Shown here: one piece after another, positions 1-57,020 of the stretch
Layout of the letters: every line of letters starts with the position of its first letter
Position numbering within the stretch: the first letter of the stretch is position 1
DNA from: CAYFZR01 sp046760505 [NCBI: Candidatus Hydrothermarchaeota archaeon]
GTDB taxonomy: Archaea > CAYFZR01
NCBI GenBank assembly: GCA_046760505.1
Contig: JBHIEG010000013.1
Coordinates: forward strand, 1 to 57,020
Direction of reading: 5' to 3'
DNA: 57,020 nucleotides
Notes under the pieces: generated by a model
Seen by the model: the letters and a program-made list of their open reading frames with translations, nothing else
The model's database searches: none
What the model was told of the DNA's origin: nothing
Program-made: the position numbers and the translations under genes

Positions 1-1
1 C

Positions 2-136
2 GGATTGGCAAGTAATGACTATGAGCTTGTCAGCAACAATAAGTTAGCAGAACCCCTTTTTCTATATGCTGATTATATTTTAACTAAAATTTACCTGAAT
101 AAGGTTAAAGACTCAGGGGAAGAAAAATTAGTTTAA
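2..136 (+). CDS. C-terminal end of an unidentified protein (partial)
   Basis: An open frame runs from the window edge to a TAA stop and encodes 44 residues ending in SGEEKLV. The start lies outside the window. The fragment contains a mostly helical-looking stretch (LFLYADYILTKIYLNKV). It is too short to identify, and an open frame of this length could occur by chance. Confidence 0.4.
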   Translation, partial: GLASNDYELVSNNKLAEPLFLYADYILTKIYLNKVKDSGEEKLV

Positions 137-163
137 TTTAAGAATACTTATGAAACGAGCACG

Positions 164-182
164 TTGCATTAAATATATGCAA
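164..182 (+). promoter_or_regulatory. Promoter of sufS-like gene with inverted repeat over the TATA box
   Basis: TTGCAT and ATGCAA form a perfect 6-bp inverted repeat flanking TAAATAT, so the TATA-like element TTAAATATA (169-177) sits inside a dyad. A start site about 25 bases downstream (near 200) would leave a very short leader before the ATG at 206. A dyad across TATA could be a repressor operator, for example for an iron-sulfur responsive factor, but that role is inferred. Confidence 0.45.
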
Positions 183-205
183 TACTTCAATCATACAGGG
201 ATACC

Positions 206-1402
206 ATGAAAGTCGAGGACGTTAGGAATGATATACCCATTCTAAGTAAGGTTATTTACTTGGATAACGCAGCAACAACCCCAACTCCCGAGCCCGTGAT
301 TCATTCAATGCTAGAATTCTTTAGAGAATATTCTGCAAACGTGGGTAGAGGAGCACATCATCTTACAGAAGAGGCAACGATGAAATACGAAGAGGCTAGG
401 GAAAAAATTGCGAGATTTATAAATGCAGAGAAGGGAGAAATAGTTTTCACCAAGAACACCACAGAGGCCATAAATTTGGTGGCAAACGGTCTAGAGTGGA
501 AAGAGAAAGATGAGGTTATTACTACCGTAATAGAGCATCACTCAAACCTCTTACCGTGGCAGAGGTTGAACAAGAAAAATAAAATTAAACTGAATGTAGT
601 AAACTCGAGAAAGGATGGCATGGTAGATGTAGGCGAAATAGAAAGGGAAATCAATGATAACACGAAATTAATAGCGATTACTCACATATCAAATGTGTTC
701 GGCTCAATTCAAGAAGTAAAAGAGATAGGCAAACTCTGCAAGAATGAGGGCATACTTTTTTTGATCGATGGGGCGCAATCTGTCGGTCATATTGATGTAG
801 ATGTCAAGGAGATAGGGTGTGATTTTTATGCAATCTCAGGACACAAAGGACTCTTAGGTCCCCAAGGAACTGGAGCCTTGTACTGCAGGAAATCAATACT
901 CGAGGAACTCGAGCCTTTAAACCTTGGTGGCGGAACGGTCCATTCAGTTTCATTATACGACTACAAGTTAATAGAAGTACCCCAAAGATTTGAGTCAGGA
1001 ACCCCAAACATACCAGGAATAATCGGATTGGGAAGAGCGATTGATTATGTATCAGAAATAGGTGTGAATAAAATAGAGAAGAGAGAGAAAAAACTCACAA
1101 AACAATTAACAGAAGAATTAGAAAGTACAGATAAAATAGAATTGTATTGTCCAGTCAAAGAAGAAAACAGAAGTGGAGTGATTTCTTTTAATGTGGGAAA
1201 TCTAAGCCCCCATGATGTTGCAATTATGCTCGATGAGGTTGAGAATATAATAGTTAGATCAGGACATCACTGTGCAATGCCCAGTATGGAGTTGCTTGGA
1301 GTAGACGGAACTGTTAGAGTCTCAGTTCACTACTACAACACCGAAGAAGAAATAAATGTTTTTTTGGATATAGTGAAGAAGATAGCAAAATCTTTCTCAT
1401 GA
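206..1402 (+). CDS. Cysteine desulfurase, SufS-like (class V aminotransferase fold)
   Basis: This 398-residue protein has the full length of the SufS/CsdA family. The N-terminus (VIYLDNAATTPTP) is the family signature. The PLP-binding lysine is K214 in SGHKGLLGPQGTG, and the catalytic cysteine is C356 in RSGHHCAMP, the SufS-type context. The enzyme would convert cysteine to alanine and leave a persulfide for Fe-S cluster or thio-modification assembly in the cytoplasm. Nine bases separate it from an Fe-S protein gene, so the two are probably one transcript. A selenocysteine lyase or another class V member is possible, but the cysteine motif argues for desulfurase. Confidence 0.88.
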   Translation: MKVEDVRNDIPILSKVIYLDNAATTPTPEPVIHSMLEFFREYSANVGRGAHHLTEEATMKYEEAREKIARFINAEKGEIVFTKNTTEAINLVANGLEWKEKDEVITTVIEHHSNLLPWQRLNKKNKIKLNVVNSRKDGMVDVGEIEREINDNTKLIAITHISNVFGSIQEVKEIGKLCKNEGILFLIDGAQSVGHIDVDVKEIGCDFYAISGHKGLLGPQGTGALYCRKSILEELEPLNLGGGTVHSVSLYDYKLIEVPQRFESGTPNIPGIIGLGRAIDYVSEIGVNKIEKREKKLTKQLTEELESTDKIELYCPVKEENRSGVISFNVGNLSPHDVAIMLDEVENIIVRSGHHCAMPSMELLGVDGTVRVSVHYYNTEEEINVFLDIVKKIAKSFS

Positions 1403-1411
1403 GGAATCCCC

Positions 1412-2683
1412 ATGCACAAAATGCACGAAATATACAAACTGATGCCAAACAAAGATTGTGGTCTCTGCGGAAATCCAACGTGTCGAACTACTTCTAGGAA
1501 GATTGCAACTGGAGATTTAAATATAGATGTTTGTGTTAATTTAAATCTACCTGAATATAAAGAAAATAAAGAAAAAATATTGAAAATTCTTGAAGAGGGA
1601 GTAGAAATAGGCGCTAGCAGCACCGTTGTAATAGGAGAAGAAGGAATAGCCTACATTCATCCTTGTGTTACCGAGGGAAAGGTCATGGTGGATGGCAGGT
1701 TAACAAGCGGACCAGAAGGGCAAGTGGATCTAAAGTATGGTTTTCTAGATCCAATGATGCTCTGTTACGTACTCAGAATATATGAAATATTTAAGGATGT
1801 AAAATGCTCGCCTGAATTGGGCATAGCCCAGATAAAATACGATGGAAAAAGCATCCTGATTTTCCAGAACGGAAAAATAAAGATAAGGGAGGCTTTAGAC
1901 AAAGATGATGTTATGAAAACCCTGAGACTGGTTTCAAGGGTTATATGGGGCTCTATAATATGCTCGTGCTGCGGTAACGCAAGCGTGGACTGCGCATCTG
2001 GCGGATGTAGTGACTGTACCACTCAGATATGCCCTGTTTTAGCAGGAGGGCCCCCAGAACCTTTAGAAGAAGCAGAAAAAGAAAAAATAGAGGAGACCAC
2101 TGGATCTACCACCTTTGTTAGAATAGAAAAATTAGATACAGGAAGCATTTTTTTAGACGGAATCAAATTCTTGGATGAAATTTATGAAATAGCTATAAAA
2201 AACATGGATACATTGATAGAGAAATTTAATGGAAGAGAAGGAAACATAATGTATTCCGAGCAAATGATAAGGGATTTGTTTGATAAAGCTAACAAGAAGG
2301 CAATCGAGTTTATCGTGAAGACTCCTAGGAAACAAGATGCCACCATAGGTTTATTACTCTCCGGGATAGCATCTGACCTGACGAGAATAGCGGAAAGCAC
2401 CTTTAACCTATGGAAATATAAAGACATAAATTTACCCCCAGAATTTCTGAGTTTTTTAAAAATGGCAAGAGATATGACATATTATTCATACATATCTTTT
2501 AAGAGAGCGGATTTAAGTAAGGGAGAGGAGGTAAGAGGGGAGTATTCTAAAATTAGGAAAATTTATAGGATGCTGAAAAAATACGAGGGAAGGGATCTGG
2601 ATAGAATTAGGATAGAAATAGATAGAATTGCCACGAATGCGTTTTATATCGCAAGATTATTACCAAAACCATTGCCTGCATGA
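1412..2683 (+). CDS. Cysteine-rich Fe-S protein with CODH/ACS-gamma-like N-terminal cluster domain
   Basis: The 423-residue protein starts with DCGLCGNPTCRTTSRKIATGD and a further Cys near residue 38. This is the CxxCxxxxC pattern of the 4Fe-4S domain found in the corrinoid subunit of CODH/ACS (CdhE type). A second cysteine-rich block at about residues 190-215 (CSCCGNASVDC, CSDC, ICPV) probably binds another cluster. The C-terminal half is helical and has no motif I recognise. The RBS GAGGAA precedes the ATG. The gene follows the desulfurase by 9 bp and overlaps the next permease gene by 4 bp. It lacks a full CdhE barrel, so it is not CdhE. The function is unknown; redox or cluster delivery is a guess. 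Confidence 0.6.
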   Translation: MHKMHEIYKLMPNKDCGLCGNPTCRTTSRKIATGDLNIDVCVNLNLPEYKENKEKILKILEEGVEIGASSTVVIGEEGIAYIHPCVTEGKVMVDGRLTSGPEGQVDLKYGFLDPMMLCYVLRIYEIFKDVKCSPELGIAQIKYDGKSILIFQNGKIKIREALDKDDVMKTLRLVSRVIWGSIICSCCGNASVDCASGGCSDCTTQICPVLAGGPPEPLEEAEKEKIEETTGSTTFVRIEKLDTGSIFLDGIKFLDEIYEIAIKNMDTLIEKFNGREGNIMYSEQMIRDLFDKANKKAIEFIVKTPRKQDATIGLLLSGIASDLTRIAESTFNLWKYKDINLPPEFLSFLKMARDMTYYSYISFKRADLSKGEEVRGEYSKIRKIYRMLKKYEGRDLDRIRIEIDRIATNAFYIARLLPKPLPA

Positions 2684-4386
2684 TGATTTCTTCAATCGTA
2701 AAAAAAGAACTAGTTGAACTGTCAAGCCAGAAAAGGTATCTGGTAATGTTCTTATTGCAATCCTTCGTTGCCTTATTTATCGTCGTAATCTCTAGTTCAA
2801 CTCATGGAGTGACCCAAGATTTTATGCCCCCAGGAATGATTGAGTTTGCTCCATTGGGAGTTGTGGGAGATAGTGAGCTTGTAAAAAGGCTTGAGCTAAT
2901 TAAGGAATTGGAAATAATAAGATTAGACTTTGAAAAAGCCCTCGATCTTTTTGAAAGAGACTACATACCCGCTTTCGTTGTTTTTCCAAAGGATTTTCAT
3001 GATGAATTGGAAAAGGGTCATACTTCTAAAATAATCCTCTTTTTAGACGGGGGGGACCCAAAGTCAGTGTTCATTAAAAGCGAAATAGAAAATTTGATCG
3101 ACGAGTATTCAAGAGAAATCACAGAAGAGAGGATTGGGGAAAGCAAAATTCAAAAGGATTATATCTTCAATCCTGTAGTATTAAAAAGGATAGAATTGGG
3201 AAGATTAGAGAAAGGAGGAGAAGAGAAGAATACTTTTGGGGAATACATTCTCCTTCTCGTTTTACTTCTACCATTGTTCACGTCTGCAAATCTCATTTCG
3301 GATAGCATAGTAGGAGAAAAGGAGAGAGGAACCTTGGAAATCTTGCTGAGTTCTCCTGCATCCAGATCTAAAATATTGTCCGGAAAAGTAATTTCTATAC
3401 TGATATTGATGTCCATACACATAGCAACATGGATACTTTTCCTTGAATTGCTTGGTGTAAAGATATACAACCACATAACTTTGTTCGTGTATTTGTTGCT
3501 CACCGGGACATGGCTTATAGGTATAGGAGTAGTTATATCTGCATATGCGAACAGTATAAAGGAAGCCAGTCTTGTTTTCTCCTTTGTATACATGTTCCTC
3601 TTTTTCCTGCTTTTTGTCCCCCTTCCATTAGAATCGGCTGGTATAATTAGCGGAGTGATGAAATTCTCTCCTCTTGCTTCTATATTAACGATAGCCGGAC
3701 AAAAAGAATTTTTATGGAAAAATTTGAGCGTAAGCGTGTTTGTTCTATTTTCTCTGATATTTTTAACTTTCATTGTTGGAAAGAAGATGATAGACAGTGA
3801 ATCTTTATTATTAGGTTTTAATACCCAAGAATTCGTTTTGGAAAATATCGTATCACTCGAGAGGAGTTTCGATAGTTTCGTTTCTGATAAAATATCAAGA
3901 GCTTTACTGGCGTGTTTTCTTGTATCAAGCCTGATAGTCATTCCCACCATACTGATAGAACTTTTTCCGGTTGTTTTACTGGTTGTTTTGTTCAAATGGC
4001 GCGGCATAGTCCTTGCTATCCTATCTTTAACTTTCATAGAGGAGTTCCTAAAACCGGTAGGCTTATATTCTCTCAGTTATAGGGAAAAATTAACAATTAA
4101 AAAAAGTTTTTTGCTGGGAGCAATCTCTGGATTCGGTTTCGCATCAATGGAGACCTTTTTATTGACCATTACATCTTATCTGAGGGGTTGGTCTGTATCT
4201 GATGTGTTCCTTTATCATCTCCAAGTTATGCCAATCCACGTAATTACAACGCTTATTCTTGGAGGGTTCATTGCTGTTTCTGGAAGATTTCCTGAAAATT
4301 TTTACTCAAGAAAATTCTGGATAGGTTTAATACTCGCTACGGTAATGCATTCATTTTACAATGCTAAGGTGGTGGGATTGATTTGA
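2680..4386 (+). CDS. ABC-2 type permease fused to a PrsW-like membrane protease domain
   Basis: Residues 1-375 form an ABC-2/NatB-like permease: an N-terminal membrane anchor, a large outer domain, then a membrane block with GEKERGTLEILLSSPASR, the coupling-helix region typical of this family. Residues about 400-568 add further membrane helices carrying PrsW-type motifs: E454-E455-xx-K458 (FIEEFLKP), GFASMET with E491, H520 in MPIHVIT, and H557/N561 in MHSFYNA. These match the glutamate/histidine motifs of the PrsW/CPBP-related intramembrane proteases. The gene overlaps the upstream Fe-S gene by 4 bp and a second permease gene by 4 bp. No ATPase gene lies beside it. Substrates of both halves are unknown. 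Confidence 0.75.
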   Translation: MMISSIVKKELVELSSQKRYLVMFLLQSFVALFIVVISSSTHGVTQDFMPPGMIEFAPLGVVGDSELVKRLELIKELEIIRLDFEKALDLFERDYIPAFVVFPKDFHDELEKGHTSKIILFLDGGDPKSVFIKSEIENLIDEYSREITEERIGESKIQKDYIFNPVVLKRIELGRLEKGGEEKNTFGEYILLLVLLLPLFTSANLISDSIVGEKERGTLEILLSSPASRSKILSGKVISILILMSIHIATWILFLELLGVKIYNHITLFVYLLLTGTWLIGIGVVISAYANSIKEASLVFSFVYMFLFFLLFVPLPLESAGIISGVMKFSPLASILTIAGQKEFLWKNLSVSVFVLFSLIFLTFIVGKKMIDSESLLLGFNTQEFVLENIVSLERSFDSFVSDKISRALLACFLVSSLIVIPTILIELFPVVLLVVLFKWRGIVLAILSLTFIEEFLKPVGLYSLSYREKLTIKKSFLLGAISGFGFASMETFLLTITSYLRGWSVSDVFLYHLQVMPIHVITTLILGGFIAVSGRFPENFYSRKFWIGLILATVMHSFYNAKVVGLI

Positions 4387-5537
4387 AAATACTGATTATC
4401 GCAAAGAAAGAGATAAGAGAAATAATGGATGACCGAAGATATTTAATTGCATTTCTCTTACAATGCTTGGTTGCAGTAGCGGTTACATCAATGGCTCAAG
4501 TATATAGTTTTGTCGCCACACCTATAGTGGAAGAAACACCTTCGCTTCCAAGGGAATTTATCCCGATAGGGTTAGTAGAGGAATACAAGTTAAATACTTT
4601 AGAAGAACAATTGAGAAAATTGAAGGAAATCGAAATTTACTTATTCTCAAACAGAGAGGATGCGTTAAATTCTTTAAAATCAAAGAAGGTAAGTTCAGTC
4701 ATTGTTGTTCCAGCCAGCTATGAGGACGATCTTAAAAGGGGAAAGACTGGTGAAATTATAGTCTATACCGATGGTACGAATTTCAGGTCAACAATCGCCT
4801 ACAACATCATTCAACGTGTGTATCAAAACATTCTGAGGGAAGAGCAGGAAAAGAGAGCAGAATTATCTAATATGGATTTAGAATTTTTATTTTCACCAAT
4901 AGAGATAGAAATGGTAACTAAATTATCTCAAAAGAAAAATTTAGAGTCTAAGGCATATATAGTCATGTTGGCTGGCTTCTTGATACCATTCGTTCTCTTT
5001 TTCCCTTTGTTCATTTCTGCAAGTCTGATTTCAGATACCATTGCTGGCGAAAAAGAGAGAGGAACGTTTGAATTATTGTTGTCAGCTCCCTTGAAACCCA
5101 GAGACATATTGATTGGAAAGACGATAAGCATTCTCTCACTTATGCTCTTTCAAAGCTTGATCTGGCTATTTTTGTTGGAAATACAGGGAGTGTCTATTCA
5201 TCATAAGATACTTGTTTTGATTGTAATAATGCTCACGGGGCTCTCACTGGTTGGTATAGGTGTAATCATATCTGGAATATCAAAAACAAATAAAGAAGCA
5301 AATCTTTTGCTTTCATTTGTATTCATGGTATTATTTTTCGTATTTTTCTTCCCAATACCCCTAGAATCTACATGGTCTAAGTACGCATTGAGCATGAGCC
5401 CTGTCGCGACGATCGTAAAGATTGGAACCAGCGAAAAAATATTTTATTCCGAAATCTTTCCCAATATATTCTTACTCTCTTTAATTTCTTTCTTGGTGAT
5501 ATATCTTGGAAACAGGGTTTTTTCCAAGATATATTAA
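4383..5537 (+). CDS. ABC-2 type transporter permease
   Basis: This 384-residue protein is a paralog of the N-terminal part of the preceding fusion protein. It has one N-terminal helix, an outer domain of about 150 residues, then about five membrane helices with GEKERGTFELLLSAPLKPRDI between the first two. It lacks the PrsW extension and has the usual length for the family. The start overlaps the upstream stop by 4 bp, and TTG fits the position. The two permeases probably form a heterodimer that exports or flips a lipid, sodium ion or drug-like substrate. The partner ATPase must be encoded elsewhere. Confidence 0.8.
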   Translation: MKILIIAKKEIREIMDDRRYLIAFLLQCLVAVAVTSMAQVYSFVATPIVEETPSLPREFIPIGLVEEYKLNTLEEQLRKLKEIEIYLFSNREDALNSLKSKKVSSVIVVPASYEDDLKRGKTGEIIVYTDGTNFRSTIAYNIIQRVYQNILREEQEKRAELSNMDLEFLFSPIEIEMVTKLSQKKNLESKAYIVMLAGFLIPFVLFFPLFISASLISDTIAGEKERGTFELLLSAPLKPRDILIGKTISILSLMLFQSLIWLFLLEIQGVSIHHKILVLIVIMLTGLSLVGIGVIISGISKTNKEANLLLSFVFMVLFFVFFFPIPLESTWSKYALSMSPVATIVKIGTSEKIFYSEIFPNIFLLSLISFLVIYLGNRVFSKIY

Positions 5538-5547
5538 TTTTTTATAC

Positions 5548-5874
5548 TCATATCTGAACATCGCCTGAATTTATCGCGATTGCAAGGACATTTTCAAGTT
5601 CAAGTTGTGCAAACTCTTCTATATCTAAATCAGGAATTATTCTTCCGTGCAAATCTTCGAAAAGTTTTAAAACGATTTCGCCATCGTAGTTTATTCCAAG
5701 TATCCAAGTTCTTGAATCAGGTCCCTTTCTCATAGGGCTAGACTTATGGGTTAGTACTTTAGTGAGGGTAGCATTTAAGGCGGAGTAATTTTCTACGATA
5801 ACCATATTATTTGGGTCATCGAAAAATACTTTGCATTCCACGTTGTCTATCATCATCTTTCCTATCTCTCTCAT
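5548..5874 (-). CDS. Small unidentified cytoplasmic protein
   Basis: A 108-residue protein counted from the ATG at 5874, which has AGGTGA about 7 bases upstream; a GTG at 5883 is the alternative. It has no membrane segment or signal. The middle (SSPMRKGPDSRTWILGINYDGEIVLKLFED) suggests a small beta-rich fold and the C-terminus is helical. I recognise no family. It is divergent from the JAMM peptidase gene with only about 23 bp between starts, so the two may share regulation. Confidence 0.55.
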   Translation of the reverse strand: MREIGKMMIDNVECKVFFDDPNNMVIVENYSALNATLTKVLTHKSSPMRKGPDSRTWILGINYDGEIVLKLFEDLHGRIIPDLDIEEFAQLELENVLAIAINSGDVQI

Positions 5875-5897
5875 CAAAATCACCTTGGGGGTATCAG

Positions 5898-6374
5898 ATG
5901 ATTGCCTTTACATTAGATAATCTAAAACTGTTGTGCGAAGTTATAGATAAGAGTTATCCCATAGAGGCATGCGGAGTTATCATCGGGATCAAGAATGATG
6001 CTTGGATCGCGAAGGAAATAGTCCCCACACGCAATGAACTAAAATCCAGTATAAGATTTAAAATACCTGCTGAAGACTTTTATAACGCGGATAAAAAAGC
6101 TGAGAAGCTAGGATTCGAAATAATAGGAATTTTTCATTCCCATATTGATCAAAAGCCATATCTATCAAAGTATGATGTTGAATACGCCAAATGGACACCG
6201 GAACAAGTTTGGGTAGTGATAGGCTACTATAAAAAAGAGAAGAAAGCTGAGATGAAGGCTTTTCTCAAAGAAAAGGAAATAAAAATAAAAATAGGAGAAA
6301 AGATCTTTAATGAAGTCGTTTTTGAGTGCTCTAAATGGAATCTTGATGCTCATCGAGCGAAGATTTTGCCGTAG
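5898..6374 (+). CDS. JAMM/Mov34 family metallopeptidase
   Basis: The 158-residue protein has a complete JAMM zinc site: E23 (PIEACGVIIG), then H80-S-H82 (GIFHSHID), S90 and D93 with the expected spacing. Such archaeal proteins act as isopeptidases that remove SAMP/MoaD-type small modifiers or process the tails of sulfur carriers. The ATG at 5898 is preferred over the longer upstream frame because GGGG precedes it at good distance and the homology begins there. A possible substrate is the MoaD-like protein at 45.1 kb, which is inference. The 3' end overlaps the convergent monoheme gene by 25 bp. Confidence 0.85.
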   Translation: MIAFTLDNLKLLCEVIDKSYPIEACGVIIGIKNDAWIAKEIVPTRNELKSSIRFKIPAEDFYNADKKAEKLGFEIIGIFHSHIDQKPYLSKYDVEYAKWTPEQVWVVIGYYKKEKKAEMKAFLKEKEIKIKIGEKIFNEVVFECSKWNLDAHRAKILP

Positions 6375-7354
6375 ATATCTTCGGCGACAAAATCGTAGGG
6401 ATATCCGTATGTAGCTTTCTCTTGCTCAGTAAGGGGCCTTATCTTTGCCCAAGGAGATCCGATTTTTCCACTCCATATGGTAAGGGCTCTTGCGCTTATC
6501 TCGGTTCCATCTCTATCTGATCCTGCAATTACGATTACATCTGTTCCTGTCCCGAATGGATTATTTACTCTGTTTATTATTCCTCTTCCCCAGCCAGGAT
6601 TCATGTTAGAAACCTGTATGTCCATTTTGCTCAGAATTTCCTTTGTTATCTTGTTTGCTACTGGTCCCCCAACCAAGATTAGGTTGTAGTTTTCCTTGTC
6701 TTCTTGGGTAACCTCTTCATCGGTTATGATAGATACGCTTGTTTTAGCCATTCCCTCTATGTAATTCTTGAGTAACCTTGCACTCTCTAAATCCTTGGAT
6801 GGCGCTGACTTCCCGTAAACTATCTTTGTTTTACCGTAATCGAAGAATCTTATGGAAGGTACGACTTTTATCTTTACGGTTTTGGATTCGGTAAAGACTT
6901 TTTCGTAAGTACCTTCAGGCTCCTGTGCTGAGGCCTCCACCGTTATGGTGTAGGTCCCTCCCCTCTTTGGAATCAATGTCCAGGATACGTGCTTAGTCTC
7001 TTGAGCCTGCAATTCTCCTGGAATCGTTTGTGTCTTAGGCTCGATCGTTTTAATCCAGACAGGTACTTTTATTTTTCCCCTCATATTTGTTAAGTATGGA
7101 GCGAGTTTTGGGGTGTTGTAGAATATAACATCTATCTTGTTGTATCCTCTGGCCTGTTCTATTACGGCAGGATATTCCTCTTCAATAAGTTCTATTATAT
7201 CAGGACTCTTTACATTAATGCTGAATTCTGGTTTTGCTCCTCCTCCGTACTTATGACAACTGTAACAGGTCTGAGTGCCCTTTACGAACTCAGGTTTCGA
7301 AAGTGCTGGTGCCATCAAAAGCAATACCGCAAAAAGTATTGCGAAGCGTTTCAT
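6350..7354 (-). CDS. Secreted monoheme c-type protein with surface-protein-like domains
   Basis: The start at 7354 (AGGTGGTTTAATG) gives 334 residues with a clear signal peptide (MKRFAILFAVLLLMAPALS) ending near residue 20. One c-type heme motif, CYSCH, follows within 20 residues of the cleavage site. The middle is beta-rich with CARDB/fibronectin-like character (HVSWTLIPKRGGTYTITVEA). The C-terminal part contains LILVGGPVANKIT, a motif type seen in archaeal S-layer-associated proteins. No C-terminal anchor is obvious. A single heme fused to a surface-type protein suggests electron transfer at the cell surface, but no specific partner can be named. Confidence 0.7.
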   Translation of the reverse strand: MKRFAILFAVLLLMAPALSKPEFVKGTQTCYSCHKYGGGAKPEFSINVKSPDIIELIEEEYPAVIEQARGYNKIDVIFYNTPKLAPYLTNMRGKIKVPVWIKTIEPKTQTIPGELQAQETKHVSWTLIPKRGGTYTITVEASAQEPEGTYEKVFTESKTVKIKVVPSIRFFDYGKTKIVYGKSAPSKDLESARLLKNYIEGMAKTSVSIITDEEVTQEDKENYNLILVGGPVANKITKEILSKMDIQVSNMNPGWGRGIINRVNNPFGTGTDVIVIAGSDRDGTEISARALTIWSGKIGSPWAKIRPLTEQEKATYGYPYDFVAEDIYGKIFAR

Positions 7355-7467
7355 TAAACCACCTTCTGTGAGGTTAAAATGCATCATATTTAACTTTATC
7401 TATGCTCCATGAAAATGAGAAACAAATAAATTTTATCTTATGAAATGAGTAAATTAAATGATGGATC

Positions 7468-8022
7468 ATGGAAGCCTTGGATATTAAAGAGATAAAAAGG
7501 ATGAGACTAAGCGTTGGCATGACTCAAGCAGAATTAGCAAGGCTTGCTGGTGTAAGTCAGTCTTTAATTGCCAGAATAGAAGCAGGAAACGTAGATCCAA
7601 GGGTTTCAACTCTCAATAAAATTTTGAAGGTCCTTAGAGAAGCAAAGGCTCCAAAAATCGTTGCAAAAGACATAATGGCAAGTCCTGTAATATATGTAAC
7701 TCCCAACGATACGGTAGAGAAAGCAGCGAGATTGATGGAAGAAAACGATATATCTCAACTTCCTGTTATAGAGAACGATGTGCCCGTAGGAAGCATATCT
7801 GAGAGTTGCGTCGTAAGAGAAATGGCTAACCTAGGTGATTCAAGTTTTCCAAAGAAAAATGTGAGGGAAATAATGGAAGAGCAATTTCCTATAGTTGGAG
7901 CGTCAACGAGTATTGATACACTGCTGAATTTAACCAGAAAATATCCTGCGGTTCTGATCTCAGAGAAAGGAAAGATATCTGGAATCGTAACCAAGATGGA
8001 TATTGTTAGACTGATAAGATAG
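7468..8022 (+). CDS. Transcriptional regulator: XRE-type HTH plus CBS domain pair
   Basis: Residues about 8-60 are a Cro/C1-type helix-turn-helix (MRLSVGMTQAELARLAGVSQSLIARIEAGNVDP). Residues about 68-184 hold two CBS repeats (AKDIMASPVIYVTPNDTVEKAARLM and VREIMEEQFPIV). The CBS pair probably senses an adenine nucleotide or SAM. The 184-residue length is usual for this archaeal family. The gene stands alone, divergent from the monoheme gene with about 110 bp between them, so that gene may be a target (inferred). Confidence 0.85.
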   Translation: MEALDIKEIKRMRLSVGMTQAELARLAGVSQSLIARIEAGNVDPRVSTLNKILKVLREAKAPKIVAKDIMASPVIYVTPNDTVEKAARLMEENDISQLPVIENDVPVGSISESCVVREMANLGDSSFPKKNVREIMEEQFPIVGASTSIDTLLNLTRKYPAVLISEKGKISGIVTKMDIVRLIR

Positions 8023-8072
8023 AGTGATAAAACAATGTGATAAAATAATGAAAACATAGTTCTGGCGATATA

Positions 8073-9095
8073 ATGAATACAAGGATTCGAGACTTTATCT
8101 ATACGAAAGAAGACATGTTTTTCGCTGTTAATTCTTATTTTAGTCCAGATGATAGAATATTTTCATCTCTCAGGTACATACCGTGTGAAAGAGGGGGTAG
8201 AATTAGAGAAAATAGAAGGTATTGCAAGGTAGGGGACACTGAGATGTCTTATGAATACCTAAGAAAGAATTTCAGAGATTATATTTATGATTGCAGGGTG
8301 ACAAACATAGAACAACAGGCGGTACCAAAAAAATCAATAGTTGGAATTTTTAAACCTGAGGAGAGATTGAAGGAGATAGTAGAGGACCCAAAAGATGAAT
8401 TGGAAAATAAATTAGCAATTCTTGCATCAGAATTTGAAAATCATGGTATTCCGTTTGATAAGATGGGAATATCAGGCTCTCTATTGGTTAAGTTACACGA
8501 CAAGGACTCAGATATAGATTTTGTAGTTTATGGACGGGATAACTTTGAAGAATCTAGGAAGATACTCAAAGATGCCTTAATGGAAGAAAATAAGATCAAA
8601 GATCTAACGGATAAACTCTGGATGGATGCATATAGAAAAAGAATCAAGGACGATACACTTTCTTTTCAGGAATTCTTATTTTATGAGAGGAGAAAGTACA
8701 ACAGAGGGATGATAAATGGTACTTATTTTGATATACTCTACACCAGAGACTGGAATGAGATCAAAGAAAAGTATGGGGATCTTTTATTTTATCCGAGAGA
8801 GAAAATATTGATAGAAGCTTCTGTACTAGATTCTAAACTTGCTTTTGATTATCCTGCTGTTTATGAAGTAGAGGGAGTGAAGGTATTAGAATCCGATGAA
8901 AAAAATCTTGAAAATGAACTAAATATCAAGCAAGTCGTGAGCTATACTCATACTTATGCAGGACAGGCCTTTAATGGAGAAAAAATATTGGTTAAAGGAA
9001 GATTAGAGCGAGTTTCAGGATTAAAAGAATTTCATAGGGTAGTTGTCGGAACAACTAGGGAAGCAATTGGTGAATACATAAAAGTAAAAGGTTAA
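8073..9095 (+). CDS. Nucleotidyltransferase-fold protein (archaeal COG2413-like)
   Basis: The core MGISGSLLVKLHDKDSDIDFVVYG at about residues 130-153 is the GS...DxD signature of the DNA polymerase beta-like nucleotidyltransferase fold, with both metal-binding aspartates present. About 130 residues precede it and a beta-rich extension of about 190 residues follows. The 340-residue length is consistent with archaeal predicted nucleotidyltransferases of unknown substrate. It is co-oriented with the next two genes at short spacing. Confidence 0.65.
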   Translation: MNTRIRDFIYTKEDMFFAVNSYFSPDDRIFSSLRYIPCERGGRIRENRRYCKVGDTEMSYEYLRKNFRDYIYDCRVTNIEQQAVPKKSIVGIFKPEERLKEIVEDPKDELENKLAILASEFENHGIPFDKMGISGSLLVKLHDKDSDIDFVVYGRDNFEESRKILKDALMEENKIKDLTDKLWMDAYRKRIKDDTLSFQEFLFYERRKYNRGMINGTYFDILYTRDWNEIKEKYGDLLFYPREKILIEASVLDSKLAFDYPAVYEVEGVKVLESDEKNLENELNIKQVVSYTHTYAGQAFNGEKILVKGRLERVSGLKEFHRVVVGTTREAIGEYIKVKG

Positions 9096-9114
9096 GTACA
9101 TACCTCACTCTGAT

Positions 9115-9690
9115 ATGATTATGGAGCATTTTGAAGATGGCTCTAATAATGTAAATCTTTTTGAATCTCTTAAAAAAGTTGAGAGAGATCTTGGAAGAAA
9201 ATTAACTCCAGTAGAGAGGATAATACTGACTACAGACGGCTCAATAACAACTATTTTAGAATCTTTAAGCGGAGAAAAGGTAAATGTGAGGACCGTACTC
9301 CAGAGAGTAATTAAAAGCGATAAGGAAATATCAAATTCATTGAGTATAAGAGAAGGCAGCGATGTGAATGAAAGGATAGTTATTCTGGAGAGCAAGTATC
9401 CCCTTGTTTACGCAAAATCCTACACGCCTTTATCTATTTTGGAACCTTGGTTTATGGATAACATAATGAAAGAAGACATTCCCATAGGAAGAATAATAAG
9501 AAAACTGAAGATGGAGATCAGAAGAGATCTTGAAAGAATTTTCATGACGAATGCAAACAGAAACATATCAAAACTCCTGGAAACGCAAGAAAATGAGAGA
9601 TTAATTTCTCGATCATACTTGATATTCTACAAAAAAAAGAAACTTCTACACATAACAGAAGTTTTTTCACCCAAGATAAACTCTTTTTGA
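9115..9690 (+). CDS. Chorismate pyruvate-lyase-like protein (DUF98 family)
   Basis: The 191-residue protein carries the DUF98/chorismate-lyase pattern: LTPVERIILTTDGSITTILESL, then ERIVILESKYPLVYAKSYTPLSIL, then DIPIGRIIRKLKMEIRRDL. In methanogens a member of this family makes 4-hydroxybenzoate from chorismate, a precursor of methanopterin. That role suits a genome with fwd and mfnB. Start choice between 9115 and ATG 9121 is open. It sits between a nucleotidyltransferase and a small HTH gene whose ATG lies 9 bp past its stop. Confidence 0.7.
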   Translation: MIMEHFEDGSNNVNLFESLKKVERDLGRKLTPVERIILTTDGSITTILESLSGEKVNVRTVLQRVIKSDKEISNSLSIREGSDVNERIVILESKYPLVYAKSYTPLSILEPWFMDNIMKEDIPIGRIIRKLKMEIRRDLERIFMTNANRNISKLLETQENERLISRSYLIFYKKKKLLHITEVFSPKINSF

Positions 9691-9698
9691 GGTCTAAA

Positions 9699-10010
9699 AT
9701 GGAGGATATTTGTAAAATACTAAAAATACTATCGAACAAGGATGCATTAAGAATTTGCATCTCTCTCCTAGAGAAAGAGATGACAAACTGGGATATTTCC
9801 ATTAAAACAGGAATCTCTAAGAGTATAGTTGATTACCATCTTTTTAAATTAGGTAAAACAAGTATTTTAAAAAGAAGAGTTGAAAGAGAAAAAATACAAA
9901 AAAACGCGGCAACTACGCAGGAATCTGGCTATAAAGTTTACTTTAGCATAAATCCAAGATTCAGAGATTTTTTACTATCAATAAGCGACCTTGTGGAGAC
10001 AGATAACTGA
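9699..10010 (+). CDS. Small winged-helix DNA-binding protein (ArsR-like)
   Basis: Counted from the ATG at 9699, which has GAGGT just upstream, the protein has 103 residues. The pattern ILKILSNKDALRICISLLEKEMTNWDISIKTGISKSIVDYHLFKLGKTSILKRR is an ArsR-type winged helix. It has no cysteine metal-site motif. It may regulate the upstream genes or the ABC importer that starts about 90 bp downstream. Confidence 0.65.
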   Translation: MEDICKILKILSNKDALRICISLLEKEMTNWDISIKTGISKSIVDYHLFKLGKTSILKRRVEREKIQKNAATTQESGYKVYFSINPRFRDFLLSISDLVETDN

Positions 10011-10103
10011 TATATAAAGTTTACGCCAAGCCCCGTTGATACAGATGGCAAAAAGCTTAAATAACATTTTCCAAGGTAGCCTCAGGAACTTGGAGGTAAT
10101 GGA

Positions 10104-11096
10104 ATGAAGAGGAGGGATTTTCTTAAGTTAGGAATAGGAATGGGAACAACCGCCTTGTTAGGTGGATTTGCAGCATGCCTAGGACCTAAGACCGTGGAAC
10201 TCCCGGCAATAAGATATGGAGGACAGTACTATCCGGGCGAGTTTCTGCTCTACGGAAAGCCAGATTTCTGGTCAAAGTATGGGATAAAGGTGGATCACAA
10301 AATATTCAGCTCAGGCGGAGAAAACAACGAGGCGCTAATAGCAGGAATCGTTGATATAAACTGTGGCGCTGATACAAGAACAATATCCCTTTTTAATGCA
10401 ATACCAGAGCAAGCATTAATCATTGGGACGGTGCAGAGAGGCAACAGGTATACAACTATAGTAAGAGCGGACTCTGATTATGAATCCTGGGAAGATCTTA
10501 AGGGAAAAAAAGTGGCTACCAGATTCGGAACCGGAGCAGAGGGAGTGTTAAGAAAATACTATAAAAGAGAAGGATACAACTGGGAAGATTTTGAATATGT
10601 TAATTTAAAGGTTGAAGAAATGATATCATCACTAGAGAAGGGCTTAATAGAAGCATTCACAGCTTGGGAACCCACTCCGGCGATTGCAGAGGCAAGAGGT
10701 ATAGGAAAGGTCCTGCGAACCTATGGAGACGTAGCCTTGGTTCCAGCAAGTATTCATACCAAAAAAGAGTTTGCCTATAAAAACGAGGATTCTCTGATAA
10801 GATTTCTTGCAGCTCATTTAGATAAGGCAGATTTAATTAAAAACAACCCAAAAGAAGCATCTAAGATTGCCTCTTCTGCAGCGCGCAAGAAGGGAATAGA
10901 GGTACCACCAGAAGCATTTGAGAAGGTATTCAATCGAATAAACTTCCAAATAGAATTCGGAAATGAAGTTATAGAAGCTATATATGATACAGCAGAATTC
11001 ATGGTAGAAGCAGGGAAAATAACAAAGATTCCTAAACTTGCGTGGGACACATCTTTTGTAGAAAAAGCAAAAGAATTACGAAAAGAGCTACTATAA
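10104..11096 (+). CDS. ABC importer substrate-binding lipoprotein, SsuA/TauA-like, Tat-type signal
   Basis: The 330-residue protein begins MKRRDFLKLGIGMGTT, a twin-arginine motif, followed by a lipobox-like GGFAAC at about residues 21-26, so it is probably an exported, lipid-anchored binding protein. The mature part follows the SsuA/TauA/NMT1 pattern (GIKVDHKIFSSGGENNEALIAG, DLKGKKVATRFGTGAE). The family binds sulfonates, nitrate or thiamine precursors, and the ligand here cannot be read from sequence. GGAGG precedes the ATG. The next gene starts 1 bp after the stop, so this is the first gene of a four-gene importer operon. Confidence 0.85.
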   Translation: MKRRDFLKLGIGMGTTALLGGFAACLGPKTVELPAIRYGGQYYPGEFLLYGKPDFWSKYGIKVDHKIFSSGGENNEALIAGIVDINCGADTRTISLFNAIPEQALIIGTVQRGNRYTTIVRADSDYESWEDLKGKKVATRFGTGAEGVLRKYYKREGYNWEDFEYVNLKVEEMISSLEKGLIEAFTAWEPTPAIAEARGIGKVLRTYGDVALVPASIHTKKEFAYKNEDSLIRFLAAHLDKADLIKNNPKEASKIASSAARKKGIEVPPEAFEKVFNRINFQIEFGNEVIEAIYDTAEFMVEAGKITKIPKLAWDTSFVEKAKELRKELL

Positions 11097-11097
11097 A

Positions 11098-11898
11098 ATG
11101 AAGTTTCAGAGATATTTTCAGTCGGCAATTCCAGTTTTTGCCCTGCTTTTAGGTTGGGAGATTTTTTCAAGGTTAGGTATATTGAATCCCGTCCTTCTCT
11201 CCCGACCATCTGAAATATTTTTGACCATGTGGTTTTTGTTAAATACTAAATCACTCACTGGACATTCTGTTTTATTAACTCATATCTATGTAAGTCTTTA
11301 CAGGCTTTTCTGTGCCATTTCCATTGCTACCGCCTTTGGTATCTCTTTGGGGATATTGATGGGAATAAATAAATATATCAATGCTTATTTTGATCCGTTA
11401 ATCAGCATTACGATGCCCATTCCCGGTATTGCTTGGGCACCAATATTCATGCTTTGGCTTGGTTATGGAAGCCTCACCATTGTTACAGTTGGAACCCTAG
11501 CGGCTTTCTTTCCAATTGTCTACAATACTGCTGCCGGAGTAAGAAGCATAGAAAAACAGCTCATATGGGCTACTGAAACGATGGGTGCGGATAAAAAGAC
11601 CGTCTTTTTAAAGGTACTCCTTCCATGGGCGGCCCCCTATATCTTAACAGGATTCAGGCTGGGTTTAGCCAGGGGATGGAGGACTGTAATTGCGGTAGAG
11701 ATGATTGCAGCAAGCATATGGGGCTTGGGTTTCATGATATTTGATGCAAGGGAGTTTATACAGACCTCTGTAATTTATGGAGGAATCATGATTCTCGCCC
11801 TGATCTTCTTTTTAATCGAAAATACATTTGTTAGACTGGTAGAAAAGAATACAGTAGAAAAATGGGGAATGATTAAAAGCACGGAGGTCTTTAGATGA
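11098..11898 (+). CDS. ABC importer permease 1, SsuC/TauC-like
   Basis: This 266-residue inner-membrane protein has about six helices and the binding-protein-dependent permease loop near residues 155-185 (EKQLIWATETMGADKKTVFLKVLLPWAAP), which contacts the ATPase. It overlaps the second permease gene by 4 bp. The two permeases differ but share this motif, pointing to a heterodimeric channel rather than the usual SsuC homodimer. Confidence 0.85.
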   Translation: MKFQRYFQSAIPVFALLLGWEIFSRLGILNPVLLSRPSEIFLTMWFLLNTKSLTGHSVLLTHIYVSLYRLFCAISIATAFGISLGILMGINKYINAYFDPLISITMPIPGIAWAPIFMLWLGYGSLTIVTVGTLAAFFPIVYNTAAGVRSIEKQLIWATETMGADKKTVFLKVLLPWAAPYILTGFRLGLARGWRTVIAVEMIAASIWGLGFMIFDAREFIQTSVIYGGIMILALIFFLIENTFVRLVEKNTVEKWGMIKSTEVFR

Positions 11899-12701
11899 TC
11901 AAAAGAGCAACTTGGACAGTTATTTTCGCTAATTTTTTAAAATTCACTTCTTTTCTACTTCCATTGTTATCTGTCATTTTGCTCTGGGAAATCATAGTTG
12001 ACCTTAAATTTGTAAATCCAAGCTTGCTTCCTGCTCCGTCTACCATAATACTTACATTTCTTAAACTATCGATTCCTGATCCAATAATATTCATTCACAT
12101 TTACAAGAGTTTTTATCGTCTCATCATAGGATATTCCCTTGCTATGTGTGCTGGCATTGCTTTAGGTCTTCTCATGGGGACCAACAGGTTTATCAACCAG
12201 GCTCTTTTTCCAATAATCAGTCTCTTGATACCTCTCCCAACATTGGCGTGGGTTCCCCTGCTTTTGATCACCCTAGGAATAGGAGATAAAACAATTGTAC
12301 TGGCAATATTTTTGGGAGGCTTTTTCCCGATGGTCTACAATACCATGAGCGGCGTTAAAAGTATTAAAAAAGAGATGATCTGGGCTTCTCAGATAATGGG
12401 CGCTGATAAAATGACCATTTTTTTCAAAGTTCTACTGCCCGGGTCCTTGGTATATATAATAGCAGGATCTAGACTAGCAATAGGATATTCTTGGAGAGCA
12501 TTGGTCGGTGCCGAAATGCTCGCTGCTACAGAGTGGGGAGTGGGTTATTTGATTTATGCATCCAAGATCCTTTACGCAGTAGAGGTTATGTTTGTAGGTT
12601 TAGCCATCATTGCCTTAGGAGGTTTTTTGATGGATCAATTGATTATGGGCCCTTTAGAGAAAAAGACAATAGAGAAATGGGGCATGATTATTGAAAGGTG
12701 A
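11895..12701 (+). CDS. ABC importer permease 2, SsuC/TauC-like
   Basis: A 268-residue paralog of permease 1 with the same topology and coupling motif (KKEMIWASQIMGADKMTIFFKVLLPGSL). Both end with a similar KxTxEKWGMI tail, which supports origin by tandem duplication. It overlaps both neighbours by about 4 bp, a sign of tight translational coupling. Confidence 0.85.
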   Translation: MIKRATWTVIFANFLKFTSFLLPLLSVILLWEIIVDLKFVNPSLLPAPSTIILTFLKLSIPDPIIFIHIYKSFYRLIIGYSLAMCAGIALGLLMGTNRFINQALFPIISLLIPLPTLAWVPLLLITLGIGDKTIVLAIFLGGFFPMVYNTMSGVKSIKKEMIWASQIMGADKMTIFFKVLLPGSLVYIIAGSRLAIGYSWRALVGAEMLAATEWGVGYLIYASKILYAVEVMFVGLAIIALGGFLMDQLIMGPLEKKTIEKWGMIIER

Positions 12702-13480
12702 TGTATTTGGGAAGTAAAACTAAGATAAGGGCTATAGATCTTAGAAAAGAGTTCGGTGATGTTGTCGCGATAGATTGTCTCAACTTAGAAATTAAAGAGA
12801 ATGAATTTGCGGTTGTAGTAGGGCCATCTGGATGTGGTAAATCAACGCTTCTCTATCTTATAGCAGGATTTGAAAAGCCTACAAGTGGTAAAATTCTCCT
12901 AAATGATGAGGTAATCCGAGGACCGGGTCCTGATCGAGGATTTGTTTTCCAAGAATTTATGCTTTATCCTTGGAAAAATGTTCTGAGCAATATTATGTTC
13001 GGTCTTGAAATACAAGGAATTCCAAAAAAAGAAGCAAGAGAAAAGGCGATGTTTTATGTAAGAATGATAGGACTCGAGGGATTTGAGGACAAATATCCTC
13101 ACGAGTTATCAGGGGGGATGAAACAGAGGGTAGGCATTGCCCGAGCACTTGCATATGACCCAGAGGTTCTATTAATGGATGAGCCTTTTGGAGCTTTAGA
13201 TGCGCAAACAAAGAAGATCATGCAGGGAGAACTGCTAAGAATCTGGAACGAAACGAAAAAAACCGTGGTTTACGTAACTCATAGTGTAATCGAGGCTGCA
13301 TACTTAGCAGATAGAGTTTTTGTTCTTACATCTAGACCTAGTAGGTTGAAAGGAATAATCGAGATAGACATTCCAAGACCTAGAGATTACACGAGCGATG
13401 AGTTCTTGGATGCTAGAAAGAAAATTTTGGATCTACTTGAAGAGGAGGTAGTAAGAACTTTCAGGGAAGATATGCGTTGA
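12698..13480 (+). CDS. ABC importer ATPase, SsuB/TauB-like
   Basis: About 260 residues with all ATPase motifs: Walker A GPSGCGKST, Q-loop FQEFMLYPW, signature LSGGMKQR, Walker B VLLMDEPFGALD and switch histidine YVTHS. The start is uncertain: GTG at 12698, ATG at 12701 or TTG at 12707, the last of which best fits the AGGTGA ribosome site. The protein closes the importer operon. The next gene is on the other strand. Confidence 0.88.
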   Translation: MMYLGSKTKIRAIDLRKEFGDVVAIDCLNLEIKENEFAVVVGPSGCGKSTLLYLIAGFEKPTSGKILLNDEVIRGPGPDRGFVFQEFMLYPWKNVLSNIMFGLEIQGIPKKEAREKAMFYVRMIGLEGFEDKYPHELSGGMKQRVGIARALAYDPEVLLMDEPFGALDAQTKKIMQGELLRIWNETKKTVVYVTHSVIEAAYLADRVFVLTSRPSRLKGIIEIDIPRPRDYTSDEFLDARKKILDLLEEEVVRTFREDMR

Positions 13481-13506
13481 TTTTTAGGCAATGATCATCT
13501 TTCTAT

Positions 13507-13863
13507 TCAAAGTTTCATCAGGGCTAGTCCGTACTCATATTCCATTTCCATCTCCTTGATGAATTTTTTGTAATCATCCAAGTTATCTTCAAGCAAACTA
13601 CTAAAAGCCCTCTTAAAAAGTCTAGTTGCTCTTAAAAAATGAGAATGTGCATTTTCATATTTCTTTGGCACGTTTACATTTTCCAACTTTATTATCGATT
13701 TATTTACCAATTCAATATATCTTTCAATTCCTTTGAGAAATTCTTCCCTTTTCATAAATCCTTCTTGGTAATCCCTAATCATATCATCTACGATTAACCT
13801 AATTCTAGAATAACTCTCCTTTTGTAATTCTATTTCCTGCCTGTACGTAAACTTCGATATCAT
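13507..13863 (-). CDS. Small helical protein of unknown function
   Basis: 118 residues, almost entirely predicted helical and rich in charged residues (MREEFLKGIERYIELVNKSIIKLENV-like heptads). It has no signal or membrane segment. AAGGT lies 5 bases before the ATG. The pattern suggests a four-helix bundle or coiled coil. No family recognised. A duplicated promoter-like element lies just upstream. Confidence 0.5.
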   Translation of the reverse strand: MISKFTYRQEIELQKESYSRIRLIVDDMIRDYQEGFMKREEFLKGIERYIELVNKSIIKLENVNVPKKYENAHSHFLRATRLFKRAFSSLLEDNLDDYKKFIKEMEMEYEYGLALMKL

Positions 13864-13890
13864 GGCTACCTTTTTAGGAGGGGATTTTCA

Positions 13891-13920
13891 CTCTGTATAA
13901 GATAGGCTCTGTATAAGATA
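13891..13920 (-). repeat. Tandem duplicated 14-mer in a promoter region
   Basis: CTCTGTATAAGATA occurs twice, at 13891-13904 and 13907-13920, with a 16-bp period. On the minus strand each copy contains CTTATAC, a TATA-like core, 30-55 bases upstream of the ATG at 13863. It may be a duplicated core promoter or a tandem regulator site. Confidence 0.45.
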
Positions 13921-14075
13921 ATAGAACTCTATTTTTCTTAAATTTTTGCACTATTAAATAACTTTTTTAAATTATGCGCCTAACAAAAAATCATGGAAAT
14001 TCGATAAGATAAAAAGGGGATTAGCAATACTAAAGTAATTACCGAAAAATTGAACACTATTAAATCATTCGCCTT

Positions 14076-14474
14076 TTACTTACTTTTTTCTATTTCATTT
14101 AATCTCAATTCTATTTCCTCTATTTTTTTCAGTAGGAGGTCTAATTTTTCATCAATCTTATCATATCTCTTGAATGTGTATTTTGTTACCGGATTCATCC
14201 ATGCAAGGCTTTCCATCTCTCTTTGAAAAAATTTTCCCTTTATATCGATGTGTCCAAGCAGGATTATCCCACCAAAAGCCAAAACAATAATTATAATGGT
14301 TAACTTTGTGGTCCCGTGTTTACCCAAACCCAAAATTAAATTGCTGGTAATTCCGTATCCTTTTAATCTGTCTACAACCAAAAAGGTGATAGTAATAAAC
14401 GTGTATAGAGCCAGATAACTTCTTCCCCTATCAAATCTTATCTTCAATTTTGCAAGGAGATCTAAAAGATGCAT
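14076..14474 (-). CDS. Small two-helix membrane protein with C-terminal coiled coil
   Basis: About 132 residues from the ATG at 14474; a GTG at 14483 is possible. Two hydrophobic helices (LALYTFITITFLVV and KLTIIIIVLAFGGIILLG) are followed by a cytosolic region ending in a heptad-like coil (IDEKLDLLLKKIEEIELRLNEIEKS). I recognise no family. The gap between this and the previous gene (13864-14075) shows only the duplicated promoter-like element. Confidence 0.5.
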   Translation of the reverse strand: MHLLDLLAKLKIRFDRGRSYLALYTFITITFLVVDRLKGYGITSNLILGLGKHGTTKLTIIIIVLAFGGIILLGHIDIKGKFFQREMESLAWMNPVTKYTFKRYDKIDEKLDLLLKKIEEIELRLNEIEKSK

Positions 14475-14546
14475 TTCCACCACAAATATTATTTTATTCT
14501 CTTTATTATTTCATTCTCTTTCTTAAATTTTTGCTCGGCAATGGAT

Positions 14547-15710
14547 CTAACCTTGATATTTTTCAATTGCTTCCTTAATTCTTGAAATCCCTCTTTTAAT
14601 TTCCTCCCTATTAACAGTAAATGCAAATCTTATGTATCCTTCTCCCTCACTTCCAAATCCAAGGCCGGGAACCGTGGAAACTCCATTTTCAATCAGGTAT
14701 TTGCTTATTTCAACACAGCTTCCTAGTTCTCTCACGTCTGCAAAAGCAAAAAAGGTGCCTTTAGGGTACTCGCATTTAAATCCTTCAACCCTATTTAAAC
14801 CTTTTACAAGTAATTCTCTTCTTGCATCGTATTCTTTTACCATATCCTCCACACATCTTTGATCTCCCGTTAGAGCCTCCACACCAGCTTTTTGTACGAA
14901 CACCGGAACTCCTGAGTTTGCGAGTTTTTCGATTTCTAGTGCTTTGTTAAGCAGATCTTCATTTCCAACCATGTATCCCACTCTCCAACCGGTCATTGCA
15001 TAGGTTTTTGAGAGGCTTCCTATTAAGATCATGTAATCTTTTAGATCTTCATTCATTAGGGGAAAACATGCCTTGTAATTATCATACACTATTTTTTCGT
15101 AGGCATTATCGTATATTATCAGAAGATCTCTCTTCTTTGTTATTTCTGCGATGTCATCGAGTAATTCGTGCTCTAAAACTCCTCCTGTAGGGTTGTTTGG
15201 AAAATTTAATACTGCAACATTTGCTTTTTTCGTTATCTCATCGAATTTCTCTATATCCAGTGTAAAATTTTCGCTGAGGGGCATAGAAACTGGTTTTCCC
15301 CCTGCTAGACAAACTGTATTATAAAAAACTGGATAAGCAGGACTTCCAATTGCCACAACATCGTTTTCATCTACAAAAGCCATTATTGCATCGAAAATTG
15401 CATGTTTGGAGCCAGGAGTAGCAATTATCTCCTTATCAGGGTTTAAATCTACACCATAGTCTTCCTCTATTCTGTATGCAATGGCTTCTCTGAACTCTTG
15501 GATGCCCCTGTACGGTGGATAATGGGTTAATCCCTGATCCAAAGCTTTTTTTCCTGCCTCTCTTATGTTTTCAGGGGTATTAAAATCAGGATCTCCAACA
15601 TCAAAATGGACTATATCTTTACCTTTTCCTTCCAGTTCCTGTACTAGTTCTTCTATCTCTGCAATCATGTATGGAGGAATTCTTTTGATTCTATCTGCAA
15701 CTTTACCCAT
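14547..15710 (-). CDS. Class I aminotransferase (aspartate/alanine-type)
   Basis: The 387-residue protein is a full-length fold-type I aminotransferase. Visible motifs include HFDVGDPDFNTPENI near the N-terminus, NFPNNPTGG at about residue 165, YDNAYE, and the PLP lysine in GSLSKTYAMTGWRVGYMVG near residue 233. The substrate-binding arginine is probably in GEGYIRFAFTVNREEI. It is cytoplasmic and could make aspartate, alanine or an aromatic amino acid. AGGTGG precedes the ATG. It is divergent from the fwd operon. Confidence 0.85.
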   Translation of the reverse strand: MGKVADRIKRIPPYMIAEIEELVQELEGKGKDIVHFDVGDPDFNTPENIREAGKKALDQGLTHYPPYRGIQEFREAIAYRIEEDYGVDLNPDKEIIATPGSKHAIFDAIMAFVDENDVVAIGSPAYPVFYNTVCLAGGKPVSMPLSENFTLDIEKFDEITKKANVAVLNFPNNPTGGVLEHELLDDIAEITKKRDLLIIYDNAYEKIVYDNYKACFPLMNEDLKDYMILIGSLSKTYAMTGWRVGYMVGNEDLLNKALEIEKLANSGVPVFVQKAGVEALTGDQRCVEDMVKEYDARRELLVKGLNRVEGFKCEYPKGTFFAFADVRELGSCVEISKYLIENGVSTVPGLGFGSEGEGYIRFAFTVNREEIKRGISRIKEAIEKYQG

Positions 15711-15767
15711 ATAACCACCTTATAGAATTTGATATCTTTTTTAAAAGGTTTACGTTACCATAATCTA

Positions 15768-15776
15768 TTTAATATA
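15768..15776 (+). promoter_or_regulatory. TATA box of the fwd operon
   Basis: TTTAATATA lies about 30 bases before the ATG of the leader ORF at 15802. Standard archaeal spacing would start transcription near 15797-15800, making the leader ORF leaderless or nearly so. No transcription data are available here. Confidence 0.5.
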
Positions 15777-15801
15777 TGTTTACTCTCTCACATTCTTGAG
15801 G

Positions 15802-15885
15802 ATGGGTATGGTAGGTAAGGCAGTGACCATTACAAATGAACTCGTTCAGGAAGCAGGAAAATTTTCTGAGAATGAGGGGATATAA
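15802..15885 (+). CDS. 27-codon leader ORF before fwd operon
   Basis: An ATG follows the predicted start site by only a few bases. The frame encodes 27 residues (MGMVGKAVTITNELVQEAGK at the start, rich in V/E/K) and ends with TAA directly followed by the ATG of the ferredoxin gene (TAAATG), in the same frame. It may be a leader peptide that couples translation to the operon, or the remnant of an N-terminal extension cut off by a stop. The ferredoxin gene has its own GAGGGG site inside this ORF. Confidence 0.45.
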   Translation: MGMVGKAVTITNELVQEAGKFSENEGI

Positions 15886-16152
15886 ATGAATGAAATAGCT
15901 GAAATGACCATTAACGAAGATTTGTGTATTGGATGTGGAAACTGCGTTGTTACATGTCCGGTTAACACAAAGGAATCAGACGATGCAAAGTACGGCAAGG
16001 GTCCTACGGAAGAGTTAACCATTACCATGGTGATAAACGGAAAGGCGAGTATTATAAATCCAGAGAAATGTACCCTTTGCGGCATGTGCGTTGATGCATG
16101 CCCTACTGAAGCAATATTCGTGCCAGAAAAGAAAAAGAAGAAAGAAGCGTGA
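15886..16152 (+). CDS. Two-cluster ferredoxin, formylmethanofuran dehydrogenase associated (FwdG/FwdF-type)
   Basis: The 88-residue protein has two 4Fe-4S motifs, CIGCGNCVVTCP and CTLCGMCVDACP, separated by a loop of about 40 residues longer than in classic FwdG. It ends in a lysine-rich tail. As first gene of the fwd cluster it should carry electrons to or from the tungsten/molybdenum subunit FwdB. GAGGGG lies 6 bases before the ATG. FwdG is the nearest named subunit, but the loop leaves room for a distinct ferredoxin. Confidence 0.8.
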   Translation: MNEIAEMTINEDLCIGCGNCVVTCPVNTKESDDAKYGKGPTEELTITMVINGKASIINPEKCTLCGMCVDACPTEAIFVPEKKKKKEA

Positions 16153-16156
16153 TATA

Positions 16157-16537
16157 ATGGCTATAGAAGTATATCTTATTACTGGAAGAAGCGTTAAGCA
16201 GGGAGAATCGATGGAAAAGGGGAAAATTTTCAGTAATTATACCGAATCAGCAGCTATTTGCGAATTAGATTCATCAGATATGGAAAAATTGAAAATTAAG
16301 GATGGAGATACAGTTAAAGTTAAAACTGAATATGGAGAAGTAGTTGTTAAGGCAGTCGCATCGAAGAAGAGACATCCAAGCGTTGCATTTATCCCTATGG
16401 GCCCCTGGGCAAATGCAGTTGTAGATCCTGCCACAGACTATACAGGAATGCCTTCCTTTAAAGGAGTCAAGGCTAAAATAGAAAGTACAGGAGAAAAGGT
16501 ACTGAATGGAGTTGAATTGATAAAATCGTTTAGGTGA
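16157..16537 (+). CDS. fwdD: Formylmethanofuran dehydrogenase subunit D
   Basis: 126 residues from the ATG at 16157, 4 bp after the ferredoxin stop. The protein is a molybdopterin-dinucleotide-binding domain: LKIKDGDTVKVKTEYGEVVVKAV followed by FIPMGPWANAVVDPATDYTGMPSFKGVKA, the FwdD/FmdD signature. It completes the pterin-binding part of the FwdB active site. The longer upstream frame is unlikely because it would overlap the ferredoxin in another frame. It overlaps fwdB by 4 bp. Confidence 0.92.
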   Translation: MAIEVYLITGRSVKQGESMEKGKIFSNYTESAAICELDSSDMEKLKIKDGDTVKVKTEYGEVVVKAVASKKRHPSVAFIPMGPWANAVVDPATDYTGMPSFKGVKAKIESTGEKVLNGVELIKSFR

Positions 16538-17835
16538 AAAAAATGATGATTAGCGATGTCGTTTGCACGTTCTGTGGTTGCCTATGCGATGATATACAGG
16601 TTAAGGTAGAAAATAATGAGATAGTAGAAACGAGACACGCATGCATCATAGGTCACACCAAGTTAGTTTCTCACAAAGAGCATAGAATTAAAGCTCCTTT
16701 GGTAAGAAAGAACGGCGAATTAAAAGAAACAAGTATGGATGAGGCGATAAATAGAGCTGCTGAAATATTGAAAAACTCTCATTATCCCCTGCTATATGGA
16801 TGGTCATCTACCTCATGCGAGGCAATTTCAAAAGGAGTGGAACTTGCAGAGTATTTAGGTGGAGCTATAGATCCAACCACTTCTGTTTGTCATGGGCCCA
16901 CCGTCTTAGCGGTACAGGCGGTAGGAGCATCCGGAGCCACTCTGGGAGAGATTAGACACAGAGCCGATTTGGTAATATTCTGGGGGTGCAATCCTACACA
17001 AGCACATCTGAGACACATGTCGAGGTATTCTGTTTTTCCCAGAGGAATTTTTGTGAAAAGAAGAAAACAGAGAAAAATAGTGGTTGTAGACATAAGAGAA
17101 ACTACCACTTCTAAGCTGGCTGATGACTTCATCAAGATAAATCCAGGCGAGGACTATGAACTCATAGATGCGTTGAGAGTAGCGGTTAACAAAGGGGAAA
17201 TACCTTATCCAGAGGTAGGAGGAGTAGCAAGGGAAAAAATATACGAACTAGCTGAAACGATGAAATCAGCAAGATTTGGAGTGATATACTTCGGAATGGG
17301 CCTTACCATGAGTAGAGGCAAACATAGAAACATTGACAATGCCGTATCTTTAGTAAGAGACCTCAACAACTACACGAAGTTTACCATAACCCCGATGAGA
17401 GGTCATTACAATGTAACAGGATCCGGCACTACAATGGCGTGGCTTACTGGTTTTCCATTCGCCATAGACTTCAGCATGGGATATGCGAGGTTTAATCCTG
17501 GGGAAACTGCTTCTAACGACATTCTTCAAAGGGAAGAATGTGATTCAGCGCTTATAGTTGCATCAGATCCTGCTGCCCACTTTCCAAAGCAAGCGGTAAA
17601 ACATCTAGCCAATATTCCTGTGATAACCATAACTCCTCATAGAAATTTGACAACTGAGATTTCTGAAGTTATTTTTCCATGCGCAATAGCCGGAATAGAG
17701 TGCGAGGGAACTGCTTACAGGATGGACGCAGTGCCACTAAGATTGAGAAAAATTGTGAATCCACCAGAGAATTGTCTTCCAGACGAAGAAATACTAGACA
17801 TGGTTCTCCGAAGGATTAAGGAGGGACAACAATGA
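16534..17835 (+). CDS. fwdB: Formylmethanofuran dehydrogenase subunit B (formate dehydrogenase-like catalytic subunit)
   Basis: 433 residues, the usual length. The N-terminal CTFCGCLC (C11, C14, C18 plus C37) binds a 4Fe-4S cluster. TTSVCHGP contains C119, the expected ligand to the tungsten or molybdenum atom, so this is a cysteine rather than selenocysteine form. The subunit reduces CO2 to formate with low-potential electrons, or does the reverse. The metal cannot be told from sequence. Overlaps of 4 bp on both sides show tight coupling in the operon. Confidence 0.95.
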   Translation: MKKMMISDVVCTFCGCLCDDIQVKVENNEIVETRHACIIGHTKLVSHKEHRIKAPLVRKNGELKETSMDEAINRAAEILKNSHYPLLYGWSSTSCEAISKGVELAEYLGGAIDPTTSVCHGPTVLAVQAVGASGATLGEIRHRADLVIFWGCNPTQAHLRHMSRYSVFPRGIFVKRRKQRKIVVVDIRETTTSKLADDFIKINPGEDYELIDALRVAVNKGEIPYPEVGGVAREKIYELAETMKSARFGVIYFGMGLTMSRGKHRNIDNAVSLVRDLNNYTKFTITPMRGHYNVTGSGTTMAWLTGFPFAIDFSMGYARFNPGETASNDILQREECDSALIVASDPAAHFPKQAVKHLANIPVITITPHRNLTTEISEVIFPCAIAGIECEGTAYRMDAVPLRLRKIVNPPENCLPDEEILDMVLRRIKEGQQ

Positions 17836-19550
17836 AAAACGAATTGTTGATCAAGAATGGTATAGTGATCGATCCTTTAAACAATATAATGGGCGAAAAG
17901 ATGGATATTGCCATAAAAGATGGCAAGATAGTAGAAGAAGTAAGCAAAAATGCAAAGGTGATAGATGCCAGCGGCAAGTTAGTTGTTCCAGGAGGTGTAG
18001 ATTCTCACAGCCATGTAGCAGGGAGCAAGGTTAATGTGGGAAGAATAATGAGACCAGAAGACGGAAGAAAGATGCGTGAATCTAAAACAGATGTCTTGAG
18101 GTCTCAGGGAGGTTTTTCTGTTCCAACAACAATTACAACAGGGTATAGATACGCTAAAATGGGCTATACCACTGTAATGGAAGCTGCTATGCCTCCATTG
18201 AAGGCAAGACATACGCAAGAAGAAATAAGGGACACTCCAATTTTGGATGAGGCTGCTTTCACAGTAATGGGAAACAACTGGTTTGTAATGGAGTATCTCA
18301 AGGAGAAAGATTATGATAAATGCGCTGCTTATGCCGCTTGGCTCTTAAAGGTAACTCGGGGTTACGCAATTAAACTAGTAAATCCCGGTGGTGTAGAAGC
18401 CTGGGGCTTTGGAAAAAATGTTAATTCATTGGACGATCCCGTACCAAATTTTGAAATAACCCCCAGAGAAATAATTGAAGGGCTTACGAAAGTAAACGAA
18501 GTGTTGAGGCTTCCTCATTCAGTGCATGTCCATTGCAATAGACTTGGTCAGCCAGGGTGTGCCACCATAACTCTGGAGACATTTAAGGTGCCGAAAGATG
18601 TTAAATTGAATACTGTAAGCGATAGAGAGCATATCTTTTATGTTACTCATGTACAATTCAATGCCTTTGGAGGAACAGGCTGGAGAGACTTTGAATCCGG
18701 CGCAAAAGAACTGGCTGATTATGTAAATCAGAACAAGTATATGGTTATCGATACAGGATGTGTAACATATGATAACACTACCACGATGACTGGAGATGGA
18801 CCTGCTGAATTTAACATTCAAAGACTTGCAGGTTATAAATGGGTAAATGGAGACGTCGAGGTGGAATGTGGTTCAGGAATAGTTCCATTCGTTTTCATGC
18901 CAAAAAATCCTGTTCACTCAGTTCAATGGGCAATAGGACTTGAACTGGCGCTTTTAGTAGATGATCCCTGGCGGGTTATAATAACTACAGATCATCCGAA
19001 CGGAGGACCTTTCATTAGGTATCCCAGAGTTTACGCCTGGCTAATGAGCAAGAAATACAGGGAAGAATGGCTGAAAAAAAGTCATCCATGGGCTACCGAA
19101 AGATCTTCTCTCGCAACCATAGAAAGAGAATATACTTTAGAAGAAATCATAATAAACACCAGAGCCGCGACAGCCAAGATTTTGGGATTAAATAGGATCA
19201 AGGGTCACCTTGGAATTGGTGCTGACGCAGATGTGGCCATATACGATGTAAATCCAGAAGAATTTGACTTTTCAAACAGCCCAAGAGAAGTTGAAAATAT
19301 ATTCTCCAATGCACTTTACACGATAAAGGGTGGAGAAATCATTGTTAAGGAAAAACAAATAGTCAACGTAATCCAGGGAAGCACATTCTGGTTAAATCCA
19401 AAAGTTGACAAAGAACTTGAAGAAGAGGTGTTGAAAGAAGTTAAAGAGAAATTCAAGGCCTATTATACGATAAACTTTAATAACTACGCGGTTGATCTTG
19501 CATATCTTAAAAATCACAGAGAAATTCCAATTGTGACCGGAGTTGCGTGA
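17832..19550 (+). CDS. fwdA: Formylmethanofuran dehydrogenase subunit A (amidohydrolase, formate to formyl-methanofuran)
   Basis: A 572-residue amidohydrolase-fold subunit of normal length. The binuclear zinc site is visible: H59-x-H61 (GVDSHSHVAG), the probably carboxylated lysine in YAIKLVNPGG near residue 180, histidines in HSVHVHCNRLGQPG and the aspartate in IITTDHPNGG. It condenses formate, delivered through an internal tunnel from FwdB, with methanofuran. The start overlaps fwdB by 4 bp. Confidence 0.95.
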   Translation: MKNELLIKNGIVIDPLNNIMGEKMDIAIKDGKIVEEVSKNAKVIDASGKLVVPGGVDSHSHVAGSKVNVGRIMRPEDGRKMRESKTDVLRSQGGFSVPTTITTGYRYAKMGYTTVMEAAMPPLKARHTQEEIRDTPILDEAAFTVMGNNWFVMEYLKEKDYDKCAAYAAWLLKVTRGYAIKLVNPGGVEAWGFGKNVNSLDDPVPNFEITPREIIEGLTKVNEVLRLPHSVHVHCNRLGQPGCATITLETFKVPKDVKLNTVSDREHIFYVTHVQFNAFGGTGWRDFESGAKELADYVNQNKYMVIDTGCVTYDNTTTMTGDGPAEFNIQRLAGYKWVNGDVEVECGSGIVPFVFMPKNPVHSVQWAIGLELALLVDDPWRVIITTDHPNGGPFIRYPRVYAWLMSKKYREEWLKKSHPWATERSSLATIEREYTLEEIIINTRAATAKILGLNRIKGHLGIGADADVAIYDVNPEEFDFSNSPREVENIFSNALYTIKGGEIIVKEKQIVNVIQGSTFWLNPKVDKELEEEVLKEVKEKFKAYYTINFNNYAVDLAYLKNHREIPIVTGVA

Positions 19551-19559
19551 GGTGTCGAT

Positions 19560-20375
19560 ATGAAAGAGATTGTACTTACGCCTAAAGAACTCCCAAAACT
19601 TCCCATACATGCAGAAATCATAAAACCTGACGCATTCGCTGGTAAAACAATAAAAGAGATAGGAGAATTGAAGGTTCAAATAGGCAATAAACAGACTGAT
19701 CTCTCAGAAATCTTTTCTGTTAATGGAGAAACCTCTGAAGATCCCTCAGATTTAAGAATAGTTATTGATGGAGACGTATCAAGAGTAAAAAGAATCGGAG
19801 AGGAGATGAAGACCGGAGAGATTTTGATCAAGGGAAATGCAGGCATGTTCACCGGAGCAAGAATGTCAGGAGGTACTTTGATTGTGGAGGGAAACGCGGA
19901 TGCATGGTTTTGTCAGGAGATGAAAGGTGGAGAAGCGATAGTAAAAGGAAATGCAGCTAACTACGTTGGGTCTTCATATAGGGGTGAATGGACAGGCATG
20001 AAAGGTGGAAAAATTACCATAGAAGGTAATGCAAAGAGCGACGTCGGAGAGTACATGTCAAGCGGAACAATAATAGTAAAAGGAGACGTCGAATATTTCG
20101 CTGGAATCCACATGCGTGGTGGAACCATCATTATAGAGGGAAATGCGCTAGGAAGAGTTGGAAGCGAGATGGACAAGGGAACTATCTTGGTTAAGGGAGA
20201 AATTAAGAATCCTTTGCCAGGATACAAATACGAAGGCGCCGTCAAAGATCCTGAAGTTGGTGGAATCGTCCATAAGGGAGAGTATCATAAGTTTATCGCA
20301 GATATCTCGAATCCCAAGGCAAAGGGAGAGATATACGCACTCGCAGATAAAAACAATCACCTTTTACCGAAATAA
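19560..20375 (+). CDS. fwdC: Formylmethanofuran dehydrogenase subunit C
   Basis: 271 residues of repeated G-x-x-G-rich turns (GNAGMFTGARMSGGTLIVEGNA, GGEAIVKGNAANYVGSSYRGEW, GGTIIIEGNALGRVG), a right-handed beta-helix like the C-terminal domain of glutamate synthase. It is a structural subunit binding FwdA and FwdB. It is the last gene of the operon, followed 2 bp later by a hairpin. Confidence 0.93.
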   Translation: MKEIVLTPKELPKLPIHAEIIKPDAFAGKTIKEIGELKVQIGNKQTDLSEIFSVNGETSEDPSDLRIVIDGDVSRVKRIGEEMKTGEILIKGNAGMFTGARMSGGTLIVEGNADAWFCQEMKGGEAIVKGNAANYVGSSYRGEWTGMKGGKITIEGNAKSDVGEYMSSGTIIVKGDVEYFAGIHMRGGTIIIEGNALGRVGSEMDKGTILVKGEIKNPLPGYKYEGAVKDPEVGGIVHKGEYHKFIADISNPKAKGEIYALADKNNHLLPK

Positions 20376-20377
20376 AA

Positions 20378-20393
20378 GTAGGGTTTACCCTAC
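20378..20393. terminator. Bidirectional hairpin between convergent fwdC and cytochrome gene
   Basis: GTAGGGTTTACCCTAC is a perfect inverted repeat with T-rich stretches on both sides (TCCTTTCTTTT on plus, TTTTATTT on minus). It starts 2 bp after the fwdC stop, and the TAG of the convergent cytochrome gene lies inside its right arm. It probably ends both transcripts. Confidence 0.6.
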
Positions 20394-21346
20394 TCCTTTC
20401 TTTTGTAAATTATTCCACCGATAACTGCGATAATCACCATCAGGGCGATTACAACTCCTATAACTGCGTAATTCGGCTTCTCCTTTTGCACTACAACTTT
20501 CTGTTTTATTCCAATTGCTCCTTCGGCTTTGCTTAACGCATCAAAGGCAGAATCAAGATTTTCTGCAAATTTCGCTAGGATGAATTTATGCCACAAAGGT
20601 GGTAGGGAGTCCTTAATCTGTTTTGCCTGCGATAAATACTGTTTTGCAGCAATAACATCTTTGCCCTGTACCTCAGCTTTTTTTATCTCTTCTTCCACCT
20701 TAATTATTTCCTTTTTTAATTCCTCACTTCGATTTAATATTTCCTTGGCTTTTTCCGGAATGTCTGTTGGAGCCACCCCTACCTCTTTGCTATGGCAGTT
20801 ACCGCAAGTGGATGGAATCTCTTCTTTTCTTAATATTCTCGCTGAATGTACCTGATGACAGGTAACACAACTAGGAGCCAACTTACCTTTAACAAGGGCA
20901 GAGTAATGCTCGCTTTGAACCATCTGATTGTATTCTTCAGAATGACATTCTCTACATTTTTTAGGCACATTTTTATAGTAAACCTCGCTTGTTATAACAT
21001 CCGAGGTTTGAAGTCCGATATGGGCATCTTCTTTCTTTGTTTTAGTTGGATCTCCACCATGGCATTTATCGCAAGTAACATCATTTATGCCGTGTACAGA
21101 GAATTTCCACTCTTCGTAATTCTCCATAGCCTGTCTTTGAATGAAGTCGATGTGACATTCAACCGAGCAAGATACCCCGCGAGCAAGGTGATCAAGTCTT
21201 ATCTTGTCGTAGTACTTCTCTCTCTCGGAAATTTGAGTAGTTAAATCTTTGTGGCAGTCAATACACGTATTTGAATAAACTACGGTTGGAGAGAGGATTA
21301 TTATCAAAAGTAAAGCGCTTTTCAGGTAAATTGACCTCGAAGCCAT
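20390..21346 (-). CDS. Membrane-anchored hexaheme c-type cytochrome
   Basis: 318 residues with an N-terminal signal helix (ALLLIIILSPTVVYS) and a C-terminal anchor (YAVIGVVIALMVIIAVIGGIIY) followed by KRKE. Five CxxCH motifs (CIDCH, CDKCH, CRECH, CVTCH, CGNCH) and one CxxxCH motif (CSVECH) give six probable hemes in the first 185 residues. A helical, lysine/glutamate-rich stalk of about 90 residues joins the heme domain to the anchor. Topology puts the hemes outside the membrane. The GGTGGT site supports the ATG at 21346. A role in electron transfer to external acceptors or partners is inferred. Confidence 0.8.
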   Translation of the reverse strand: MASRSIYLKSALLLIIILSPTVVYSNTCIDCHKDLTTQISEREKYYDKIRLDHLARGVSCSVECHIDFIQRQAMENYEEWKFSVHGINDVTCDKCHGGDPTKTKKEDAHIGLQTSDVITSEVYYKNVPKKCRECHSEEYNQMVQSEHYSALVKGKLAPSCVTCHQVHSARILRKEEIPSTCGNCHSKEVGVAPTDIPEKAKEILNRSEELKKEIIKVEEEIKKAEVQGKDVIAAKQYLSQAKQIKDSLPPLWHKFILAKFAENLDSAFDALSKAEGAIGIKQKVVVQKEKPNYAVIGVVIALMVIIAVIGGIIYKRKE

Positions 21347-21409
21347 GGCACCACCGTGAAGTTTTGACTAAAATCTTATTGAGAATTATTTAAGGTTTTT
21401 CCTCGAGAA

Positions 21410-22288
21410 TTATTTTTGATCATGACACTTGGTGCAATCACTTATTGATGAATGGTGATCCTTTTTATCCGGATGGCATGCAAGACAAACATCTCTGGCC
21501 TCTTTTCTTATGTGAACAACATGGCAGCTTGTGCAGTCTCCATGCGCGCCTATCATGTGGAGCGTTGTATTCGGAGTCACATGACATTCCTTGCAAGATA
21601 GAGGTTTATCTCTTTCATGGGGTCTGTGACATAGCTTGCAGTCTGATTCTCTATGTGCTTGAGGAGTTATGCTCAGTATTGGGGCTTCTTTTTCTTCGTG
21701 GCACAGCAAGCATTCTTTTCTTCTTGGGAGTAGCGTTGTGGTTTCTTCTTCAGATGCCAAAAATTCATGACATGTTAAGCAGTGGAACTGCATCTTGCTT
21801 ACTTGAAATTCTATCTTATGACATCCGTTACAGGATGCTTCAGTGGGGATAAACCTGTGAATTCTTTCTCCATGGCAGTCCAAACATTCTTTCTCTAATT
21901 CTTCCACATGTTTCTTGTGACCCACCGTTTCTTTAACGAAAGGCCACCTAGGATCGTTTGCATAATGGCACTCCTCACAGTATTTACTTTCAACTTCTGC
22001 ATGTTTCGTTATCTCTTTAGGTCTCAGCACTATGAATCTGTACAGTTGAATCATATTCTGAGTCATACTCTGTTTGTGACACTCATGACAGTTAACTTCG
22101 CTGTGCTTGGTATTATCCCATCTATTCCAAGCCTTTTCCATTAAGTGACAAGTTCTGCAAAAACTTGGATCGTTTTCTACATAATCCATGGTGGTGTATG
22201 CGGTAACACTGATTATTGCTAGTATAAAGAGGAGCGCTACTATTAAAATCGAGAAGGGCTTTTTTGATGCCCTTACTACCGGATTCAT
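21410..22288 (-). CDS. Dodecaheme cytochrome c, NapC/NirT-type membrane anchor (copy 1)
   Basis: 292 residues with one N-terminal membrane helix (ILIVALLFILAIISVTAYTTM) and twelve CxxCH motifs. The first heme (DPSFCRTCHLMEKAW) has the CxxCHxM form of NrfH/NapC-type quinol dehydrogenases, where Met can be the axial ligand. This suggests electron entry from the membrane and a heme wire outside. About 60 percent of the gene is identical in DNA sequence to the neighbouring copy 2. GGGTGG precedes the ATG. The Fwd cluster is convergent just beyond the hexaheme gene. Confidence 0.82.
   Translation of the reverse strand: MNPVVRASKKPFSILIVALLFILAIISVTAYTTMDYVENDPSFCRTCHLMEKAWNRWDNTKHSEVNCHECHKQSMTQNMIQLYRFIVLRPKEITKHAEVESKYCEECHYANDPRWPFVKETVGHKKHVEELEKECLDCHGERIHRFIPTEASCNGCHKIEFQVSKMQFHCLTCHEFLASEEETTTLLPRRKECLLCHEEKEAPILSITPQAHRESDCKLCHRPHERDKPLSCKECHVTPNTTLHMIGAHGDCTSCHVVHIRKEARDVCLACHPDKKDHHSSISDCTKCHDQK
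21447..21976 (-). repeat. 530-bp identical tract, copy 1
   Basis: This segment reads identically to 22576-23105 (constant offset of 1129 bases). It spans the codons from heme 3 to just after heme 11 of both dodecaheme genes. On both sides the similarity falls at once: the N-terminal third, the last heme and the intergenic DNA all differ. That pattern fits recent gene conversion better than whole-gene duplication. Confidence 0.9.
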
Positions 22289-22330
22289 TCATTCCACCCT
22301 TAATCCTAAACGAATTGATTTCTCCATCGA

Positions 22331-22346
22331 TATAATCCTGTTATAT
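22331..22346 (-). promoter_or_regulatory. Shared 16-mer upstream of dodecaheme copy 1
   Basis: On the minus strand ATATAACAGGATTATA lies 43 bases upstream of the ATG. The same 16-mer occurs 38 bases before the ATG of copy 2, although the surrounding spacers differ. It contains a TATA-like core and may combine a promoter with a regulator site. Confidence 0.5.
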
Positions 22347-22544
22347 GATTTTTTGCTCTCTTTCAATTAAAAATCAGTAAATTAGACTATAAAAATCTTT
22401 AGGTTCAATTCAAATTATTTTTAAATTAATTTTAGACTTATTTTAGATTAATTTGAGGAAAAAGGAAAGATTTCATGCTTCTAGGAACAAATAATTGAGT
22501 TATATTTTGATTTACCCATATTTTAATGTTCGGTAAAAGTTACG

Positions 22545-23426
22545 TCAAGAATGACAAGGTGAGCATCCTTTCATAGATGAATGGTGATCCTTTTTATCCG
22601 GATGGCATGCAAGACAAACATCTCTGGCCTCTTTTCTTATGTGAACAACATGGCAGCTTGTGCAGTCTCCATGCGCGCCTATCATGTGGAGCGTTGTATT
22701 CGGAGTCACATGACATTCCTTGCAAGATAGAGGTTTATCTCTTTCATGGGGTCTGTGACATAGCTTGCAGTCTGATTCTCTATGTGCTTGAGGAGTTATG
22801 CTCAGTATTGGGGCTTCTTTTTCTTCGTGGCACAGCAAGCATTCTTTTCTTCTTGGGAGTAGCGTTGTGGTTTCTTCTTCAGATGCCAAAAATTCATGAC
22901 ATGTTAAGCAGTGGAACTGCATCTTGCTTACTTGAAATTCTATCTTATGACATCCGTTACAGGATGCTTCAGTGGGGATAAACCTGTGAATTCTTTCTCC
23001 ATGGCAGTCCAAACATTCTTTCTCTAATTCTTCCACATGTTTCTTGTGACCCACCGTTTCTTTAACGAAAGGCCACCTAGGATCGTTTGCATAATGGCAC
23101 TCCTCGCAAACCTCATTATCGATTTCGGTATGCTTTTTTATCTCCTTCGGTCTGAGCACGATGAAGTTGTAAAGTTGGACCATATTCTGGGTCATGCTTG
23201 GTATATGGCACGTGTGGCAAGTTAATTCACTATGCTTTGATCGATCCCATTTTACCCAAGCCTCTTCCATGAGGTGGCACATCTTACAAAAATTTGGATC
23301 ATTTTCTATGTAGTCGTATGTCTTATAGGCACTAACGCCAATTGTCGATAGCAATATTGCTACTATTACCGAGAATATGATCAATTTCTTCCTCCATCTT
23401 TGTGTAAGAGGCACTAACGGACACAT
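22545..23426 (-). CDS. Dodecaheme cytochrome c, NapC/NirT-type membrane anchor (copy 2)
   Basis: 293 residues and twelve CxxCH motifs, the first being DPNFCKMCHLMEEAW with the same CxxCHxM pattern as copy 1. The N-terminal anchor (LIIFSVIVAILLSTIGVSAY) and first two hemes differ clearly from copy 1, while hemes 3 to 11 are encoded by identical DNA. The last motif is CSPCHS instead of CTKCHDQK. Likely role: quinol-linked or other membrane electron transfer to the outside. Divergent N-termini could give the two copies different membrane partners. Confidence 0.82.
   Translation of the reverse strand: MCPLVPLTQRWRKKLIIFSVIVAILLSTIGVSAYKTYDYIENDPNFCKMCHLMEEAWVKWDRSKHSELTCHTCHIPSMTQNMVQLYNFIVLRPKEIKKHTEIDNEVCEECHYANDPRWPFVKETVGHKKHVEELEKECLDCHGERIHRFIPTEASCNGCHKIEFQVSKMQFHCLTCHEFLASEEETTTLLPRRKECLLCHEEKEAPILSITPQAHRESDCKLCHRPHERDKPLSCKECHVTPNTTLHMIGAHGDCTSCHVVHIRKEARDVCLACHPDKKDHHSSMKGCSPCHS
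22576..23105 (-). repeat. 530-bp identical tract, copy 2
   Basis: Partner of 21447-21976. The ends of identity are sharp: position 22575 differs from 21446, and 23106 differs from 21977. Confidence 0.9.
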
Positions 23427-23463
23427 TTTTCATCACTTTAGATTTTAAGAATCGCAAACAAAT

Positions 23464-23479
23464 TATAATCCTGTTATAT
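23464..23479 (-). promoter_or_regulatory. Shared 16-mer upstream of dodecaheme copy 2
   Basis: Second occurrence of ATATAACAGGATTATA (minus strand), 38 bases before the ATG at 23426. Conservation of the 16-mer between otherwise different spacers suggests a functional promoter or operator. Confidence 0.5.
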
Positions 23480-23648
23480 CTTTTTATATCCTATTTTATC
23501 GCATTTAAACGAAGATCGAGAGTAATGTATATAAAAGTTTTTAGGTTTATTTTGGATCAGTTTCATATCAATTTGAGATTTCAAAAAAGAGAAATTTAAC
23601 TGAAAGGACCATGTAAGCAAGAATACGCTATAAGAAAAGTATATTAAT

Positions 23649-24917
23649 TTATTCTGAAACAAGATCTCTGGCAAATTCTTCTGCTCTCTCTATAACTTCT
23701 TCCTCGTCTAACGTTAGAACTTCTCCGCCTCGCATCACAACTTTTCCGTCTACTATAACATCCTCAACATCATCTCCATGAGTTGCGTATACGATGTGAG
23801 ACTTTATACTGTGCATTGGTGTTAATCTGGGTATTTTTGGATCTATTACAATCAAATCTGCTTTTTTTCCGATTTCAATACTTCCTGAATTCGTTTTTAA
23901 TGCTTTGCCACCGTAAGATGTCGCCATCTTGATAACTGTATCTACTGGCATTGTAGTTGGATCTAAGGAATCTGCTTTCTGCAAGAGGGCACACACTTTC
24001 ATTTCCTCAAATAAGTCTAAAGTATTGTTGCTTGCTACCCCATCTGTGCCTAATGATACGGTAATACCCTTTTTAATCAATTTCTCTACCGGAGAGATTC
24101 CTGATCCTAATTTCATATTGCTTATTGGATTGTGAGATATCTTCACATCTTTTTCCTTCAGAATGTTTACCTCCTCATTGTTAAGCCACACACAATGAGC
24201 TGCTAGAACATCTGGACCCAAAAAACCAATATCATTTAGATATTCTATGGGATATTTTCCTTTTTCTTTCTTAATTTTTTCTACTTCCTCTTTTGTCTCA
24301 TTGAGATGGATATGTATCCCTACCTTTTCTTTGCTTGCTGCTTTCCTGACTCTCACAAGCATTTCTTCGGAGCAAGTATAGGGTGTGTGAGGGCCAAACA
24401 TCGGAATAATTCTCTCGCTCTTCTTCCATTTTTTCACAAATTTTTTGGCTGAATTGAACATTTTTTTTCCAGTTTCCTCATCTATTTCGAGTATTCCATA
24501 GGATAAAGCTGCTCTTATTCCAGATTCTTTTACCGCCTTTGCAACATCATCCATGAAAAAATACATATCTGCGAAGCATGTGGTTCCTGATTTCAACATC
24601 TCCAGACATCCGAGTAAAGCGCCATGATAGCAGTGTTTACCGGTCAGTTTTGCCTCTCTTGGCCAGATCTCTCTCTGAAGCCAATCCATTAGAGGCATAT
24701 CATCCGCTATTCCTCTAAGTAAAGTCATTGATAAATGAGTATGGGTATTTATCAGTCCGGGCATTACAATTTTATTTTCCCCGCCTATTTTTTCCTCTCC
24801 CTTAATTTCTCCGATCTTACCTATCTCCACGATTCGATCTCCCGATATTCCTATCGCTCCATCTTTTATTATTTCATAGGGTGTTAGGACATTTCCCATT
24901 ACCACCAAATCATTCAT
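23649..24917 (-). CDS. Amidohydrolase, MtaD/DadD-type (SAH, MTA or 5'-deoxyadenosine deaminase)
   Basis: 422 residues of the TRZ/ATZ amidohydrolase family. Metal ligands are visible: PGLINTHTHLSMTLLRG (HxH), HIHLNET, AAHCVWL and LGTDGVASNN. The MDWLQREIWPREAKLT and SGTTCFADMYFF blocks are typical of archaeal MtaD/DadD. It deaminates adenosyl compounds left over from SAM chemistry. It is divergent from the SAH hydrolase gene, which supports a role in the SAM cycle. The substrate among SAH, MTA and 5'-deoxyadenosine is open. Confidence 0.85.
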   Translation of the reverse strand: MNDLVVMGNVLTPYEIIKDGAIGISGDRIVEIGKIGEIKGEEKIGGENKIVMPGLINTHTHLSMTLLRGIADDMPLMDWLQREIWPREAKLTGKHCYHGALLGCLEMLKSGTTCFADMYFFMDDVAKAVKESGIRAALSYGILEIDEETGKKMFNSAKKFVKKWKKSERIIPMFGPHTPYTCSEEMLVRVRKAASKEKVGIHIHLNETKEEVEKIKKEKGKYPIEYLNDIGFLGPDVLAAHCVWLNNEEVNILKEKDVKISHNPISNMKLGSGISPVEKLIKKGITVSLGTDGVASNNTLDLFEEMKVCALLQKADSLDPTTMPVDTVIKMATSYGGKALKTNSGSIEIGKKADLIVIDPKIPRLTPMHSIKSHIVYATHGDDVEDVIVDGKVVMRGGEVLTLDEEEVIERAEEFARDLVSE

Positions 24918-24940
24918 ACAAAATCACCAAAGTTTTATGA

Positions 24941-26302
<1,362 letters not shown>

Positions 26303-26350
26303 AAATTAAAGATTTATATATGAATTACTAAGTCATATTTCTGTGATATT

Positions 26351-27301
26351 ATGGACAGAAACGCCTTGCTGAAGAGTACCTGTGAAATATTGCACAAAGC
26401 CAAGTTCATGGTTTCTGACACCTGCAAAATAAGACCTAGTTGTTTTGATCTCGTTGCGAGAAAGGGATTTACCACTTTGCTCCTCAAAATCCTGCACAAC
26501 ATAGACAGTTTTCAGGAAGAGCAAGGGTATAACCTCATAAAGATGGCAAAGATTATGAATGCCACTCCACTAATAATAGGTCACAGGACAAGAAATTGTT
26601 CGATCGAAGAAGGGGTGGTTTATCAGAGGCATGGAGTTCTCTCCATAAACATCGATACCTTTGAAGACTTAATTCTTAGAAACATCCCACCTCTAATATA
26701 TGCAGATAGAGGTGGTTACTACGTTCAATTGGACGGAGAAACATTGAGAAGGGAGAGGCATAAATCTAAGATATCTCTCGGAATGCTGGGAGAGATGATA
26801 GGCGTTTCAAGGAGAACCATATACAAGTACGAGAAGGGAATGACCAGTGCTACATACGAAACCGCATTAAAAATTGAAGAAATATTCGACACTCCTTTGG
26901 TTAAGCCTGTAGATATACTTGCGGTTCCGAAAGCGTTGGATGTTGAGAGGGATATCCCTCAGATCAACGATAGACTAGAAAAAATTGCAATAAAGAAACT
27001 GCTCGATCTGGGTTTTGATGTTGTAAAAACAGAAAAAACTCCATTCAACGCTCTCACAAGCAAAAAAGAAGTGATTGTGCTTACTGGAATCTCGAAGTAT
27101 GACGTACAGAACCTAAAGAAAAGGATAAAAATAGTTGGAAGTATATCCTCTGTTTTAGATTCTGAGGCTCTATTCATAATAGATACTAAAAAGAAAATTA
27201 AACCATCAATTTTAGACATACCACTACTCATTCTTGAGGACTTATTTAGATTGGATGAAGCAGATGAACTGTTAGAGTTTGTGTATAGGAGGAAAGGTTA
27301 G
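26351..27301 (+). CDS. Archaeal HTH-type transcriptional regulator (COG1395-like)
   Basis: 316 residues. A Cro/C1-type helix-turn-helix sits in the middle at about residues 136-180 (SKISLGMLGEMIGVSRRTIYKYEKGM). The N-terminal part (GFTTLLLKILHNID...MNATPLIIGHRT) and the C-terminal part (KEVIVLTGIS) match the conserved archaeal family of putative regulators related to MJ0164. A TATA box (TTTATATATG, 26313-26322) gives a very short leader before the ATG. Confidence 0.75.
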   Translation: MDRNALLKSTCEILHKAKFMVSDTCKIRPSCFDLVARKGFTTLLLKILHNIDSFQEEQGYNLIKMAKIMNATPLIIGHRTRNCSIEEGVVYQRHGVLSINIDTFEDLILRNIPPLIYADRGGYYVQLDGETLRRERHKSKISLGMLGEMIGVSRRTIYKYEKGMTSATYETALKIEEIFDTPLVKPVDILAVPKALDVERDIPQINDRLEKIAIKKLLDLGFDVVKTEKTPFNALTSKKEVIVLTGISKYDVQNLKKRIKIVGSISSVLDSEALFIIDTKKKIKPSILDIPLLILEDLFRLDEADELLEFVYRRKG

Positions 27302-27306
27302 GCTAA

Positions 27307-27315
27307 TTTATAAAT
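27307..27315 (+). promoter_or_regulatory. TATA box of carS
   Basis: TTTATAAAT centred about 30 bases before the carS ATG at 27341. No ribosome site is visible before that ATG, which fits a leaderless message. Confidence 0.45.
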
Positions 27316-27340
27316 ACAATTTCCTTTTTCCATTGGAAAC

Positions 27341-27820
27341 ATGATAACCTTTGAAGACATAGGAATTGCATGCTGGTTCATACTTCCAGCGTATGGTGCA
27401 AACCTCTTCCCAGTCGTTGCGAAAGGTAAAAGACCTATAGATATGAGGAAGAATTGGATTGACAATAGGAGATTGCTCGGAGATGGAAAAACTATTGAAG
27501 GTACTTTATCTGGAATCCTTGCTGCTTTTTTAATAGGTTTTCTTCAGGATGATGTTTTCTTAGGTCTTATTTTAGGCCTTGGGGCAATAACCGGAGATTT
27601 GTTTGGTAGTTTTATAAAGAGGAGACTTGATCTTCCTCAGGGTTCTCCCTTTCCCATAATGGATCAATTAGACTTTATAGCTGGTGCTCTATTGTTTGCA
27701 GCCTTTTTTGTAGAACTTAATATTGAGACTGTCGCAATCATATTGATTATTACACCATTTCTTCACCTCATAACAAATAACTTCGCCTACAAGTTCGGTT
27801 TTAAGGATGTGAGATGGTGA
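27341..27820 (+). CDS. carS: CDP-archaeol synthase
   Basis: 159 residues with four to five membrane helices. The family pattern is clear: ILPAYGANLFPVVAKGKRPIDM followed by RRLLGDGKTIEGTLSG and later GDLFGSFIKRRLDLPQGSPFPIMDQLDF. The enzyme joins CTP to digeranylgeranylglyceryl phosphate to make the activated core of archaeal polar lipids, so it marks the host as archaeal. It overlaps the next gene by 7 bp. Confidence 0.9.
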   Translation: MITFEDIGIACWFILPAYGANLFPVVAKGKRPIDMRKNWIDNRRLLGDGKTIEGTLSGILAAFLIGFLQDDVFLGLILGLGAITGDLFGSFIKRRLDLPQGSPFPIMDQLDFIAGALLFAAFFVELNIETVAIILIITPFLHLITNNFAYKFGFKDVRW

Positions 27821-28194
27821 ACAGAGACGTGTTAAAAAAAACCAGCATAATAATTTTAATTGGATTAATAGCCTTTCCACCAGCATATTATACAGGAGAA
27901 AAGTTCTCTGACCCTCCATTTAACGATGGAGAGTCAATACTGGTAAAGGGCAAGATAATAGGAGAGGGAAAAATGAGTTTGGGCCATGATGGAATTTTTG
28001 AGATTGAAAACATACAAGATTATCCTAGTAACATTGTGGTTAGAGGGAAGTACTTAAACGGACGCATTTACGTTGAAGAATTCCACAAACTTACAACACT
28101 GGAAAAATTAGGTCTCTCATTTGATTTTTTTGGAAGATTAACCATTATATTCTCCTTTTTAATATTTGTTTCATCTTTGATAAAGAGAAGATAA
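27814..28194 (+). CDS. Small two-helix membrane protein
   Basis: 126 residues. An N-terminal helix (TSIIILIGLIAFPPAYYTG) and a C-terminal helix (FGRLTIIFSFLIFVSSL) flank an outer domain of about 65 residues (ESILVKGKIIGEGKMSL...NIVVRGKYLNGRIYVEEFH) that looks like a small OB or beta-barrel fold. It is coupled to carS by overlap. Not recognised; it resembles the many archaeal proteins of this layout with unknown roles. Confidence 0.6.
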   Translation: MVNRDVLKKTSIIILIGLIAFPPAYYTGEKFSDPPFNDGESILVKGKIIGEGKMSLGHDGIFEIENIQDYPSNIVVRGKYLNGRIYVEEFHKLTTLEKLGLSFDFFGRLTIIFSFLIFVSSLIKRR

Positions 28195-28210
28195 TAACTC
28201 TTAATAATTT

Positions 28211-28885
28211 TTAAATTCTCCATCGCAACTCTATCTTTCCATTGTGTAAAGCACTTCCAACCAAAACAGCGTGGATACCAATATTCTTCAATTTAAAAAG
28301 ATCTGTTTTGTCTCTTATACCACCACCAACAATGATTTCTTTCTCAGTTTTGGTTATGTATTTGGTGAAATCATCCCATATACCTGAGAATCTACCAACG
28401 TGATAAAGATCAAGAAGTATGAAACCTTCAACAAATTTTTCGAATCTTTCCAGTATTTCAAATGGATCTTTAAAGTAATTTTTAGAGGAAATGATTTTTC
28501 CTTTGTACATGTCAATGCTCATCAGAATATCTTTACACTCATGTTTCTCGAGATTTCCATAGTCTTGAAAGGTTTCTGTTGCGATTATTACTTTCGATGC
28601 AATTTCGGAGATATCTTTCATCTCATCTACTTTTTTTATTCCTGCATCTATCCATGTTTTTACATGACTGCTTATCTCTTCCAATAATTGTATTTGGACT
28701 TCGCCCCCTGTTATTGCATCGAGATCAGCAACATATACAATTGGAGCTCCCAAGTTTTTAATGAACTTCAGTGGGTCTCCTTCTGGACATAGTCTAGAGT
28801 TTATTACCTTATATTCATCTCTCTTTCCGCCAATCGCCCTTACTACCTTTCCATTCAGTAGATCTATTACAGGTACTATCTTCAT
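28211..28885 (-). CDS. HisA-related TIM-barrel protein
   Basis: 224 residues from the ATG at 28885; the longer frame overlaps the mfnB start and is less likely. MKIVPVIDLLNGKVVRAIGGKRDEYKVINS and IVGGGIRDKTDLFKLKNIGIHAVLVGSALHNGKIE match the HisA/HisF phosphate-binding barrel, but this is the COG1411-type branch, not true HisA. Divergent pairing with mfnB suggests a role in methanofuran or related cofactor synthesis (inferred). No ribosome site is visible, and the shared TATA element predicts a leaderless start. Confidence 0.75.
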   Translation of the reverse strand: MKIVPVIDLLNGKVVRAIGGKRDEYKVINSRLCPEGDPLKFIKNLGAPIVYVADLDAITGGEVQIQLLEEISSHVKTWIDAGIKKVDEMKDISEIASKVIIATETFQDYGNLEKHECKDILMSIDMYKGKIISSKNYFKDPFEILERFEKFVEGFILLDLYHVGRFSGIWDDFTKYITKTEKEIIVGGGIRDKTDLFKLKNIGIHAVLVGSALHNGKIELRWRI

Positions 28886-28900
28886 GTTTTTTTGAAGATA

Positions 28901-28919
28901 AAAGGTTATATAACCCTTT
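28901..28919. promoter_or_regulatory. Symmetric bidirectional promoter between HisA-like gene and mfnB
   Basis: AAAGGTTATATAACCCTTT is a near-perfect palindrome centred on TTATATAA (28906-28913). Both strands read ATAAA(A/G)GG followed by TTATATAA, that is, a BRE-like plus TATA element facing each way. Predicted start sites about 25 bases out fall near 28884 (minus) and 28934 (plus), next to the two start codons at 28885 and 28944. Confidence 0.6.
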
Positions 28920-28943
28920 ATCGAGTTAGGTAATGGGGAACTC

Positions 28944-29654
28944 ATGCTGTTGCTCGTAAGCCCGAAGGATAAAAAAGAGGCAATTGAGGCTTACTCAGGT
29001 GGAGCAGATATTATTGACATAAAAAATCCAAAGGAGGGCTCATTGGGCGCTAGTTTTCCATGGTTGATCAGGGATATAATAAGTTCAATCCCTGCTCATG
29101 TGAAAACGAGTGCCACGGTTGGTGACGTGCCGTATAAACCTGGAACTGTATCGTTTGCGGCGCTAGGCGTCGCTGTTACCGGAGTGAATTTCGTAAAAGT
29201 AGGGTTGTATGGCACAAAAAACAAAGATCAATCATTGGAAGTCATGAAAAGTGTAGTGAGATCAGTAAAGGATTTCAATGAAGAAATAAATGTTGTAACC
29301 GCTGGATATGGAGACGCATTTAGGGTAGGAGCAGTTGATCCTCTAGAAATACCATCAATAGCCATAGAATCAGGGTCTGATGTTGCAATGGTAGATACTG
29401 CGATCAAAGACGGAAAATCCCTTTTTGACTTTATGAGCGTTAAAGAACTATACGATTTTGTGGATGAAGCAAAATCAGGTGGATTAATGGTTGCTCTCGC
29501 TGGCTCTTTAGGAAAAGGGGACATACCGCTTCTTAAGAAGTTGAAACCGGATATTATAGGAATAAGAGGGGCTGTATGTACAGGGGGGGACAGGGACAAC
29601 GGCAGGATAACGAGAGATGAGGTCAAAAAGTTCTTAGAATTAATTCGTGATTAA
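28944..29654 (+). CDS. mfnB: (5-formylfuran-3-yl)methyl phosphate synthase
   Basis: 236 residues, the normal length. MLLLVSPKDKKEAIEAYSGGADIIDIKNPKEGSLGA carries the Schiff-base lysine region, and KTSATVGDVPYKPGTVSFAALG and IIGIRGAVCTGGDRDNGRI are family blocks. The enzyme makes the furan of methanofuran from two glyceraldehyde-3-phosphate molecules. Methanofuran is the substrate of the Fwd complex encoded upstream in this window. Confidence 0.92.
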   Translation: MLLLVSPKDKKEAIEAYSGGADIIDIKNPKEGSLGASFPWLIRDIISSIPAHVKTSATVGDVPYKPGTVSFAALGVAVTGVNFVKVGLYGTKNKDQSLEVMKSVVRSVKDFNEEINVVTAGYGDAFRVGAVDPLEIPSIAIESGSDVAMVDTAIKDGKSLFDFMSVKELYDFVDEAKSGGLMVALAGSLGKGDIPLLKKLKPDIIGIRGAVCTGGDRDNGRITRDEVKKFLELIRD

Positions 29655-29656
29655 TT

Positions 29657-30457
29657 TCATCCGAGCAAATATTCTCTTATTCTTTCAGGATCTATTTTTT
29701 CAATTTTTTCTTGGATTTTCTGATTTATTTTTTCTATCTCTTCCCATAGTTCTCTTACCTCAGGATAAAGTACCCATTCATCTGGTTTTGTTGAATAATC
29801 TTCTCCCTGACCTATAAAGGAGTATACATAAACGACGCATCCCCTGTATTCCCTTTGATTGCCCTGCCAGCGGGTAAATCTACCCGGAAAGATTCCTGCT
29901 ATTTTCATTCCTCCCCTTAGAGCCATCATCTGGGTTATATCGTGCCAAGTCTCTAGAAAGGCAGTGATATATTCGGCTCCGGATTCTTCTATCTTTTCAC
30001 GTATTGCCCAGCCTAATCCATAGGTAATCCTTTTCTCTCTGTAATCTGGATGCGTTCCTAACATAGAGTATTCTATCTCAAGATTCTTATCTTCCTTCGT
30101 AAGCATCGCTACCGTAACAAGCTTGCGAGTCTCTATTTCTTCAACAACCGGCATGCAATGTTTTTTATTTATTCTGTCTCGCTCCCATGTTTCCTTTAGC
30201 GCTACTTTTTCCTCGTATTCCTCTGGAAACAAGATGAATTCATATGGAGATCCATATATCTCTGGATATGATTGCCTCCATAATTCAGCTACTTCTTCAA
30301 CATCATCTCTTCCGATCATCCTAACTCTGTATTTCCCCTTGAAAAAAGGCTTTGATGAAAAATCAGGCCAAATAACTCTTTTGTCTCTTATTTTTCTCGT
30401 TTTGCACGTTTTACCCATCTCTTTAAAGGGTCTGTACTTTGACATGTCCAACTTCAT
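29657..30457 (-). CDS. GNAT-type N-acetyltransferase
   Basis: 266 residues from the ATG at 30457, preceded by AGGTG at 6 bases. The central motif EYSMLGTHPDYREKRITYGLGWAIREKIEESGAEYITAFLE is the acetyl-CoA binding core of the GNAT fold. The N-terminal 45 residues are basic and the C-terminus is a helical coil. The substrate is not evident. It is convergent with mfnB with 2 bp between the stops. Confidence 0.65.
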   Translation of the reverse strand: MKLDMSKYRPFKEMGKTCKTRKIRDKRVIWPDFSSKPFFKGKYRVRMIGRDDVEEVAELWRQSYPEIYGSPYEFILFPEEYEEKVALKETWERDRINKKHCMPVVEEIETRKLVTVAMLTKEDKNLEIEYSMLGTHPDYREKRITYGLGWAIREKIEESGAEYITAFLETWHDITQMMALRGGMKIAGIFPGRFTRWQGNQREYRGCVVYVYSFIGQGEDYSTKPDEWVLYPEVRELWEEIEKINQKIQEKIEKIDPERIREYLLG

Positions 30458-30685
30458 ACAAAACACCTGAGTTATATCTCAATGCTCTTTATATTATTTA
30501 TTTCTCATAAATTTTTTATCTTCTATTTACAATGGAAGAAAAAATGAAGGAAAGTTATTTGAGGGTTGTAAACATCTTTTTGGCAATTTGAGATGAAAAT
30601 TTCCAGCATAGACCACGAATGAAGGGATAACTTAATATACTCATTAGTCACCTTAGGATTGGAGGAAAATTCCAGGGGTCTATAA

Positions 30686-31225
30686 ATGAATAAGACTTTA
30701 GTCGATAAAATGATTAGAGCAGCCAGATTGGACATATCACTGTACGAGGAAGTTGAAAAAGATCCAAATGCCACTAAAGAAGCTTTTCTTGTTGTCGTAA
30801 TAGCATCTGTCTGCGGAGGAATCGGATCTATCACCGCTGGCGGTATTGCGGGTTTAATACTGGGAATAATCATGAGCGTCATTGGATGGGCTATGTGGGC
30901 AGGGATAATCTATCTAATAGGAGTAGTGATACTGAAACACACATCTGATATGGGAGAACTTCTAAGGTGTCTAGGGTTTGCTGATTCCCCGGGTGTTCTG
31001 AATATTTTCGGGATAATACCATTCTTAGGTGGATTGATTAGATTTGTAGTGAGCATATGGTTACTGGTTGCCTTCGTAATAGCGGTTAGACAAGCATTAG
31101 ATGTTGACACAGTCAGGGCCATAGTTATTTCCATTATAGGGTTCTTTGTATATTTAATCCTGCTTACCGTGGTATTCGGAGCCATTTTTGGAGCACTTGG
31201 CCCAATGGCCGCTGCCACACATTAA
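30686..31225 (+). CDS. Yip1-like multi-helix membrane protein
   Basis: 179 residues: a short cytosolic N-terminus (AARLDISLYEEVEKDPNATKEA), then about five hydrophobic helices with glycine-rich turns, and the phrase LLRCLGFADSPGVLNIFGIIPFLGG, typical of archaeal Yip1-domain proteins. The role is unknown. A TATA-like CTTAATATA (30631-30639) and a GGGG site precede the ATG. The 216-bp gap before it shows only this promoter. Confidence 0.7.
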   Translation: MNKTLVDKMIRAARLDISLYEEVEKDPNATKEAFLVVVIASVCGGIGSITAGGIAGLILGIIMSVIGWAMWAGIIYLIGVVILKHTSDMGELLRCLGFADSPGVLNIFGIIPFLGGLIRFVVSIWLLVAFVIAVRQALDVDTVRAIVISIIGFFVYLILLTVVFGAIFGALGPMAAATH

Positions 31226-31241
31226 TTCTTTCCTCTCTTTT

Positions 31242-32144
31242 TTATTTTCCAGTTACGAGAAAAAATTCAGCATAATCAGATTCGATTGAATAATTTTTTG
31301 TTGAAGCCGGTATTAATGCCGAGTTGCCTTTTTTTACTGAAACTTTTTCTCTTTTTCTTAAAGTTAAATCGCCATCCATGCAAAAAATTATGTGAAAGGC
31401 TTCATAATCCATATTCATACTGCCCGTGATTTCAAAGAAGTCAACGGTAAAGTATGGAGTATCCAAAAATCTTTTGAATCCTCCAAGAATTCTTGGCTTT
31501 TGAATCAGTTCTTCGACTTCTACTTGCCTTAAAACCTTCAATGCCTTATCTAAATGCAATTCTCTTCCCCTTCCAAAGTCATAAATCCTGTAAGTTATAT
31601 CAGAATTTGTTGATAATTCTATAACCCTAGTTCCTCTTCCAAGGGCGTGGATCACGCCTGATGGAATGAAGAAAGAATCAAATTTGTTAACATTTATTTT
31701 ATTCAATTTTTTCTCAATATTTTCATCGAATATCAATTCTCTTTTAAATCCCAGATATAAAAAGCCATCTTCGGAATCTAAAACAATCCACCCTTCTTCT
31801 TTTCCATGATCATTCTCACCTAAATCTTGAACATCTTTTTCTGAGGGATGCACTTGAATGCTTAGGTTTTCATTCGCATCTATTATTTTTAAAAGAATCG
31901 GAAAGTAATCGTATTTTTGGCTTAGAACTCCAAGAATTTTTTCTCTATACTCATTAAAAACATCAATAAAACTGTAAATCTTATCGTTAAGTATTACATA
32001 AGAAGGATTTGATGGATGGGCCGAAAATTCCCAAGATTCTCCAATTTTGTTACATTCTACTCCCTTAAGATCACATATGTACCTACCGCCCCATGGTTTT
32101 TTTACGAGATTATGTGTTGCCTGTAGTAAAAACTCTGGAAACAT
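31242..32144 (-). CDS. manA: Type I mannose-6-phosphate isomerase
   Basis: 300 residues from the ATG at 32144. A TATA-like CATATAG on the far side predicts a leaderless start there, and the extra N-terminal residues of the longer frame look non-coding. Motifs: KKPWGGRYICDL, SIQVHPSEKDVQDLGENDHGKEEGWIVLD (zinc site) and IPSGVIHALGRGTRVIELSTNSDITYRIYDFGR. It interconverts fructose-6-P and mannose-6-P and feeds GDP-mannose and glycan synthesis. It is divergent from a GH130-like gene. Confidence 0.88.
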   Translation of the reverse strand: MFPEFLLQATHNLVKKPWGGRYICDLKGVECNKIGESWEFSAHPSNPSYVILNDKIYSFIDVFNEYREKILGVLSQKYDYFPILLKIIDANENLSIQVHPSEKDVQDLGENDHGKEEGWIVLDSEDGFLYLGFKRELIFDENIEKKLNKINVNKFDSFFIPSGVIHALGRGTRVIELSTNSDITYRIYDFGRGRELHLDKALKVLRQVEVEELIQKPRILGGFKRFLDTPYFTVDFFEITGSMNMDYEAFHIIFCMDGDLTLRKREKVSVKKGNSALIPASTKNYSIESDYAEFFLVTGK

Positions 32145-32233
32145 CAAATAATGCTTTATGAAAAAAATACATATAGTTTTTATCATCTCAGGAAGAGTAA
32201 ATATTTTATAAGTCTATGATTTTTTCTATCTAT

Positions 32234-33277
32234 ATGTTCAAGCCCCTTCATAAGAAAAGCAAAAAGCTCTCTGCTCATAGGAAAAATGAAACAAATGATA
32301 TCGTAAAGAGAAAAGGAATCATCACCGCTAACAGAGTACATCTCACCAAGTACCCTATTGATAATCCAGTCGCCATATTCAATCCCTCTATAATCACTGA
32401 AAACGATAAAATCACGATTTACGGGCGAATTGTTTTGGGGTACTTCACCTATGCGAGTGCAATAGCGGAGATATCAGTGGGAATAGAAGATATCTATAAC
32501 AGACTTCCCACCCACTATACTGCCGAAATTACCGTATATCCAGACAGTAAATTCGATGTCTGGGGAGTGGAAGACCCAAGAGTCTATGAAATAGATGGAA
32601 TGAGGCTTCTTACCTATTGTGGCAGAACAGTCAACTACTTTGATCCATCCGTAAGAGTTGAAAGAACACTGCCTGTTACAGCAATATTCGATGGAGAGAA
32701 ATGGAGAAAGCTTTGCGTTTTCAGAATGCCGGTAGAACTAAGGGGATTCACAATAAGTGATAAAGATGCATTCATTGTCAAGATAAAGGACAGGCTTAAG
32801 CTTTTCCACAGGCCCCACATGAAGGATGAGAAATTCTACTTGGTGATTAGCAATATCCCAAAAGATGTACTTGAGTTCAAGGAATGTAAAGAGGTAAGCA
32901 TCAAATCGCCTGCACTAGCCTTTGATCAGGCGAAATTTGAGGAAAAGATTGGATGGGGGACACCCCCAGTCAAAATCGACGGGGAATATTTGTTACTTCT
33001 TCATGGAGTAGATGCAGTAACAAAATGCTACAGGGTATTTGCAATTCTAATGAACGAAGAAGGCGAGGTAACCGCAGTCACTCCCTATTATATAATGGAG
33101 CCAAAAGAAAATTATGAAATTTATGGCGACAGACCCTTCACCGTTTATCCTTGCGGAGCGGTGATCATTGATGAGAAGTTAATAATCTCTTACGGCGCAG
33201 CAGATTGTGCGATAGGGATGGGTGAGATAGATATAACTGAGATTATGTCTATTCTTGATTCAAACAGAATTATTTGA
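32234..33277 (+). CDS. GH130-like mannoside phosphorylase / glycosidase
   Basis: 347 residues from the ATG at 32234, placed by TATTTTATAAG about 30 bases upstream. A five-bladed beta-propeller of the GH130 type is suggested by NPSIITENDKITIYGRI, DVWGVEDPRVYEIDG, EEKIGWGTPPVKIDGEYLLLLHG and ISYGAADCAIGMGEID. GH130 enzymes split beta-mannosides with phosphate. The manA neighbour fits mannose handling, which is inference. The 3' end overlaps the convergent glycosyltransferase gene by 8 bp. Confidence 0.82.
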   Translation: MFKPLHKKSKKLSAHRKNETNDIVKRKGIITANRVHLTKYPIDNPVAIFNPSIITENDKITIYGRIVLGYFTYASAIAEISVGIEDIYNRLPTHYTAEITVYPDSKFDVWGVEDPRVYEIDGMRLLTYCGRTVNYFDPSVRVERTLPVTAIFDGEKWRKLCVFRMPVELRGFTISDKDAFIVKIKDRLKLFHRPHMKDEKFYLVISNIPKDVLEFKECKEVSIKSPALAFDQAKFEEKIGWGTPPVKIDGEYLLLLHGVDAVTKCYRVFAILMNEEGEVTAVTPYYIMEPKENYEIYGDRPFTVYPCGAVIIDEKLIISYGAADCAIGMGEIDITEIMSILDSNRII

Positions 33278-34313
33278 GTTCCTCGTACAACATTATAAAT
33301 TTTTGAGCAATTTTGTCACTTCTGTTTTCTTCAACAAATTTTTTAGCAGCATCTGCAATCTTTTTCCTGTAATTTTCATCATCTACAAGTTTTTCTATTT
33401 TTCTCCTCAAATCTTTCACGTTTTGGTATGGGATCACAGGTCTAACGCCATTTATGGATGGTAAAAGCTCAAAATGCTTTGTGTTTGGTACGACAGTTGG
33501 GGTTAAAGATCCAAGGCACTGTGAAAGAGTGGATGAAACAACAATGCAATTTGTTCTCCCTTTCGGTAACAGATGAATGTCGGAGGAATGCAAATATTTG
33601 TAAATTTCATCGTTTTCGAGTTTTTTCTGCTTTTGTTTTAACCAAGGAAAATCAAAGGGTAAGGGACCGTTAGATCTAATAACTTCATACACTAAATCGT
33701 ACTTTGAGTTTAAGATTTTTAGGACTTCGATGTAATCCTTATATTCATTTGGAGGCTGCCTCCCAAAGCTGAAGAACACAAGTTTCTCCTCGCCAAATCT
33801 CCTATTACCTTTAGAAACCGGATAGCAAGGATAAGGTATAATTCTGACCTGCTCATTTTTGATCATGTTGTTTTTATATCTGTGATCAAAGGCTACGACT
33901 GCATCGAATATTCGCAAATTAGAGTACTTGATGTCTTCCTTTTTCCCTTCATGTATCACAGCCACTACCTTTGTTTTCTCTTTGATCTTTTTTACCAAAT
34001 GCTCAAGTTCAGAGTATGGCAAGCTAGAGTAAGATTCTACTATCAAATAATCCAAATCTTCTGAGATTATCTTATCTTCATCAATTCCTCCACCAATCAT
34101 GGTTTCAGGATCTAATTCTTGGTAACATCGGATTATATAGTCCTCATCGTTTCTTATTATTTTGTGATGCCACCACTTATTTGCAGAACTCACGTAGGGA
34201 GCAAAAATCTTAACGTCATAGCCCATCTCGATGAACTCTTTGGCGATAATTTCGGCATGCATCGAAACTCCGCAAGTAGCATTCCATCTTGTGAAGATCC
34301 CTATGGTGTACAT
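33270..34313 (-). CDS. GT-B glycosyltransferase (GT4-like)
   Basis: 347 residues. The N-terminus TIGIFTRWNATCGVSMHAEIIAKEFIEMGYDVKIFAP is the first Rossmann domain of GT-B enzymes. The second domain holds VFFSFGRQPPNEYKDYIEVLKILNS, SDIHLLPKGRTNCIVVSSTLSQCLGSLTPTVVPN and a C-terminal helix. The E-x7-E donor motif is not obvious, so the sugar donor is uncertain. It probably acts in surface-glycan assembly with the flanking mannose genes. Confidence 0.75.
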   Translation of the reverse strand: MYTIGIFTRWNATCGVSMHAEIIAKEFIEMGYDVKIFAPYVSSANKWWHHKIIRNDEDYIIRCYQELDPETMIGGGIDEDKIISEDLDYLIVESYSSLPYSELEHLVKKIKEKTKVVAVIHEGKKEDIKYSNLRIFDAVVAFDHRYKNNMIKNEQVRIIPYPCYPVSKGNRRFGEEKLVFFSFGRQPPNEYKDYIEVLKILNSKYDLVYEVIRSNGPLPFDFPWLKQKQKKLENDEIYKYLHSSDIHLLPKGRTNCIVVSSTLSQCLGSLTPTVVPNTKHFELLPSINGVRPVIPYQNVKDLRRKIEKLVDDENYRKKIADAAKKFVEENRSDKIAQKFIMLYEELK

Positions 34314-34522
34314 AGGAACCCTCCTTGAGAGCAGTAAAATTAATCTTGGGAATATTATTTGTTAAAGTTATAGATAAATCTAACCCGTTCGATATATTTA
34401 TCAATTTATGAGAACAATGCAATTTTCCAATAACCATGTTATCAAGTATCATAATTAATTAGGATAAATGAGAAAGCTTCGAATGGGGAATAAGAGAAAT
34501 AAGCACTGAAATGGGGGGTACT

Positions 34523-34687
34523 ATGATAATAGTGGACGATGTAATTAAAATTTCAGCTCAATTAAACACGATCAACAACATGCTGATTTCCTTGGTTGAG
34601 TTACTAGAGGAGAAGGAAATACTTAGCCGAGAAGAATGGGAAAAGAAAATAAAAGAAAAAGAAGGAAGAGAATCTAGCAATCTCTGA
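34523..34687 (+). CDS. Small coiled-coil protein (54 residues)
   Basis: An ATG preceded by GGGGGG at 6 bases opens a 54-codon frame ending TGA. The protein begins MIIVDDVIKISAQLNTINNM and continues as one amphipathic, glutamate/lysine-rich helix ending EGRESSNL. Codon use and the ribosome site look genuine. It is convergent with the MacB-type ATPase gene. Function unknown; oligomerisation or a regulator partner is possible. Confidence 0.5.
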   Translation: MIIVDDVIKISAQLNTINNMLISLVELLEEKEILSREEWEKKIKEKEGRESSNL

Positions 34688-34697
34688 AATTCTTTTA

Positions 34698-35423
34698 CTA
34701 TCTATAAATATCTCCAACAATTAAACCATCCTTCAATCGAACTATCCTATCTGCCTTTTCAGCCATCTCAGAATCGTGGGTTACCATTATTATGGTTTGA
34801 CCTTTTTCCTTATTCAATTTGAGTAAAAGATCGATTATTTCATGGGAAGTTTTTGTGTCCACATTGCCAGTAGGCTCGTCTGCCAATATAAGCGAAGGAT
34901 GATTGGCAAGTGCTCTTGCTATTCCCACCCTCTGTTGCTCCCCTCCTGATAAAAGTCTTGCCTTTGTATTCAGCCTCTCTCCTAGACCTACTTCTTCTAA
35001 CAATTTTTTAGATTTTTCTCGGGCTTCTTCATCCGAAATACCTGCCATCATCATCGGAAGCATGACATTCTCCAGTGCACTTAGATCATTCAGCAAATTA
35101 TATGCTTGGAAAACGAATCCAATTTCTTTCAGTCTTAAATCAGATCTTTGTTTTTCATCCAATTCAGAAATATCATCGCCCCTCAAGTATATCTCACCTG
35201 ACGTGGGAGAATCAAGCATTCCGATAAGGTTTAAAAGCGTTGATTTTCCAGATCCCGAAGGACCCATGATGGCTACAAACTCTCCCTTTCTAACCCTAAG
35301 ATTAACTCCTCTTAAAACTTTTATCAACAATTCTCCAACTTGGTAATCTTTCACCAGATCTTTGGTGATTACGATATATTCATCACGGCTGAAGTTACTC
35401 CCGTCATTACCTCCATTATTCAT
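34698..35423 (-). CDS. ABC exporter ATPase, MacB/LolD-type
   Basis: 241 residues from the ATG at 35423, which shares ATGA with the upstream permease stop. Motifs: Walker A GPSGSGKST, Q-loop FQAYNLLNDLSALENV, signature LSGGEQQR, Walker B LILADEPTGNVD and switch MVTHD. The Q-loop and NVDTKTS fit the MacB/LolD/FtsE branch, which powers mechanotransmission by FtsX-type permeases rather than substrate passage through the membrane. Confidence 0.9.
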   Translation of the reverse strand: MNNGGNDGSNFSRDEYIVITKDLVKDYQVGELLIKVLRGVNLRVRKGEFVAIMGPSGSGKSTLLNLIGMLDSPTSGEIYLRGDDISELDEKQRSDLRLKEIGFVFQAYNLLNDLSALENVMLPMMMAGISDEEAREKSKKLLEEVGLGERLNTKARLLSGGEQQRVGIARALANHPSLILADEPTGNVDTKTSHEIIDLLLKLNKEKGQTIIMVTHDSEMAEKADRIVRLKDGLIVGDIYR

Positions 35424-36589
35424 CTTTCCAACCCTCTTATGGCGTCGATTATGTTTATCCTGCTCGCTTTTATGGCAGGATAGGTTCCTGCTATGATGCA
35501 AGTAAGAAATGTTACAAGAGAAGATGTTAAAGCTACATTTACGCTATAAACAGCGCTGAAATAACCGTACACAGGATCATACATAGGATGGAAAATTAAA
35601 TATTGGATTACGGAAAAACCAAATATGTTGCCGAATATTACGCCAAGAATTCCAATTAAGATTGCTTCTCCCAAGAAAACATATAAAATAAACGAGTTTC
35701 TTCCCCCTATAGCCTTCAATATTCCTATCTCATGGGTTCTGTTGATCACCGTTATGTACATCATGACCACTACCGCTATTGATGCCGCGAAAAGAGTTAT
35801 TCCTCCCACGATGAGAGAAACTAAGTAATACTGCTCCATCAAAGCCCTGACAAATTCTACCTTGTCTATCCAGGTCTTCACCTTTCCATGAACGTTTTGC
35901 TGCATAACAAGGTATTTCATTTTATCTACTTCTTCTGGATCCGTTACCCTGATGGCAATTTCAGTCGCATCATCTCCAAGACCAAGAACATCCCTTAACT
36001 CATCCAGATTTAATATTAACATTCCGCTATCGATGAAATCTAAATCGGTATGAACCAAACCTTTAATCTTGTAGTCTCTTTCGACGCCGTTTTTGAAAAT
36101 AACTTGAACTTTATCTCCTACCTTAGCGTTTAACTTTTCTGCTAAATTATCTCCCAAAATGATACTTTTCCTATCGTTATCCGTTATGAAACTGCCTTCT
36201 TTAATTTTTGCAGAGATTATAGTGACCCTGTTTTCCTTTGATGGAATGATTCCAAGTATGCTACATCTCTCATCCTCAGTTTTTCTTATCACAATTCCCT
36301 CTGAATTAATCCTAGGAGACTCTCCCAGTGCTCCGGGCATCAAGTTTAGCTTTTTTTCTACACTTTTTACGTTTGTAATATAGTCTTCGTCCTCTCCGGG
36401 CTCGACGATCAAGTGACCTGAGACTATGTTTACCGTTCTGTCTATCATTGTCCTTTCCCACCACTTCATCGTCCCCATGTAGACCATGAAGGTGGTTGAT
36501 CCTACGGATATAGCTAAAACAAGCAAGGCAAACATTTTCCAGTTCGTTTTCAGATCTTTAGTGATTAAGAAAAACTCAGTCCTCATCAC
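35420..36589 (-). CDS. FtsX/MacB-type permease (copy 1)
   Basis: 389 residues: an N-terminal helix (MFALLVLAISVGSTTFMV), an outer domain of about 220 residues (MacB periplasmic core type, SIILGDNLAEKLNAKVGDKVQV), then three C-terminal helices with INRTHEIGILKAIGGR between them. It overlaps genes on both sides by 4 bp. Copy 2 upstream is about half identical overall, with one stretch identical at DNA level. Confidence 0.85.
   Translation of the reverse strand: MMRTEFFLITKDLKTNWKMFALLVLAISVGSTTFMVYMGTMKWWERTMIDRTVNIVSGHLIVEPGEDEDYITNVKSVEKKLNLMPGALGESPRINSEGIVIRKTEDERCSILGIIPSKENRVTIISAKIKEGSFITDNDRKSIILGDNLAEKLNAKVGDKVQVIFKNGVERDYKIKGLVHTDLDFIDSGMLILNLDELRDVLGLGDDATEIAIRVTDPEEVDKMKYLVMQQNVHGKVKTWIDKVEFVRALMEQYYLVSLIVGGITLFAASIAVVVMMYITVINRTHEIGILKAIGGRNSFILYVFLGEAILIGILGVIFGNIFGFSVIQYLIFHPMYDPVYGYFSAVYSVNVALTSSLVTFLTCIIAGTYPAIKASRINIIDAIRGLER
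35664..35770 (-). repeat. 107-bp identical tract between FtsX paralogs, copy 1
   Basis: Identical base for base to 36824-36930. It encodes the region from MMYITVINRTHEIG through YVFLGEA in the C-terminal membrane part. The flanking DNA of the two genes differs, pointing to a short gene-conversion tract. Confidence 0.85.
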
Positions 36590-37770
36590 ATACCCCTAAT
36601 AGCTTCAATTACGTTCAGTCTGCTAGCCTTAATCGCTGGATATATCCCTGCGAGTATGCATGTAACCATAGTTACCACGGATGACGTGATACCAACGTTT
36701 AAATCGTAGACCGCTGATATGTATCCGTAGATAGGATCATAGATTGGATTTAACTCAAAATATTTAATGATAAAAAATCCTAGGATGTTTCCAAAAATTG
36801 TCCCAAGCAACCCTATGACTATGGCTTCTCCCAAGAAAACATATAAAATAAACGAGTTTCTTCCCCCTATAGCCTTCAATATTCCTATCTCATGGGTTCT
36901 GTTGATCACCGTTATGTACATCATGACCACAATTGCTACAGCAGCTGCGAACAATGTTATACCGCCAAACAGAGCCATTTGATCTTTTGAAAGTTCTATC
37001 ACGGCTAAAATAAAGGCTAATTTATCTTTCCAAGTCTTCACCTTTCCATGAACATTTTGCTGCATGATGAGATATTTCATATTGTCTACATTATCTAAGT
37101 TGGTTGTTCTAATGACTATTTCAGTTGCCTGATCTCCTAGATTCAAGACATCCTTTATTTCATCCAGACCGACTATGACCATGTTGCTATCGATTTCGTC
37201 GAGATCTGTGTGGATTATGCCCTTGATGATGTAGTCTCTTCTTTCTCCATTTCTGTAGGTAATTCTGACTTTGTCTCCTAATTTAGCTTTAATTTTATCA
37301 GCAAGCTTATTTCCAATAACAATGTTCTCTCTATCTTTGTCTGATATGAAAGAACCCTCTTTTATTTTTTTGGAAAGTATGGTTACGGTATCTTCTTTTG
37401 ATGGAGTAATACCCTGTAAAGTGCAGGTTTCTAACTCATTTTTCCTGCCAATAATAGCGTCTGTATCTATTCTAGGTGATATGCCGGTTACTCCGGGAAT
37501 CAAGAGGATTTTTTTCTCTACCGTTTTTATTCCAGATATGTACTTCTTATCTTCCAGCGGTTCTACTATAATGTGTCCAACATGGGTGTTTACTGTTCTG
37601 TCTATCATTTTATCGACGAAATCTGTCATGAAACCCATCATCACCGCGTAATTCGCAGCGCCAATGCTTATCGCTAAAACTAAAAGGGCAACCATTTTTC
37701 TGTATGTTTTTACATCTCTGAATATCAAGAAAAGAACTGTTTTAAAAGAACTCACTTCTTTCTTCTCCAT
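36586..37770 (-). CDS. FtsX/MacB-type permease (copy 2)
   Basis: 394 residues with the same layout as copy 1: one N-terminal helix, an outer domain and three C-terminal helices (SIGAANYAVMMGF, NIVIGNKLADKIKAKLGDKV, INRTHEIGILKAIGG). Two unlike FtsX subunits with one ATPase suggest a heterodimeric exporter. The start lies inside the last codons of the COG1361 gene (19-bp overlap), so the four genes are one translational unit. Confidence 0.85.
   Translation of the reverse strand: MEKKEVSSFKTVLFLIFRDVKTYRKMVALLVLAISIGAANYAVMMGFMTDFVDKMIDRTVNTHVGHIIVEPLEDKKYISGIKTVEKKILLIPGVTGISPRIDTDAIIGRKNELETCTLQGITPSKEDTVTILSKKIKEGSFISDKDRENIVIGNKLADKIKAKLGDKVRITYRNGERRDYIIKGIIHTDLDEIDSNMVIVGLDEIKDVLNLGDQATEIVIRTTNLDNVDNMKYLIMQQNVHGKVKTWKDKLAFILAVIELSKDQMALFGGITLFAAAVAIVVMMYITVINRTHEIGILKAIGGRNSFILYVFLGEAIVIGLLGTIFGNILGFFIIKYFELNPIYDPIYGYISAVYDLNVGITSSVVTMVTCILAGIYPAIKASRLNVIEAIRGM
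36824..36930 (-). repeat. 107-bp identical tract between FtsX paralogs, copy 2
   Basis: Partner of 35664-35770; bases on both sides of the tract differ between the copies. Confidence 0.85.
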
Positions 37771-38993
37771 AGGAGTATTCCTATAATTAAGAGCAAAATG
37801 ACCAATCCAGCTAAGATTAAAGAAACAGCACCTTCATCTTTATAAACAGTTAAGTTGAGAGGCTCTGATAGGATGTGCTCCCCGAAATCGTCGCTGTACT
37901 TCACGATTAGGGTGTAGGGGATAGTCCCTCTTTCAGAGGGAGTAAAGGTGAATACCGCTGGGGCATCTTCATCAGGCTCTATTTTACCAAGAAAAGCCTT
38001 CCTTGTACCTTGGAAGGGCAGGTCTACCTCTGCGTATACGCTTTTTGCATCATCCTTTCCCACGTTCTCCAGTCTTACAATGAGGTTACAGTGTTCCCCC
38101 TCTATCACCTTAGAAGGATCGGTGGTTATGCTTGCTATATTCAACTCTGCCTTTCCCCTTATCTGCAAGCCTACCATTTCTATCTGATTCATGGTTAAGT
38201 CGTCTTCGTTGGTAAAATTCAAAATCACAGGGACGGATTGAAGGCCCAGTTCTGCTTTATCGTTGGAGATGAGATTAAATGAAATATTTTTGCTCTGGTA
38301 TACATCTAGTTCTTTTATAAATATGTTATCAGGCCCGGTAGATGAAAATTCTGTCCCTTCCAGTTTTATTTGAACATTGATATCCTTTACCTTGGCCTCG
38401 CCTGTATTCTTCAGTGTCATTTTAATGCTAAAAGCCTTACCAGGTTCTACATATTCTGGAATTTCTTTATCAACGGTTAACGCAGGTGTTTTAGCGTAGA
38501 CTCTTACAGGGATAGCCCAGTTGTTCTTGTATGTAATCTTATCCCAGTTCTTCCATGATGGTCCAAGAGTACTGGGGGCTTCGTAAGACAAGAAATAACC
38601 TGTGTATTCGGTATGCAAATTTAAACTGTAAGTTTCTGCCTTTGCAAACGACATCACGGAAACAACGAACGAAACAGCGTACGTATCTTCTGGATTCATA
38701 GTTCCTAACCTCATTCTACCGTTTTCTACCTTTATAAAATTGTTTCCCTCGAGATCGATCAGAATGTCTTTAGCAGGAGCTCCACCATTGTTTTTTATCA
38801 CTATTTTTAAAATTCCTGAGTCTCCTGGTTTCAATTTCTCTGTAGTGCCTGTCAATTCATAATCAACCACGAGTGCTGTGGCAGAAGGTTGGTAAATAGA
38901 GGTTGGTATCTGGGCTAAAGCTAAAAAAGGTAGGATTATTGTTGCTAAGAATAAAAATATAGATAACATTGATTTTTTTTCACATTCAGACAT
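37752..38993 (-). CDS. Surface-anchored CARDB-like protein (COG1361-type) of exporter operon
   Basis: 413 residues with a signal helix (MLSIFLFLATIILPFLALAQ), three or four beta-sandwich repeats of CARDB/NEW3 type (KPGDSGILKIVIKNNGGAPAKDILIDLEG; VEPGKAFSIKMTLKNTGEAKVKDINVQIKLEG; IEGEHCNLIVRLENVGKDDAKSVYAEVDLP) and a C-terminal anchor (VSLILAGLVILLLIIGILLW) with RRKK. It is outside the membrane. As first gene of the MacB/FtsX operon it may play the role of the adaptor or cargo carrier. AGGTGAT precedes the ATG. Confidence 0.8.
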   Translation of the reverse strand: MSECEKKSMLSIFLFLATIILPFLALAQIPTSIYQPSATALVVDYELTGTTEKLKPGDSGILKIVIKNNGGAPAKDILIDLEGNNFIKVENGRMRLGTMNPEDTYAVSFVVSVMSFAKAETYSLNLHTEYTGYFLSYEAPSTLGPSWKNWDKITYKNNWAIPVRVYAKTPALTVDKEIPEYVEPGKAFSIKMTLKNTGEAKVKDINVQIKLEGTEFSSTGPDNIFIKELDVYQSKNISFNLISNDKAELGLQSVPVILNFTNEDDLTMNQIEMVGLQIRGKAELNIASITTDPSKVIEGEHCNLIVRLENVGKDDAKSVYAEVDLPFQGTRKAFLGKIEPDEDAPAVFTFTPSERGTIPYTLIVKYSDDFGEHILSEPLNLTVYKDEGAVSLILAGLVILLLIIGILLWRRKK

Positions 38994-39166
38994 CTTATCA
39001 CCTGCTTTTTTGAATTTGTAAACTTTTGAAGGCTATCATTCTTCTCACAGGCTTAACTTGTAGGTCTGTTTTGTTTTCAGAGCCTTTTTTCATAGCCTCA
39101 GCAAAACTTAATTTTTTTGCTATTTAAGCGTTTTGCATTGTTTTTTCTTGAAAATATGTTGAGATA
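38994..39166. other. AT-rich spacer upstream of exporter operon
   Basis: No open frame of interest. Contains several T-runs on the plus strand (A-runs in the sense of the operon) and probably the promoter of the COG1361/FtsX operon, though no convincing TATA box could be placed. It borders the hairpin mosaic. Confidence 0.4.
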
Positions 39167-39546
39167 CCACCTTTAATAAAGGTGGGCCAAAGGTACTACC
39201 TCCTTCGGAGGTAGAACATCTCCCATACATTATATTTTTGTTTTTCTTAATGAGATGTTGAATTGCGAAGCAATTCTACCTAATGATCTCTCTCCACCTT
39301 TTATAAAGGTGGGCCAAAGGCACTATCTCTTCGAGATAGATCATCATGCTTTGGTTTTAATATCTTTGTTTTTCCTAATGAGATGTTGAATTCGCGTTAG
39401 CGAATTCGACCTAATGATCCCCCTCGACCTTCAAAAAGTCGATCATTTGGTAGCACTTCACAGTGCAACATCTCAAATAGAAAATGGCCCCCAGCACCTT
39501 TCATAAAGGTGGGACAAAAGTACCTCCTCAACCTTTCAGAAGGTGG
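39167..39546. repeat. Mosaic of about ten short hairpins with conserved flanks (BIME-like)
   Basis: Hairpins seen: CCACCTTTAATAAAGGTGG (39167), CTACCTCCTTCGGAGGTAG (39196), GAATTGCGAAGCAATTC (39260), CCACCTTTTATAAAGGTGG (39294), CTATCTCTTCGAGATAG (39323), GAATTCGCGTTAGCGAATTC (39388), imperfect TCGAC/GTCGA (39424), GCACTTCACAGTGC (39453), CACCTTTCATAAAGGTG (39495) and a weak one at 39529 covering the hyuB stop. Five carry a common frame: GAGATGTT (or a variant) on one side, TACC...TGATC or TACCTTTGGCCC on the other. These alternate in orientation (-,+,-,+,-). Stem bases change in pairs. The region is downstream of hyuB on its transcript. Confidence 0.75.
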
Positions 39547-41150
39547 ATGGGGTATCTCTCCCTAATAAATTCGATGGTATATTTCTCATCTTTTAGATCT
39601 TTTAAAATTTTTTCTCTATCTCTTTCCCCTAGATTGCCGTATCCGCCCCCTCCAGGGGTCCTGATGCTAATTATTGTATCCGGTTCTACGTCAATGATTT
39701 CTTTGCCCGAGAGAATTATTTCTTTACCGTCTTTTATCATTATATCTAAACCTTTTGAGCCATCTTCTCCCATTTCTATTCCCCTTGGAGGTATTTTTCT
39801 CCTTTCGCTTAGTAGTGATAATCTTGCTTTGGTAAGGACTCTTATATCTCTTCTAATTCCAAGACCCCCCCTGTACTTCCCATAGCCTCCAGAATTCTCT
39901 ATGAGTTCATATCTTTCGATTCTTAATGGATACCTCATTTCCAAAGCCTCTACAGGAGTGTTCTGGGTATTCGTCATATGTACATGGATGCCATCCACTC
40001 CATCGGCTCTATCAGAGGCTCCATAACCGCCTCCTATCGTCTCATAATAAGTAAATTCAGAAGTACCAATTGCTACATTGTTCATCGTGCCTTGAGATTG
40101 GGCAATTTTCATTCCAGTAATCTCTCTGAATGCAATCAGTAAAGCCTCAACTATTCTCTGAGATGTCTCAACGTTTCCTCCAACCACTCCTTTGGGGTAG
40201 GAAGCATTTAAAAGGGAATTTTTTGGGATGTTTACATCTATAGGTCTATAACAACCAGCATTGGGTGGTATTGACGGATCAGTGACGCATCTAATTACAT
40301 AATAAACACACGAAAGGGTAACAGCATATGGACAGTTGAGATTTCCATCTACCATATCGCTTGTTCCATCGAAATCTACCACTATTTTATCCTCTTCTAC
40401 TTTTACCGAGACCTCTATCTTTGAGCCATCATCTAAAAAATCTACTCCTTTTCCTTCCTTTCCTCTATACTTGGATATCTGAGAGAGCATCATCCTCTCG
40501 GAATAATTTTTTATCTCCTCGAAGGAATAGAGTAATTTTTCTCTGAATTTCTCGTACAATTCTTTCATTCTTTCCTTCCCCAAAAAATTTGCTGCTACTT
40601 GAGCATATAAATCTCCAAGGCGTTCTTTAGGATCTCTTACGTTAGCAAGGAATAGAGAGAGAATCTCTTCATCCATTGTTCCTCCCTTATAAAGCTTTAC
40701 TGGCGGTATTCTCAAGCCTTCCTGGAATATTTCAAAAGTATTTCCTGCCATGCTTCCAGCTGTAATACCACCTATATCTGCGTGATGTGCCCTGTTAACC
40801 AAAAAACCAATTAATTCTTTAAAATAAACGGGAGTTATCACCGTAACGTCAGGAAGATGGGTTCCCCCTTTAAAGGGATCATTTGTTATTATAACATCGT
40901 TTTCTTTTATTTCAACCTCTTCTAAAACGTTTTTCAAGCAGTAGGGCATTGATCCTAAGTGCACAGGTATATGTTCCGCCTGTGCTACCAGTTCACCGCC
41001 AAAATCGAATATTGCGGTAGAAAAATCCCTCCTTTCTTTGATGTTTGAAGACTGGGCTGCTCTTTGAAGAACTAAACCCATTTCCTCTGCGATTGCAGTC
41101 ACTCTATTTTTAAAAACCTCCAGTTCTATGGGAGTGAGCACCTTGATCAC
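39528..41150 (-). CDS. Hydantoinase/oxoprolinase family subunit B (HyuB)
   Basis: 540 residues, full family length. Motifs: EHIPVHLGSMPYCLKNVLEE, ITNDPFKGGTHLPDVTVITPVYF, VNRAHHADIGG (metal site), and GGYGKYRGGLGIRRDIRVL. HyuB proteins work with HyuA in ATP-dependent ring opening of hydantoins or oxoproline, or in acetone/acetophenone carboxylation. Substrate unknown. It overlaps hyuA by 4 bp. Its last codons lie in a hairpin of the downstream mosaic. Confidence 0.85.
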   Translation of the reverse strand: MIKVLTPIELEVFKNRVTAIAEEMGLVLQRAAQSSNIKERRDFSTAIFDFGGELVAQAEHIPVHLGSMPYCLKNVLEEVEIKENDVIITNDPFKGGTHLPDVTVITPVYFKELIGFLVNRAHHADIGGITAGSMAGNTFEIFQEGLRIPPVKLYKGGTMDEEILSLFLANVRDPKERLGDLYAQVAANFLGKERMKELYEKFREKLLYSFEEIKNYSERMMLSQISKYRGKEGKGVDFLDDGSKIEVSVKVEEDKIVVDFDGTSDMVDGNLNCPYAVTLSCVYYVIRCVTDPSIPPNAGCYRPIDVNIPKNSLLNASYPKGVVGGNVETSQRIVEALLIAFREITGMKIAQSQGTMNNVAIGTSEFTYYETIGGGYGASDRADGVDGIHVHMTNTQNTPVEALEMRYPLRIERYELIENSGGYGKYRGGLGIRRDIRVLTKARLSLLSERRKIPPRGIEMGEDGSKGLDIMIKDGKEIILSGKEIIDVEPDTIISIRTPGGGGYGNLGERDREKILKDLKDEKYTIEFIRERYPIHLLKG

Positions 41151-43120
41151 CCTGTATTTATGAATAAAGTTCCATATCTATCCATCTCAATCTTTCCCTC
41201 GGGAACCAGTATATTTGTGTCCTTACACTCTATTAGGAGAGGGGCTCTTTCTCTCCATCCTGGTTCAATATTTTCTTTTCTGAAAACTGGAATTTCCTGC
41301 CATTGATCTATCCAAACCTTTCTCTCGCCAATAAAAGGATCTTCTTTGCCCCATTGATAGAGTAGAGAAATTTCTCGCGGAAGAGTTATTCCCTTTACCC
41401 TGAAGTTAACGATTTCAATGGGATTTTCCAGTATAAATCCATAGCTCTTCATGTGTTCTTTTTCAAAATCATTCTTTAGATGGGTTGAATAAGGTATCGT
41501 TAGTTCATAACTCTGTCCCTGATATCTCATGTCAAGGTTTCGGACCAATAGGATCTCATCTTTAGCAACGCCTTCTTTAACTAGCTTATCGACAACATTA
41601 TGTTCCAGACTCTGAAATATACTCTCTGAAGTTCCAAGTTCAAATTTCTCGAGAGGAATTAAATAGGTTTGCATGCTTTCAAAGGAAAACTCAGCAAACA
41701 AACACCCTAAGGCAGATAGAACGCTTGCCATATCTGGAACTATTATTCTTTCTATTTCCAATTCTTTTGCTAAATAAAAAGCGTGTAAAGGTCCGGCTCC
41801 ACCAAAAGATATTAATGAGAAGTCTCTTGGATCTAATCCCCTTTCAACGGTTACCAATCTTAAAGCTCTTAACATGTTGGAGTTTACAACTTCTAATATA
41901 CCTGATGAAACCTCATATTTATTTAATTTAAGTTTTTCCTGGATTTTTTTCATGGAACTCTCTGCTAAATTCAAGAAAACCTTCATTTCTCCACCCAAGA
42001 AATAATCTGGATCTATGTGTCTTAAAACAAGATGAGAATCTGTTACAGTGGGTTCATTCCCTCCTCTTCCATAGCAAGCAGGGCCAGGTATTGATCCAGC
42101 GCTCTTAGGACCTACCCTCAATGATCCTCCCTCATCCACCCATGCTATGCTTCCTCCTCCAGCACCCACGGTTACGATGTCTATCATAGGTATTGTCATC
42201 GGATAACCCGCTACCTCACCTTCTGTTCTTATTTTAGGCATATTGTCCTGAATTACGCTCACATCACAGCTAGTTCCACCCATGTCGAAGGTTATCAGGT
42301 TAGAATGCCCAGATATCTTTCCTATAAAATTGGATCCAATTACCCCACCAGCAGGGCCTGAAAGTAATGCATAGACTCCAAATTCTCTCGACAATTTTGA
42401 ACTCATCAGTCCCCCATCTGATTTTATTACGTTTAATCTAGCCTTGATCTTTCTTTTTTGGAGTAGATTCTCCAACTTAAACAGGTAACTTCCAAGAGCA
42501 GGAGAAACATAGGCATTTAAAACAGTTGTAGAAGTCCTCTCATATTCTCTGTAAATAGGGTTTATATCTGAAGATATTGAGACTGGAACATTCATCTTTT
42601 CTTTGATGTAATGCTTAATCTCTCTCTCGTGTTTAGGATTTAAAAACGAGAACAGAAGAGAAACTGCTATAGACTCTACATTATTCTCTATTAGCTTATT
42701 GACCGCTTCTTCTAAAGATTTCATATCCATCGGCTTTATTATCCCATCTCTCGATATTCTCTCCTCCACTTCCACTCTACATGCTCTTTCTACAAGAGGC
42801 TGTTCTCTCCTAACCTTTAAGTCGTAAAGACTCGTTCTGGTTTGTCTACCTATCTCCAGTACATCTCGGAATCCTTTTGTGGTTATCAAACCAACTTTAG
42901 CTCCTTTTCTCTCAATAACTGCATTTGTAGCTACAGTAGATCCATGATTGATTGCTTTAATCTCAAATTTTTGTTTAATATCATCTAAAATTTGATTGAT
43001 TCCTTTAATGATACCTTCTTCCTGATTATATGTAGTAGGAATCTTTTTTCTGTAAAGTCTTCCATCATGGTAAGCTATTATATCTGTGAATGTTCCCCCA
43101 ACGTCTATTCCTATGAGCAA
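41147..43120 (-). CDS. Hydantoinase/oxoprolinase family subunit A (HyuA)
   Basis: 657 residues with the sugar-kinase-like ATPase fold: LIGIDVGGTFTDII, GSTVATNAVIERKGAKVGLITTKGF, LLSGPAGGVIGSNF, NLITFDMGGTSCDVSVI and VTVGAGGGSIAWVD. The start is TTG at 43120 with GAGAGGT upstream, 4 bp after the PP-loop gene stop. It activates the substrate carbonyl by phosphorylation for HyuB. Archaeal members often lack an assigned substrate. Confidence 0.85.
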   Translation of the reverse strand: MLIGIDVGGTFTDIIAYHDGRLYRKKIPTTYNQEEGIIKGINQILDDIKQKFEIKAINHGSTVATNAVIERKGAKVGLITTKGFRDVLEIGRQTRTSLYDLKVRREQPLVERACRVEVEERISRDGIIKPMDMKSLEEAVNKLIENNVESIAVSLLFSFLNPKHEREIKHYIKEKMNVPVSISSDINPIYREYERTSTTVLNAYVSPALGSYLFKLENLLQKRKIKARLNVIKSDGGLMSSKLSREFGVYALLSGPAGGVIGSNFIGKISGHSNLITFDMGGTSCDVSVIQDNMPKIRTEGEVAGYPMTIPMIDIVTVGAGGGSIAWVDEGGSLRVGPKSAGSIPGPACYGRGGNEPTVTDSHLVLRHIDPDYFLGGEMKVFLNLAESSMKKIQEKLKLNKYEVSSGILEVVNSNMLRALRLVTVERGLDPRDFSLISFGGAGPLHAFYLAKELEIERIIVPDMASVLSALGCLFAEFSFESMQTYLIPLEKFELGTSESIFQSLEHNVVDKLVKEGVAKDEILLVRNLDMRYQGQSYELTIPYSTHLKNDFEKEHMKSYGFILENPIEIVNFRVKGITLPREISLLYQWGKEDPFIGERKVWIDQWQEIPVFRKENIEPGWRERAPLLIECKDTNILVPEGKIEMDRYGTLFINTG

Positions 43121-43124
43121 AAAC

Positions 43125-43766
43125 CTACCTCTCTAAATTTATCTTCTCAAATGTGCTGAACATCATCTCTCTATAATTAGGCACCAAATCGCATATTTTA
43201 TTCAATAATTCCCTCTCACCTGTATTTTTTATTATCTCAATACCTTCATCTAGATTCGTTTCCCTATAAAACCTCATTATCCAATCTCTTGGGACTTTGA
43301 TTAGGGGATAGATCTTTCTATCTTCTATTACCTTCATAGGCTTTATATCTTCTCCATTAAACATCTGTGCTAGTATATTTTCGCAGTAATCATCTATGGT
43401 TAAGGGATATGCTATCTTTCCAACGAGTGAATTCGTATTTTCCAAGTCAAAGCAGCTCGTAAAATTATCCCTATCTCCAAATATCACTAACTTTATTCCA
43501 TATTTCCGTGTGTAAGGCTCTAATACATTTATAAGACACGTAGATTCTTTGCTTCCATCGTATATTGCTGTTACTGTGTCCTTAGGTTGTATGAAATTGT
43601 ACTTTGCCTGAGTTCTCGCAACTCTCAAACATATTTTCTCGTAGAGTTTTGACCTTATAACCGGTTTCTCCATGTATATTTCTCTTTTTCTTGGAATTTT
43701 TGCTAGTCTGCTATGCTGAATTATCATGCAGTCTTTTCTAATCGTTATGTAGCGAGTGTCCATCAT
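43125..43766 (-). CDS. Degenerate PP-loop ATPase-like protein (TtuA/Ncs6-related)
   Basis: 213 residues. VTAIYDGSKESTCLINVLEPYTRKYGIKLVIFGD occupies the place of the SGGKDS PP-loop but reads DGSKES. LTIDDYCENILAQMFNGEDIKP resembles the GHNxDDxAxT segment of TtuA/Ncs6-type tRNA thiolases, and the C-terminus KIYPLIKVPRDWIMRFYRE resembles their P-E-x-E region. Zinc-finger cysteine pairs and the CxxC cluster motif are missing. It is therefore probably an altered family member with a changed or lost adenylation activity. It lies between HMG-CoA reductase and hyuA in one apparent operon. Confidence 0.55.
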   Translation of the reverse strand: MMDTRYITIRKDCMIIQHSRLAKIPRKREIYMEKPVIRSKLYEKICLRVARTQAKYNFIQPKDTVTAIYDGSKESTCLINVLEPYTRKYGIKLVIFGDRDNFTSCFDLENTNSLVGKIAYPLTIDDYCENILAQMFNGEDIKPMKVIEDRKIYPLIKVPRDWIMRFYRETNLDEGIEIIKNTGERELLNKICDLVPNYREMMFSTFEKINLER

Positions 43767-43789
43767 TTTCTCTATGTTGTTCTGAATAA

Positions 43790-45055
43790 TTAACTAAACT
43801 CTTTGATCAATTCTTCTGCTCTATCTATCCTTATTTTATTTTCTTTTACCATTATCTCAGCTATCTTATCTATGAGATCGCCCTTTGCTCCAGCCATGAT
43901 CGCTATGTTTTTTGCGTGTAGAGACATGTGTCCTTTCTGAATGCCCTCGGTTGCCAGAGCCCTTAAGGCTGCGAGATTCTGTGCAAGTCCTACCGATGCC
44001 ATTATTTCAGCCAATTCGTTTGAAGTTTTGACTCCCAGGATTTTTAATGCAACTCTCGCTACTGGATGGGCCTTTGTTGCTCCACCAATGATTCCCACTG
44101 CTAGGGGTAACTCAATGGTCCCAACCAAATCTCCATCCTCGTTACGCTCCCATGTGGTCAAAGGAATGTATCTGCCAGTTATACACGCATAAGAATGAGC
44201 TCCTGCCTCTATCGCGCGGGTATCATTCCCTGTGGCTAACGCCACCGCTGTTATACCGTTCATTATACCTTTGTTATGCGTTGCCGCGCGATATGGGTCC
44301 TCCAATGCGAAGGCATAGGCCTGAAGTATACCCTCCACTACGTCATCTCCTCCCAAGGCATCCTTGGAAAATATTGCTCTTGCTCTGGCGATTCTTTTTG
44401 TAGCGAGGTTGGATACTATCCTCAAATAAACTTTCCCTCCTGTTATGCTTTCTATCAGAGGTGCTATCGTCTCAGCCATGGTGTTCACCGCATTCGCACC
44501 CATTGCATCTCTACAATCAACTAAGAGATGGATGATAACCATTTTTCCCATGAAGGTGTCTATAACCCTAACCTCAATATCCTTCGCTCCTCCTCCAAGC
44601 TTAACCAACGTGGGATCCTTTTCATTCGCCACCTCTAAAAGTTTCTCTTTTTGAGATAAGATTTTCATCCTAGCGTTGTAGGGATCTTTTACCCGCGTTA
44701 ACTGAATCTGACCGATCATTACTGGATCTGTGCTCTGAGTAAAAAATCCTCCCTTAACCCTTGCTATCTTAGCCGCATTGCTTGCTGCGGCAACTACGGA
44801 AGTTTCTTCTATAGCCATTGGAATTAAAACGTCTCTTCCATTTATCAGAAAATTGACTGCTATGCCCAAAGGAATTTCCATAGTGCCAACCACATTTTCT
44901 ATAAGCCTATCTGCGTCCTCTAAAGTAATACCGGTTCCTTTTACTAAATCTATTTCCTCTTCTTCAAGGCCGCAAAAATTTTTTAGGTACTCTAGCCTGC
45001 TATCTATGTCTAATTTATAAAATCCTTCTATCCTAGACGTTCTCAACTCAACCAC
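43790..45055 (-). CDS. hmgA: HMG-CoA reductase, class II-type
   Basis: 421 residues, the size of the class II enzymes of Pseudomonas and Archaeoglobus, not the longer or divergent class I archaeal form. Motifs: [91 protein letters not shown] and the catalytic histidine in [10 protein letters not shown]. It makes mevalonate for archaeal isoprenoid lipids. Class II reductase in archaea is known from Archaeoglobales and Thermoplasmatales as a transferred gene. The start is GTG 45055 or TTG 45046, the latter better placed after AGGTGG. Confidence 0.9.
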
Positions 45056-45071
45056 CTCTACCTAAGTGGGA

Positions 45072-45079
45072 CATATAAG
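45072..45079 (+). promoter_or_regulatory. TATA box of MoaD-like gene
   Basis: CATATAAG lies about 30 bases before the ATG at 45105 in the 50-bp divergent gap with HMG-CoA reductase; no ribosome site is seen, so the message is probably leaderless. Confidence 0.45.
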
Positions 45080-45104
45080 TATATCAATAAGAAATATTAC
45101 CTTA

Positions 45105-45380
45105 ATGAACATGGGGGTAAAGGTAAAGTTCTTTGGAATTTTAAGAGATAGGGTTGGAAAGAAAGAGATAGATCTAGAAGATTTTGATAAAATAAAAGAT
45201 CTGATAGAATCGCTAGACGAAAAATATGGATTAAAGGAAATGTTAATCGAAAACGAAAAACTGAGGCCTTACGTCAATATTTTGGTTAACGGAGAAAATA
45301 TAAGATTTAAAGATGGATTAGATACAAAGGTAAAATCTGGGGATCAGATAGCACTATTTCCAGCAGCTGCTGGAGGCTAA
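45105..45380 (+). CDS. MoaD/ThiS-family small sulfur carrier or modifier (SAMP-like)
   Basis: 91 residues (ATG 45105; ATG 45111 also possible). VKVKFFGILRDRVGKKEIDLEDFDKIKDLIESL and the end LFPAAAGG are MoaD hallmarks. The terminal Gly-Gly is the site for adenylation and thiocarboxylation or isopeptide attachment. It could serve tungsten/molybdenum pterin synthesis needed by FwdB, tRNA thiolation or protein conjugation. The JAMM peptidase at 5.9 kb would be a suitable partner for removal (inferred). Confidence 0.85.
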   Translation: MNMGVKVKFFGILRDRVGKKEIDLEDFDKIKDLIESLDEKYGLKEMLIENEKLRPYVNILVNGENIRFKDGLDTKVKSGDQIALFPAAAGG

Positions 45381-45395
45381 AAGCTATACCAAAAA

Positions 45396-45587
45396 TTAAA
45401 GCGTACCTATTTCTTCTTTAGCCTCTATTATCTCCATAGCGTTCTTCCATAACTTTGGTCTTTTCTTGTATATCAACTCCAAAAGTACTCTAACTTCATT
45501 ATCAATTAAAAAAAGTTCTTTTTTGTTGAGAATTATTTTGGTTACGTTATGGGGTCCGTACTGCTCTGTTTCAACGTTTACCATCAT
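45396..45587 (-). CDS. Small unidentified protein coupled to mini-thioredoxin
   Basis: 63 residues starting with Met-Met. Mixed strand/helix pattern (HNVTKIILNKKELFLIDNEVRVLLELIYKKRPKLWKNAMEIIEAKEE). It overlaps the thioredoxin-like gene by 4 bp (ATGA), which supports it as a real, co-translated gene. No family recognised. Confidence 0.55.
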   Translation of the reverse strand: MMVNVETEQYGPHNVTKIILNKKELFLIDNEVRVLLELIYKKRPKLWKNAMEIIEAKEEIGTL

Positions 45588-45835
45588 ATCGCTTCCTTGA
45601 TCTCTCTCTCCAATTCGCTTCTGGAGGGTCTTCCTATGAACTTCAACTTTCCATTTATTGCAATAGCAGGGACCGCATATATCTTGTACTTGCTTGCGTG
45701 CTCAGGTCTCTCTTCTATGTCTATAATTTCTACCTCAACATCATCGAATTTTGAGACCACTTCTTTTACCAACTCTATCGTAGCAGGACAGTGAGGGCAG
45801 ATAGGCGCCTTGAAAACCTCTAACTTTATACCCAT
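45584..45835 (-). CDS. Small thioredoxin/glutaredoxin-like protein (CPHC)
   Basis: 83 residues: KLEVFKAPICPHCPATIELVKEVV has a CPHC redox pair at about residues 12-15, and YAVPAIAINGKLKFIGRPSR has the cis-proline loop. This matches the archaeal mini-thioredoxins that act as glutaredoxin-like reductants. It lies between sulfur-carrier and nitrogenase-like genes. Confidence 0.82.
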   Translation of the reverse strand: MGIKLEVFKAPICPHCPATIELVKEVVSKFDDVEVEIIDIEERPEHASKYKIYAVPAIAINGKLKFIGRPSRSELEREIKEAI

Positions 45836-45908
45836 ACGACAACCCTTTAACAGATAGATAACTTACAGTATTTAACTCTTAGTGATCGACTATCGAAGGG
45901 TTAAAAAG

Positions 45909-47069
45909 ATGATGCAACCAAGAATTACCTGCAAACTATTCGGAGCTTTGAGAGTAGTTCTCGGAATCAAAGATGCAGTGCCTTTAATCCATGCACCCCT
46001 AGGGTGCGGATATCATCTAAGATACATATTCGGCATGCGAGGAAATGTACCGATAAGGATTTACGTCACTCAGATGGACCAAAACGATGTTATTTTTGGG
46101 GGAGAAAAAAAATTACTTGATTCTTTAGAAAGTTTGGACAAGAAATTAAATCCAGATCTCATAGTTGTCTTTTCTTCTTGCGCGAGTAGCATAATAGGAG
46201 AAGATCTCGAAGCAATATCTAGCCAAGCAGATGTAGGATGTGAGATTCTTACAGTATCCAGCGGTGGATTTGAAGGCACGCAAGTCGATGGTTACAGAGA
46301 GGCGTTAGAGAGAATAATCACAAAACTTATAACCGATTCAGATGAAAAAATAGATGCCTTCAATATCATTGGAGAATTTAGAGGAGGAGAAGATCTTAAA
46401 TACTTGAAAAATATTTTCAATAAACTTGATTTAAAATTAAATTCAGTTTTGACTGCAAGTTCAAGCCTGAAAGAGATTAAAAATGCCTCAAAGGCAAGTT
46501 TAAACATACCTGGATGTGAATCCGCAGGAATAGACGCATGTAAATTAATGGAAAAGAGATTTGGAATTGAATACCTGAGATTACCCATGCCCATCGGAGT
46601 AGAACAGACAGTAGAATTTTTTGAGGGAATAGCAAATGCTTTCGATAAAAGAATAGACTTGGAAAGAGAGAAAAGGAGTACCTTAGAAGAATTGGAAAAA
46701 TATAGGAAAAAACTTGCAGGTAAAAAGGTTTTTATCGCAAGCGGTCCCACAAGAGCCTTGGCATATACGAGATTTTTATCAGAACTACATATGGATCCGG
46801 TTCTTGTCTCTGTGGACCATTCTACGGAAACTGTAGAGAAAGAACTGAAAAAACTCAATGTAGATATGCTCAAAGAGCCGGATTTTGAAGAGTTCATAAA
46901 TATTATAAACGAATTAGATTTTGATATAATGATCGGAGGAATGGGAGAAATCGGGGCAAGTACATTTATAAAAAAGCCACTTCTAGATGTTATGCATGGA
47001 AAAAAATTGACATACGGCTTTGAAGGAACATTAAATATTGCAAGAGAGATGGCTGAAGTCTTAAAATAA
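45909..47069 (+). CDS. Orphan nitrogenase component 1-like protein (NifD/NifE-type fold)
   Basis: 386 residues from the ATG at 45909 (GAAGGG upstream; GTG 45882 is the alternative). Three cysteines lie where P-cluster-type ligands fall: C8 (RITCKLFGAL), C33 (IHAPLGCGYH) and one near residue 100 (FSSCASSIIGED). DVIFGGEKKLLDSLE and SSGGFEGTQVDGYREAL also follow the family. The later FGIEYLRLPMPIGVEQT block is typical of NifE/NifN/NifD domain 2. No NifH, NifK or NifB is nearby. The HGPSGCCFRTARLLE pattern of CfbD is absent. It may be a subunit of a nitrogenase-like reductase of unknown substrate. Confidence 0.75.
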   Translation: MMQPRITCKLFGALRVVLGIKDAVPLIHAPLGCGYHLRYIFGMRGNVPIRIYVTQMDQNDVIFGGEKKLLDSLESLDKKLNPDLIVVFSSCASSIIGEDLEAISSQADVGCEILTVSSGGFEGTQVDGYREALERIITKLITDSDEKIDAFNIIGEFRGGEDLKYLKNIFNKLDLKLNSVLTASSSLKEIKNASKASLNIPGCESAGIDACKLMEKRFGIEYLRLPMPIGVEQTVEFFEGIANAFDKRIDLEREKRSTLEELEKYRKKLAGKKVFIASGPTRALAYTRFLSELHMDPVLVSVDHSTETVEKELKKLNVDMLKEPDFEEFINIINELDFDIMIGGMGEIGASTFIKKPLLDVMHGKKLTYGFEGTLNIAREMAEVLK

Positions 47070-47118
47070 CGCTCTTTTTCTAATTATTCTCTGTTAAAAG
47101 AAACTTAGGAGGGTCTTA

Positions 47119-48090
47119 ATGTCTGTAATGAAAGGGATTCATAGAATAGAAGTTCCAACCCCATTTAAGGTTGGATCGGTAAACACTTACCTGATCCAGG
47201 GAGAAACCATATCTCTCATAGACACTGGTCCACAAACTCAAAATGCTATCGATACGCTTAGGAGAAAACTGGAAGAAATAGGCTATCAGATAAAGGATAT
47301 AGATGAAGTAATCATTACGCATGGACATTTGGATCATTATGGAATGTCAAATTTAATAGAGGAAGAATCTGGCGCAAGTGTATATATGCATAAGGAAGAT
47401 GCCTCAATAGTTTCTGCATTGCATAGTAAGAACATAGAGGTATTTAGCAGTTTAAAGAGATCAATGTCACTTTCAGGTGTTCCAGAGGGTATCATCTCAA
47501 GAATAATGGCTCTTTTCAAATCTCATGAAAACTTTGGAAAACTTGCTAAGAAAATTAATTATGTAAACGAAGGAGAAGTACTAGACTTTGGAGAATACAT
47601 GCTTAAAGTCATTCATTCCCCGGGTCATTCACCTGGTTCCATTTGTCTTCTTGAAGAGGGAAGAAGAATACTTTTCTCTGGTGATACGCTCATTGAAGAC
47701 ATAAGTCCAAACCCCATCTACAACTTTTTAGATAAAGAAAAGCAGCTTGGTTCCAGAGGATTGATAAAATACTTACAATCTATTGATAAAATCAAGAAAT
47801 ATGACGTAAAACTAGTTTTACCGGGTCATAGAAACATCATTAAAGATTATAAGAAAAGAATCAACGATATCATTAAACATCATGAAGAAAAGAAGTTGAG
47901 TATTTTAAGTAAATTATCTAGAGAGCCGAAAACAGCCTTCGAGATTTCAAGAATCGTTTATGAGGATCTCTCATTGTCAGAGTTATTTCTGGGCATAGCA
48001 GAGGTAGTTGGTCACCTTGAGATTCTTGAGCAAGAAGGAAAGGTTGAATCATTTAAGGTTAATGAGGTCATTTACTATAAAAAACTCTAG
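47119..48090 (+). CDS. MBL-fold hydrolase with C-terminal winged helix
   Basis: 323 residues. VIITHGHLDHYGM gives the HxHxDH zinc site, with further ligands in HSPGHSPGSICL, FSGDTL and LVLPGHRN. Residues about 255-323 form a winged-helix-like tail (LSREPKTAFEISRIVYED...VVGHLEILEQEGKVESF), as in LACTB2-type proteins. It could hydrolyse a thioester or RNA. It follows the nitrogenase-like gene by 49 bp in the same direction. Confidence 0.82.
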   Translation: MSVMKGIHRIEVPTPFKVGSVNTYLIQGETISLIDTGPQTQNAIDTLRRKLEEIGYQIKDIDEVIITHGHLDHYGMSNLIEEESGASVYMHKEDASIVSALHSKNIEVFSSLKRSMSLSGVPEGIISRIMALFKSHENFGKLAKKINYVNEGEVLDFGEYMLKVIHSPGHSPGSICLLEEGRRILFSGDTLIEDISPNPIYNFLDKEKQLGSRGLIKYLQSIDKIKKYDVKLVLPGHRNIIKDYKKRINDIIKHHEEKKLSILSKLSREPKTAFEISRIVYEDLSLSELFLGIAEVVGHLEILEQEGKVESFKVNEVIYYKKL

Positions 48091-48096
48091 TTTTAT

Positions 48097-49182
48097 TCAG
48101 GTCATTCTTAATTTTATTTTTGCTACTAATCTTTCCTCCAAAATAAGAATGGATGGTAATACCCCTAAAGCAGCCACCATACAGTAAAAGATACCGAGAG
48201 CAATCAGGTAACCCATCTGGTGCATGGTAGGTAATTCTCCGGCTAACAAAGATAAAAAGCCTGATATGGTCATTAATGCGGTAAAGAATATACCTCTCCC
48301 TGTTCCAAAAAGAACTCTTTCCAAGGCTTCCTCTATTGATTTTGTTTCTCTCTCCTTTCTGTATCTATGAATAACATGTATACCAAAGTCTACTCCTAAA
48401 CCAATGAGCATTGACCAAACTCCGATTGTAACCATAGATAGCTTTATTTTCATCCATCCAACAGTTCCCATCGTCCAAAATGTGCCAAGTAAAACCGGAG
48501 TCAATGTCAATAAGCCCCTGGTAAGAGAAAAGAAAGTCAGCATTACCACAACTAAGACGCCAAAGAAGGCATAGTATGTAGTCTTGCTCATGTCTTTCTG
48601 CATGAATCCATGTATCTCGTAACGTATTGGAGCAGTACCTGTGATTCCCACCTTCATATCGTAAGGCATTGGAGTGGTCTCAACGATTCTTTGAAGAGAA
48701 TCTACCAGACGTTTGATCTCCTTCTCATCATTCTTTATATCGCCACTAAGGGTTATGTAGGTTAATGTGTAATCGTCGTTTATCAATGGGCTCTGCGAAA
48801 CCAGTTTGTCTATTTTATCTTTACTGCTGGGTACACTCTTATATTCTTCCCAAACCTTATCGGCAATGCTCTGAGCACTTGTTATTCCTTCCTCTTGCAG
48901 GCATTTTCGCTCTATAAGAAGCATGGTTTCTATCACCTTTGGATCGCGAACATCTGGAGCTTCTACAACAAGATAAGTTCTGTCTACACCTCCGAATTCG
49001 TATCTCACATTTTTCATTGCTCTGATCTCCTCTATGTCTGGCATCATCTTCTCCTGATCTGTTTCCATCTGCATGTACCTCATACCGGCTAAGCAGAAAA
49101 GCGTGAAAAGAATTGCAAAGACAACGATTGGTTTGGGATGTCTTTCATGGACTCCTGCGAATCTTTGCAAGAAGGTTTCCAT
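48097..49182 (-). CDS. RND-superfamily exporter, C-terminal half-type subunit
   Basis: 361 residues: one N-terminal helix (PIVVFAILFTLFCLAGM), an outer domain, then five helices with the MMPL/SSD pattern (SMLIGLGVDFGIHVIHRYRKERE). The usual archaeal exporter holds two such repeats in about 750 residues; here the second repeat is a separate gene that overlaps the first by 38 bp in another frame. GGAGAG lies 8 bases before its ATG, supporting separate translation. Confidence 0.8.
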   Translation of the reverse strand: METFLQRFAGVHERHPKPIVVFAILFTLFCLAGMRYMQMETDQEKMMPDIEEIRAMKNVRYEFGGVDRTYLVVEAPDVRDPKVIETMLLIERKCLQEEGITSAQSIADKVWEEYKSVPSSKDKIDKLVSQSPLINDDYTLTYITLSGDIKNDEKEIKRLVDSLQRIVETTPMPYDMKVGITGTAPIRYEIHGFMQKDMSKTTYYAFFGVLVVVMLTFFSLTRGLLTLTPVLLGTFWTMGTVGWMKIKLSMVTIGVWSMLIGLGVDFGIHVIHRYRKERETKSIEEALERVLFGTGRGIFFTALMTISGFLSLLAGELPTMHQMGYLIALGIFYCMVAALGVLPSILILEERLVAKIKLRMT

Positions 49183-50296
49183 CCTTTATACTCTCCATCA
49201 GTTTCTCCTCTAGACAAATGAATGAGGGAAGGACGCATATGGCTCCAATTAAACATGCCAGAATTCCCATTGCTAGGGTAAAACCAAGCCTCTGTATTCC
49301 AGGCATGGTGGCAAGCATTAACGAGCCAAAGCCAACCATCGTAGTGACAGCGGTAGATATAATTGCTATTCCTGTATCGGATACAGCTATCTCAATGGCT
49401 TCTTCCAATGTTTTCCCGCGTTTTCTTTCTTCCATAACTCGGTTCATGAGATGGACACCATAGGCTATACCTACACCGATGATCATTGCACCCATTCCCG
49501 CTGTTATAGTCGTTATAGGTATATTAAGGAGTCCAAGAATGCCTAAGGTCCAGATAACACCCATTACAACAGGTATTAAGGTTAATAAGCCTCTCGAAAT
49601 AGAATGAAATGCTATGACCATCAGAATAAAGATAATGAATAATCCAACGGTAGTTATAAGACTCATATCATGGACCATTAGCTGTAGCATCTTTACTATC
49701 AATATAGGCTGTCCTGTGATGCTTATAGATACTCCTGGAGGAATCAAAGATGTCTGGATGTCTTCATTAATTGCCTCTGCAAGCTTGGCAAGTTCATAAG
49801 GATTTGCTCCAATGTATGTTTTTACAAAAATTAGGGTCATTGTGTAATCAGAGTTTACAAAATTTTTTGCACTCGGATTCTTATCGATGACCTGTTTTAT
49901 GAGTTCCCTGGGCAACAAAGGCTGCTCGAAGAAATCAGCCAAACTGTTAATCTCCGTGACTTCGGGCTCTTTTTTAGCCAGATCCGTAATCTGCTTGAGG
50001 AAGTATATTAACCATGGATTTCTGATGTCTGTTTCTGTATAATCCGTAGTTTTCTCAGGATCTAGACTCACCAGAACCATTATAATGTTTCCCCCTGCAA
50101 GTTCATCCCTGATAAGGTTTTGAAGCTTGATTACATCTATGTCCTGAGGGATTTCCTTTGATATATCAGATTCAAGGCGAAGATTCGATATTCCTATAAT
50201 AGCTATTAGAGTTATGATCAAAGCAAGAACAGCTACAGAATAAGGTCTCTCGAATTGAAATCTTGCTAATCTTTTAAGAGATCTCTCGATCATCAT
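49145..50296 (-). CDS. RND-superfamily exporter, N-terminal half-type subunit
   Basis: 383 residues with the same plan: N-terminal helix (AVLALIITLIAIIGISNLRLES), outer domain of about 170 residues, then five helices with MIIGVGIAYGVHLMNRVMEERKRG. The conserved aspartate (GVDFG in the partner) reads GIAYG here, so the two halves may be functionally unequal. It overlaps the TrmB gene by 4 bp, so exporter and regulator form one operon. Confidence 0.8.
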   Translation of the reverse strand: MMIERSLKRLARFQFERPYSVAVLALIITLIAIIGISNLRLESDISKEIPQDIDVIKLQNLIRDELAGGNIIMVLVSLDPEKTTDYTETDIRNPWLIYFLKQITDLAKKEPEVTEINSLADFFEQPLLPRELIKQVIDKNPSAKNFVNSDYTMTLIFVKTYIGANPYELAKLAEAINEDIQTSLIPPGVSISITGQPILIVKMLQLMVHDMSLITTVGLFIIFILMVIAFHSISRGLLTLIPVVMGVIWTLGILGLLNIPITTITAGMGAMIIGVGIAYGVHLMNRVMEERKRGKTLEEAIEIAVSDTGIAIISTAVTTMVGFGSLMLATMPGIQRLGFTLAMGILACLIGAICVLPSFICLEEKLMESIKDGNLLAKIRRSP

Positions 50297-51105
50297 ATTT
50301 TATCCGACCCTATGGGTCTGGCTTCGTTCCAGAAAAAATCATACATATTCTCCAGAGTGGATATTATATTCTGATCATTCGTCCAGATACCAAGAATTTC
50401 ACTGAGGTCCATTTTCTCTACATATGGAGAGGAAGAATGCAAGATCTCATTTCCGTCAACTATTACCATCCAAGAGTGAAAACCCTCATGTAACCTAATT
50501 TGAATGTGTTCCGGAATTAAATCAGCATCGTATTCACTTTCAGTTATCATTCTTGCTATGATCTGGGTACGAACCCTGTAAGATAGGAGCTTTTGACGAA
50601 TGCTTTCAAATTTTGAATCCTCTTGCTTACCTACTTGTATGAAAGGTGTAGCAATTTTAACTGTTTCTCTTGCGTTATCCAGCATTTCGAGGATCTTTTT
50701 TATCACATTTATCTTTCCTTTTACTACCCAAACCTGTCTGCCGACAGGAAGCGTTTTTGAATAGATGTTCTCTAGGTTTTGAGTAACTATTTCTTCCGCT
50801 TTTTGAAGTTCCTTCAAAATTTCCTGTATCGCGTTTCTGACTGCATACTTCGGTCTAACAGCCTTATAAACAATCGGTCTCCCTGGCTGTGACTCGACCC
50901 ACCCCTTTCGTTCCAAATCCTTCAAAACACTATAAAGCCTCGTATAAGGGATATCTGTTACGTCGCTAATTTCTCTGGGCGACATCAATCCTTTGATCAC
51001 GAGTGTTGCATAGGCATTGGACTCGTGTTCCGATAAACCAAATTGCCTAAGTGCTTTAGTAGTTTTTTCCAATTCTATGTTTTTTTCAACTTCCATTTCT
51101 ATCAT
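50293..51105 (-). CDS. TrmB-family transcriptional regulator (exporter operon)
   Basis: 270 residues. The N-terminal winged helix (LRQFGLSEHESNAYATLVIKGLMSPREISDVTDIPYTRLYSVLKDLERKGWVESQPGRP) is the TrmB type. The C-terminal 150 residues are a PLD-like sensor domain (VKIATPFIQVG...MVIVDGNEILHSSSPYVEK). It is first in an operon with the split RND exporter and divergent from a COG1361 gene, which it probably controls. A 16-base palindrome lies inside the coding region. Confidence 0.85.
   Translation of the reverse strand: MIEMEVEKNIELEKTTKALRQFGLSEHESNAYATLVIKGLMSPREISDVTDIPYTRLYSVLKDLERKGWVESQPGRPIVYKAVRPKYAVRNAIQEILKELQKAEEIVTQNLENIYSKTLPVGRQVWVVKGKINVIKKILEMLDNARETVKIATPFIQVGKQEDSKFESIRQKLLSYRVRTQIIARMITESEYDADLIPEHIQIRLHEGFHSWMVIVDGNEILHSSSPYVEKMDLSEILGIWTNDQNIISTLENMYDFFWNEARPIGSDKI
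50733..50748. repeat. Palindrome inside trmB coding sequence
   Basis: CCTGTCTGCCGACAGG is a perfect 6-bp-stem inverted repeat encoding part of LPVGRQVW. It is more GC-rich than its surroundings. LPVGRQ-type peptides arise from small palindromic repeats in other prokaryotes, so this may be an inserted element. Confidence 0.45.
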
Positions 51106-51151
51106 ATTTCTATTTTTAAATTAAATTAGTTATTAAATTTTTTTAGTAAGA

Positions 51152-51160
51152 TTTATATAA
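51152..51160 (+). promoter_or_regulatory. TATA box of COG1361 gene
   Basis: TTTATATAA lies in the divergent gap; a start near 51183 would give a leader of about 35 bases with GGAGG and GGAG before the TTG start at 51219. Confidence 0.5.
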
Positions 51161-51218
51161 ACTTTGTATTAAAAAATTTATCGATGATATAAGATGGTAT
51201 GAATGGAGGCGTGGAGAC

Positions 51219-53039
51219 TTGAGAAAAGTACTGAGCTTGCTGCTTATCTTCTCTCTTTTAACAGCACTTGGATCTGCGCAAAAAGAGGAAAAAGAAAAAA
51301 TACCCGGGATAAAAATAGGCTCCACCTTGCTGGATCCCACACATATAGATCCGGGGGACACGGTAAACCTGAACGTGCAAATAGAGAGCATTGGTGATGG
51401 TGCAGCATACGACTTAATTGTTTGGATCGAGCCTAAAGATGCCGAAACCGCTAAACATGCTAAGATTCTCAAATCAAGAGAGGTAATAGGCTTCGCTGGA
51501 GTTGGATCCGTTTATTTTCCGATGTTCAGGATTCAGTTCGATTATGAAACAAGAACAGGAGTATATGAATTTGATGTTTTTGCGTCATATGCAGACTTCA
51601 ATGGTAAGATCTATACGGTAAAGAAGACAGTTTGGCTTCCAGTATTCGGACAGGCAAGATTTGAGATAAAAGATGTGAAAACCATACCAAATGATTGTGA
51701 GCCAGGTTCTACCGCCACTTTGTACTTGACCATAAAGAACACGGGTTCATCTACAGCGAGAGATCTTCGAGTAGAATTTAATTCCCCTGCTCCATCTCCA
51801 CAATCAACCTCAGGATTTGAGATCACAAACATGGCAAATCTACTGAGTGGAATATCTTTAATGCCAGAGAAGACATGTCCCCCATGTCCAAAGGCGAGTT
51901 TACCTCTCACTTCGTCTGCTTCTCAACAAATTTCAGTTTCCACCTCAGAAATTATCAAGCCCATAGGATCTGCTTCTAGATTCATTGGTTCTCTGAGGGC
52001 AGGAGAAGAAAAAACTATTACATTTAGATTTTTTGTTGATAACAGTGCGCAAGATAATTCTTACGTGGTGCCAATACTGCTTAGATACGAAGAAGAGAGC
52101 GAGGCAGCGGTACATCAGCAGGAAATTGTTCAGGAAAGTAAATCGAGAACAATAACTCGTACGCGACAGATAGAGAATCAGGAACAAATAGAAATAATGA
52201 GAGTAGGTGTTCGAGTGAAAGGCATACCCGATCTTGCGATAGCCAATGTGATGACCGATCCAAAGCAGATTCGAATAGGATATGACTACGCAACCATTGA
52301 ATTAGATATAGAAAACAACGGAAAGGGTCCTGCTGAATCAGTTAGGGCTGAGCTTATCCCTGTCTATCCTTTCAAACCATCATGGTCAATGACAAATATC
52401 GCAAACATAGGGCTTTTAGAGCCTGGAGCAACAAAATCAGCAAAGTTCACGGTTGATGTAGCAGAGGATGCAAGGGCAGGCACATATGAGGTACCTTTAA
52501 TTCTCACATTCAAGGAAAGAGATGGAACCGAACATGAGGTTAATCACACCATAAACATAATGCTAAAAGGAAAACCAAGATTTGAATTATTTGATATAAA
52601 AACCGACCCGGCAAAGGTTAAGGCTGGAGAGAAGGTAAGACTTTCTTTCAAAATAAAGAATACAGGAAGCGAACAAGCAGAATCTGTTGATGTTAGAGTG
52701 ATAAAAAAGGCTGATCAGCCCTTTGACTTTGAGGAACGAAGCGATTTTATTGGCACTTTAGATCCCAATGATGTAGGAGAAGGTTCGCTAACATTTACGG
52801 TTAAAGATAATGCAGATATCAAGAAATATCTGCTTAAGATAAAGATAAATTGCGCTGGAGATAAGGAGGAGGGAGACATAAATGTATACACATATGAAAA
52901 ATCGATTCCAGTCGAAGTAGTTGGCAAGAAATTAAGAATAAGTGGAATTCTACTATTATTTTTGGTAATTCTTTTGGCAGGTGGCTATGGATATTACTAC
53001 GTTAGAAAAAGAAAGGAAAAAGAATCAGAGGCTGAATAA
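51219..53039 (+). CDS. Large surface CARDB-repeat protein (COG1361-type)
   Basis: 606 residues from a TTG start. A signal peptide (MRKVLSLLLIFSLLTALGSAQ) is followed by about four beta-sandwich repeats (HIDPGDTVNLNVQIESIGDGAAYDLIVWIEPKD; EPGSTATLYLTIKNTGSSTARDLRVEFNSP; TIELDIENNGKGPAESVRAELIP; KAGEKVRLSFKIKNTGSEQAESVDVRVI). A C-terminal helix (ILLLFLVILLAGGYGYYYV) then RKRKEKE anchors it. A CPPCPK segment near residue 225 is unusual. It is divergent from the TrmB/RND operon, so it may be the outer partner of that exporter. Confidence 0.82.
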   Translation: MRKVLSLLLIFSLLTALGSAQKEEKEKIPGIKIGSTLLDPTHIDPGDTVNLNVQIESIGDGAAYDLIVWIEPKDAETAKHAKILKSREVIGFAGVGSVYFPMFRIQFDYETRTGVYEFDVFASYADFNGKIYTVKKTVWLPVFGQARFEIKDVKTIPNDCEPGSTATLYLTIKNTGSSTARDLRVEFNSPAPSPQSTSGFEITNMANLLSGISLMPEKTCPPCPKASLPLTSSASQQISVSTSEIIKPIGSASRFIGSLRAGEEKTITFRFFVDNSAQDNSYVVPILLRYEEESEAAVHQQEIVQESKSRTITRTRQIENQEQIEIMRVGVRVKGIPDLAIANVMTDPKQIRIGYDYATIELDIENNGKGPAESVRAELIPVYPFKPSWSMTNIANIGLLEPGATKSAKFTVDVAEDARAGTYEVPLILTFKERDGTEHEVNHTINIMLKGKPRFELFDIKTDPAKVKAGEKVRLSFKIKNTGSEQAESVDVRVIKKADQPFDFEERSDFIGTLDPNDVGEGSLTFTVKDNADIKKYLLKIKINCAGDKEEGDINVYTYEKSIPVEVVGKKLRISGILLLFLVILLAGGYGYYYVRKRKEKESEAE

Positions 53040-53065
53040 TATACTTTTATTTTTTCTAAATAATC

Positions 53066-53863
53066 TCATTTGATTGGAGTTGAGATGTTCCACTCCATCT
53101 CTGCGAAATATTTGAATATTGATACTATTCCTTCTCCGCTTGACCAAATCGCAGTCATATCTTTTAGACCGTTAAATGACTGGTCACCGAAAACAACAAT
53201 GAGAATTTCTCTGCCATCAACCAACAATAAGCCGCCCTTCATTACAATTGATTCATCATGAGTATTTCGAATTCTTATGTCGGCTTGGGGGATATCTTTT
53301 GATATTCTTTTGATTTCGCCCTCATTTGAGGCAACTATTCTTATTTTAACTCCTTTTTTTACTTTTTCAAGCAGAATAGGCCTTATGTTCTTAAAAATGG
53401 GGTATGCACTCGCAACATCCACAAAAAATGGATATGCAGCGATGAGTGTAATTTCTTCTTGAGAATTTTCGATCATCTCGACTGCTCTACCAATAACATT
53501 CTTTATTCCCTTAACAGACCATACTGCTTCTTCCTTAGGCTCAACCTCATCTGTTTTGTATATCTGCTCTAGATGCTCAAGAACTCTTTCAGATTTTGTT
53601 TTAAAATCATTCTTGAGTCTTTCAAGTGCTATTTTTGGAGATACAACCCTGTATTTCATAGGTTTGCCGTGCTGAATCTCGACAATCCCTTTCTCTATCA
53701 ACTTGTTCAAGGCTCCATAAACAGCTGATCTCGGAATGCCTGAAATTATATGAACATCTGAGGCAAGTCCAGACTTGATTTTGGTAAGCGCAGTATATGC
53801 CTTCGCTTCATATTCTGTAAGACCTAATTCTTTCAAAGATCTTATAACTCCTTCCTCGCTCAT
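53066..53863 (-). CDS. TrmB-family transcriptional regulator (second copy)
   Basis: 265 residues from the ATG at 53863, which GAGGG suits better than the ATG at 53869. Winged helix: LKELGLTEYEAKAYTALTKIKSGLASDVHIISGIPRSAVYGALNKLIEKGIVEIQHGKP. The PLD-like sensor part follows (ITLIAAYPFFVDVA, KIRIVASNEGEIKR). It is only distantly similar to the first TrmB. It is divergent from the radical-SAM pair with an inverted repeat between. Confidence 0.85.
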   Translation of the reverse strand: MSEEGVIRSLKELGLTEYEAKAYTALTKIKSGLASDVHIISGIPRSAVYGALNKLIEKGIVEIQHGKPMKYRVVSPKIALERLKNDFKTKSERVLEHLEQIYKTDEVEPKEEAVWSVKGIKNVIGRAVEMIENSQEEITLIAAYPFFVDVASAYPIFKNIRPILLEKVKKGVKIRIVASNEGEIKRISKDIPQADIRIRNTHDESIVMKGGLLLVDGREILIVVFGDQSFNGLKDMTAIWSSGEGIVSIFKYFAEMEWNISTPIK

Positions 53864-53891
53864 TTTCATTTCCCTCTATTCTCGTTTAATC

Positions 53892-53938
53892 TACAGAAAC
53901 ACTTATATATAGATTTTCATAAAATTAACATTTCTGTA
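53892..53938. promoter_or_regulatory. Inverted repeat around divergent promoters of trmB2 and radical-SAM operon
   Basis: TACAGAAA (53892-53899) and TTTCTGTA (53931-53938) are perfect inverted copies with 31 bases between, enclosing CTTATATATAG. The arrangement suits a dimeric TrmB binding two half-sites and controlling both directions. Autoregulation is inferred. Confidence 0.5.
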
Positions 53939-53977
53939 TTTATTAAAATACTGAATAAAATTAAGAAGGGTTTCCTC

Positions 53978-55438
53978 ATGGATTTCATCAAACCTTCATT
54001 AATTTTAAAATCAGCTCTAGGAAATCCAGCAACAAGAAAACTGTTAAATTCGATCTCTTGCTGGTGCAAAGAGTGTCAGAAAAATAGACTAGAAGTTGCA
54101 ATTGATCTCTGGATTGATAGAAGGAGAGAAGCATGTATAAAATGCAGATCTGCAGAAAAAATTCTATCAAAATTACTGGAAATAGGCTCAATATCATTTG
54201 GAGTTTCTGAAAAAGAAATAAGAAATACATTCTCAGATCCATACTATGGAAAAGGTCTAGCCTGCGTGCTTAAGGGTATTGCAAAATTCGGCATAACAAA
54301 GCCATTTACTCCCGGATCTCCATTCATGGTTGTTTGGGATATTACCCACGCATGTAATCTAAAGTGCAAGCATTGCTATGCAACTGCTGATAAAAATTCT
54401 AAGAACGAATTAAATACAGAAAAAGCCAAACTTGTAATAGATAAGCTAGATAGAGCAGGAGTTCCAATAATCGCATTTTCAGGGGGAGAACCTTTAGTTA
54501 GAAAAGATTTTTTTGAAATATCAAGTTATGCGTCCGGAAAAGGAATGTACGTTGCGATTGCGACAAATGCTACCTTAATAGATAAAGAAACGGCAAGGAA
54601 AATGAAAGATGCAGGTATAAGATACGTACAAATTTCATTGGATGGATCAAATCCAGAAACGCATGACGATTTTAGGGGCAAAGAAGGGGTTTTTGAAAGA
54701 ACAATTGAGGGAATAAAGAATTGCGTAGATCAAAATTTTTTCGTAAATATCTCGACTGTTGCGACTCATTGTAATTACGAGGAAATTCCTGAGATCATAG
54801 ATCTTTCTGAAAAACTAGGTGCTGACTGGTTTATGGTTTATAATTTTATACCGGTTGGAAGAGGAAAAGAAATTAAAGAACAAGATTTAACTCCTAAAGA
54901 AAGAGAAAAGCTTTTAAAAATTCTTTGGAGAGAATTGAAAGCAAGAAAAAAAATAAACGTTCTAACAACCGCTCCACAGTACGCGAGAATTGCCTTGCAG
55001 GCGGAGATAGGTGATAGAAAAATAGTACCAACTCACTTCTACAATTTAGAGTTTCAAGGAAAATTGGTAAACTTGGCTGAATTCATTGGAGGTTGCGGAG
55101 CAGGTCGCTTCTATTGCGCGATAAGACCACAAGGCAATATTGAACCATGCGTTTTCTTCCATTTAAAGGTTGGCAACATTATAGATGAAGATTTAGAGAA
55201 GATCTGGGAAAATAACAATATTTTTAGGGAGTTGAGAAATAAGGATTTGTTGAAACCAATGTGTGGAACCTGTGAGTACAGATACAATTGCGGCGGTTGC
55301 AGGGCAAGGGCCCTTAGTTATTTTGGAGATTACCTGGCACCAGATCCAGGATGTATAAAAAATGAATCTTACATGGGTTTAAGTAACGAAATGATTTTTA
55401 CCAATGAAAAAATACTTAGTGGGGAGGGTTACGATTGA
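53978..55438 (+). CDS. Radical SAM / SPASM-type maturase
   Basis: 486 residues. The SAM cluster motif is CNLKCKHC at about residues 126-133, with GGEPLVRKD following. The C-terminal region has auxiliary-cluster cysteines (CGAGRFYC, CGTCEYRYNCGGCRARALSYFGDYLAPDPGC). An extra N-terminal cysteine cluster (CWCKECQ, CIKC) at residues about 28-60 is not standard. The family includes heme-pathway enzymes (AhbC/AhbD) and peptide maturases. The abundance of cytochromes makes a heme role attractive but unproven. A GAAGGG site precedes the ATG. It overlaps the next gene by 4 bp. Confidence 0.78.
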   Translation: MDFIKPSLILKSALGNPATRKLLNSISCWCKECQKNRLEVAIDLWIDRRREACIKCRSAEKILSKLLEIGSISFGVSEKEIRNTFSDPYYGKGLACVLKGIAKFGITKPFTPGSPFMVVWDITHACNLKCKHCYATADKNSKNELNTEKAKLVIDKLDRAGVPIIAFSGGEPLVRKDFFEISSYASGKGMYVAIATNATLIDKETARKMKDAGIRYVQISLDGSNPETHDDFRGKEGVFERTIEGIKNCVDQNFFVNISTVATHCNYEEIPEIIDLSEKLGADWFMVYNFIPVGRGKEIKEQDLTPKEREKLLKILWRELKARKKINVLTTAPQYARIALQAEIGDRKIVPTHFYNLEFQGKLVNLAEFIGGCGAGRFYCAIRPQGNIEPCVFFHLKVGNIIDEDLEKIWENNNIFRELRNKDLLKPMCGTCEYRYNCGGCRARALSYFGDYLAPDPGCIKNESYMGLSNEMIFTNEKILSGEGYD

Positions 55439-56769
55439 GAGTCCTTTTTATAAATCCACCTTATCCGGGATTGTATCAGAAATTGGGTTTCAAGATACCT
55501 CCTCTAGGTCTAGCATATATTGCGGCTATTTTAGAGAAAAAAGGATTCAAATCTCATATAATGGACTTAAACTTAGTAAAAGAAAAAATTGACGTGAAAA
55601 ACTACGACGCAATAGGAATTTCAACATTAACTCCAACAATAAAGAGGGCAATAGAAATAGCCAAACAAATAAAATCAATTGATGATGAGATTCCAATTGT
55701 CATGGGAGGGCCCCATGCTACAATCATGGATAAGCAAGTTTTGGAAACCGGTTTTGTTGATTTTGTGGTAAGAGGAGAAGGAGAATACACGTTTCTATAT
55801 CTTTTAGAAGCATTAGAGGGTATAAGAGACTTTAAATCAGTGGATGGAATTTCATACATGGAAGGAGAAAGATACATCAGAAACAATGATAGTGAATTCA
55901 TTGAAGACTTAGATAATTTGCCTTTTCCTGCACGTCATCTGCTTAAATTAAAGAAATATACCAAACATACGACAACAATGATATCAAGTAGAGGCTGTCC
56001 TTTCTCCTGCTCTTTCTGCACAACTCCAAAGATTTCAGGGAGAAAATGGAGAGCTAGATCTCCTAAGAATGTTGTAGATGAGATGCTAGAAATAAAAGAA
56101 AGATTTGGATTTGAAAACATAAGTTTCGTGGATGATAATTTTACCCTTGATCCTTCAAGGGTCATCGAGATCTGTGAGGAAATTGAGCGAAGAAAAATCG
56201 ATATATCTTGGGGATGTGAATCCAGAGTTGATACCATCGTTAATAATCCATCAATGGTTAAAAAAATGGCAAATGCAGGATGTAACATAGTTTTTTTAGG
56301 AGTTGAAAGCGCCAACCAAAAGGTACTGGACGATTACGATAAAAAAATAGATGTTAATCAGATTCAAAATGCCTTCAGAATACTTAGAGAAAGCGATATA
56401 GAAATATGGGCAAGTTTTATAATTGGAAATCCAGATGAAGACAAGGAAATGATTGAAAATACGATTGAATTCGCAAAGAATCTTGATCCAGATGTTGCCC
56501 AGTTCTCAATACTAACTCCATACCCTGGAACCCTTCTCTATGAGAAGGTTAAGGAAATGATAACAAGAAAGGACTTCGATTTTTACGATGGTTTGCATGC
56601 AGTTATGAGAACGAAGTTTTTGAAACCTAAAGAAATTGAAGAAATGTTAAGAAAAGCATACAAAAAATTCTATCTTCGTCCAAAAAAGATATTGAGAGGT
56701 GCAATAGAAATATACGGAGATTTCATAAGGACTTTGGATTTTAAAATCAGTGATTTATCCCAAACTTAA
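55435..56769 (+). CDS. B12-binding-domain-type radical SAM protein
   Basis: 444 residues from a TTG start (GGGAGGG 6 bases upstream) overlapping the previous stop as TTGA. Residues 1-150 form a Rossmann/B12-binding-like domain (MRVLFINPPYPGLYQKLGFKIPPLGLAYIAAILEKKG; VMGGPHATIMDKQVLE; FVVRGEGEYTFLYLLEAL). The DxHxxG cobalamin loop is absent. The radical SAM motif is CPFSCSFC at about residues 188-195. Members methylate or rearrange unactivated carbons. Coupling to the previous gene suggests a two-step modification. Confidence 0.8.
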   Translation: MRVLFINPPYPGLYQKLGFKIPPLGLAYIAAILEKKGFKSHIMDLNLVKEKIDVKNYDAIGISTLTPTIKRAIEIAKQIKSIDDEIPIVMGGPHATIMDKQVLETGFVDFVVRGEGEYTFLYLLEALEGIRDFKSVDGISYMEGERYIRNNDSEFIEDLDNLPFPARHLLKLKKYTKHTTTMISSRGCPFSCSFCTTPKISGRKWRARSPKNVVDEMLEIKERFGFENISFVDDNFTLDPSRVIEICEEIERRKIDISWGCESRVDTIVNNPSMVKKMANAGCNIVFLGVESANQKVLDDYDKKIDVNQIQNAFRILRESDIEIWASFIIGNPDEDKEMIENTIEFAKNLDPDVAQFSILTPYPGTLLYEKVKEMITRKDFDFYDGLHAVMRTKFLKPKEIEEMLRKAYKKFYLRPKKILRGAIEIYGDFIRTLDFKISDLSQT

Positions 56770-56792
56770 ATAAGTCAAATTTTATTGAGGAT

Positions 56793-56978
56793 TTACTCCC
56801 TATCGATTATTAGTTTACCTCCAATACCTACGTTTTCAGGAGGATTCTCCTTTATTAAAACTAAGAAGACTTCCTTTTGCATTTTATAAACTTTTGCAGC
56901 AACTTCTGTAAATTCTTCCACCAATTTTCTCTTTGATTCAACATCTAACGGAGGTCCTTCTACAATTATATTGGGCAT
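56793..56978 (-). CDS. 4-oxalocrotonate tautomerase-like protein
   Basis: 61 residues from the ATG at 56978 (AGGTGA 5 bases upstream), giving Met-Pro so that the exposed N-terminal proline can act as catalytic base. PNIIVEGPPLDVESKRKLVEEFTEVAAKVYKM is the family pattern. Substrate unknown. Confidence 0.85.
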   Translation of the reverse strand: MPNIIVEGPPLDVESKRKLVEEFTEVAAKVYKMQKEVFLVLIKENPPENVGIGGKLIIDRE

Positions 56979-57020
56979 ATTCATCACCTCTAAATTTAAC
57001 TTTAATTTATTTATCTATAA

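Follow-up and report, generated by a model that had tools for sequence, protein, structure and literature searches.

A hairpin-dense archaeal gene spacer as a probable array of multi-hairpin palindromic elements

The locus and its hairpins

The window analysed here is a stretch of archaeal DNA of 57,020 nucleotides. The array that is described occupies positions 39142-39554, the spacer between the end of one gene (41150..39528) and the start of another (38993..37752), both on the minus strand. The gene at 39528..41150, upstream in transcript order, has homologues identified by search and presumably encodes a hydantoinase B-like protein; its last codons fall within the last unit of the array. 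The downstream gene at 37752..38993 encodes a CARDB-domain protein according to a domain scan.

A scan for perfect hairpins with a stem of at least 7 bp and a loop of 3-5 nt found seven between 39167 and 39511, with stems of 7-8 and loops of 3-4. Shuffled versions of the region held 0.11 such hairpins on average and two at most (1000 shuffles), the rest of the 57-kb window holds 15 others, and 105 other loci (1.48 Mb) reach at most three per 400 bp. If one hairpin with a 5-bp stem and two imperfect structures, a central arm and a long hairpin, are added, the total is about ten, in agreement with the original prediction of about ten inverted repeats at the locus. The pattern GAGATGTT-N14-24-TACC occurs three times in the window against 0.09 expected, and CCACCTTTNATAAAGGTGG is found exactly at 39167 and 39294 and with one mismatch at 39494. 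For the array as a whole the minus strand alone was folded, and the fold of 39140-39570 has a z of -7.4. ARAGORN at default settings predicted no tRNA gene in the window, so that the array is not tRNA-intronic.

Anatomy of the array units

Five half-units make up the core of the array, each reading GAGATGTT, a stem-loop and TACC, or close variants of these, plus AATGATC or TTTGGCC, in the order -,+,-,+,- along the array. A covariance model of the half-unit, R1, was trained on the five window copies themselves and matches them at 39182-39222 (-), 39252-39290 (+), 39309-39347 (-), 39380-39421 (+) and 39438-39474 (-), with 36.8 to 54.3 bits, scores that follow by construction because R1 was built from those copies. 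Model and hairpin scan together bear out what had been proposed for these five copies, namely a common frame, the individual stems and loops, their alternating orientation and their coordinates. Beneath the variable stem, four of the five half-units carry a collar, a T.T mismatch that reads A.A on the other strand.

The half-units pair up as larger symmetrical units of about 95 bp, with the order GAGATGTT, hairpin B1, TACCTAATGATC, hairpin HpA, GGCCAAAGGTA, hairpin B2, AACATCTC. These larger units stand in tandem and in one orientation (+); the distance from HpA of unit I to that of unit II is 127 bp, and a 33-nt repeat, which runs from the last part of the T-rich linker into the unit, has copies at 39232 and 39360 that are 94% identical.

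Unit I (39142..39222) consists of a T-rich lead, HpA, GGCCAAAGGTA, B2 and AACATCTC. Its first arm B1 is absent, the span from TTTTTC to CCACC being 25 nt vs 53 in unit II. HpA of unit I (39167..39185) is CCACCTTT-AAT-AAAGGTGG with an 8-bp stem, and B2 (39196..39214, -) has an 8-bp stem CTACCTCC and a TTC/GAA loop. The T-rich linker that follows (39223..39251) contains the start of the first 33-nt repeat, which extends into unit II. Unit II (39252..39346) reads GAGATGTT, B1, TACCTAATGATC, HpA, GGCCAAAGGCA, B2 and ATCATC, its right outer arm having diverged; B1 is GAATTGC-gaa-GCAATTC (39260..39276, +), HpA was located by pattern and hairpin scans (39294..39312), and B2 is CTATCTC-ttc-GAGATAG (39323..39339, -). 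A second T-rich linker (39347..39379) leads to unit III.

Unit III (39380..39474) is complete and forms a predicted four-way cloverleaf closed by GAGATGTT and AACATCTC. The cloverleaf is obtained on both strands, with -35.3 and -39.9 kcal/mol and z of -6.5 (+) and -6.0 (-). Its B1 (39388..39407, +) is GAATTCGC-gtta-GCGAATTC, its central arm (39409..39451) is formed by ACCTAATGATC and GATCATTTGGT enclosing TCGAC and GTCGA, and its B2 (39453..39466, -) is GCACT-tcac-AGTGC. Unit IV (39494..39554) is degenerate: HpA (39494-39512) is followed by GACAAAAG and then by an imperfect 15-bp hairpin at 39521-39554, paired by eye, within which the stop codon of the 39528-41150 gene falls. The fold of this unit (39480-39562) is weak, with z of -1.7 and -2.1. 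A second repeat type had been described as recurring between the five copies; three copies of CCACCTTT are indeed present, and the third precedes GACAAAAG rather than the GGCCAAAGG that had been named.

Comparison of the arms between units shows how the stems change. From B2 of unit I (CTACCTCC/GGAGGTAG) to B2 of unit II (CTATCTC/GAGATAG) a C-G pair is replaced by T-A and one pair disappears, and from B1 of unit II (GAATTGC) to B1 of unit III (GAATTCGC) one pair is gained. In the alignment of the five half-units 93.8% of cells are paired, vs a shuffle mean of 70.2, with one of 500 shuffles as high. In five of the seven pairs both partners have changed, a number reached in 25 of 500 shuffles. 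Within the limits of a test on five rows, some of them tandem copies, these numbers support the earlier reading that the fold and not the sequence is kept.

Searches for the window motif elsewhere

R1 found no further copy in the 57-kb window, the next match after the five having 14.7 bits. An Rfam scan gave no match at the gathering score and chance-level ones only below it. R1 was also run on 58 Methanophagales-class genomes, on 392 from the phylum of that class, on 115 from another phylum and on 11 from a related class, whole-genome searches in which scores cover part of the candidates, and nothing convincing was obtained: matches were seen in two of the 58 genomes at E <= 0.5, in four of the 392 and two of the 115 at E <= 0.1 (best 8.9e-4), and in six of the 11 at E <= 2. 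By eye, these matches fall in coding sequence, in the tRNA-Gln introns L107 and L152 and in another spacer hairpin, L153, and they were set aside as chance, with the exception of L149. This single match falls, by eye, in a hairpin mosaic of G072, a genome of the class of 11, which had itself been reached via the match at L107.

Blastn against phage and plasmid records gave no match. Exact patterns did occur in viral DNA, with 4, 3 and 8 matches on 15 contigs that represent 10 distinct sequences, and were dismissed as chance, no perfect stem in the gap exceeding 5 bp; two other exact patterns had no match on viral contigs. As a separate observation, the viral contig L120 has the HpA pattern and seven perfect hairpins within 400 bp (10536-10935), mostly non-coding, one of which has the window HpA stem, then one base, then GCCAAAG. 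These hairpins adjoin the start of a large ORF, which we take to be terminase-like.

A double-hairpin element in a related class

The genome G072 is a single contig of 1,067,436 bases. At the weak R1 match at 471386 the spacer is dense with hairpins that have different stems and common flanks. A strict scan for GTYGA, a variable stem with its loop, and ACRAC found 24 such places in G072 (44 rows including alternative stem lengths), vs 0 or 2 rows for the same flank letters in other orders. Fourteen of the 24 places were aligned without gaps as alignment A4, which has 13 distinct rows and 50 columns including a second hairpin; the other 10 were omitted by eye, the second hairpin not following directly or an insert being present.

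In A4, 98.8% of cells are paired vs a shuffle mean of 81.1, a percentage inflated because the scan demanded a paired first stem and the rows were picked by eye. Twelve of 19 pairs are altered on both sides and the covariation score is 0.499 vs 0.164 in shuffles; none of 500 shuffles was as high in any of these three measures. The number of further pair types did not stand out, 268 of 500 shuffles being as high. The element of this class is a double hairpin of about 50 nt with covarying stems.

A model of this element, R2, was made from A4 and contains no window sequence. R2 has matches in seven of the 11 class genomes, six of them outside its making, with best E values per genome from 8e-17 to 2e-18; in the other four there is no match. 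At E <= 0.1 the counts are 67 (G072, the source), 32, 16, 14, 9, 6 and 5, many of these being the two strands of the same hairpin. A scan of 81 other loci (1.35 Mb) gave a single match, with E of 0.075. Stretches of the class genome G114 reach seven hairpins per 400 bp, and 400 kb of G081 contained no cluster of four or more, two densities that are not fairly comparable because the G114 stretches were chosen for R2-bearing contigs and that of G081 for a long contig.

Sites of the relatives' elements

G072 has copies in spacers and tRNA introns, and others lie in frame within protein genes. Location was examined for 32 of 70 matches, those scoring at least 30 bits, and 11 ORFs were read, nine of which were domain-scanned. 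At 10 of the 32 the reading frame is open through the element with at least 120 nt open on each side, an openness that is partly built in because, for four of the six frames, 8 to 13 of the 14 A4 copies have no stop. One further element, at 908617, has 211 and 159 nt of open flank and a TAA within it.

Six of the 10 open-frame elements lie inside a recognised protein, and the other four lie before or near a domain or in an ORF without a scan. In TiaS (L154:7218-8591), residues 6-331 correspond to 21-346 of the structure 3amt and residues 365-452 to 346-434, with 33 extra residues at the element. In thymidylate kinase (L170:6581-7285) the element lies at a 20-residue gap of the solved chain, and in a MoaD/ThiS-like protein (L154:10860-11213) it is in frame inside the gene. 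In LeuRS (L192:9523-12408) it falls in a gapped stretch of the alignment, not cleanly resolved. These four in-gene elements encode at least 17 extra residues. In two further proteins, Endo_dU and one with an asparagine synthase domain, the match runs across the element, and the remaining four open-frame ORFs are PilB-like, aspartate dehydrogenase, DNA polymerase B and one without a domain scan. Two observations by eye come from other class genomes: a hairpin-element array apparently in frame in a carB-like gene (L211, G130:C41:3931-4031), and, close to where a PIN-domain-like gene starts, an element that keeps the frame and contains a TGA (L210, G090:C28:48517-48566).

Three of the 32 elements lie in predicted tRNA introns, of tRNA-Tyr (217161-217375), tRNA-Ala (619943-620144) and tRNA-Lys (1026217-1026586). 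Further hairpin mosaics were seen in predicted tRNA introns of G072 of up to 366 nt, for example in the tRNA genes predicted at 398652-399091, 617692-618074, 966486-966758 and 1026217-1026586, and one tRNA-Gln becomes a standard tRNA when 199 nt are taken out. Nesting is seen as well. Between CTCACTGCTCCG and CAGTGAG, in the loop of a hairpin, there is no insert at 685156 and 769128, whereas the site is filled at 398845, 617902 and 966595. The filler is a 51-nt double hairpin of a second type, GTGGCAGATG...CATCTGCCAC with CTAAATC...GATTTAG. The filled and empty loops would reflect insertion rather than loss, and the three fillers, being identical, may be copies of one event.

Relation of the window array to the class element

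When R2 was run on the 57-kb window, the best five of 14 matches all fell within the array, at 39165-39433. The best has 13.2 bits, with a borderline E of 0.08, and the others have 10.7, 9.5, 9.1 and 8.9. A hairpin model such as R2 favours hairpin-rich DNA; on a hairpin-dense, GC-richer phage contig it gave at most 7.3 bits. In the other direction, R1 scored highest in G072 (18.7 bits, E 0.74) at a place that overlaps the R2 element at 471366-471415. The general architecture is similar and the lineage related, and at the collar there are differences of detail: the class element has an A.A under a 4-bp outer stem, four of the five window half-units have the T.T collar with an outer GT/AC only, and by eye the G114 composites have a bulge in place of the collar.

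Blastn against G072 gave 32.8 bits, not above shuffled queries (up to 35.6, median 31.0). A resemblance of the central arm of unit III to hairpins of G072 tRNA introns (24 of 28 letters) was dropped on this ground. No window element was seen with an empty counterpart. These data suggest that the window array and the class element are probably of the same kind, the array being a diverged relative, and the evidence for homology between the array and the class family is suggestive, not conclusive.

Kinship of the host with this class is mixed. The HMG-CoA reductase of the window is 65-71% identical to its counterparts in the class of 11, the only class searched with it, and highest in G114 (71%). 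For 16 out of 47 proteins of the window a match at E <= 1e-20 was found in stretches of four class genomes, the reductase with 67% identity and the others with 30-59%. FwdA is 57% identical to Methanophagales vs 54% to the class genome G090; none of the 392 genomes of the Methanophagales phylum passed E 1e-213, the best value in the Methanophagales class being 4e-212. An FtsX-like permease passed E 1e-60 in three of the 392 genomes (32-37%) and E 1e-50 in none of the 115 genomes of another phylum, and homologues of the hydantoinase, in a scan of genome contigs, are at most 53% identical. By FwdA, the host is no nearer to the class than to Methanophagales.

Interpretation and alternatives

The reading that we consider rather likely is that the region is a four-copy array, one copy full and three incomplete or degenerate, of a palindromic multi-hairpin element of about 95 bp, most likely the same kind of element as the double hairpins of the class. 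In the window it is based on the repeated flanks, the paired but differing stems, the tandem units, the presence or absence of an arm at the same site and the overlap with a gene end. In the relatives it is based on the dispersed covarying copies, on their occurrence in spacers and tRNA introns as well as in frame in genes, and on the filled vs empty hairpin loops. The elements would spread as hairpins, possibly via single-stranded DNA or RNA. They may be tolerated through safe sites (spacers, introns and loops) and through a length near 51 nt, which would preserve the reading frame. The cloverleaf mosaic could have arisen when hairpins entered the loops of hairpins already present and the product was then duplicated in tandem, and pairing might be maintained since it is the shape rather than the sequence that would matter for mobility or for palindrome-correcting repair. 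A bolder version, which is put forward tentatively and is more doubtful, is a shape-defined mobile class of archaeal double hairpins of about 51 nt that move independently of a Y1 transposase. Their targets would be hairpin loops, including those of their own kind, tRNA introns and essential genes, in which the frame is preserved, and the window array would then be a recursively nested product.

A structured RNA has also to be considered, in which the hydantoinase transcript would carry tandem cloverleaf modules towards its 3' end, with a role in mRNA stability or termination or as a non-coding RNA. The same-strand orientation of the flanking genes, the minus-strand fold of the whole array, the cloverleaf z of about -6 and the preserved pairing are consistent with it. 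However, Rfam has nothing at the gathering score, single units fold similarly on either strand, the units vary (one arm is absent and one unit has decayed), and similar elements of the relatives are also found in genes and tRNA introns. The relatives' elements stay paired whether they lie in a spacer, an intron or a coding gene, which makes a single RNA function unlikely; shape-dependent mobility or palindrome-correcting repair fits better. It is likewise quite unlikely that the array is a local product of tandem duplication with no kinship to a dispersed family, in which the stems are paired by mutation alone, by quasipalindrome correction or template switching. Quasipalindrome correction would yield paired stems without selection, and both the tandem units, with a repeat that bridges linker and unit start, and the occurrence at a single locus in 57 kb agree with such an origin. 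Against it, the relatives carry dispersed and not merely tandem covarying elements, and the flanks are kept while the stems change. Template switching could still operate on a dispersed family.

The original prediction had named a REP/BIME-like family and proposed a check for a REP-type Y1 transposase. The kind is right, as dispersed covarying hairpins occur in the relatives, but copies of the window motif were not found elsewhere in the genomes searched. The check, run on the relatives, had a divided outcome: the transposase domain, PF01797, was found in three of the 11 class genomes (G125, G114 and G081) and was not found in G072, the richest in R2 matches. Palindromic units, alternating orientation and a spacer location are all found in the window, and G125 and G114 are R2-positive as well as carrying PF01797, which would agree with a true REP/BIME family mobilised in trans by a Y1 (RAYT-type) transposase. 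Nevertheless, the stem sequences are not conserved, no transposase was identified among the 24 window ORFs scanned, and PF01797 was not found in the R2-positive genomes G072, G130, G090, G120 and G140. Because of these five genomes, though they may be incomplete, a REP/RAYT system is not supported, and we regard it as distinctly improbable.

Comparison with known systems

Returning to the preferred reading, an array of elements like the double hairpins of the class, several known systems offer parallels. Double-hairpin elements (DHE) of fungal mitochondrial DNA consist of two hairpins with variable paired stems, look mobile and lie in gene spacers. By this general description they share the double hairpin and the variable paired stems with the array and the class elements, the difference being that DHE are fungal and mitochondrial. 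Archaeal tRNA introns are a further parallel, since several predicted introns of G072 contain hairpin mosaics, whereas the window array lies outside any predicted tRNA gene. Bacterial REP/BIME sequences resemble the array as short palindromes in spacers with alternating orientation and mosaics, but here the stems vary and the flanks are kept, and the search of G072 for a Y1 transposase was negative. The main text of a REP survey that includes archaea does not use the words "covariation" or "compensatory" (PMC12306157).

Rickettsia palindromic elements (RPE), palindromes of about 150 bp in frame within protein genes, are the closest described case of in-gene palindromes as far as the available text of PMC10969869 goes. 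The likeness, judged from that same text, is the presence of in-frame palindromes in genes, a feature of the class relatives and not of the window copy (PMC10969869). In the window the copies lie in a spacer, and unit IV alone covers the last codons of one gene. The class element differs from RPE in that it is about 50 nt long, a covarying double hairpin, archaeal and also tRNA-intronic, and a second type nests in loops. Among the full-text literature matches listed, no archaeal counterpart of in-gene palindromic elements was recognised. A lineage with changing paired stems and lasting flanks, whose hairpins occupy loops, tRNA introns and the genes of TiaS, thymidylate kinase and other enzymes, would make direct tests possible, of the movement of shape-dependent elements, of the translation of the inserted peptides and of the origin of multi-hairpin mosaics.

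Other features of the window

Two further features were seen in the window, away from the array. At 21410-23426 lie two genes that by eye are rich in CxxCH motifs and have a stretch of at least 300 bp in common at 96% identity, which suggests a recent duplication or conversion. At 45882-47069 lies a nitrogenase component-1-like gene, whose best match is NifE, below its cut-off.
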